From a virus: a stretch of 35,510 nucleotides of DNA. The DNA is taken from the IMG/VR virus record IMGVR_UViG_3300017742_000042, positions 1 to 35,510 of that record. One strand, written 5' to 3'. The notes under the pieces were generated by a model that was given only the letters and a program-made list of their open reading frames with translations, ran no database searches and had not been told where the DNA came from. Below, piece by piece: positions 1 to 35,510 of this stretch. How positions within the stretch are numbered: the first letter of the stretch is position 1; each line of letters begins with the position of its first letter. A program made the translations under genes and the position numbers.

Positions 1-1461
1 ACAGATATTCCTGGAGGAGATGGTACAGTAAAATATATTTATTGTAGTGAAACTAATGCAAATGCAAAAGGGGTAATCAATCTTATTCCCGGTAATGTAA
101 CACAAAGTTATGCATCTCAAATAAACAATTATCCATACTGGAAATATACTGTACCTGCTTCTGGTGGAAGATCAGAACTTAAGTTGAGAGTTGAAAGATA
201 TGGATATAGTAGTGGTCATTTAAGAAATATCACCATCCATAGTATTGGAACTGGATGGTCTGATAATGATGTATTTACAATTCCAGGAGAACTAGTTGGT
301 GGTACTGCCACGACTGGTGATATTAGATTTGGTGTCCCAACACCAGAAACATCTACCAATGCATATGATGGTACTGCTGGTATTAAGGTAACTACATTGG
401 GTGGTGGATCTAATCTCTATCAAAAAGCTGATACAGGTTCTTTTGCTGTTCTCAATGTAGAAAACAACTCCACTAAAAAATATTCAAATACATTTTACTC
501 GTTATACCTAGAGGGTACTGCCAGCACCCAATGGGAGTTAAAAGTTCAATGTGGTAACGGATGGGAGTTTTTAAACCACAGAGGAACATCTTCAACCATC
601 GAAACAAACAACATCGAATGGGGAGAATTTACTGGTTATATGGGATTAGATAGACAGGATCTTAATGGTCTAGTTTCGACTAATTATAGTTACGTTTTAA
701 GTACATCTTCAACTCCAACTGCATATCCAATGCAGATTAGAACATTTAGAGCTCAAGCACCTCAAGATCCAAATTTTGCAGTTATTCAATTTACTCAAAC
801 AATCAATGAAAAAATTGAACCTTTTGCGGCATTTAATTTTCATCTAGGTGATGGATATGGTAATGGTGTATTTGATTTAGATGATGTATTTTTAGCAGGA
901 ATTACTGAATATAAAACTAATATTACGCAAGGATTGAGAATAGAAACATACATGCCTGGATATGCCAGTGGTTATTCTCAGTATTTTAATCCAGTGGGTG
1001 AACCTGTAGACAGGTATACCCAGGCAAGAACTGCTTATTATGGATATTTGAGAGGGTATCAATACGGCAAGGATTCTCCTCATCGATCATATGATGATTA
1101 CAAAAATAATATCAAAGACGCGGATCAAAATGAGGTTGTTGTGTATTATAGAAATAGTACATATGATAAGTATCACGATATGCCAGTTAGTTCTTCTGCA
1201 GATTACTACAAGCCTATCAAAACTATTCCAATTTCAAATAAAATGATTCCTTGCCCTTATTATATACCAGATGATTTCGTATTACTACAAGTAGCAACAA
1301 CTCCAGGACTAACAGAATTTAGACCAGGTGATACAGTTACAATAAGTGGATCTGAAATTTATGAGATTATCCAAGCATCATATCAATCACAACAAACTGG
1401 TTTAGATGGAGTGTCTAATAATTCTAGTGAAGGTATGCTATTCCTAGCGAGGACTACCTGA
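1..1461 (+). CDS. virion structural protein, 5'-truncated (tail/fibre region)
   Basis: The frame is open from base 1 with no start, so the gene begins upstream of the window; 486 codons are visible before the TGA at 1459-1461. The protein is rich in Gly, Ser, Thr, Tyr and Asn and looks beta-rich, with no membrane segment or catalytic motif that I can recognise. The last ~120 residues (from about VVYYRNSTYDKY to FLARTT) form a compact-looking end with a PGDTVTISGSEIYEII stretch, which resembles the C-terminal part of uncharacterised cyanophage structural proteins as I remember them. It overlaps the next gene by one base (TGATG), suggesting translational coupling. Its place upstream of a fibre-like gene and gp8 points to a tail, fibre or baseplate accessory role; the exact function is unknown. 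An internal TTG at 184 is not a believable start because coding sequence continues upstream of it. Confidence 0.7.
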   Translation, partial: TDIPGGDGTVKYIYCSETNANAKGVINLIPGNVTQSYASQINNYPYWKYTVPASGGRSELKLRVERYGYSSGHLRNITIHSIGTGWSDNDVFTIPGELVGGTATTGDIRFGVPTPETSTNAYDGTAGIKVTTLGGGSNLYQKADTGSFAVLNVENNSTKKYSNTFYSLYLEGTASTQWELKVQCGNGWEFLNHRGTSSTIETNNIEWGEFTGYMGLDRQDLNGLVSTNYSYVLSTSSTPTAYPMQIRTFRAQAPQDPNFAVIQFTQTINEKIEPFAAFNFHLGDGYGNGVFDLDDVFLAGITEYKTNITQGLRIETYMPGYASGYSQYFNPVGEPVDRYTQARTAYYGYLRGYQYGKDSPHRSYDDYKNNIKDADQNEVVVYYRNSTYDKYHDMPVSSSADYYKPIKTIPISNKMIPCPYYIPDDFVLLQVATTPGLTEFRPGDTVTISGSEIYEIIQASYQSQQTGLDGVSNNSSEGMLFLARTT

Positions 1462-1727
1462 TGGCAAATTTTACTTTTTCAAATCTAACTAGTTCGGTAT
1501 CTGTATCTTTAACTACAGAATTAATTGCAAATACAAATACTGGTTTTATATCACCAACATATTCAGGAACTTCCAGATCTCAAAGTACAGTAACAAACCC
1601 ATCAAATTATTTAATTAGTCATTTATCTAATGGTGCTACCGGAGATCATTCCACTAAACGTGGTTTCTTACTAGGTAGAAGACCACATAAAGGGTTACAA
1701 TATCCACGCGGTTACTATAATAAATAA
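1461..1727 (+). CDS. small conserved cyanophage protein, function unknown
   Basis: An 88-residue protein starts at the ATG overlapping the previous stop (TGATG). The first two thirds are Ser/Thr/Asn-rich and probably beta-structured. The C-terminus is very different: a basic, aromatic tail (FLLGRRPHKGLQYPRGYYNK) that looks like a binding or docking peptide. I do not recognise a named family, although similar small proteins next to fibre genes occur in T4-like cyanophages from memory. The stop codon lies inside a late-promoter-like AATAAATA for the following fibre gene. Likely a small virion or fibre-accessory protein; this is an inference from position only. Confidence 0.6.
   Translation: MANFTFSNLTSSVSVSLTTELIANTNTGFISPTYSGTSRSQSTVTNPSNYLISHLSNGATGDHSTKRGFLLGRRPHKGLQYPRGYYNK
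1719..1726 (+). promoter_or_regulatory. putative late promoter (AATAAATA)
   Basis: AATAAATA lies 25 bases upstream of the fibre-like gene at 1751 and overlaps the stop codon of the preceding gene (TAA 1725-1727). It matches the NATAAATA form of the T4-like cyanophage late promoter, but the core differs from TATAAATA at the first base, so this is one of the weaker calls. Confidence 0.4.
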
Positions 1728-1750
1728 TCTATAAGGGTTAGACTATCAAT

Positions 1751-3124
1751 ATGGCTATTTCATTTCCATCCAATCCTACAGTTGGACAACAATACACTGC
1801 ATCAAACATTACTTGGGAGTGGAATGGATCTTCATGGGCATCTCTTCCTCCTAGTTCTGGTATCGGACTTACAAATCTATCTGTAACACAAAGTGCTGTA
1901 GGGACTGCAGCACTTTCTTATGACAACTCAAGCGGTGCCTTCTCTTATACACCACCAGATCTTTCTAGTTATCTAACATCAGAATCAGACACTCTCTCAT
2001 CTGTAACTGGTAGAGGTGCTACCACTAATACTAATCTTACTTTTGGTGGTGGACTGAATGTGTCTGGTATTTCTACTTTCCAAAACGCTTTTTTCATCAA
2101 TCCAAGTTCAAATACTCCAGCGACTCTTCAGGTTGAAACTGGTGCTGCTGGTGTAGGTAATACAATCAGATCTTCAAATAGTCTTGATTTACGAACGAAT
2201 GGAAGTGCATTTTCAGTAAATCTTGGTATTACTTCTGCAATTCTTGCTGGTGGTACAGGTGCTTCTCAATATACTACACTATATGGTCAAGGATCAGAAA
2301 AACTTGAAACCACTACTAGTGGTGTAAAAATCACAGGAGAGTCGAAAAGCGATTCAATAACACTCGAAGGTAGATCCTTTAGTATTTCGCCTAGTGGATC
2401 ACAAGATGTAACATTCCAGAATACATTTACTGGTGGTTCAATTGTTCAGCGCGCTGCTGGTGATGTCAGAATCACGAGTTATCAAGGATCTATTTTATTA
2501 AAAACAAACACTAGTACTGTAACTACAGGTGGACTCTCGTTATACTATGCTACTGGTCAGGCTGCAGAAGTTACACGACTTACAACTACTTCAAATGGTG
2601 TAGACATTAATGGTAATTTAAATGTAAGTAGTAATATTACAGTTGGTTCTGGTCAATCATTTGGTTCAAGCACTGGATCTGCTGCGGTCTATTATGGTGA
2701 TGGATCTAATCTTACTGGTGTTGGTGGTGGTGGTGGACTTAGTTCAAGATCTGTAGTAACAGCAACTACAGGATCTGTATCAGTTGGGGCAACGACTAAT
2801 TTAAATATAACTGGATTTAAATCCTATGGACTTCTTAAAATTGGCACCAGTGCTGCTTCTTGGGTGAGGTTATATGTTGACGATACATCCAGAACTTCAG
2901 ATGCTAACAGATCTTACCTAGAAGATCCACTTCCAGGGTCAGGTTTAATTGCTGAAGCTCGTTCAGTATCTAGTGGATCAAATAATTTTATAATGACTCC
3001 TGGTATTGTTGGGTGGAATAACGATAGCACCCCTGGAAGTACAATTTACTTATCAGTAACAAATAATGAAACCTCATCATCAGCAATTACTGTTGATTTA
3101 ACTGTAGTTAAGTTGGAAGACTAA
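1751..3124 (+). CDS. tail-fibre-like adhesin
   Basis: A 457-residue protein. The N-terminus (MAISFPSNPTVGQQYTASN, then a WEWNGSSW segment) is a module seen at the start or inside many cyanophage fibre-like proteins. Residues ~80-310 are a Thr/Ser/Gly-rich repetitive beta region. A YYGDGSNLTGV motif at about residues 314-324 is a common marker just before C-terminal fibre domains. A short Gly run then leads to a C-terminal domain (~330-457) that looks globular and beta-rich and could be the receptor-facing tip. No enzymatic motif is visible. The stop overlaps the next ATG (TAATG), so it is probably coupled to the protease gene downstream. Role inferred: fibre or fibre-like virion decoration, perhaps in host recognition. 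Which fibre it belongs to cannot be told. Confidence 0.7.
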   Translation: MAISFPSNPTVGQQYTASNITWEWNGSSWASLPPSSGIGLTNLSVTQSAVGTAALSYDNSSGAFSYTPPDLSSYLTSESDTLSSVTGRGATTNTNLTFGGGLNVSGISTFQNAFFINPSSNTPATLQVETGAAGVGNTIRSSNSLDLRTNGSAFSVNLGITSAILAGGTGASQYTTLYGQGSEKLETTTSGVKITGESKSDSITLEGRSFSISPSGSQDVTFQNTFTGGSIVQRAAGDVRITSYQGSILLKTNTSTVTTGGLSLYYATGQAAEVTRLTTTSNGVDINGNLNVSSNITVGSGQSFGSSTGSAAVYYGDGSNLTGVGGGGGLSSRSVVTATTGSVSVGATTNLNITGFKSYGLLKIGTSAASWVRLYVDDTSRTSDANRSYLEDPLPGSGLIAEARSVSSGSNNFIMTPGIVGWNNDSTPGSTIYLSVTNNETSSSAITVDLTVVKLED

Positions 3125-5127
3125 TGAACGAATACATAGTAACTTGTAAAAACAGAGAAGACCTGGTTAGTTTATATGATGATCTAGAAACTCCTGGAGG
3201 ATCCCTTTATATTCCTGACAGGGCAGTTGATCTTGTCAGTAGAAGGGAGATAAGTCGTAACACCCACTACACATTGTCTGAAGAGGAAGCAGTAGAGGTT
3301 AGGAAAGACCCTAGAGTGCTTGCTTGTGAACGTCCAGCAGAGGATAGAGGAATTGTACCTGAATATCTATGGGAACAGACTGGAGATTTTAACAAAACAA
3401 CATCAACATTTGCTGGTGATGATAAAAATTGGGGACTTTATAGAGTAATTAAAGGTGACACATCATACCCTTCTGTATTGACATATGGTATTAACGTATC
3501 AAACTCTGGAGCATCTGCTTATACTTTAAGTGGTTCTGATAGAAATGGATCTGTAAGTGGTGATAATGTATCTGTTACTCTCAGTGTTGGTGACACTATT
3601 AATTTTGTGGTTAATGCAAGTGGTCATCCATTTTATATACGTGTATCAAATGGGGGATCAAATGTAAACAATCCTGCAGCAACAAATCAAGGAACCCAAA
3701 GTGGCACCGTTTCTTGGACACCCAATGTTGCTGGTACCTATTATTATCAGTGTGGAGCTCACTCTGGTATGATCGGAACAATTACTGTAAATGCTCAGAC
3801 AAGCAATTGGGGTAGTGATTCAACATCTGGAATAACAAATAAATCTATAGTAACAGATGTATCGGGAAAAAATGTAGATGTTGTAATTGTCGATGGACAC
3901 GTCAACCCAAATCATGTAGAATTTGCTGTTAACCCTGATGGAACTGGTGGAAGTAGAGTTAACCAATTCAATTGGTATCAATACAATTCAGTATTAGGAT
4001 ATGGATCTAACGGTACTTATTCTTACAGTTCTAGTGGATCTTCACCAAATACTAATCATGGATCTCATGTAGCAGGAACTGTTGCTGGCAATACACAAGG
4101 ATGGGCAAGAGATGCTAATATTTACAATATGGCTTTCTCTTCCACGTTATCAGGAACAAGTGATTGGGCTGAAAAGTTGTGGGATTATTTGAGACATTTT
4201 CATAAAAATAAACCAATTAACCCAGAAACTGGCAGAAGAAATCCCACAATCACTAATCATAGTTGGGGTTATAGTCGAGGAACTTATAGTGCTTACCTTT
4301 CGAATATTACATCAGTAACTTATAGGGGGACAACTACTTCTGTTAGTGGAACTACTTCTGAGAAAAAAGCAATATTAGAAAGTAATGGTATTCCTGTTCC
4401 AGCTAGTAGTTACTTGTATAGGGTTCCATTGAGAGTGACAGCAGTAGATGCTGATATTCAAGATGCTATTGATGACGGTGTAATTGTCATTTCATCTGCT
4501 GGAAATAGTTATTGGAATTGTTCTGTTTCAGGTGATGCTGATTATAACAATACTTATCTTAACGGTAGCACTACAACATACCATTCACGAGGTTCATCAC
4601 CAGGATCTGCTGATGGTGTTATCTGTGTTGGATCAATTGGTTCAAAAGTTGCTGAATATAAATCCAACTTTAGCAATTGGGGATCAAGAGTAGATATCTG
4701 GGGTCCTGGTAGTGATATCATTTCTGCTGTTTATGATCAATCCAGTGCTACTAGTGAAGGAGGTTATAGTCCTGTAGTTGCTGACTCAAGGGATTCTAAT
4801 TACTACCTTGCTTCAATTAGTGGAACCAGTATGTCAAGTCCACAAGTTTGTGGTGTCATAGCATGTATTGCTCAAAATCAACCTAATATCACTACTCCTG
4901 AAGTTCTTCAATATTTAAAAGAAAATTCATTACCTGAAGTTGGGAGTTCTAGTGGATCTGAAAATGATGATAAGGAGACTTTTGGTTCAACCAGCCACAA
5001 TAGATACCTTTTTATAAAAAGGAAAAGACTAGAAAGTGGTTCTCTCCAACAAACTACATTTGGTAATAGAAATCCTGATGTTTCTGGGGTAAAATACCCT
5101 AGAACAAATAGATCATATACAAAGTAA
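3124..5127 (+). CDS. subtilisin-family (S8) serine protease with inserted cupredoxin-like domain
   Basis: A 667-residue protein. Residues ~1-75 resemble an I9-type subtilisin propeptide (start MNEYIVTCKN, ending VRKDPRVLACER). NWGLYRV at ~102 marks the usual beginning of an S8 mature domain. Residues ~118-223 are a plastocyanin/amicyanin-like insert with candidate type-1 copper ligands His168 (GHPFYI), Cys210, His213 and Met216 (CGAHSGM). The catalytic domain resumes after a second NWG (~228): Asp257 (VIVDGHV), His312 (NHGSHVAGT), oxyanion Asn461 (SSAGN) and Ser569 (SGTSMSSP) are all present, so the enzyme looks active. No signal peptide is visible, which fits a virion-carried protein. It sits between a fibre gene and gp8, suggesting a tail-tip or baseplate-associated protease acting on host surface proteins or on virion maturation; the target is unknown. 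Confidence 0.88.
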   Translation: MNEYIVTCKNREDLVSLYDDLETPGGSLYIPDRAVDLVSRREISRNTHYTLSEEEAVEVRKDPRVLACERPAEDRGIVPEYLWEQTGDFNKTTSTFAGDDKNWGLYRVIKGDTSYPSVLTYGINVSNSGASAYTLSGSDRNGSVSGDNVSVTLSVGDTINFVVNASGHPFYIRVSNGGSNVNNPAATNQGTQSGTVSWTPNVAGTYYYQCGAHSGMIGTITVNAQTSNWGSDSTSGITNKSIVTDVSGKNVDVVIVDGHVNPNHVEFAVNPDGTGGSRVNQFNWYQYNSVLGYGSNGTYSYSSSGSSPNTNHGSHVAGTVAGNTQGWARDANIYNMAFSSTLSGTSDWAEKLWDYLRHFHKNKPINPETGRRNPTITNHSWGYSRGTYSAYLSNITSVTYRGTTTSVSGTTSEKKAILESNGIPVPASSYLYRVPLRVTAVDADIQDAIDDGVIVISSAGNSYWNCSVSGDADYNNTYLNGSTTTYHSRGSSPGSADGVICVGSIGSKVAEYKSNFSNWGSRVDIWGPGSDIISAVYDQSSATSEGGYSPVVADSRDSNYYLASISGTSMSSPQVCGVIACIAQNQPNITTPEVLQYLKENSLPEVGSSSGSENDDKETFGSTSHNRYLFIKRKRLESGSLQQTTFGNRNPDVSGVKYPRTNRSYTK

Positions 5128-5136
5128 ATTTTCACA

Positions 5137-5144
5137 TATAAATA
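5137..5144 (+). promoter_or_regulatory. putative late promoter (TATAAATA) for gp8
   Basis: An exact TATAAATA, the T4 late-promoter consensus read by the gp55-type sigma factor, lies 20 bases before the gp8 ATG in the short gap after the protease gene. There is no hairpin or U-tract here, so read-through from upstream is also likely. Confidence 0.65.
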
Positions 5145-5163
5145 AGAAAAAAGTCCTAATAAA

Positions 5164-6723
5164 ATGGCTGCGATTATAACTGATCAACTTCGTATTTTGA
5201 ATGCAAAGAACTTTGTGTCGGGCGTTCAATCTTCCACAAATTCTTATTATGCTTTTATTGGTTTACCTAATGCTACGGAATATCAGTCTAATTGGGATAC
5301 TAATTCGCCATCTCCCAAAGATAGTCTTAATGACTCTAATGACTATTGGGATACAATGTTAGCTCTGAAGAAGATTAATGCTTCTGATGTTAGTCAAGTT
5401 GTTAGGAAAAATGTCTGGGCATCTGGTGTGACCTATGACATGTGGAGAAATGACATCAGTAGGGACAACCCATCCCTACCATCAGGTGCTTTTGATATAT
5501 ATTCGGCAAACTACTATGTAATGAACTCTGACTATAGAGTTTATGTATGTCTTTATAATAATGCAAGTGTTGAAAATAACTTCCAAGGTGGTCCGTCTAT
5601 TGATGAACCTGGATTTACTGATTTGGAACCAAGATCAGCTGGTTCAAGTGGTGATGGTTACATCTGGAAGTACCTTTATACGGTAAAACCAAGTCAAGCG
5701 ATCAAATTTGACTCCACTGACTATATTCCAGTTCCATCAAACTGGTATGACCCTAGTTCTGATGATGCTGTAATAAGACAAAACGCTTCTACAAGTGGTC
5801 AATTAAAGATTGTAACTGTTAGAGATCGTGGTATTGGTCTTGGTACTGCTAATGTTACTTATACAAGGGTACCTATTGATGGTGATGGTGTAGGTGGAGA
5901 AGCTACAGTTGTCATCAATAACGACTCAAAAGTTGAATCTGTAACCGTATCAAGTGGTGGAGAAGGATATACCTTCGGAACTGTTAATCTTAAATCTGGT
6001 GGAGTTCCATCTGGGTCAACAAAACCAATATTTAATGTCATTATCCCACCAAATGGTGGTCATGGTTATGATGTTTATAGAGAACTTGGAGCATATAACG
6101 TTCTTTCATATGCTAGATTTGAAAATGATACTGAAAATCCAGATTTTATCACTGGTAACCAGTTTGCAAGAGTTGGGATGATTGAAAACCCATTGGCTTT
6201 CAATTCTTCAACAAATTTGAATCTTGATAAAGCAAGTGCGGCCTATGCTTTAAGATTGAGTGGAATTGGATACAGTTCAGCAACATTTACACCAGATGAT
6301 TATGTTACTCAAACCGTTGGTATGGGTCATACAGCTGTTGGTAGAGTCGTTTCTTACGATCAAACCACTGGTGTTCTCAAACTTTGGCAAGACAGAACAA
6401 ACTCTGGATTCAATACTGATGGAACTTTAAACTCGAATTCAATTTATGGATTCGAGGCATATAGATTCACTGCTAGTGTTTTGGCTGGCGGATCACTTAC
6501 AATTAATGGTGGGTCAGTCAATCTTGGAATTGATACAGTGTTTACGGGTGTAAGTACTGTAATAAATAATAGGACATATTACCTGGGTCAAAGTTTTACT
6601 TCTGGTGTTGCACAACCAGAAGTAGAAAAATATTCTGGAAATACTATCTTTGTTGACAATAGACCCTCTATTATAAGGTCGTCATCCCAGAAAGAAGACG
6701 TAAAGATCATCTTGCAATTCTAA
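5164..6723 (+). CDS. gp8: baseplate wedge subunit gp8
   Basis: A 519-residue protein matching T4 gp8, a baseplate wedge component. Supporting segments are the N-terminal MAAIITDQLRILNAKNF, the SNDYWDTMLALKKI region, a GDGYIWKYLYTV motif corresponding to T4's GDGYVWEYLFEI, and the C-terminal NRPSIIRSSSQKEDVKIILQF, which parallels T4 NRPPIIMAMDQTEEINILFTF. T4 gp8 is about 334 residues, so this version is roughly 185 residues longer. Part of the extra length is a GGEGY beta-module at ~265-270 followed by GSTKP, a module also found in gp14, the 2540-residue protein and the 1075-residue protein. It is preceded by a clean late promoter and followed after 9 bases by the giant baseplate gene. Confidence 0.92.
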   Translation: MAAIITDQLRILNAKNFVSGVQSSTNSYYAFIGLPNATEYQSNWDTNSPSPKDSLNDSNDYWDTMLALKKINASDVSQVVRKNVWASGVTYDMWRNDISRDNPSLPSGAFDIYSANYYVMNSDYRVYVCLYNNASVENNFQGGPSIDEPGFTDLEPRSAGSSGDGYIWKYLYTVKPSQAIKFDSTDYIPVPSNWYDPSSDDAVIRQNASTSGQLKIVTVRDRGIGLGTANVTYTRVPIDGDGVGGEATVVINNDSKVESVTVSSGGEGYTFGTVNLKSGGVPSGSTKPIFNVIIPPNGGHGYDVYRELGAYNVLSYARFENDTENPDFITGNQFARVGMIENPLAFNSSTNLNLDKASAAYALRLSGIGYSSATFTPDDYVTQTVGMGHTAVGRVVSYDQTTGVLKLWQDRTNSGFNTDGTLNSNSIYGFEAYRFTASVLAGGSLTINGGSVNLGIDTVFTGVSTVINNRTYYLGQSFTSGVAQPEVEKYSGNTIFVDNRPSIIRSSSQKEDVKIILQF

Positions 6724-6732
6724 TAAGAAATC

Positions 6733-9700
6733 ATGCCACAGGAAACTAACCTCAACGTTGCTCCTTATTTTGACGACTTTGATCCGCAGAGTAACTACTA
6801 CAAAGTTCTCTTCAAGCCAGCATACCCAATTCAGGCTAGAGAGTTAAATAATCTACAATCCATTCTTCAAAATCAAATTGAAGATATGGGTACTCATTTC
6901 TTCAAAGAAGGAGCTAAGGTTATTCCTGGGCAGTTGACATATCTGCCTAATTTTTATGCAGTTCAGATTGAATCTGAATTTTTAGGTATTCCTGTATCTC
7001 TTTACCTTGATCAACTTGTTGGTAAGAAGATTACTGGTGCAGATTCTGGTGTAACTGCTGAAGTTGTCACATATATCACTGACCAAGAGTCAAATACTGG
7101 TAATTTTACCCTTTATGTTGACTATCATGATTCAAGTAGTACAGATAATTCAACTAGAACTTTCTTTGACAACGAAAATCTGATTACAACTGATAATATA
7201 ACTTTTGAGACCACATTTATTGCTGCTGGAGAGGGTCTTGCGAGAACTTTAACAGAAAATGCTAACTCTGTTGGTTCTGCATTTGCTCTGGGTGAGGGTG
7301 TTTACTTCCTAAGAGGGTGTTTTGTTGATGTTCAAGATCAAATCCTAATTTTAGATCAGTATACCAACAAACCATCATATAGAATTGGTCTGGTCATTAC
7401 TGAAAATTTGATTTCTTCGGATATTGACCCATCTCTAAACGATAACGCTAAGAATTTTACTAATTACACCGCTCCTGGGGCTGATAGACTAGAAATTAGA
7501 GCTGTTTTGGGTAAAAAAGACAGATTTGATTACAATGATCAGAATTTTGTTCAATTGGCAGAGGTTAATAATGGTATTTTAAGAGAAATTAATACCTCAA
7601 CTGATTACAATATGCTTGGAGAGGAATTAGCCAAGAGAACTTTTGATGAATCTGGTCATTATTATGTAAAACAGTTTGTAACCACTGTTAAAGAGAGTTT
7701 GAATAATGGAATTGGTAATAGAGGAATCTATAATCCCAATCAAACTACTTCTAGTGGCCAAAAACCATCTGAAGACCTTATGGTCTATAAAATTAGTCCT
7801 GGTAAGGCTTATGTTAAAGGATATCCCATCGATATTGTTGGTCCAACCTTCCTAGATGTCCCAAAAGCAAGAACAACAAAGAATCTGAAAAATCAGTCGG
7901 TTAATTTTGGGTTTGGACCGTCATTTTCCGTAAATAATGTTACTGGATCACCATTTATAGGTTTCAATAATACTAATTTCCTGAGTTTGAGGAGTAATAG
8001 AGTTGGATCTGCCACAACTGATTCAGCTGGTAAGGAAATAGGTGTTGCTAGAGTTTATGACTTCGCTCTGGAAAGTGGATCATATGAAATCTCTCAAAAA
8101 TCACTAAATCAGTGGGATTTGTCACTTTTTGACATTCAAACATATAATGACTTCGAAGTCAATGAGAATGTCACACTCACTATCCCTTGTTTCATTGAAG
8201 GTGAGTCTAGTGGAGCTACAGGTTATCTCAGATACCCCGTATCAGTTGGAACTGGATTCACAGCCTATAATATCAATGGTAATTTTTCTCTTGGTGAAAG
8301 ATTGAAGTTTAATGGTGAAGATTTCGGTCAAAGAACAGTTATTGACTCTAAGAAATTTGAAACATCTGATGTTCAGTCAGTTTATGGTATTGTTGGATCT
8401 GCTGGAACATTTACAGCTGATTTGATACCTCAGACAGCTGGTGTAATTGGTATTGCTTCAATTTCTACTGGTCATTATGATGGAAGTCCTCTAGGTATTG
8501 CAACAATTAGTGGTCCAGGTGGTCCTTTCCCTGGAATTGTAACAACTGGAAATTTGATCAAATATTCTAATTCTGGTCTCAACGTACAGTCATTTGGTAG
8601 AGTTACTAATGTTTCCACCAATTCTTTTGAGATCGTTGGTGTTCAGACGGTCACAGGTTTTGTTGATGGTCGTCTTCCTTCTGAAGATCTGAGTGTAACT
8701 GATCTGGAGGTCATTGAGTCAAGAACTCAACTGCATTCAAAATCTAGTGGTAATATTGCTGATAACAATTCCTTGTTCTCGGCACTTCCTAAAAAGTTTA
8801 TCTCAAACGTAGATCTAACTGATTCCACATTGATTATCAGAAAACAGTTTGATGTAGTCATAGCCGATAATTCAACTGGTAGTATTAACTCTGATCCTGG
8901 TGAAGTGTTCTTGCCATATGATGAAGAAAGATATAGTTTGATTAGTGACGCCGGTCAAATACAAATTCTTTCTTCTGACAGATTTACATTTGCAGCTGGT
9001 AGTAATCAGATCACAATAAGTGGTCTGGATAATGATGGACCAGCTAAACTCATCTGCACACTTCGTAAAACAAATGTTACACCTAAAGTTAAGATCAAGA
9101 AGGTCTCCTCAACTGTAATTATTGATAAGTCTAGTAATAGTGGTTCTGGTATAGGTGCAACAACATTAAATGATGGTCTTACTTATGGTTCGTTCCCATA
9201 TGGAACAAGAGTTCAGGATAGAAATATTTGTCTGAATGTACCTGATGTTAATATGGTATATGGCATATTCCAAGGAGAAGGATCCAATGATCCAGTTGCA
9301 CCATCAATGGTTTTGGGTTCAATGGATGGCCCAACAAATACCACAAATGACATTATTGTTGGTGAGGAAGTTATTGGTTCTATTAGTGGAGCTAGAGGTC
9401 TTTATATTACTAGACTTACTGATACTAATATTGAGTTCATCTTTGAGAATCAAACACCATTTGAACCTGGAGAAGTCATCAACTTCCAAGATTCTGGTGT
9501 AAGTGCTGTAGCTACAAAGATTTCAATGGGAAGTAAAAATATTACTTCATCATTTGATTCTAAGTCTGGACAAAGAAAAACAATTTATGATTTTAGTAGA
9601 ATTCAGAGAAGAGAGGGAGCTTCAATTCCAACCAATAAGATTAAAGTTTACTTCATGAGTGCTGAGTACGATTCAGCAGATACTGGTGACATTACTATTT

Positions 9701-12700
9701 GCAACTCATACAACGGGTTTAATTATTCTACAGATATCGCAACGTTTGCTGGATTCAGACTTACTGATCTAATTGATGCAAGACCTAGAGTTTCACCATA
9801 TACACCAACATCTAGTTCTAGATCACCATTTGAGTTCTTTGGTAGATCGTTTAATGGTGGTCAACATAGTTCTAGAAATATTCTGGCTTCAGATGAATCT
9901 ACAACTATTGGTTTTGATTATTATCTGGGAAGAATTGATAGAGTTTATCTTGATAAGGATGGTATTTTCCAAGTAAAACAGGGTTCTCCATCTGATAATC
10001 CTGTTTTACCTATGGGTATTACTGGATCGATGAACATTTCCAATTTGTATATCCCAGCATACACTCACAGTGTACAGAATGTAGAAACAGCATTTATTCA
10101 ACATAAGAGATATCAAATGACTGATATCTCCAAGTTGGAACAGAGAATCAAGAATCTTGAATATTATACTTCTTTGAATCAACTTGAGTCTACAACGATG
10201 AATCAATTCATCCCAGACGCCAATGGTCTGAATAGATTCAGATCTGGTATCTTTGTTGATAACTTCCGTGATATTCGGAATCAAGACCTCAGTATTGGTG
10301 CTAAGAACTCTATTGATAGGTCTGAAGGTATTTTGAGACCCTCTCACTACACTACCAATAAGACTCTCATGGTCGGTAACGACACTATGTCTGGAATTGG
10401 TACTGGCACAAACTCAAATGAAGACTCTAAATTTGCCAATATTCTGGGTGAGAACACCAAGAGAACAGGTCAGATAATCACTCTTGATTATTCAGAAGAG
10501 TCATGGTTAAAACAACCATTTGCTACTCGTTCTGAAAGTGTTACTCCTTTTCTTGTTCAGTTCTGGAATGGTACAATCTCATTTGAACCAAGTGTAGATG
10601 TTTGGATTGAGGTGAATGAACTTGACGTTAAGGATGTTCTTCAGGAAGGATCCTTCAGGGGTGTCGCTGAGGCTATGAGAGCTGAAGTTACGACAAATTC
10701 TGATGGTAAGAGATCTGGTATTTCTCCTGTTATCTGGAAAGCCTGGGAAACAACTGGAGTAAACGTTAGTGTAGATCTAAGTCAGAGGGCATCTAAAAGT
10801 AAGCCATATACTTCTGAAAGACAGGGCACTAGACACGAGTTTGGTACTGTGTTTGGTGTTGGTACCCGTGAGACCCACCCTGATGTTCCCTCCAGTTTTA
10901 AAGTTACTGAAGAGCATGTTGATACTAATGTCACAACAGACCTCACAGTTGGTGTTCAACTCAACCAACAGAGAAGAGGTACTCAGACCAGTGTAACTGA
11001 ACAAATTGATACTGAATCTCTCGGTGATAGAATTGTAAATCGTGAAGTTATTCACTTCATGAGATCTCGCAACATTCAGTTTACATCTAAGAGTCTGAAA
11101 CCATTTACACAAATGTACTCATTCTTTGACAATGTAGATGTCAACAAGTATGTGATGCCTAAATTGGTCGAAGTTACTATGACATCGGGTACATTCGTAG
11201 TTGGTGAGGCCATCGGTGGTTTGATGCCATCTTCACTCTCAGAACAGTCTGTTGATGATACAAATACAAATTTTGAAGGTGCATCCCCAACAGCATCAAT
11301 CGCAGCTATTGTAGCTAGAGTCGCTGACCCAACACATAAGTATGGTCCATATAATAGACCATCTACCAAGTACGACAGAAATCCATATGATAGAGAAAAC
11401 AGACTACCAACCTCATACACTGAGTCTACGACTATTCTGAACATTGATATATCATCACTAGCTGATGAAACTAACCCAGAATATCAAGGGTATATCGCAA
11501 AGGGAATGGTTCTTCTTGGTGTCAATAGTGGAGCTAGAGCTACTGTTACTGACGTAAGATTGGTTAGTGATCGTGTCGGTACATTGATTGGTTCCTTTAG
11601 AGTTCCAGGAAATGAAGATTCGACATCTCCTAGATTTGAGACTGGTAACAATAGATTCAGAATCACCTCAAGTTCAACTAATAGTAGAGTTGAAGGTCTG
11701 GTTTCTACTTCCGCTGAGGATAACTTCTATTCACAGGGTGATATAGATGATACACAAGAAGTTACACTCTCATTGAGAAACGCTAGAGTTGAACATAATG
11801 ATAATTTCGTTGAGACTAGAAGTACAGTTGAAGGTTCAGGTTCTGATACTTCAACAGTAACCACTGGAACTTCTTCCAGATTGACTGGTGAGTATAAAGA
11901 TCCCCTTGCACAATCATTCATTGTTGATGATGAAACAGGTATCTTTGTAACATCTTTAGATCTATACTTCCAAGAAAAACCAACAGAGTTTTCAGAACCT
12001 GTTACTGTTCAAATTCGTGAAGTTGAACTGGGTACTCCTTCTCAGAAAATTATTCCATTCTCTGAAGTTCAGAAAACACCAGACGAAATTGAAGTTTCAA
12101 ATGATTGTAGTATTGTAACTAAGTTCACTTTTGAATCTCCTGTATATCTGAATGGTCAGAGAGAATATGCTATCATCATTCTCTCCAATTCCACTGAGTA
12201 TAGAGTTTGGATATCTAGACTTGGTGAGGTTGACGTTCAAACTCTTGGATCAGAGACTGATCAGATTCTGGTTACGACTCAGAGACTTCTGGGTTCATTG
12301 TTCAAGTCACAGAATGCTTCTACTTGGACACCATCTCAATATGAAGACCTCACATTTGAACTTTACAGAGCTGAGTTCCAACCAAATGGTAATATTCAAC
12401 TCTTCAACCCATCACTGGATGACAATGATAGAATCATTCCCCATAACGGTGTTGTATCGAGTTCTAGGACCATCAAAGTCGGATTTGGAACTACAACTAC
12501 AGAATCTGATCTTAAACCAGGTAATCTGGTCACACAGAGAATTACTGGGGCTACAGGTAGATTTGTAGGATACGGTGGTTCTGCTTCACAGATGAATCTA
12601 AGTATCGTGAACTCTGGTATTGGATATACCCCAAGTTCTGGTACTCTCAAATATACCGGTGTTGCTATGACATCACTCTCTGGTGATGGTATCAATGCCA

Positions 12701-14355
12701 CAGCAGATTTGACAATCACTAATGGTGTGGCAGTCGGAGCTAGTATTAATTCTGGTGGTTTTGGGTATCAGGTCGGTGATATCTTGGCACCATTAACAAT
12801 TGGTACAGGTCTCGGTGATGGTATTAAGGTTTCTATCTCAACAATTCATGGCAACAATGAACTAACACTCAATGATGTCCAAGGTGAATTTGGAACAACT
12901 GTTGGTCAAATTCTTGATTACACCAATTCCGCAGGTGTAACCACCACCTTTAACTACGACGCAAATCCAAGTGGTATGGTTCCTGAGGCACCAATTCGTG
13001 TAGTGACTAATGGTGATCATCTCAGAATTGACCAGAGAAATCATGGAATGTATTCCAATACAAACGTCGTATCTCTGAAGGATATTAGTTCTAACATTTC
13101 ACATACAACTCTTACTACAGAGTACAAATCTGACTCTACAACATCCATCGCGATTGCAAATACATCGAACTTTGGTATATTTGAACATCTTGGAATTGGA
13201 ATTACCAATCCTGGTTATATCTTGATGAATGATGAGATCATTAAGTATACTGGCATGTCTGGTAATGAATTGACTGGTATTACTAGAGGTATTGATGATA
13301 CAAACATCATTGATCATGGTGTTGATGAGATTGTTCAGAAATATGAGTTCCATGGCGTATCTCTGAGAAGAATTAATAAGGATCATCTGATGAACGCAGT
13401 CACAGAACCTAATGCATTCGATACTGACTTCTATAAAGTTAAGATCGATATGTCACAGAATGGTCTAGACAGAACTGGTTCAATTTATCCTAAATTGTAC
13501 TTCGACACTTCTGATTCTGGTGGTGGTAACAAAGCAATGGGTTCTTACAATATCCCATTCTCACAGGCAATTCCTAAGATTGAAACTATCACTCCAACCG
13601 GAACTAGTATTGATCCATCAATGAGAACAATCTCGGCTACCAGTATCTCTGGTAATGAAGGACCATTCGTTGATCAAGGATTTGAAAAGATCGCTCTTGG
13701 TCAGGTCAACTACTTTGATACTCAGAGAATGATGGCTTCGCCAACTAATGAAAATCTGTTCCTTGATGATCTTCCTGGTAATAAGTCAATGTCTATTAGT
13801 CTTGACCTAAATTCCTCTGATAGTAGGATTTCACCAGCAGTTGATGTTGATCAAATGTCTGTAACTCTAATCTCAAACAGAGTAAATGAACCAGTATCTG
13901 ATTACGCTAACGATCCTAGAGTTGACAGTGTTCTTACAGATCCTAATAAGTTTATGTACGTGACAAAACCAGTCATTCTTGCAAACCCAGGAACTTCTAT
14001 TCAAGTTTACCTTGACGCATTCTTGACTAAAGATTCTGACATCAGAGTATTCTTTGCTATCGATCAGGAAGGACCAGCTAAAGATGTAATCTTCACACCA
14101 TTCCCTGGTTCCAACAACTTCGCATCCAATGGATCTGTTATCAACTTTAATAGTAGTAACGGAGCTCCCGATCAACCAATCACGAAGAGTGATTCATTGA
14201 ATCAAGATCCTAGTATCAGCATGTATAGAGAGTACAAATTCTCCATAGATAATCTACCAGCATTTGGTTCATTTAGAATTAAACTGATTGGTACATCAAC
14301 CAATCAAGCAAGTCCACCAATGATTAGGAACTTTAGAACCCTTGGATTAGCATGA
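6733..14355 (+). CDS. giant baseplate/fibre-network structural protein (DUF4815-like N-terminus)
   Basis: At 2540 residues this is the largest gene in the window. The N-terminus (ETNLNVAPYFDDFDP, then FKPAYPIQARELNNLQSILQ) resembles the DUF4815-type start of large tail/baseplate proteins in myoviruses. The rest is mostly beta-rich. It includes several GE-x-I-x-G-x-x-SGA-type segments (for example IIVGEEVIGSISGARG), a coiled-coil-like stretch near 1130-1160 (SKLEQRIKNLEYYTSLNQLE), GxGY modules at ~1962-1965 and ~2008-2012, and near 2130-2190 a module shared with the C-terminus of gp15. Its place immediately after gp8 and before the neck genes corresponds to the T4 gene 9-12/wac region, none of which is otherwise recognisable here. 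It may therefore replace several T4 baseplate or fibre-attachment proteins. Baseplate location is fairly safe; exact homology to gp7, gp10 or others is not established. Confidence 0.75.
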   Translation: MPQETNLNVAPYFDDFDPQSNYYKVLFKPAYPIQARELNNLQSILQNQIEDMGTHFFKEGAKVIPGQLTYLPNFYAVQIESEFLGIPVSLYLDQLVGKKITGADSGVTAEVVTYITDQESNTGNFTLYVDYHDSSSTDNSTRTFFDNENLITTDNITFETTFIAAGEGLARTLTENANSVGSAFALGEGVYFLRGCFVDVQDQILILDQYTNKPSYRIGLVITENLISSDIDPSLNDNAKNFTNYTAPGADRLEIRAVLGKKDRFDYNDQNFVQLAEVNNGILREINTSTDYNMLGEELAKRTFDESGHYYVKQFVTTVKESLNNGIGNRGIYNPNQTTSSGQKPSEDLMVYKISPGKAYVKGYPIDIVGPTFLDVPKARTTKNLKNQSVNFGFGPSFSVNNVTGSPFIGFNNTNFLSLRSNRVGSATTDSAGKEIGVARVYDFALESGSYEISQKSLNQWDLSLFDIQTYNDFEVNENVTLTIPCFIEGESSGATGYLRYPVSVGTGFTAYNINGNFSLGERLKFNGEDFGQRTVIDSKKFETSDVQSVYGIVGSAGTFTADLIPQTAGVIGIASISTGHYDGSPLGIATISGPGGPFPGIVTTGNLIKYSNSGLNVQSFGRVTNVSTNSFEIVGVQTVTGFVDGRLPSEDLSVTDLEVIESRTQLHSKSSGNIADNNSLFSALPKKFISNVDLTDSTLIIRKQFDVVIADNSTGSINSDPGEVFLPYDEERYSLISDAGQIQILSSDRFTFAAGSNQITISGLDNDGPAKLICTLRKTNVTPKVKIKKVSSTVIIDKSSNSGSGIGATTLNDGLTYGSFPYGTRVQDRNICLNVPDVNMVYGIFQGEGSNDPVAPSMVLGSMDGPTNTTNDIIVGEEVIGSISGARGLYITRLTDTNIEFIFENQTPFEPGEVINFQDSGVSAVATKISMGSKNITSSFDSKSGQRKTIYDFSRIQRREGASIPTNKIKVYFMSAEYDSADTGDITICNSYNGFNYSTDIATFAGFRLTDLIDARPRVSPYTPTSSSRSPFEFFGRSFNGGQHSSRNILASDESTTIGFDYYLGRIDRVYLDKDGIFQVKQGSPSDNPVLPMGITGSMNISNLYIPAYTHSVQNVETAFIQHKRYQMTDISKLEQRIKNLEYYTSLNQLESTTMNQFIPDANGLNRFRSGIFVDNFRDIRNQDLSIGAKNSIDRSEGILRPSHYTTNKTLMVGNDTMSGIGTGTNSNEDSKFANILGENTKRTGQIITLDYSEESWLKQPFATRSESVTPFLVQFWNGTISFEPSVDVWIEVNELDVKDVLQEGSFRGVAEAMRAEVTTNSDGKRSGISPVIWKAWETTGVNVSVDLSQRASKSKPYTSERQGTRHEFGTVFGVGTRETHPDVPSSFKVTEEHVDTNVTTDLTVGVQLNQQRRGTQTSVTEQIDTESLGDRIVNREVIHFMRSRNIQFTSKSLKPFTQMYSFFDNVDVNKYVMPKLVEVTMTSGTFVVGEAIGGLMPSSLSEQSVDDTNTNFEGASPTASIAAIVARVADPTHKYGPYNRPSTKYDRNPYDRENRLPTSYTESTTILNIDISSLADETNPEYQGYIAKGMVLLGVNSGARATVTDVRLVSDRVGTLIGSFRVPGNEDSTSPRFETGNNRFRITSSSTNSRVEGLVSTSAEDNFYSQGDIDDTQEVTLSLRNARVEHNDNFVETRSTVEGSGSDTSTVTTGTSSRLTGEYKDPLAQSFIVDDETGIFVTSLDLYFQEKPTEFSEPVTVQIREVELGTPSQKIIPFSEVQKTPDEIEVSNDCSIVTKFTFESPVYLNGQREYAIIILSNSTEYRVWISRLGEVDVQTLGSETDQILVTTQRLLGSLFKSQNASTWTPSQYEDLTFELYRAEFQPNGNIQLFNPSLDDNDRIIPHNGVVSSSRTIKVGFGTTTTESDLKPGNLVTQRITGATGRFVGYGGSASQMNLSIVNSGIGYTPSSGTLKYTGVAMTSLSGDGINATADLTITNGVAVGASINSGGFGYQVGDILAPLTIGTGLGDGIKVSISTIHGNNELTLNDVQGEFGTTVGQILDYTNSAGVTTTFNYDANPSGMVPEAPIRVVTNGDHLRIDQRNHGMYSNTNVVSLKDISSNISHTTLTTEYKSDSTTSIAIANTSNFGIFEHLGIGITNPGYILMNDEIIKYTGMSGNELTGITRGIDDTNIIDHGVDEIVQKYEFHGVSLRRINKDHLMNAVTEPNAFDTDFYKVKIDMSQNGLDRTGSIYPKLYFDTSDSGGGNKAMGSYNIPFSQAIPKIETITPTGTSIDPSMRTISATSISGNEGPFVDQGFEKIALGQVNYFDTQRMMASPTNENLFLDDLPGNKSMSISLDLNSSDSRISPAVDVDQMSVTLISNRVNEPVSDYANDPRVDSVLTDPNKFMYVTKPVILANPGTSIQVYLDAFLTKDSDIRVFFAIDQEGPAKDVIFTPFPGSNNFASNGSVINFNSSNGAPDQPITKSDSLNQDPSISMYREYKFSIDNLPAFGSFRIKLIGTSTNQASPPMIRNFRTLGLA

Positions 14356-14555
14356 CACATATTCCAGTTGAAGGCCATCCGGGTCTATATCGTGATTCTG
14401 AAACAGGAGCTATTATCAACAATAGATCTAATGACTATCAAACCTATATGAACAATCGAAAGAAACTCCTCTCCGAAAAGGAGAGGATTGATAAACTTGA
14501 ATTAGACATTGGTGATATCAAACGTATGTTACAAGTATTAACTAATGGCAAATAA
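14352..14555 (+). CDS. small coiled-coil protein, probably virion-associated
   Basis: A 67-residue protein whose ATG overlaps the stop of the giant gene (ATGA). The N-terminal segment (VEGHPGLYRDSETGAIINN) followed by a heptad-like helix (KERIDKLELDIGDIKRMLQVL) is an arrangement I recall from small conserved proteins next to neck genes in T4-like phages. The function is unknown; it may be a small trimerising or bridging factor. It overlaps the next gene by 11 bases. The codons for residues ~39-45 form a strong GC-rich hairpin at the RNA level (14467-14487), described separately. Confidence 0.65.
   Translation: MTHIPVEGHPGLYRDSETGAIINNRSNDYQTYMNNRKKLLSEKERIDKLELDIGDIKRMLQVLTNGK
14467..14487 (+). 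other. GC-rich perfect hairpin inside a coding region
   Basis: TCCTCTCC, a GAAAA loop and GGAGAGGA form a perfect 8-bp stem inside the 67-codon gene, 57 bases before the next start codon. The right arm contains AAGGAG, a strong ribosome-binding-like sequence that would be hidden in the stem. The codons used (CTC CTC TCC, AGG) are unusual for these genes, where AGA and T-ending codons dominate. Confidence 0.5.
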
Positions 14556-14934
14556 TACAATTACTTTTAACCCTGACTCTAATGCTTCAGCGTATGGAGT
14601 CAATTTGGTTATCAATACTAGGTCTGATTTTAGTTCAACTTTCAAAGTTGTTAATCAGGACAAATCTAACTTTAACTTTACTAGTTGGACAGCCTCATCT
14701 CAGATGGCTAAGTCTGTATCCATAGGATCTAGTATGTCTCCTGCTGGTACATTTGTTGTTGGATTTACTAGTTCGATTAATGGTGAATTTGAGATCTCTA
14801 TGAATAAAACTAATACTGATAAATTAAAACCAGGTAGATACGTTTGGGATATTCTTGTAGGTTCTGGAACGACTGTGTATAGATTAGCTGAGGGTAATGT
14901 CACTGTGGTGTCAGGGATCTCAGCAGCTATCTAA
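14545..14934 (+). CDS. beta-sandwich virion protein, function unknown
   Basis: A 129-residue protein overlapping the upstream gene by 11 bases. The pattern is that of an Ig-like or BppU-N-like phage structural domain: alternating hydrophobic strands, an FEISMNKTNTDKLKPGRYVWDI segment in its second half, then a strand rich in small residues (VYRLAEGNVTVV) at the end. Such domains are common in baseplate and fibre proteins as attachment pieces. Position between the baseplate gene and gp13 is consistent with a small baseplate, collar or whisker component. The specific role is not determinable. The stop codon lies inside a CTAAATA late promoter for gp13. Confidence 0.6.
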   Translation: MANNTITFNPDSNASAYGVNLVINTRSDFSSTFKVVNQDKSNFNFTSWTASSQMAKSVSIGSSMSPAGTFVVGFTSSINGEFEISMNKTNTDKLKPGRYVWDILVGSGTTVYRLAEGNVTVVSGISAAI

Positions 14935-14937
14935 ATA
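14931..14937 (+). promoter_or_regulatory. putative late promoter (CTAAATA) for gp13
   Basis: CTAAATA, the form described for T4-like cyanophage late promoters, lies 22 bases before the gp13 ATG and contains the stop codon of the previous gene (TAA 14932-14934). A second TATAAAT at 14954-14960 overlaps the gp13 start codon itself; it is too close to give a normal leader, so the first site is preferred. Confidence 0.55.
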
Positions 14938-14958
14938 GTAAAAAGTTATAGTATATAA

Positions 14959-15822
14959 ATGGCGAAGCCCTCCTCTAGACAAGAATTGATAGACTACTGT
15001 CTGAGACAGTTGGGTGCTCCTGTAGTTGAAATTAATGTTGCCGAAGAGCAGGTCCACGACCTATTGGACGATGCAATTCAATTATTTCAAGAAAGACATT
15101 TTGATGGGGTAATTCAAACTTACCTGAAATATGAGATAACTCAAGATGATTTAGATAGAGCTAAAGCTGTACCAACTGGTGCTCCTAGTGGAAGGGGTAA
15201 TGTCGGTATGGCTGTGACAACAGCTTCTGCTAATATGGCGGGAACACCAACGACATTTACATATCAAGAGAATAGCAATTATATTCAAATACCTAATGAT
15301 GTTATTGGTATCAATAAAGTGTACCAATGGGATGCCTTGATGGGTCTGGATACCAAGAACATGTTTAGTTTGAAGTATCAGATGTTTCTGAATGATGTTC
15401 ACTATTGGGGAACACAGGATATCCTATCCTACTCAATGTCAATGTCCTATCTTGAGACATTGAACTTCTTGTTGAATACTCATAAACAGATTAGATTTAA
15501 TCAAAGACAAAATAGAATGTATCTGGATGTTGCTTATAGCGATCTAAATGTTGGTGATTATCTGGTTATTGATTGTTGGAAAGCATTGAATCCAGCCGAA
15601 GCTACTGATGTTTTTAATGATGTATTTTTGAAAAAGTATCTAACATCTCTGATTAAGAAACAGTGGGGTCAGAACTTGATTAAGTTCCAAGGTGTCAAAC
15701 TACCTGGTGGTATTGAGTTCAATGGAAGACAGATCTATGATGATGCTCAGTCTGAACTTGATAAGATCGAAGATAAGATGATGTCTACATATGAAATTCC
15801 ACCTCTTGATCTTATCGGGTAA
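14959..15822 (+). CDS. gp13: neck protein gp13 (head completion)
   Basis: A 287-residue protein, close to the 309 of T4 gp13. The N-terminal segment (RQELIDYCLRQLGAPVVEI, then EEQVHDLLDDAIQLFQERHFDGV) aligns by eye with the T4 gp13 start (LKDVILRRLGAPIINVEL, then YGEYHFDGV). gp13 assembles with gp14 into the neck that closes the DNA-filled head and joins it to the tail. It is followed after 5 bases by gp14, as in T4. Unlike gp14 it has no obvious repeat insertion. Confidence 0.93.
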   Translation: MAKPSSRQELIDYCLRQLGAPVVEINVAEEQVHDLLDDAIQLFQERHFDGVIQTYLKYEITQDDLDRAKAVPTGAPSGRGNVGMAVTTASANMAGTPTTFTYQENSNYIQIPNDVIGINKVYQWDALMGLDTKNMFSLKYQMFLNDVHYWGTQDILSYSMSMSYLETLNFLLNTHKQIRFNQRQNRMYLDVAYSDLNVGDYLVIDCWKALNPAEATDVFNDVFLKKYLTSLIKKQWGQNLIKFQGVKLPGGIEFNGRQIYDDAQSELDKIEDKMMSTYEIPPLDLIG

Positions 15823-15827
15823 GATTA

Positions 15828-18374
15828 ATGCTTAATCCATATTTTCTCAACGGTTCTAAAAACGAACAGAGTCTAATACAGAGTCTGGTAAACGAACAGC
15901 TCAAAATGTATGGGGTAGAAGTATACTACCTCCCAAGACAATATGCAACTGAAAAGACGATAATCAAGGAGGTTATTGAATCGAAATTTGAGAATGCTTA
16001 TCCACTTGAGGCATATGTGGATAGTTATGAAGGATTTGGTGGTCAGGGAACACTCTTATCTAAGTTTGGTATTCAAGAGAAAGATGACTTGACATTGGTT
16101 ATCTCAAAGGAAAGATATCAAGAATATATTTCACCCTTCATGAAAGATATTCCAGGTATGAAGGGTGTCACACACAGACCAAGAGAGGGTGATCTAGTAT
16201 GGTTTCCACTTGGTGATAAACTTTTTGAAATCAAATATGTCGAACATGAACAACCATTCTATCAATTAGAAAAGAACTACGTCTATCAATTAAAACTTGA
16301 ACTCTTCAGATATGAGGATGAGGTTATTGATACTGGTATTGAAGATATTGATGATGAAATTACAGATATCAACACTGGTTACACTCAAACTCTTACTGTT
16401 ATCGGTGTCGCGTCTACTGCTTTGGCAACAGCTACTCTCTGTAGTGGTGGATCTGTAAATGACATCTCCATTATTGATATGGGTAACAATTATAGTATTG
16501 CACCTGTTGTGGCATTTAGTTCTGCTCCATCTGGTGGGGTGACCGCTACTGGCATTGCAACTATTACTAATGAATTTATTGGTTGTAATGGTACACCAGT
16601 TGGAAAAGTTTCTAGCATTTATATCACTAATTCTGGATGTGGATACACTGTTGCACCTTGGATCACATTAACAACACCAAATGGAGAAACCGGCGTGGGT
16701 GCGGCAGCTACATCAGGCATCAGCACAACAGGTTCTGTTCAGTTTGTCACAGTAACACTTGGTGGTAGTGGTTACATTGATCTTCCATCAGTTGGTATCT
16801 CCACACCAAAACATGTAGGAGCAGCTGCCACATCGATTTTAGATACTCCGTCACAAGTGGGAGCTGGTGTGAGTGTCATATCTGCACCTATCAGTATTGG
16901 ATCTTCGTCTTATCTGTTCCCATATGGAACAACTGGTGGTGTCTATTATAAGACGGCTCCAACTGTCACGTTTGATCCCCCAACTGGAACTGGAAGCGGG
17001 GCTCTTGGTTCCGCTACCATTGACGACTTCGGTCTATATGGAGGAACGGTACAAAGTCTTGCAATAACTACAGAAGGTAAGTTCTATACTTCACCTCCAA
17101 CAGTAACAATTAATCATCCTGGGTTCTCATTTGTTTCAGCTTCAATAGGTATCGCTGGTTCTTCTATTGATTCAGGTTCAGTTGCATTTACAACTACAGG
17201 AAGATCATACACGACAGCACCAACTGTTGCTATCACCACTTCTGGTTACATGGATGCACCAATAGTACAAGCTGTTGGTATCGCTACGATTCACCCAATA
17301 ACAGGTATTGTTACTGCAATTTCCTTCAATCCAGTAGACCCATGGGCAGTTGGAACATCAGCAACTGTTGGTGCTGGTTATACTGTTGTACCTAATATTA
17401 GTTTTAGTGGTAATCCCTCACCAGTTCAAGCTACAGCAACAGCTACAATATCCATCGCTGGTACAGTCACATCACTCTCCATTGGTAATAGTGGATTTGG
17501 TTATCAATCCACTCCTAACGTTTCTATTACTGCACCAACTGGTGTAACCACACAGTTCACAGCAACTGGTATTTCTACAATCAGATTTGACTCAATCAAA
17601 ACAACTGGTACTATTGGTATTTCTACTACAACAATTACTAATATTAATACCACAAATATGGTTGTTGGGGATAGAATCAGAATAGGAACTGGATATAGTG
17701 AGTACTACAATCCAAATATTCAAGTATTCCCAGATATCACATTTGTAACTGGTATCGGAGTTTCCACTCTGACAATTAGTAAAACAACCACTAACACTGG
17801 AATCAGAACAGCTATCGTTGAAGTTGGTATTCAGAACTGTGGTATTGTTACTGGTATTGATGTAACTTATGGTGGTGGTGGATACCTACTCCCGCCAACA
17901 ATCACCATCACTAATGACACTGGTGAGAAAAATTATGTTGATCAAGTTCTTGGTGTAACTACAGCAACAGCTGGTTCCATCGTTGGTGCTTCGAGTACAG
18001 TAGAGTCAGTGTACATTATCAATAGTGGATCACAATATGTTCTCACACCAGAGGTTGTGATTGGTGGTATTGGAAATACTAATAGTGGATCTGGATCATT
18101 CACATTCAATGAGATTGTAGTTGGTTCTCAATCTGGAACTCAAGCTAGAGTTAAAAACTGGAATTCTACAATAAACAATTTGGAAATTTCTATTGTTACC
18201 GGTAACTTTGTTGTTGGTGAAAGAATTGTTGGTCAAGATTCTGGAGCATCATATATGATTAGTGCAGTCAATAAAGATGACTTAGTTGATACATTTGCTG
18301 AGAACGACACATTCCAATCTGAGGGTAATAAAATCATAGACTTTAGTTCTGAGAACCCCTTTGGGATGCCTTAA
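15828..18374 (+). CDS. gp14: neck protein gp14 with very large beta-repeat insertion
   Basis: At 848 residues this is more than three times T4 gp14 (256). Residues 1-~185 carry the conserved body: LNPYFLNGS, MYGVEVYYLPRQYATEKTI, AYVDSYEGFGGQGTLLSKFG, REGDLVWFPLGDKLFEI and EHEQPFYQLEKN all match T4 gp14 segments. The last ~30 residues (FQSEGNKIIDFSSENPFGMP) correspond to the T4 C-terminus. Between them, about residues 190-810 are a Gly/Thr/Ser-rich insertion with around ten GxGYxxxPxVxI-type repeats and, near its end, a GE-x-I-x-G-x-DSGAS module. With gp13 it forms the neck. The insertion may project as collar or whisker-like decoration, which is an inference. The long Ser/Thr/Gly stretch is in frame with no break. 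Confidence 0.92.
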   Translation: MLNPYFLNGSKNEQSLIQSLVNEQLKMYGVEVYYLPRQYATEKTIIKEVIESKFENAYPLEAYVDSYEGFGGQGTLLSKFGIQEKDDLTLVISKERYQEYISPFMKDIPGMKGVTHRPREGDLVWFPLGDKLFEIKYVEHEQPFYQLEKNYVYQLKLELFRYEDEVIDTGIEDIDDEITDINTGYTQTLTVIGVASTALATATLCSGGSVNDISIIDMGNNYSIAPVVAFSSAPSGGVTATGIATITNEFIGCNGTPVGKVSSIYITNSGCGYTVAPWITLTTPNGETGVGAAATSGISTTGSVQFVTVTLGGSGYIDLPSVGISTPKHVGAAATSILDTPSQVGAGVSVISAPISIGSSSYLFPYGTTGGVYYKTAPTVTFDPPTGTGSGALGSATIDDFGLYGGTVQSLAITTEGKFYTSPPTVTINHPGFSFVSASIGIAGSSIDSGSVAFTTTGRSYTTAPTVAITTSGYMDAPIVQAVGIATIHPITGIVTAISFNPVDPWAVGTSATVGAGYTVVPNISFSGNPSPVQATATATISIAGTVTSLSIGNSGFGYQSTPNVSITAPTGVTTQFTATGISTIRFDSIKTTGTIGISTTTITNINTTNMVVGDRIRIGTGYSEYYNPNIQVFPDITFVTGIGVSTLTISKTTTNTGIRTAIVEVGIQNCGIVTGIDVTYGGGGYLLPPTITITNDTGEKNYVDQVLGVTTATAGSIVGASSTVESVYIINSGSQYVLTPEVVIGGIGNTNSGSGSFTFNEIVVGSQSGTQARVKNWNSTINNLEISIVTGNFVVGERIVGQDSGASYMISAVNKDDLVDTFAENDTFQSEGNKIIDFSSENPFGMP
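16440..18075 (+). repeat. tandem degenerate GxGY-type beta repeats within gp14
   Basis: About ten degenerate copies of a pattern like [strand]-G-x-G-Y-x-x-x-P-x-V-x-[I/F]. Examples are NSGCGYTVAPWITLTTP, LGGSGYIDLPSVGIST, TEGKFYTSPPTVTINHP, NSGFGYQSTPNVSITAPTG, GGGGYLLPPTITITNDTG and NSGSQYVLTPEVVIGG. Spacing is irregular (roughly 40-70 residues). The repeats are seen at protein level; the DNA is not a simple tandem repeat, so they are old or exchanged rather than freshly duplicated. Confidence 0.75.
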
Positions 18375-18375
18375 T

Positions 18376-18382
18376 CTAAATA
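18376..18382 (+). promoter_or_regulatory. putative late promoter (CTAAATA) for gp15
   Basis: CTAAATA begins two bases after the gp14 stop and 29 bases before the gp15 ATG. There is no clear ribosome-binding sequence in the rest of the gap (an A-rich stretch followed by cactagactg). Confidence 0.55.
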
Positions 18383-18404
18383 GTAACAAATAAACACTAG
18401 ACTG

Positions 18405-19412
18405 ATGTTTGAGTATTTCTATAATGAGATCTTTAGATCCGTAATTATCGGATTCGGATCAATGTTTAATGGGATTGAAATTCAACATAAAAATGAATCT
18501 GACAATAGTGTTAGTACTCTGAGAGTCCCATTGGCATATGGACCAACTCAGAAGTTTCTTGCTAGGATTGAACAACAAGCTAATCTGAATAAGTCAACTC
18601 AAATGTCCTTACCGAGGATGTCATTTGAGTTCACCGATCTTCAGTATGATCCTACTAGAAAATCAACTCAGACACAACAGTTTGTAGTCAAAAATACGAC
18701 TGGTAGTGAAGTAAAGAAAGGATATGTTCCCGTACCATATAACATGACTATTCAGTTGTCTATCATGACAAAACTGAATGATGATATGTTGCAGATTGTT
18801 GAACAAATTCTTCCACATTTTCAACCGTCTTACAATCTTCCAATCAATTTTCTTGGTGATTTTAAAGAGAAGAGAGATATACCCATTCAACTTGAGGGTA
18901 TCCAAATGGAAGATGATTATGAGGGTAATTTTGAGACCAGAAGATCTCTTGTATATACTTTAACATTTACAGCTAAAACATTCATCTTCGGACCTCTAAC
19001 AGATGTTTCAAATGATATTATCAGAAAAGTTACTGTTGGTTACGTTGCTGGGTCCGCTAGTCCAGGTCTTAGAAATCCAGAAAGAGACATCTCCTACAGA
19101 GTTGCACCAAGAGCTATTCAGGATTATGATGACAGTGTCGTCACCACTACTACAGAAAACATAGATTCTACAGAGAAAGTGATTACTGTAGATGATGCAT
19201 CTCAACTATCAGCAGCAACATATATTGAAATTAATAAAGAAGAGATGTATATTGAGAAAGTCAGTGGAAACAACATCACTGTCAAAAGAGGTCAAGACGG
19301 AACTGAGGTCAAAGAACACGTTCTTGGTTCTGCAATTAAGACCATTACAGCCAATGATGCTAACTTCATTGAGGTTGGTGATGACTTTGGTTTTGATGGT
19401 ATGGTTTTCTGA
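18405..19412 (+). CDS. gp15: tail sheath stabiliser/completion protein gp15
   Basis: A 335-residue protein. The start MFEYFYNEIFRSVIIGFGSM parallels T4 gp15 MFGYFYNSSFRRYATLMGDL. RVPLAYGPTQKFL, LPRMSFEFTDLQYDP and the following stretch also match T4 positions. In T4 gp15 caps the tail (tail terminator) and contacts gp14. T4 gp15 is 272 residues. The extra ~60 here are mainly at the C-terminus (about 251-320), where a beta-module (VITVDDASQL, YIEINKEEMYIEKVSGNNIT, RGQDGT, H) closely resembles a segment near residue 2130 of the 2540-residue baseplate protein. It is followed after 8 bases by gp16, whose start has a GAGGTAA ribosome-binding site. Confidence 0.92.
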   Translation: MFEYFYNEIFRSVIIGFGSMFNGIEIQHKNESDNSVSTLRVPLAYGPTQKFLARIEQQANLNKSTQMSLPRMSFEFTDLQYDPTRKSTQTQQFVVKNTTGSEVKKGYVPVPYNMTIQLSIMTKLNDDMLQIVEQILPHFQPSYNLPINFLGDFKEKRDIPIQLEGIQMEDDYEGNFETRRSLVYTLTFTAKTFIFGPLTDVSNDIIRKVTVGYVAGSASPGLRNPERDISYRVAPRAIQDYDDSVVTTTTENIDSTEKVITVDDASQLSAATYIEINKEEMYIEKVSGNNITVKRGQDGTEVKEHVLGSAIKTITANDANFIEVGDDFGFDGMVF

Positions 19413-19420
19413 GGTAATAT

Positions 19421-19843
19421 ATGACTGATAAGTATGAAAAACTGGATGAAACTTTCAACGTTGAATCTGTTGAGGTAGAAGTTCAAAGGAATATCACTAG
19501 TTCAAAGATTGAGAAAATAAAAACTGACTCTGAAGATATCAGAAAAGACTACGAATACACAAGAGGTAACCTTTATTCCATCATTGAAAAGGGGCAAGAG
19601 GCTATTAATGGTATTCTTGAGTTGGCACAGGAGAGTGAGATGCCTAGAGCATATGAAGTTGCCGGTCAATTGATCAAGAACGTAGCTGATGCTACCGACA
19701 AACTTCTCACATTACAACAGAAGTTGAAAGATGTGGAGGATGAAAAAGATCTTAAGGGTCCAACCACTGTTAATAATGCACTTTTTGTTGGTTCAACAGC
19801 TGAACTTCAAAAGTTATTGAAGAAAAATACTAATGATAAATAG
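19421..19843 (+). CDS. gp16: small terminase subunit gp16
   Basis: A 140-residue, highly helical and charged protein between gp15 and the region leading to gp17. It is near the 164 residues of T4 gp16. The central part (YEYTRGNLYSIIEKGQEAIN, then ILELAQESEMPRAYEVAGQL) followed by a Lys/Asp/Glu helix (TDKLLTLQQKLKDVEDEKDL) is typical of T4-like small terminases. gp16 recognises DNA and stimulates the gp17 motor. A good ribosome-binding site (GAGGTAA) precedes the ATG. Unlike in T4, gp16 is not adjacent to gp17: four genes and 5.2 kb separate them. The stop codon (TAG 19841-19843) is the start of a hairpin arm and overlaps a late promoter. Confidence 0.88.
   Translation: MTDKYEKLDETFNVESVEVEVQRNITSSKIEKIKTDSEDIRKDYEYTRGNLYSIIEKGQEAINGILELAQESEMPRAYEVAGQLIKNVADATDKLLTLQQKLKDVEDEKDLKGPTTVNNALFVGSTAELQKLLKKNTNDK
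19835..19842 (+). promoter_or_regulatory. putative late promoter (GATAAATA) overlapping gp16 stop
   Basis: GATAAATA lies 46 bases before the 1075-codon gene. Its last two bases are the first two of the hairpin at 19841-19879 and of the gp16 stop. Using the usual T4 spacing (start about six bases past the box), transcription would begin near 19848-19849, at the end of the left hairpin arm. Confidence 0.5.
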
Positions 19844-19879
19844 TAAGAACGGGAGAGAAATCCCAAAGTATTCTTACTA
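19841..19879 (+). terminator. inverted repeat after gp16 (possible terminator or RNA processing site)
   Basis: TAGTAAGAA at 19841-19849 is perfectly complementary to TTCTTACTA at 19871-19879. Inside, GGGA (19851-19854), a GAGAAA loop and TCCC (19861-19864) form a second short stem. There is no U-run after it, so it is not a classical strong intrinsic terminator; it may instead weaken read-through or mark an RNA cleavage point. Confidence 0.45.
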
Positions 19880-19888
19880 ATAACTGAC

Positions 19889-22800
19889 ATGTCGCGTGAT
19901 AATAATAATTTACCTTCTTATAGGGATTTCATAGAAGATCCTGAGAATTTACCGTCAGTAGAAGAATTTAAAGAAGAAAATCTGCCCTCAGTCGAAGATT
20001 TTCTTGAAAAAACTGTAGAGGAAGAGACACAGACCATCGAAAATTCCGATGGAGAATCATTTCTAGAAGTAACTGACGTTGTTCAGGTTCCAGAATGGTC
20101 GGAATTGGTCCGTTTAGTCAATGATGTAAGAAAAGATATTCCAGAAATACCTGAAATTAGGTATTATGATGAGCAATTAGCGGAAATTAGTGCTCAAATT
20201 GAACAAATTCAATCAAATTATGCAAAGACAGATAAAATTGATGTCCTAAGTGTTCAAAGTGAAGAATTTGAGGGTAAATTATTTGAAATTGAGTCAAAAA
20301 TTCCTACGGTCAAGTACTATGACCATGACATTAACTCAATTTATGATAAAATTATCGACATTAAGGAAGAAATAAAAAGTCTTCCAGAAGTAAAATACTA
20401 TGAAGAGGATCTTGAATCTCTCAAATCAAGAATTGAACAGGTAAATGAGGCTATTCCAACCTTCCCTGACTGGATTCAGGAAGTTCAGGAAGTCCCAGAC
20501 TTCTCTTGGATTGGTAAAACTTTCAGTCTCATCGATGATGACTTCTGCAAAGTACAAGGGCATATTGATATAATCAAAGAGAAGATTAATCGTGAGGTTA
20601 ATGAACTAAATGAGTCTCTTGAGGTTAAAGAATTTGAATTTAAAGTTGATGTAAAAAACCTTGGGGACAATCTTGATCAAACAAACGATAGAATCACAGA
20701 AACTAAGGATAAAATCTATAAAGAGATAAAAGAAACTTCTATTAGAATCTGGGAACTTCGTAATACATTTAAAGATGATGATAAAAAGTTAAGAAAATCT
20801 GTTCTTAGTGAACAGAATAAACTCAAACAGTCCCTTGAAGGGCAGATTGAGAAGATTAACGAACAGAGTGTTAAGGCAGATGAGTCTATTCTCAAGTTCT
20901 TTACTGATCTGAAGGGGACTGTTGATGCACTCCCTGAAGTAAAATACTACGATGAGGATGTCTCAAGAATTGATAGTGATATTCTTTCTCTTAGAAAAGA
21001 ACTGAAAGAGTTATCTAAAATCGCTTCTTTAATCAAAACTGAACAAACTGAACTAAAAGAAAACTATCTTCTCAACGAACCTCCAGAAGAAAAAGAAAGA
21101 GCCGGTGGTCAGATTGACCCACTGACACCTATTAATCAGAACTTTGCGACACTGGAGGATCTGTCTACTCATTACAGGTTGTTCTTATCTAGAATCACCA
21201 CTCAACTCTCCACTATGGGTGGTGGTGGAGCAGGATTTATAAAAGATCTTGATGATGTTTCGTTTGATGCATCAACAGGAGATAACAAACTACTGATTTA
21301 TGATCAGGCTAACTCCAAGTGGGTTGGTATTGCTAGTACTGCCTTTGGTGGTGCTGGAATAGCTCAAACAAGTTTCATTAGTGGTATTGCTATCACAATG
21401 ACAACTGGTAACTTCACAAATGTGAATGTTGCTGGAACTATCACATATGATGATGTAAAACATGTAGATTCTCTCGGACTTTCAACATTCAGAAGTGGTC
21501 TTGAAGTCAATGCAGGAACAGCGGCCACTGCCCTTTTGGTAAGAGGTGACGCAAGAATTACTGGAATCCTTACTATTGGTACAGCATCAGTTACCATCGA
21601 TGGTAACAATGAAACAATTGGTGTTGGTATTGTTACTATCTCCAATTCTAATATTGAGATTGGTCCAAATGTTACCATTAATTCTGGTGCAACTGGTATC
21701 AACTCAGCACCCAATGTTTTCTATGTTGCTAAAGATGGTAATGATTCCAATAATGGAACATCAATTGATAACGCTAAACTGACTATTGCCGGAGCTGTTG
21801 GTGTGGCTCAGTCAGGTTCAGTTATCAAGGTTTTGTCTGGTAATTATGTTGAGAATAATCCTATCACACTTCCAGCTTTTGTAGCAGTAGTTGGTGATGA
21901 TCAAAGAACTGTAAAAGTCTTACCAAGTAGTACAACTCAAGATCTGTTCCATGTTAATAAAGGATGTAAGTTGGCTAATATGACCTTCTCCGGTCACTTG
22001 GCTCCTTCATCTGCAGTTGCATTCCCAACAGCTGGTGCTACTAATGTTGGTGGTGGTAAGTGGAAAGGTCCATACATCCAGAACTGTACTAGTGACACCA
22101 CTACTGGAACTGGTATCAGGGTTGATGGTGATAAGGCTGTCTTGACTAAGTCAATGAATGTTGATGCCTTTACACAATATAATCAAGGTGGTGTTGGTGT
22201 TGCTATTACTAATCAGGGATATGCACAATTAGTTTCAGTATTCACTATTTGTTGTAACGAAGCTATAACAGTCCATAAAGGTGGTCAAGCAGACCTGGCA
22301 AATAGTAACTGTAGTTTTGGCACTTTCGGTTTGGTTGCGGATGGTGTAAGTAATCAACAGTTTATTGGTACTGTAACTTCAAGTGGCAATGTTGGACAAG
22401 ATAATATTGTTGTCAATCTAGGTGGTGTTACTACTAGACCATACGATGGTCAAATTGTTTATTTTGATCAACTTTACAAGTCTGTAGAAACCATTACAAT
22501 TACATCTGGTGGTAGTGGATATACAAGTACACCTTCTGTAACTATATCATCTCCCACAGGTCCAAATGGAGAAGTGGCAACAGCATTCGTCACAATAGAA
22601 AATGGTACAGTAACTGAAATTGATATCATTAGTAGTGGAAGTCAATATACAGGAACTGCTACTGTAACTATCTCTGCTCCAGATACAGGTACAACCGCCA
22701 CTGCAACAGCAGTTATGGCAGATACCTATTACACGATAAATAGCTCAACTCCCATTACTGCTGGGATTACTACATTAACTCTTGCTGAAAATCTACTCAA

Positions 22801-23116
22801 CACTGTTGGGGTAGGATCTACAACATACTTCTTCCAACAGAGTAAGATTATCGCCAGTTCTCATACTTTTGAGTATATTGGTTCCGGCAACGATATTACA
22901 TCAGCAACACCCAAGAGAGGTGGTGTTACAATTCAAGCAAATGAAGTTGTAACTCAAAATGGAGGTAGTGTGATTTACACCAGTACCGATCAGTCTGGTA
23001 ATTTCAGAATTGGTGATGAGTTCCAGATTAATCAATCAACAGGAACGATTAGTGGAAGAGCATTCTCCAAAAGTCTGTTCTCAGAAATGACCCCTTTCAT
23101 TCTAGCACTTAGTTAA
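19889..23116 (+). CDS. fibre-like structural protein: coiled coil plus beta-helix
   Basis: A 1075-residue protein. Residues ~1-60 are acidic with repeated LPSxEDF-like phrases (YRDFIEDPENLPSVEEF, NLPSVEDFLEK). Residues ~80-400 are a charged coiled-coil region punctuated by four PE(V/I)(K/R)YYDE-type motifs at about 88, 139, 166 and 349. A linker (GFIKDLDDVSFD) leads to a beta region. From residue ~610 (VFYVAKDGNDSNNGT) to ~860 there is a right-handed beta-helix-like domain of the pectin-lyase/DUF1565 kind, with no catalytic residues I can point to. Two GxGY modules follow (~874-878 and later). The architecture suggests a long trimeric fibre or whisker with a binding end. Its place between gp16 and gp17 says nothing about packaging. 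It is probably a virion accessory fibre. Confidence 0.75.
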   Translation: MSRDNNNLPSYRDFIEDPENLPSVEEFKEENLPSVEDFLEKTVEEETQTIENSDGESFLEVTDVVQVPEWSELVRLVNDVRKDIPEIPEIRYYDEQLAEISAQIEQIQSNYAKTDKIDVLSVQSEEFEGKLFEIESKIPTVKYYDHDINSIYDKIIDIKEEIKSLPEVKYYEEDLESLKSRIEQVNEAIPTFPDWIQEVQEVPDFSWIGKTFSLIDDDFCKVQGHIDIIKEKINREVNELNESLEVKEFEFKVDVKNLGDNLDQTNDRITETKDKIYKEIKETSIRIWELRNTFKDDDKKLRKSVLSEQNKLKQSLEGQIEKINEQSVKADESILKFFTDLKGTVDALPEVKYYDEDVSRIDSDILSLRKELKELSKIASLIKTEQTELKENYLLNEPPEEKERAGGQIDPLTPINQNFATLEDLSTHYRLFLSRITTQLSTMGGGGAGFIKDLDDVSFDASTGDNKLLIYDQANSKWVGIASTAFGGAGIAQTSFISGIAITMTTGNFTNVNVAGTITYDDVKHVDSLGLSTFRSGLEVNAGTAATALLVRGDARITGILTIGTASVTIDGNNETIGVGIVTISNSNIEIGPNVTINSGATGINSAPNVFYVAKDGNDSNNGTSIDNAKLTIAGAVGVAQSGSVIKVLSGNYVENNPITLPAFVAVVGDDQRTVKVLPSSTTQDLFHVNKGCKLANMTFSGHLAPSSAVAFPTAGATNVGGGKWKGPYIQNCTSDTTTGTGIRVDGDKAVLTKSMNVDAFTQYNQGGVGVAITNQGYAQLVSVFTICCNEAITVHKGGQADLANSNCSFGTFGLVADGVSNQQFIGTVTSSGNVGQDNIVVNLGGVTTRPYDGQIVYFDQLYKSVETITITSGGSGYTSTPSVTISSPTGPNGEVATAFVTIENGTVTEIDIISSGSQYTGTATVTISAPDTGTTATATAVMADTYYTINSSTPITAGITTLTLAENLLNTVGVGSTTYFFQQSKIIASSHTFEYIGSGNDITSATPKRGGVTIQANEVVTQNGGSVIYTSTDQSGNFRIGDEFQINQSTGTISGRAFSKSLFSEMTPFILALS
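20141..20961 (+). repeat. four PEVKYYDE-type protein repeats in coiled-coil region
   Basis: The motifs IPEIRYYDEQ, IPTVKYYDHD, LPEVKYYEED and LPEVKYYDED each start a new helical segment with an I-x-x-I-type heptad run. The spacing is 51, 27 and 183 residues. The motif probably makes a conserved turn or joint in a segmented fibre stalk. Confidence 0.65.
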
Positions 23117-23449
23117 ATGGCACAGTTAGCACTTAATAGATTCAAGACAGAAACGATTGTACTGACCACATCTGATCAGACAGTCTACACTGCACCGACT
23201 GGATATACCGGTATTGTTCTTTATGCACATATCACAAATGTTGCGAGTGATTCTACAACAGTGACCATGTCACATGTTAGAAGTTCCACTACAACTGAAA
23301 TCATCAAAGGTGCTACTGTACCAGTCAATGATGCTTTCATCCCTCTCGACGGCAAATTGGTTCTTCAGACCAATGATTCTGTCAAAGCAAGTGCTGGAGC
23401 TAATAGCACACTTAAAGTTCTTCTTTCAGTATTGGAGACTGCAAACTGA
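23117..23449 (+). CDS. small beta-sandwich virion protein
   Basis: A 110-residue protein starting directly after the previous stop. The sequence (VYTAPTGYTGIVLYAHITN, then SDSTTVTMSHVRSSTTTEII, VPVNDAFIPLDGKLVLQTND and a final LKVLLSVLETAN) has a clear pattern of eight or so beta strands. It resembles small tail-associated proteins found often in marine phages. No enzymatic motif is seen. It probably accompanies the fibre protein upstream. The stop overlaps the next ATG (TGATG). Confidence 0.65.
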   Translation: MAQLALNRFKTETIVLTTSDQTVYTAPTGYTGIVLYAHITNVASDSTTVTMSHVRSSTTTEIIKGATVPVNDAFIPLDGKLVLQTNDSVKASAGANSTLKVLLSVLETAN

Positions 23450-23631
23450 TGCCTAAACTAATCAGTGAAATCAATGGTTCTGGTGGTGGTGGCAATATTG
23501 GAATTGCCAGTGATGGTATTGAGTTGGGAGACATGAAAACTTTGGATTATGAAAGTAATAGAATTGAGTTTGACAGCACAACAGGTGTAGCCACTGTGTT
23601 CTCAAACCCTTTGACTATTATTGGACTATAA
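23449..23631 (+). CDS. very small protein, possible fibre accessory
   Basis: A 60-residue protein starting in the overlap TGATG. It begins MPKLISEINGSGGGGNIGI and continues with a beta-like IELGDMKTLDYESNRIEFDS segment. The poly-Gly and short strand pattern resemble pieces of cyanophage fibre proteins. No family is recognised. Because of its size it could be a remnant of a longer fibre gene, but start, overlap and reading frame are all clean. Its stop codon sits inside the late promoter at 23627. Confidence 0.5.
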   Translation: MPKLISEINGSGGGGNIGIASDGIELGDMKTLDYESNRIEFDSTTGVATVFSNPLTIIGL

Positions 23632-23634
23632 ATA
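23627..23634 (+). promoter_or_regulatory. putative late promoter (TATAAATA)
   Basis: An exact TATAAATA contains the stop codon of the 60-codon gene (TAA 23629-23631) and lies 20 bases before the 467-codon gene. Its second half is the left arm of the hairpin at 23630-23651. The expected start of transcription (~23640) falls in the hairpin loop. Confidence 0.6.
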
Positions 23635-23651
23635 AAAGAAACTCTTTATTT
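23630..23651 (+). terminator. AT-rich hairpin overlapping a late promoter
   Basis: AAATAAAAGA (one bulged A), loop AAC and TCTTTATTT form a 9-bp stem with a bulge. The right arm carries T-runs and ends four bases before the ATG at 23655. It is weak because it is AT-rich, but the arrangement repeats that seen after gp16 and before gp20. Confidence 0.4.
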
Positions 23652-23654
23652 GCG

Positions 23655-25058
23655 ATGATTAACGAAGAGGGACTTAGAGATTGGTTTGGTAAATCTAAAT
23701 CAAAAGATGGTAAACCCGGTTGGGTTCAATCTGATGGTTCCCCTTGTGCTAATGAACCTGGTGAAAAGGGAACACCTAAGTGTTATTCTTCATCTAAGAA
23801 AGCTAGTATGTCGAAGAAAGAACTTCGATCAGCTGACACAAGAAAGTCAAGACAAGATCCTGGACAACAACAAAAGTCTGGAGCAGCCAAACCAACCTAC
23901 GTTTCCACTGATAAACCAAAGAAGAAAATGAAAGAAGAAATCTTTAACGAAGCATCAGATAAGAAAGGTAAAGGTAGTGGGACTAAAGACGCCTGTTACA
24001 GTAAGGTAAAGTCTCGTTATTCTGTATGGCCTTCAGCTTATGCATCAGGTGCATTAGTGAAGTGTCGTAAGGTTGGTGCAGCTAACTGGGGTAATTCTAC
24101 TAAGAAAGAAGGATTTGAAGGTTTCTATGACCTTCCTGAGTTCACTGAGACTCAGATTGCAGCTATGAAGTATGCTGGTATTGAAGTAGAAGTTATTGAT
24201 GAAGCATGTTGGAAAGGATATGAGAAGAAAGGTATGAAGACTATGTTTGGTAAGAGATACCCAAATTGTGTCAAAAAAGAAGAAGTTGAAGTAGTTGATG
24301 AGAAAAATAGAGTTCTTGAAAAACTTTCTAATCCAACTGCAGTTGAAGAAGAGTCTATTGAGGAATCAACAAGAATTAATGAGAATGGTAATGTTTATCT
24401 CGTCAATTTTTCCTGGAGAGGTAAATTTATGATGATCAAGTTGTTCTTCCCTGAAGTAAAGAAACCTACCAGACAGGAAGTAACAGCAGCTCTTGAGAAG
24501 ATCTACCCCGGATGTATGGTTCAGAGATTTGATCTGGCTCTAAGACAACCTGGTGACACTATGTTAGTTGCTGGTGGCGGCGACAGAGCTAAACCTGGTC
24601 CTAACAATAATTATGTCAAACCGATGGGAACATCCTATGAGGGTTATGCCCCTGGTGAAATTGATCAGAAGGTAGGAGCTGTTACACCTATCCCCAAAAG
24701 TGATAGAGATGCAGCTAGAGATAGAATACTCGCTAAGTCTAAAGCCAAACGTGAGAAACTGAAGAAAGAGGGGTACGAACTAAAAAAGTCTGAAGAGGCT
24801 GACATCGAAGAGAGTGCAGCCTGGACAAAGAAATCTGGTAAGAATCAATCAGGAGGATTGAATGAAAAAGGTAGAAAGTCGTATGAACGTGAAAACCCAG
24901 GAAGCGATCTTAAGGCACCTTCAAAAAAAGTTGGGAACCCTCGTAGAAAGAGTTTTTGTGCGAGAATGAAGGGTATGAAGAAGAAATTAACGTCTGCTAA
25001 AACTTCAAGAGATCCTGATAGCAGGATAAACAAATCACTTAGAGCTTGGAATTGTTGA
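23655..25058 (+). CDS. basic, Cys-containing mosaic protein, function unknown
   Basis: A 467-residue protein that looks assembled from several small modules. They are: ~1-60, GLRDWFGKSKSKDGKPGWVQ with Cys pairs (SPCANEPGEKGTPKCYSSSK); ~105-150, a KDACYSKVKSRYSVWPSAYA module; ~208-232, ACWKGYEKKGMKTMFGKRYP followed by NCV; ~245-310, a more ordinary alpha/beta domain (VYLVNFSWRGKFMMIKLFFP); and a C-terminal ~70-residue module (SGGLNEKGRKSYERENPGSD, then RRKSFCARMKGMKKKL and a final LRAWNC). As I remember them, similar modules occur as separate tiny proteins in phages and large viruses (DUF5872- and DUF6321-like). Lys-rich Cys modules could bind nucleic acid or metal. It lies just before gp17, which might hint at a DNA-packaging or internal virion role, but this is unproven. 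Confidence 0.65.
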   Translation: MINEEGLRDWFGKSKSKDGKPGWVQSDGSPCANEPGEKGTPKCYSSSKKASMSKKELRSADTRKSRQDPGQQQKSGAAKPTYVSTDKPKKKMKEEIFNEASDKKGKGSGTKDACYSKVKSRYSVWPSAYASGALVKCRKVGAANWGNSTKKEGFEGFYDLPEFTETQIAAMKYAGIEVEVIDEACWKGYEKKGMKTMFGKRYPNCVKKEEVEVVDEKNRVLEKLSNPTAVEEESIEESTRINENGNVYLVNFSWRGKFMMIKLFFPEVKKPTRQEVTAALEKIYPGCMVQRFDLALRQPGDTMLVAGGGDRAKPGPNNNYVKPMGTSYEGYAPGEIDQKVGAVTPIPKSDRDAARDRILAKSKAKREKLKKEGYELKKSEEADIEESAAWTKKSGKNQSGGLNEKGRKSYERENPGSDLKAPSKKVGNPRRKSFCARMKGMKKKLTSAKTSRDPDSRINKSLRAWNC

Positions 25059-25065
25059 TTGATTT

Positions 25066-26724
25066 ATGGCTGATAATGTATATCTTGGTAATCCCCTTCT
25101 AAAGAAGGCTAATACTCCAATTGAGTTTACACAAGAACAAATTGAGGAGTATATTAAATGTAAGGATGATCCTGTGTATTTTGCACAGAACTATGTTCAG
25201 ATTGTGACTCTGGATCATGGACTTCAACCTTTCAAAACTTATGATTTTCAAGAGAAGTTAATTAATAGATTTCATAATCACAGATTTAATATCTGTAAGA
25301 TGCCAAGACAGACTGGTAAATCCACTACCTGTGTATCTTACCTTCTTCACTATGCAATTTTTAATGACAGTGTTAATATAGGAATATTAGCTAACAAAGC
25401 AACCACTGCTAGGGAGCTCCTATCAAGACTTGCAACCGCATATGAAAACCTACCCAAATGGATGCAACAAGGCATCCTCGTCTGGAACAAAGGAAACATT
25501 GAGCTCGAAAACGGCAGTAAGATATTGGCAGCTTCTACGTCTGCAAGTGCTGTCCGAGGCATGTCGTTTAACATTCTCTTCCTCGACGAATTCGCCTTCG
25601 TTCCAAACCATATTGCGGACGCCTTCTTTGCATCTGTTTATCCTACTATTACTTCTGGTAAATCAACGAAAGTAATCATCGTTTCCACCCCACATGGTAT
25701 GAATCATTTCTACCGTATGTGGCATGATGCGGAGAGAAATAAAAATGAATATGTTCCCACGGATGTTCACTGGTCAGAAGTTCCTGGTAGAGATGCTGTC
25801 TGGAAAGAACAAACTATTGCCAACACATCAGAACAACAATTTAAGATTGAGTTTGAATGTGAATTCTTAGGATCTGTTGACACACTGATTGCACCTAGTA
25901 AGTTAAAATCTTTAGTATTTGAACGACCGCGTAAGTCAAACGCCGGATTAGATATTCACGTAGCACCAGAAAATGAACATGATTACGCGATTGCTGTTGA
26001 CGTTGCACGGGGTGTTGGTAATGATTACTCTGCTTTTGTTGTTGTTGACATAACTACTTTCCCACACAAGGTTGTGGCGAAGTATAGGGATAACATGATC
26101 AAACCAATGTTGTTCCCTAGTGTCATCTATGATGTAGCCAAGAGTTATAATGAAGCTTTCATATTATGTGAAGTCAATGACGTTGGTGACCAGGTGGCAA
26201 GTATTTTACAATACGATCTTGAGTATCAGAACCTACTGATGTGTTCTATGAGAGGTAGAGCTGGTCAAGTCGTTGGTCAGGGATTTTCTGGGACAAAAAC
26301 ACAACTTGGCGTTAAAATGTCCAAGACAGTCAAGAAAATCGGGTCACTTAATCTGAAAACTATGATTGAGGAAGATAAACTCATCATGAATGACTATGAA
26401 ATTATTTCAGAACTAACTACTTTTATCTCTAAACATAATTCATTTGAGGCAGAAGAAGGGTGTAATGATGACTTGGCTATGTGTCTTGTCATCTATGCTT
26501 GGTTAGTGGCTCAAGATTACTTCAAAGAACTTACAGATCAAGATGTTAGGAAACGACTTTATGAAGAACAGAAGAACCAAATTGAACAAGATATGGCACC
26601 CTTCGGTTTTATTAACGATGGACTCAATGTTGATTCTTTTGTGGATGATGAAGGAGACCGTTGGTTTACCGATGAATATGGCGACAAAGGAGGAGGAATG
26701 GACTACATGTGGAACTACCTATAA
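25066..26724 (+). CDS. gp17: large terminase subunit gp17 (ATPase/nuclease)
   Basis: A 552-residue protein (T4 610). The ATPase half has a Walker A-like RQTGKS (Lys85), Walker B ILFLDEF (Asp174, Glu175) and the coupling motif VSTPHGMNHFY (206-). The nuclease half has an RNase H-like acidic set: Asp312 (AIAVDVARG), Glu369 (LCEVND) and the CNDDLAM pair (Asp468/Asp469). All key residues are intact. It powers DNA translocation into the prohead through gp20 and cuts the concatemer. The ATG comes 7 bases after the previous stop with a poor ribosome-binding site. Codons ~126-190 use many GGC, CTC, TTC and GAC codons, unlike the rest of the gene. Confidence 0.95.
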   Translation: MADNVYLGNPLLKKANTPIEFTQEQIEEYIKCKDDPVYFAQNYVQIVTLDHGLQPFKTYDFQEKLINRFHNHRFNICKMPRQTGKSTTCVSYLLHYAIFNDSVNIGILANKATTARELLSRLATAYENLPKWMQQGILVWNKGNIELENGSKILAASTSASAVRGMSFNILFLDEFAFVPNHIADAFFASVYPTITSGKSTKVIIVSTPHGMNHFYRMWHDAERNKNEYVPTDVHWSEVPGRDAVWKEQTIANTSEQQFKIEFECEFLGSVDTLIAPSKLKSLVFERPRKSNAGLDIHVAPENEHDYAIAVDVARGVGNDYSAFVVVDITTFPHKVVAKYRDNMIKPMLFPSVIYDVAKSYNEAFILCEVNDVGDQVASILQYDLEYQNLLMCSMRGRAGQVVGQGFSGTKTQLGVKMSKTVKKIGSLNLKTMIEEDKLIMNDYEIISELTTFISKHNSFEAEEGCNDDLAMCLVIYAWLVAQDYFKELTDQDVRKRLYEEQKNQIEQDMAPFGFINDGLNVDSFVDDEGDRWFTDEYGDKGGGMDYMWNYL

Positions 26725-26948
26725 TGAGTGAATTTATACACGACATCGATAAAGAAGTAATTCCCAAATTAGACAAGTGGGGGTTTACCATCAAACCAGA
26801 GATTAGCGATCATGATCATATTCTAATCTGTCTTAGAAATGCTCCCTGTGGCACAGATAGAAAACAATCCGAACGTCTAATAAAAGAATACGAAAAACGT
26901 GATCGTATTGTTCCCTTCATCAATCGTCTTAGAAATGAATCTTCCTGA
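26724..26948 (+). CDS. small hypothetical protein, coupled to gp17
   Basis: A 74-residue protein. I place the start at the ATG overlapping the gp17 stop (TAATG) rather than at a GTG five codons upstream, since the overlap is the local rule. It is charged and helical, with a His/Asp run (EISDHDHILICLRNAPCGTD) in its middle and a Lys/Arg/Glu-rich end. No known family is recognised. In T4, gp17 is followed directly by gp18, so this is one of three inserted small genes. Confidence 0.55.
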   Translation: MSEFIHDIDKEVIPKLDKWGFTIKPEISDHDHILICLRNAPCGTDRKQSERLIKEYEKRDRIVPFINRLRNESS

Positions 26949-27204
26949 AATAATTAAACACCAGTGTTTTAATTCTTTCTGTTTTTTAAATCAATCAGAA
27001 AGAGCAGTTATAATGATGGGTAATGATGCATATCGTGAATCATTAGATCTTGAGAATGATGATGCTCCCTGTTGGAAACTTCCGAGTAAAGAATCAAAAG
27101 GATTTGTTGGTTGGAATCCACAATGTGTTCCGACCATTGAATACATTTTGTGGAAACTTGAAAAAATAAAAGAGGATGGTTATGGATCTGGATGGCCAGT
27201 TTAA
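26935..27204 (+). CDS. small hypothetical protein
   Basis: An 89-residue protein. The ATG at 26935 is preferred to the upstream GTG at 26899, which would give a much longer overlap. It overlaps the previous gene by 14 bases. The sequence is mixed alpha/beta with several Cys and Trp residues (NLPEIIKHQCFNSFCFLN, then a segment with PCWKLPSKESKGFVGWNPQC and EYILWKLEKIKEDG near the end). No family is recognised. The following gene overlaps it by 29 bases in another frame. Confidence 0.5.
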   Translation: MNLPEIIKHQCFNSFCFLNQSERAVIMMGNDAYRESLDLENDDAPCWKLPSKESKGFVGWNPQCVPTIEYILWKLEKIKEDGYGSGWPV

Positions 27205-27412
27205 ATTAGGACACTTACTTTTATCTGATAGAAAATGCAGATCTTGTGATAAGATTAAGAATTTGATAGATGGATTTTATAGAACAAGAAAGGATAAGGG
27301 AGCGGTAGCATCATCATACTCGTACATTTGTAAGGAATGCACCATAAGGAAAGTTGTTCTAGACAGAAAGAAGAAATCACCAATGAATGATTGGGAATAT
27401 CCAGATTGGTAG
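27176..27412 (+). CDS. small zinc-finger-like protein (two CxxC pairs)
   Basis: A 78-residue protein with Cys21-x2-Cys24 (KCRSCDKIK) and Cys52-x2-Cys55 (YICKECTIRK) separated by a basic segment containing FYRTRKDKG. This spacing is that of a treble-clef or zinc-ribbon, the kind found at the front of T4 endonuclease VII-like and HNH proteins in cyanophages. The catalytic part is missing here, so it could be a stand-alone DNA- or RNA-binding finger or a remnant. An alternative start is the ATG at 27182. It ends 99 bases before gp18. Confidence 0.55.
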   Translation: MVMDLDGQFKLGHLLLSDRKCRSCDKIKNLIDGFYRTRKDKGAVASSYSYICKECTIRKVVLDRKKKSPMNDWEYPDW

Positions 27413-27464
27413 TCACTTTGTCCTTGTTTTCGTCCCGTTTTACCCCCTGAAAATACACATAACT

Positions 27465-27471
27465 CTAAATA
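27465..27471 (+). promoter_or_regulatory. putative late promoter (CTAAATA) for gp18
   Basis: CTAAATA lies 41 bases before the gp18 ATG in the 99-base gap after the zinc-finger-like gene. A good ribosome-binding sequence (AGGGAGAA) lies 11 bases before the ATG. The rest of the gap shows no hairpin or other feature. Confidence 0.55.
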
Positions 27472-27511
27472 ATTTCAGTTAAACTTGAGCAATTTAGGGA
27501 GAATCAAAAAC

Positions 27512-29692
27512 ATGGCGACTCCTCAATTATCTCCCGGTATTCTTACCAGAGAGATTGACTTAACAGTTGGAAGAGTTGATAATATTAGTGCCGCAGTTGG
27601 TGCTATTGCTGGACCCTTCCAACTCGGTCCCATTGACCAACCAATTGAGGTTGTCAATCAAGCTGAATTATTGGAGGGTTTTGGAAAACCTCTGTCTACA
27701 GATAGACAATACGAATATTGGTTGTCAGCTTCATCGTATCTTACATATGGTGGAGTTCTTTCGGTTATCAGAACAGATGGCGCTGAACTGAAAAACGCAA
27801 ACGCTGGTGTTGGTGTTGATAATGTTACAACACTGAAGATCAAAAACAACGACGATTACGAAGAGAATTATCAGGAAGCTGCTAATTACTACTACGCATC
27901 TAAGAACCCCGGAACCTGGGCTAACGGATTGAAGGTTGCTTTTATTGATAACGCGGCAGACCAAACACTGGGTATCAATACTGTAGCACCGGGTGGTAGT
28001 CTTAACGTTGTCGTCGGTACTGCTGTTACAGCCGCTGTCACTGGTGCTATTGCTGGTGCTGGTACAACATCATCTTTCAATGGTTACATTAAAGGTATCG
28101 TTACTGGTGTTACCACAGACGCTGGTGGTTCTAGTTCGATTGACGTTAGAGTTCTTTCGAGAGTTGACACCGCTGGTACAGAGACTAAAGTTAAGTACGC
28201 TAAGAATGACTCCACTAGAGCGTTCGCTGCAACTAATCAACTAATCTTTACAAACTCAACAGGTATTACAACCGGTTATACAGCCCCAGTTACAACAGCA
28301 CTTGACTGGTATGATCAACAAACAATTGGTACCAATAACCCAATCTTCTGGAACACAATCGCTGGCAGACCAGTTGATTCTAACTATACTGGTTCTAGAA
28401 ATGGCGCGGGTGACTCACTCCACCTTGTAGTTATTGACGACAGTGGTAGTGTCACTGGTATTCAAGGTAATATTCTTGAGAAACACACCTTCCTTTCTAA
28501 GGCATCTGATGCTGTAGCTGATGGTGAAGCACCAACTAGGACATATTACAAGAACGCGTTGATTAACGGTTCTAAGTATATCTTCGCTGGTTATAGTCCC
28601 TCTAATGCTGAAGACTCAGTTCAAGGTACAAGTCCAAAAGCTATTGACTTTAGTTCTGGAACTTTACCAATCACAGCTGGTGGTGGAGCTTGGGGACAAG
28701 CAGCACAAAATATTAGTTTCTCAGCCATTGGCAATAAGACATACACTCTTGGTGGTGGTCAAAACTATACATCAAATAGTGGATTCCCAGCAACACTTGG
28801 AGATCTTCAAACTTCTTATGAAGTCTTCTCGAATGACGCAGAAGTTACTGTTGACTTCCTCCTGATGGGTCCCGGTCTTCCTGATAAGATCAATTCCCAA
28901 GCTAAGGCTAACAAACTGATTCAGGTTGCCGAGTCTAGAAAGGATTGTATAGCAGTTATCTCCCCACACAGAGATGACGTTGTCGGTCAGACTCTTTCTG
29001 CAACACAAGTACAGAACGTTCTTGAGTTCTATGCACCTCTGACATCTTCCTCCTACGCTGTATTTGACAGTGGTTGGAAGTATACTTTTGATAGATTCAA
29101 TAATCAGTTTGTCTACGTCCCATGCAACCCAGACGTTGCAGGAGCAATGGTTAGAACTGACACTGAATCCTTCCCTTGGTTCTCACCAGCTGGTACCCAA
29201 AGAGGAGCTATCAATGACGCGGTCAAGTTGGCTTACAACCCAAGTAAGACACAGAGAGACCAACTCTATAGTAATAGAATTAATCCAATCATGAACAAAC
29301 CAGGTGCTGGTATTGTTCTGTTTGGTGACAAGACAGCACTTGGTTATGATTCCGCTTTTGATAGAATAAACGTAAGAAGATTGTTCCTGACGGTTGAAAA
29401 AACTATCGAACAGGCAGCCAATTCAAGACTCTTTGAAGTCAACGACCAGACTACAAGATCTGGTTTCGTGAACGCTGTTGAACCCTTCCTCCGTGATGTT
29501 CAAGCAAAGAGAGGTCTTTTTGACTTTGTAGTTAAATGTGACAACACAAACAACACTCCCGACCTCATTGATAACAATGAGTTTAGAGCAGACATCTTCT
29601 TGAAACCTACGAAGTCTATCAACTTCATCACACTTACCTTTGTTGCCACCAGAACTGGTGTTGACTTCTCCGAAGTAGTCGGAACTGTTTGA
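27512..29692 (+). CDS. gp18: tail sheath protein gp18
   Basis: A 726-residue protein (T4 659). The ATG at 27512 (MATPQLSPGILTREIDL) is chosen over a TTG nine codons upstream because AGGGAGAA sits 11 bases before it and SPGI aligns with the T4 start. The C-terminal region carries conserved sheath segments (VVGQTLSATQVQNVL, FDRFNNQFVYVPCNPDVAGA, WFSPAGTQRGAINDAVKL, then VRRLFLTVEKTIEQA and a final NFITLTFVATRTGVDF). This is the contractile sheath that drives the gp19 tube through the cell envelope. A Gly/Ala/Thr-rich stretch at ~165-250 is a likely surface domain variable between phages. Codons are more C-ending than in the fibre genes, which suggests high expression. Confidence 0.95.
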   Translation: MATPQLSPGILTREIDLTVGRVDNISAAVGAIAGPFQLGPIDQPIEVVNQAELLEGFGKPLSTDRQYEYWLSASSYLTYGGVLSVIRTDGAELKNANAGVGVDNVTTLKIKNNDDYEENYQEAANYYYASKNPGTWANGLKVAFIDNAADQTLGINTVAPGGSLNVVVGTAVTAAVTGAIAGAGTTSSFNGYIKGIVTGVTTDAGGSSSIDVRVLSRVDTAGTETKVKYAKNDSTRAFAATNQLIFTNSTGITTGYTAPVTTALDWYDQQTIGTNNPIFWNTIAGRPVDSNYTGSRNGAGDSLHLVVIDDSGSVTGIQGNILEKHTFLSKASDAVADGEAPTRTYYKNALINGSKYIFAGYSPSNAEDSVQGTSPKAIDFSSGTLPITAGGGAWGQAAQNISFSAIGNKTYTLGGGQNYTSNSGFPATLGDLQTSYEVFSNDAEVTVDFLLMGPGLPDKINSQAKANKLIQVAESRKDCIAVISPHRDDVVGQTLSATQVQNVLEFYAPLTSSSYAVFDSGWKYTFDRFNNQFVYVPCNPDVAGAMVRTDTESFPWFSPAGTQRGAINDAVKLAYNPSKTQRDQLYSNRINPIMNKPGAGIVLFGDKTALGYDSAFDRINVRRLFLTVEKTIEQAANSRLFEVNDQTTRSGFVNAVEPFLRDVQAKRGLFDFVVKCDNTNNTPDLIDNNEFRADIFLKPTKSINFITLTFVATRTGVDFSEVVGTV

Positions 29693-29728
29693 TCATAATA
29701 TTAACTAAACTAACGGAGAACAATTAAA

Positions 29729-30436
29729 ATGGCTTCAGTAAGAACATTATCATCTTTCAAAACACAATTGGCGGGCGGCGGCGCCCGTCCCAATCTATTT
29801 GAGGTATCAATTCCCTCATTTCCAACAGCACTAACTGGTGCGGTCGATGCTACTGGCGGTGGCGAAGGTGGAGATACAGATACCTCAGATCCATGGACTG
29901 CTTATACAGAAAACTTTAAGTTTTTGTGTAAAGCAGCTCAACTTCCAGCTTCAACAGTGAATCCAATCAGTGTTCCTTTTAGAGGTAGAACTCTGAAAGT
30001 CGCTGGTGATAGAACATTCGCTGAGTGGACAGTCACCATCATCAACGATGAGGACTTTACTCTGAGAACCGCTTTTGAGAAGTGGAGTGATGTTGTATCG
30101 AACTTAATTGACAACACTGGTGTTACTAATCCAACCTCTTACATGACCAATGGTTATGTCAAGCAACTAGGTCGTGGTAACAAGGCATTCTCGGATAAGA
30201 ATAGTCCAGGAACTGTCAGTGTTCTGAGGAGCTATAAGTTCTATGACATTTGGCCTTCTGAGATCAGTGAGATTGCACTTAGTTATGACAGTGCTGACAC
30301 AATTGAAGAATTCACTGTAACCTTCCAGGTTCAATACTTCACTATTGGTGAATCCGATGAGACCGCAGCTGGTGAAGGTGCTAACACAGGTTCCATTACT
30401 GATGAATCTGTCGCAACTGGAACTGCAGATGCGTGA
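29729..30436 (+). CDS. gp19: tail tube protein gp19
   Basis: A 235-residue protein (T4 163). ARPNLFEVSIPSF matches T4 ARPNLFQVEI, and FLCKAAQLPAS, VAGDRTFAEWTVTIINDEDF and the final FTVTFQVQYF strand also match. This is the inner tube through which DNA passes. The extra length is a Gly/Asp-rich insert near residue 45 (DATGGGEGGDTDTSDP) and an acidic Gly/Thr tail of ~30 residues. There is a good ribosome-binding site (CGGAGAA). Codons 13-22 are extremely GC-rich and form a hairpin (29767-29794). Confidence 0.94.
   Translation: MASVRTLSSFKTQLAGGGARPNLFEVSIPSFPTALTGAVDATGGGEGGDTDTSDPWTAYTENFKFLCKAAQLPASTVNPISVPFRGRTLKVAGDRTFAEWTVTIINDEDFTLRTAFEKWSDVVSNLIDNTGVTNPTSYMTNGYVKQLGRGNKAFSDKNSPGTVSVLRSYKFYDIWPSEISEIALSYDSADTIEEFTVTFQVQYFTIGESDETAAGEGANTGSITDESVATGTADA
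29767..29794 (+). other. GC-rich hairpin near the start of gp19
   Basis: ATTGG (29767-29771) pairs with CCAAT (29790-29794), and CGGGCG (29772-29777) with CGCCCG (29782-29787), with a GCGG loop and a two-base bulge. This 11-bp hairpin lies 38 bases after the gp19 ATG in an otherwise AT-rich genome and spans the codons for LAGGGARPN. Confidence 0.55.
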
Positions 30437-30445
30437 TTTTTGAGT

Positions 30446-30453
30446 TATAAATA
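30446..30453 (+). promoter_or_regulatory. putative late promoter (TATAAATA) for gp20
   Basis: An exact TATAAATA lies 31 bases before the gp20 ATG. Its last five bases are the start of the left arm of the perfect hairpin at 30449-30476. The expected transcription start (~30459) is at the arm/loop border. Confidence 0.65.
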
Positions 30454-30476
30454 CTAGGAGATAGATCCTAGTATTT
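30449..30476 (+). terminator. perfect inverted repeat between gp19 and gp20
   Basis: AAATACTAGGA and TCCTAGTATTT form a perfect 11-bp stem with a GATAGA loop, ending in T-rich sequence, 13 bases after the gp19 stop and 7 before the gp20 start. It fits a bidirectional-type terminator or an RNA processing hairpin for transcripts coming from gp19. It overlaps a late promoter, so new transcripts starting here would lack its left arm. Confidence 0.6.
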
Positions 30477-30483
30477 ACTTGAA

Positions 30484-32154
30484 ATGGCGAGATTATTTGG
30501 TTTCTCAATTGAAGATAATGAAAAGACCCCGGAGAGTGTAGTATCTCCAGTACCACCAAGTAATAATGATGGTACGGACCACTACGTCTCTTCGGGGTTT
30601 TATGGCAGTTTTGTAGATATTGAGGGTGTTTATAAAAATGAAAATGATCTAATTCGTAGATATCGTTCAATGGCACTCTATCCTGAGTGTGATAGTGCGA
30701 TCGAAGATATTGTAAATGAAGCGATCGTGGCGGACACGAATGATAGTCCTGTAACGATTGATCTTCAAAACTTAAATGCTAGTGATGGCATCAAGAAAAA
30801 GATCAAGGAAGAGTTTAAATATATTCTTGAACTTCTTGATTTTGACAAAAAAGCTCATGAAATCTTCCGCAACTGGTATATCGACGGAAGACTATATTAC
30901 AATAAGGTCATCGACCAAAAAGACCCCTCAGCTGGTATTCAGGAACTGAGGTATATTGATGCGTCGAAGATGAAGTTCATTCGTCAAGTCAAAAAGAATC
31001 CAAAAGATGCACTGAACAATCTTGAAAGAGGTGGTAGGGACAACCCACAGAGTTATAACTTCCCAGAACTAGAAGAGTATTTTGTCTATACTCCTGGCAA
31101 TACAAAGGCAGGTTCGATTGCCAGTTCCTTCACTGCTGGAAGTGCAAAGGGTGTTAAGATGACCCGTGACTCTGTCACATATTGTACTTCTGGTCTAGTA
31201 GATAGAAATAAAGGATCAACTCTGTCTTGGCTCCACAAGTCAATTAAACCACTCAATAAACTGATGATGATTGAAGATGCTTTGGTTATCTACAGACTTT
31301 CGAGAGCCCCAGAACGTAGAATCTTTTATATTGATGTAGGAAATCTACCTAAGGTAAAGGCAGAACAATATCTTAGAGATGTAATGATGCGTTATAGAAA
31401 CAAGTTAGTCTATGATGCAAATACCGGTGAGATTAGAGATGACAAAAAACATATGTCTATGATGGAGGACTTCTGGCTTCCTAGACGTGAGGGGGGTAGG
31501 GGAACTGAAATCTCCACACTTCCTGGTGGTCAAAACCTTGGGGAGATTACTGATATCCAATATTTCCAGAAGAAACTTTATCGCTCATTGAATGTACCAG
31601 AAACAAGACTTCAGGGAGATAGTGGATTCTCCTTGGGTCGTTCTTCTGAAATCCTGAGGGATGAGATCAAGTTCTCCAAGTTTGTTGGAAGAATGAGAAA
31701 AAGGTTCTCAGCAATGTTTAGTGACATGTTGAAAACTCAACTCCTCCTTAAGAATGTGATTACAACTGAGGATTGGAACTACATGGGTGATCACATCCAG
31801 TATGACTTCCTCTATGATAACCACTTCTCTGAACTCAAAGAGTCAGAACTTTTTGAGAATAGGTTGAACCTTGCTGGTTTAGCTGAACCTTATGTTGGTA
31901 AGTATTACTCTCAGGAGTATGTTAGAAGAAACGTTCTCAGACAGACTGATGCTGAGATTGAAGAACAGGATAAGATGATGAAAAAAGAAATCGCTGATGG
32001 TACAATCATCGATCCTAAAGAAGTTCAGAATATGCAAATGGCATCTCAAGAACTTGATTTTCAAAGCCAGATGAATACTGCTGAAGGTGGTGGTGAGGGT
32101 CCAAAAGAACCCGAAGCAGAAGAAACCCCAAAACCCAAGGGTGGCGACATCTAA
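30484..32154 (+). CDS. gp20: portal protein gp20
   Basis: A 556-residue protein (T4 524). Recognisable T4-like portal segments are PECDSAIEDIVNEAIV near residue 65, LRYIDASKMKFIRQVKK, YRLSRAPERRIFYIDVGNLP, EDFWLPRREGGRGTEIS, FQKKLYRSLNVPETRL and FSLGRSSEILRDEIKFSKFV. The portal dodecamer sits at one head vertex, nucleates prohead assembly and is the docking point for gp17 and later gp13. The C-terminal ~35 residues are acidic and Pro-rich. Codons ~14-40 are embedded in a long RNA hairpin (30523-30601). There is no clear ribosome-binding site right before the ATG. Confidence 0.96.
   Translation: MARLFGFSIEDNEKTPESVVSPVPPSNNDGTDHYVSSGFYGSFVDIEGVYKNENDLIRRYRSMALYPECDSAIEDIVNEAIVADTNDSPVTIDLQNLNASDGIKKKIKEEFKYILELLDFDKKAHEIFRNWYIDGRLYYNKVIDQKDPSAGIQELRYIDASKMKFIRQVKKNPKDALNNLERGGRDNPQSYNFPELEEYFVYTPGNTKAGSIASSFTAGSAKGVKMTRDSVTYCTSGLVDRNKGSTLSWLHKSIKPLNKLMMIEDALVIYRLSRAPERRIFYIDVGNLPKVKAEQYLRDVMMRYRNKLVYDANTGEIRDDKKHMSMMEDFWLPRREGGRGTEISTLPGGQNLGEITDIQYFQKKLYRSLNVPETRLQGDSGFSLGRSSEILRDEIKFSKFVGRMRKRFSAMFSDMLKTQLLLKNVITTEDWNYMGDHIQYDFLYDNHFSELKESELFENRLNLAGLAEPYVGKYYSQEYVRRNVLRQTDAEIEEQDKMMKKEIADGTIIDPKEVQNMQMASQELDFQSQMNTAEGGGEGPKEPEAEETPKPKGGDI
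30523..30601 (+). other. long imperfect RNA hairpin inside the start of gp20
   Basis: Reading inward: 30523-30536 pairs with 30588-30601 (14 bp, two G-U pairs, core ACCCCGGAGAG/CTCTTCGGGGT). After a bulged T at 30587, 30537-30542 pairs with 30581-30586 (6 bp, one G-U). After a small internal loop, 30546-30548 pairs with 30576-30578, then 30550-30555 (GTACCA) with 30570-30575 (TGGTAC), leaving a 14-base loop. In total about 29 pairs lie within a coding stretch using rare-looking CCG, ACG and TCG-GGG codons. Confidence 0.65.
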
Positions 32155-32157
32155 ATA
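32151..32157 (+). promoter_or_regulatory. putative late promoter (CTAAATA) for the prohead core gene
   Basis: CTAAATA contains the gp20 stop codon (TAA 32152-32154) and lies 25 bases before the ATG at 32182. The following ATTATTAATAAT (32166-32177) is an AT-only palindrome with no clear meaning. Confidence 0.55.
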
Positions 32158-32181
32158 ACTAAAACATTATTAATAATAATT

Positions 32182-32379
32182 ATGGATGAACTTATGAACT
32201 TGTTGGTGAAGGATGAGAGTCCTTCTCAAATTAGTGATTCAATTAAAGATATTCTTTTTGCCAAGGCGGCAGGAAAAATTGAGAATATTCGACCAAATAT
32301 CGCTGGATCCGTTTTTGACGGTGGCGAAGAAGAGGTAGGAACTGAAGTTTCTACTGAACTTGAAGGCGAAGTTGAATAA
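32182..32379 (+). CDS. gp67: prohead core protein, gp67-like
   Basis: A 65-residue protein immediately after gp20, where T4 has gene 67. It starts MDELMNLLVKDESPSQISDS, continues with a short helix (IKDILFAKAAGKIENI) and ends in an acidic tail (GGEEEVGTEVSTELEGEVE), like the small acidic gp67 core protein of T4, which is degraded by gp21 during maturation. Identity at sequence level is weak, so the call rests on position, size and charge. The stop sits inside the next promoter-like box. Confidence 0.65.
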   Translation: MDELMNLLVKDESPSQISDSIKDILFAKAAGKIENIRPNIAGSVFDGGEEEVGTEVSTELEGEVE

Positions 32380-32382
32380 ATA
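32375..32382 (+). promoter_or_regulatory. possible late promoter (AATAAATA)
   Basis: AATAAATA overlaps the stop of the gp67-like gene (TAA 32377-32379) and lies 23 bases before the ATG at 32406. It matches NATAAATA but not the full TATAAATA. Confidence 0.4.
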
Positions 32383-32405
32383 AAACCATACACTAGGGAT
32401 TACTA

Positions 32406-32669
32406 ATGGCTAAGGCATCGATATTTGGCACTGAAATTGCTGTCCCTACTACAGCTGGAGCCGCTACCTCCTTTGGTGAGGCTACGGTGGTGAGGGTAGT
32501 AAATGTTTCTGGTTCATCTGCCACTGTCGGTGTCGCGACAGTAGTTGGTCAAACCGGACGTTTTATTACGATTCCTACAGGAACTGTTCAATATGTTGAA
32601 AAAAAACATACTGAAGTTCTGTATGCATCAGGCACTGTAAGGGGTGCAAGAGTGGGTTACACAGGGTAA
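32406..32669 (+). CDS. small beta-rich protein in the prohead cluster, function unknown
   Basis: An 87-residue protein located where T4 carries gene 68, between the prohead core gene and gp21. It does not look like acidic, helical gp68. Instead it is a Val/Thr/Ala-rich beta protein (VVRVVNVSGSSATVGVATVV, then RFITIPTGTVQYVEKKHTEV). The pattern resembles small phage structural or decoration domains. It could be a capsid-surface or core-associated protein; no family is named. A 7-bp GC-rich perfect stem (32523-32529 with 32536-32542) lies in the gene, but stems of this size are expected by chance. Confidence 0.6.
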   Translation: MAKASIFGTEIAVPTTAGAATSFGEATVVRVVNVSGSSATVGVATVVGQTGRFITIPTGTVQYVEKKHTEVLYASGTVRGARVGYTG

Positions 32670-32674
32670 ATCTA

Positions 32675-33325
32675 ATGAAACTTATCAGAGAAGAGATCGA
32701 ATCAGTTGATTTTATCGTTGAAGAACGCAACGGTAAGAAAAACATGTTTATTGAAGGTATATTCCTTCAAGGAAACCTCAAGAATAGAAATGGTCGTATG
32801 TACCCAATGGAGACTCTGAGAAGAGAAGTCCAAAGGTACACAGAAAGTAATGTCAATTCTGGGAGAGCTCTTGGAGAACTCGGACACCCAGATGGACCAA
32901 CTGTTAATTTGGACCGCGTCAGTCACAAAATTGTTTCACTCAAAGAGAATGGAACAAACTTCATTGGTAAGGCAAAGATCCTTTCTACTCCAATGGGCAA
33001 GATTGCAGAGTCCCTCATTAACGAAGGCGTTAAGTTGGGTGTTTCTTCAAGAGGTATCGGATCACTTAAACAAACGAGAGAAGGCGTAAATGTCGTTGGT
33101 GATGACTTCATGTTGTCAACCGCTGCCGACATTGTAGCTGATCCTTCGGCACCAGATGCTTTCGTTGAAGGTATCATGGAAGGTAAAGAATGGGTATGGG
33201 ATGGTGGTATTCTTCGCGAATCCCTGGCTAAAAAAACTTACCAACAAATTAACACTCTGGTAACACAGGGTGAGCTTGATGAAAAGAAACTCGATGTATT
33301 CAACAATTTCTTGAATAACCTGTGA
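32675..33325 (+). CDS. gp21: prohead maturation protease gp21
   Basis: A 216-residue protein (T4 212). The order of motifs is that of gp21: IEGIFLQGNLKNRNGRMYP near 27-46, the catalytic His71 in GELGHPDGPTVNLDRVSHKI, and the catalytic Ser in GVSSRGIGSL (Ser124 or Ser125), corresponding to T4 GELNHP and GVSSRGLGS. The following DDFMLSTAADIVADPSAPDA also matches. It cleaves scaffold, core proteins and the gp23 N-terminus so that the head can expand. The start comes 5 bases after the previous stop with an AGGGTAA ribosome-binding-like site. Confidence 0.95.
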   Translation: MKLIREEIESVDFIVEERNGKKNMFIEGIFLQGNLKNRNGRMYPMETLRREVQRYTESNVNSGRALGELGHPDGPTVNLDRVSHKIVSLKENGTNFIGKAKILSTPMGKIAESLINEGVKLGVSSRGIGSLKQTREGVNVVGDDFMLSTAADIVADPSAPDAFVEGIMEGKEWVWDGGILRESLAKKTYQQINTLVTQGELDEKKLDVFNNFLNNL

Positions 33326-33344
33326 GTGCTTAAAAATACTAACT

Positions 33345-33356
33345 TATAAATAAATA
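33345..33356 (+). promoter_or_regulatory. putative late promoter (TATAAATAAATA) for gp22
   Basis: TATAAATA at 33345-33352 runs into a second overlapping AATAAATA (33349-33356), 38 bases before the gp22 ATG. A small stem GATTAA/TTAATC (33359-33364 with 33371-33376) follows inside the leader, and CGGAG serves as ribosome-binding site. Confidence 0.62.
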
Positions 33357-33390
33357 TAGATTAAATTCGGTTAATCGGAGTAGTTCAACA

Positions 33391-34464
33391 ATGTCTCGTG
33401 GAGATTTACAAGAAATGGAGCAATCTAAAACTGCTGTGAATGCGAACGCTAAACCTGCTGAGTCAATGCCTAAGTTGACTGATCCAGGTACACAGCTCGG
33501 TAGTGTAGAAGATCTCGGTGGTCCAACCCCTGAGAACTACAAACCTGATGATGATTCGGCAAAGCTCAGAGAGCCTAAGATCGCAACTGTCAAGGATGTA
33601 GTTAACAGAGGTGCCAAAGCCGCAGATCAAATGAAGAAAGTGGCCAAAGAAGAAGCTGAAGCTTCCGAAGAGGAAGTTGTAGCTGAGGCCGAGACTACCG
33701 AAGAGGAAGTCGTTTCTGAAGAAGAAACCAAAGAAGAGTATAATGTCGAAGAAGACGTTAACGCTCTCCTTGGTGGTGAAGAACTTTCCGAGGAATTCAG
33801 AGAAAAGGCTAAGGTCGTTTTTGAAGCCGCACTTAATTCGAAAGTAAAAGAAATTCAAGAAACTCTAGAAGTTCAATACTCTGAGAAACTTGAAGAAGAG
33901 AAAGAAGGTCTTAAGGACGTTCTTACTGAAAGAGTCGATGCCTATCTTGAGTATGTCTGCGAAGAGTGGATTACCGAGAATGAATTGGCTGTCGAACAAG
34001 GTCTTAAGACCGAAATGACCGAATCATTCCTTTCTGGAATGAAGGGTCTTTTTGAAGAACATTATGTAACAATCCCTGAAGATAAATATGATGTGCTGGA
34101 AAGCATGGTAGAAAAACTAGATGACATGGAGACCAAGCTCAATGAGCAAATTGACAAGAACGTCGATCTGAACAAGAGACTCGCTGAGTCTACCGCTGGT
34201 TCGATTCTTGATCAAATCTCTGAGGGACTCGCAGAGACCCAGAAAGAGAAGCTCGCTTCACTTGCCGAAAGTATTGAGTTTGAAAGTGATACAGAATATC
34301 GTGAGAAACTGGAAACCTTGAAGGAGTCATATTTCTCCGGTAAGGCACCAGCTCCAAAAGCAGCCCAACAACAGACTCTGTCTGAGGGTGTAGATACAAC
34401 CGAATCTCCTGTTACAGGAACCATGGACGCTTATCTGCGTTCCCTGGGCGCTTTTAAAAAGTGA
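33391..34464 (+). CDS. gp22: prohead scaffold protein gp22
   Basis: A 357-residue protein (T4 269) in the gene 22 position between gp21 and gp23. The composition is that of a scaffold: an N-terminal variable part, a strongly acidic Glu-rich stretch (~90-125, EEAEASEEEVVAEAETTEEE), then long charged helices (KVKEIQETLEVQYSEKLEEE, DDMETKLNEQIDKNVDLNKR). The C-terminus (VTGTMDAYLRSLGAFKK) is a likely capsid-binding end, since similar short tails occur in T4-like gp22. It directs gp23 assembly around the portal and is then digested by gp21. The acidic stretch is the main source of extra length. Confidence 0.92.
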   Translation: MSRGDLQEMEQSKTAVNANAKPAESMPKLTDPGTQLGSVEDLGGPTPENYKPDDDSAKLREPKIATVKDVVNRGAKAADQMKKVAKEEAEASEEEVVAEAETTEEEVVSEEETKEEYNVEEDVNALLGGEELSEEFREKAKVVFEAALNSKVKEIQETLEVQYSEKLEEEKEGLKDVLTERVDAYLEYVCEEWITENELAVEQGLKTEMTESFLSGMKGLFEEHYVTIPEDKYDVLESMVEKLDDMETKLNEQIDKNVDLNKRLAESTAGSILDQISEGLAETQKEKLASLAESIEFESDTEYREKLETLKESYFSGKAPAPKAAQQQTLSEGVDTTESPVTGTMDAYLRSLGAFKK

Positions 34465-34499
34465 TTTCAACATTAAATTCAAACAAATAAGGTAAAGCA

Positions 34500-35510
34500 A
34501 TGTTTCAGTCCGAAAGATTGCAGGAAAAGTGGAGTCCACTTCTCGACTATGATGGTCTTGATCCAATCAAAGATTCTCATCGTAGAGCCGTAACCGCGGT
34601 CCTGCTAGAAAACCAAGAAAAATTCCTCCGTGAGGAGCAAGCATTCTCGTCAGGTATCAACCTGATGGAATCCCCCAATGTCAACACCGACCCTGGTGCT
34701 ACCGGAAGCGCTGGCTTCTCTGGTAGTGCAGCTGATGCAGGTCCTGTTGCAGGTTTCGACCCCGTTCTGATCTCACTGATCAGACGCGCAATGCCTAACC
34801 TGGTCGCTTATGACCTGGCTGGCGTTCAACCAATGAACGGTCCTACTGGACTCATCTTCGCAATGAGATCCCGTTATGAGAACCAGTCTGGTAACGAGAC
34901 ATTCTTCGACGAAGTCGATACAGCATTCTCTGGTCAGGACGCTGGTTTCGATCTGACCGGTGGCATGACCGACGTTCAAGCTGGTCTTGGCACAACTGCC
35001 CAGTCCGGTTCTAACCCCTCTGTCCTTAACCCTGTTGGTACCGCCAACTCCGAGGGTTATGTAGTTGGACAGGGTATGAAGACCCAAGACTCTGAAGCAC
35101 TGGATAGTGGCAATAACGCCTTTAACCAGATGGCTTTCTCGATTGAGAAAGTTACTGTTACAGCTAAGTCTAGAGCCCTGAAGGCCGAGTACAGCTTGGA
35201 GCTGGCACAGGACCTTAAGGCTATTCACGGTCTTAACGCTGAAGCCGAACTGGCTAACATCCTCTCAACCGAAATTTTGGCTGAGATCAACCGTGAAGTT
35301 ATCAGAACTATCTACAAGGTAGCTGAACAAGGTGCTGTTTCTAACACCGCCACTTCCGGTATCTTCGACCTGGACGTTGACTCCAACGGTCGTTGGTCTG
35401 TTGAGAAGTTCAAAGGACTTCTTTTCCAAATCGAGCGTGACGCTAACGCGATCGCACAAAGAACTCGTAGAGGGAAAGGCAACATGGTTCTGTGTTCCGC
35501 AGACGTTGCT
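34500..35510 (+). CDS. gp23: major capsid protein gp23, 3'-truncated by the window
   Basis: The first 337 codons are present; the gene runs past the window end. ATG at 34500 follows AAGGTAAA. Matches to T4 gp23 include WSPLLDYDGL, VLLENQEKFL, RRAMPNLVAYDLAGVQPMNG and PTGLIFAMRSRY. Later AKSRALKAEYSLELAQDLKA and ILSTEILAEINREVIRTIYK correspond to T4 KSRQLKAAYSIELAQDLRAV and ILATEIMLEINREVV. It forms the hexamers of the head. LME at residues 55-57 fits the [L/I]-x-E rule for gp21 cleavage. Codons are strongly biased to C-ending and CTG, GGT, CGT forms, as expected for the most abundant phage protein. No good late promoter box precedes it in the short gap, so it is probably transcribed together with gp22. 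Confidence 0.96.
   Translation, partial: MFQSERLQEKWSPLLDYDGLDPIKDSHRRAVTAVLLENQEKFLREEQAFSSGINLMESPNVNTDPGATGSAGFSGSAADAGPVAGFDPVLISLIRRAMPNLVAYDLAGVQPMNGPTGLIFAMRSRYENQSGNETFFDEVDTAFSGQDAGFDLTGGMTDVQAGLGTTAQSGSNPSVLNPVGTANSEGYVVGQGMKTQDSEALDSGNNAFNQMAFSIEKVTVTAKSRALKAEYSLELAQDLKAIHGLNAEAELANILSTEILAEINREVIRTIYKVAEQGAVSNTATSGIFDLDVDSNGRWSVEKFKGLLFQIERDANAIAQRTRRGKGNMVLCSADVA

Follow-up and report, generated by a model that had tools for sequence, protein, structure and literature searches.

Phages are known to regulate the translation of single genes through RNA operators, among them the targets of the MS2 coat protein and of T4 gp43, gp32 and RegA, which lie at ribosome-binding sites and carry conserved recognition letters. 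The fold described here, within the portal gene (gp20) of marine cyanophages, resembles these operators in being an mRNA element that may act on the translation of a phage gene, but it differs in that it begins some 37 nt into the coding sequence and varies in its letters. Events early in elongation also influence yield in Escherichia coli (PMC6920384), and the translational ramp is, like the gp20 fold, a start-proximal coding feature with the potential to set ribosome flux. In the available text of PMC6920384 the effect is placed at codons 3-5 and reported to be independent of overall mRNA structure, whereas the fold in gp20 is strong and gene-specific, spans codons 13-40 and is kept across a phage family. 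The structured RNAs manA, wcaG and PhotoRC-II have been described from T4-like cyanophages (PMC2864571); the available part of that paper assigns manA and wcaG to putative 5′ UTRs before metabolic genes and has no mention of gp20, whereas the gp20 element is intragenic. According to the accessible text of PMC3037559, promoters and terminators had to be intergenic or no more than 10 bp from a gene end, so that an element within a gene would not have been reported there. Start-proximal structure in coding RNA is an already known kind of element. No RNA structure in gp20 is described in the titles and abstract openings of the open-licence PMC papers searched, and we know of no gene-specific, shape-only coding RNA structure across the portal gene of a phage family.

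The window, that is the whole 35,510-nt stretch of viral DNA analysed here, includes a T4-type cyanophage structural module of gp19, gp20, gp21 (protease), gp22 (scaffold) and gp23 (capsid). The portal gene was named by tblastn against 2501 phage records, the top matches being annotated as portal, and gp19, gp21, gp22 and gp23 were named from gene order by comparison with S-PM2. The features around the start of gp20 are the following.

29729-30436, gp19, tail tube, placed by gene order against S-PM2.
30446..30453, + strand, late-type promoter TATAAATA, 30 nt 5′ of the gp20 ATG.
30448..30477, + strand, 12-bp perfect inverted repeat overlapping the promoter.
30466..30483, + strand, start-site region without a Shine-Dalgarno-like 4-mer.
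30484..32154, + strand, gp20, portal vertex protein of 556 amino acids.
30523..30601, + strand, RNA hairpin inside gp20 at codons 14-40, with 31 pairs in the minimum free energy (MFE) structure.

The TATAAATA motif before gp20 is taken here to be a T4-type late promoter, and the late transcript, if its start follows the promoter-to-start spacing that we assume from T4, would begin about 24 nt upstream of gp20. The preliminary description had seen both the promoter and another hairpin ahead of the portal hairpin; both are present, the latter being the 12-bp repeat, and because the two overlap, a transcript from TATAAATA would miss most of the left arm of the repeat. Similar CTAG...CTAG repeats occur 3′ of the promoter in many window-like relatives (L001-L059). 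The promoter assignment draws on the available text of PMC3037559 together with general knowledge of T4. Among the matches listed, TAAATA is present no more than 60 nt upstream of gp20 in all 138 non-redundant genes collected for this study, and a Shine-Dalgarno-like 4-mer at -18 to -4 in only five of them. At the loci found with the window as query, again among the matches listed, a Shine-Dalgarno-like motif is absent from all 61 distinct gp20 upstream regions and present before gp19 (42/42), gp22 (28/36) and a minority of gp21 genes (13/48); among the matches listed for S-PM2 proteins it precedes gp23 in 46 of 66 cases and gp13 in one of 18. With the copy numbers of virion proteins taken from general knowledge, these motifs tend to accompany abundant virion proteins, and gp20, gp13 and most gp21 genes do without them.

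The hairpin itself consists of a 14-bp outer stem with a CCCCG/CGGGG core, followed by segments of 6, 3, 6 and 2 pairs; these are the 31 pairs of the MFE structure, against about 29 counted over 79 bases in the preliminary description, which was right that the hairpin is real. Its energy is -41.2 kcal/mol (z -6.90; 0/200 dinucleotide shuffles as stable), and it remains intact when folded in a 301-nt context. When synonymous codons were shuffled in the 20 open reading frames (ORFs) of the window, codons 11-40 of gp20 ranked first of 1032 windows (z -6.26, -42.2 kcal/mol); the next ten by z run from -6.07 to -3.66 with energies of -19.9 to -27.5, and the 14 other members of the top 15 by z have energies of -17.1 to -27.5. 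The earlier judgement that such a structure is unlikely to arise by chance therefore holds also against shuffles that preserve the amino acids. So does its remark on unusual codons, since CCG, ACG, TCG and GGG make up only 3%, 4%, 5% and 5% of their amino-acid families over the 20 ORFs, and G+C is 48% in the hairpin versus 39% in the window. In the protein, the element falls within the linker that separates a GFFG/GYFG/GYYG motif from the N-terminal LFGF motif of gp20. A search of the window against Rfam gave no match at the gathering score. By codon shuffles, the coding windows that rank second and third for structure begin at 26056 (codon 331 of the ORF at 25066-26724, z -6.07) and at 10123 (codon 1131 of the ORF at 6733-14355, z -5.46).

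Relatives of gp20 were collected from viral contigs, each search contributing its best 80 matches, and all counts from them are counts among the matches listed and no census. A first set of 80 gp20 loci yielded 56 non-redundant genes, the window included, and three further groups came from searches with gp20 of S-PM2, S-RIM8 and P-SSM2. The groups were set by search query and not by a tree; sets A and B have contigs in common (for example L079 and L291), and the earlier set A contains B-like genes. Regrouping and removal of duplicates gave 138 non-redundant genes in groups A1 (35), B (54, from 58), C (34) and D (15). Loci with a missing 5′ end or an unclear start were excluded (L034, L149, L204, L226, L338-L341 and L365), as were L399 from the gp13 controls and L455, L466, L472, L473 and L482 from the gp23 controls; L020, L043 and L054 were taken in one codon late. 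The codon-shuffle null keeps amino acids and codon counts but not dinucleotides, and ordinary windows have a baseline z of about -0.6 against it.

In the first set, among the matches listed, codons 13-42 have a mean z of -6.17, with 55 of the 56 genes below -2 and 54 more stable than every one of their 25 shuffles; the mean z of the 13 other blocks of gp20 lies between -0.05 and -1.99. Before regrouping, the mean z was most extreme within codons 7-42 in each of groups A-D (A -6.4, n=49; B -5.5, n=44; D -3.5, n=15; C, n=34, -5.9 for the window at codon 7 and -5.5 for that at codon 13). After regrouping, codons 13-42 average z -6.2 in A1, -5.2 in B, -5.4 in C and -3.4 in D (n=35, 54, 34 and 15, among the matches listed). 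Values below -3 are found in 34/35, 49/54, 31/34 and 11/15 genes, respectively, and thus in 125 of 138 genes the region is more stable than the same protein and codons would make it, as expected of selected coding mRNA structure. The nine named cyanophages examined range from P-SSM2 (z -9.0), S-SM2 (-7.1), ACG-2014a (-5.1), S-PM2 (-4.9), S-RIM8 (-4.4) and P-TIM68 (-4.3) to the weak folds of S-CREM2 (-2.8), ACG-2014f (-2.7) and S-RIM2 (-2.6). The RL2RES group (E, n=5) has no comparable peak, with a mean z of -0.9 at codon 13. Rhizobium phage RL2RES gp20 (L086 from 705; L333 from 601) has a strong start-proximal fold of its own (z -4.9 at codon 7 to -5.5, and -6.0 for L333), and of two relatives, L334 is weak at codon 7 and reaches -4.6 at codon 37, and L335 has no fold.

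Folding is biased towards the sense strand. At stem positions, G-U outnumbers A-C by 63:0 in group B, 261:5 in D and 158:7 in the window-like genes, and by 138:66, 290:94 and 203:47, respectively, in codon shuffles. The structures had themselves been selected on these sense alignments, which makes the counts partly circular, and a direct strand comparison was therefore added. Beyond what shuffles give, the sense strand is more stable than the antisense strand in all four groups, as expected of selected mRNA structure, by a mean of 5.0 (A1), 1.7 (B), 5.1 (C) and 4.6 (D) kcal/mol; it is favoured in 28/35, 37/54, 32/34 and 14/15 genes (Wilcoxon p of 7e-7, 0.003, 6e-8 and 2e-4, kinship ignored), the signal being weakest in group B. 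Antisense folds, too, are more stable than their own shuffles (mean z -2.2 to -4.6), as any palindrome must be.

What is kept between groups is the shape, and the pairing letters differ; in two groups the peptide differs too. Among the folds printed, most of those from window-like genes are a single long hairpin. Group B has its hairpin about the SPVP...DG codons; in group C a G-rich/C-rich hairpin is accompanied by a second one, as is the GAAGGTCCC/GGGACCTTC-type hairpin of group D, which is built in another peptide. With kinship ignored, the window-like group has 50 double-changed cells versus 15.7 in shuffles and 2-19 in slid structures, and group D has 17 versus 3.3 and 0-6; in both groups double-changed cells and covariation score exceed those of 500/500 shuffles and of all slides. 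The number of pairs with a double change is not above shuffles (window-like 7 vs 5.5, with 91/500 as high; D 2 vs 1.6, with 325/500), so that the compensation expected of selected mRNA structure is seen in the cells and the covariation score and not in the pair count. One group D pair joins two third codon positions and reads UA 27 times, CG 5 times and AU 4 times, with none of 36 broken, again with kinship ignored. The peptide fixes some of the pairs, 71-88 and 74-85 being invariant in 43 window-like genes.

The 43 relatives do not retain the window's 31 pairs one for one: 990 of 1333 cells pair, versus a shuffle mean of 793, with a G-U to A-C ratio of 140:60 (190:127 in shuffles); the 22-pair core from RNAalifold is paired in 895 of 944 cells of the 43 relatives. 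For group C (-1.1 kcal/mol, 4 pairs) and the mixed first set (0.0), no useful consensus came out of RNAalifold, and group C rests on single-sequence energies because its stems, by eye, slide between sequences. The preliminary description had expected reduced synonymous variation in codons 14-40, and no such reduction was seen: in 35 window-like genes, synonymous differences per codon are 0.46-0.47 at codons 13-40 versus 0.42-0.46 in later blocks and a slow 0.29 at codons 1-12, and among 484 windows of 28 codons, ordered from the slowest, the one at codon 13 is 390th. The stem-breaking drift without compensation that it named as contrary evidence did not appear, since the fold persists and compensating changes are present. 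Its proposal of selection at the RNA level gains strong support from the codon-shuffle z scores, the compensation and the strand asymmetry, and the conclusion that structure in early gp20 coding RNA is under selection is well supported.

The same strength of folding was not found at the corresponding position of neighbouring genes. Among the matches listed for the window-query loci, the mean z at codon 13 is -6.1 in gp20 (45/49 below -3) and, at the same loci, -2.3 in gp19 (16/58), -2.3 in gp21 (15/41) and -1.1 in gp22 (0/36); at loci found with S-PM2 proteins it is 0.0 in gp23 (0/61) and -1.1 in gp13 (1/24). Moderate signals below -3 occur in control windows at codon 43 of gp22 (13/36), codon 81 of gp23 (14/61) and codon 111 of gp13 (6/24), and codon 7 of gp23 has a mean z of -2.3 (18/61 below -3). 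Nor is the fold a rule for all portal genes, a possibility rejected on two grounds: in T4-type gp20, 0/22 genes, some of them near-identical, fall below -3 at codon 13 (6/22 at codon 7, with energies of -20 to -25), and the portal gene gp8 of the T7-like P-SSP7, a single genome, has z 0.4 at codon 13 and -3.2 at codon 1. Within S-PM2, gp20 ranks fourth of 2205 windows in 39 genes, behind p087, gp13 and gp6, which have start-proximal windows as structured as that of gp20 (z -6.2 to -6.9).

L344 17333-18163, S-PM2 gp13.
L343 40758-49001, S-PM2 p087.
L343 27258-29066, S-PM2 gp6.

The S-PM2 gp13 fold (z -6.6) was rejected as a conserved element, with 5/24 genes below -3 at codon 19.

The explanation that fits best, to which we give a probability of about 0.45, is that codons ~13-40 of marine cyanophage gp20 mRNA act as a cis translational brake on the portal protein. 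Initiation on the late transcript would probably be weak, without the help of a Shine-Dalgarno motif. The leading ribosome, some eight codons on, would meet the base of the stem near +37 and pause, and while paused it would still cover the start region, so that the next ribosome may be delayed and portal synthesis capped relative to capsid. The portal is present as one 12-mer per head, and harm from excess portal is the presumed reason for a brake. Somewhat more tentative is the fuller proposal of a portal-dose device, in which a shape-only fold after a start without a Shine-Dalgarno motif sets the portal-to-capsid ratio by translation and not by promoter strength. The fold, the selection on it, its strand bias, the contrast between genes and the missing Shine-Dalgarno motif are supported by computation, and from them we infer the pause, its size and its benefit. 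Several observations speak against the brake. The P-SSP7 portal gene and T4-type gp20 manage without a fold at codon 13, single S-PM2 windows elsewhere are as extreme, and ACG-2014f and S-CREM2 are weak. A low dose does not require a fold, because gp13 is a low-copy protein whose gene has neither a Shine-Dalgarno motif nor a conserved fold, and because ribosomes unwind structure, a large effect of the brake is not assured. Of the three functions proposed in the preliminary description, slowed portal translation nevertheless fits best, its mechanism being the conjectural part; an RNA-processing site found no support, as groups C and D have short hairpins and not one long helix in the folds printed.

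The third, a transcription attenuator in which a promoter-proximal hairpin followed by U's would stop some late RNA polymerases within gp20 unless a ribosome is close behind, is unlikely. It keeps some weight because U's follow the GC-rich stem in three of the four groups, as in an intrinsic terminator (TTTT at nt 103-135 in 33/35 A1, 53/54 B and 27/34 C genes, among the matches listed), and because Phe codons 39/40 in the window-like group are TTT 59 times versus TTC twice, against 342:347 in the rest of the gene. Pairing with the A's in codons 13-14 would call for the same preference, and the U run of the hairpin does pair with A's in the window and in window-like folds. Where codon 14 is Arg, codon 39 is TTC in 3/4 genes versus 1/39 otherwise (43 window-like genes, kinship ignored), the U run being interrupted by the matching C. 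An unpaired U run after the stem, expected of an intrinsic terminator in all members, was not found, since the U's are paired and only 3/15 group D genes have TTTT; the element also differs from such a terminator in its long loop and in its position inside a gene that is essential in T4, and a terminator scan (loops ≤8) did not flag the + strand site. On these grounds the attenuator proposal is weaker than the translational brake.

A role in aiding initiation, by which the early fold would free the start from competing structure or hold the ribosome and so raise gp20 output, is improbable. The lack of Shine-Dalgarno-like motifs before gp20 (0/61) and the slow synonymous sites at codons 1-12 (0.29) accord with it, but gp13 (1/18) and most gp21 genes (13/48) also lack the motif and have no comparably conserved fold, and mean pairing around the ATG, from -9 to +18, is not low (0.47-0.67 in A1, B and C; 0.32-0.73 in D). 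About as improbable is a binding site for an RNase or for a phage or host protein, for instance in autogenous feedback by the portal or in coupling to head assembly: the fold is specific to gp20 among the genes tested, as such a site might be, but the folds printed show no loop, sequence motif or single architecture common to the groups. A role like that of pRNA or of an sRNA sponge was set aside, no shared motif having been noticed in the folds. It is very improbable indeed that the signal is not one of RNA but a by-product of coding constraint or a palindrome at the DNA level, for although the peptide fixes some pairs and the antisense strand too beats its shuffles, amino-acid-preserving shuffles lose the fold, group D builds it from another peptide and the sense strand is favoured in four groups.

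How a phage makes one portal ring and hundreds of capsid subunits per head is an old question, and a portal gene without a Shine-Dalgarno motif but with a conserved fold just inside it offers a concrete candidate for dose control in abundant ocean viruses. These phages are commonly typed by gp20, a standard marker gene, whose 5′-end thus evolves under a constraint that models usually leave out. More generally, this coding RNA is apparently selected for its shape and not for its letters, and elements of this kind would be missed by searches for conserved sequence or for slow synonymous sites.
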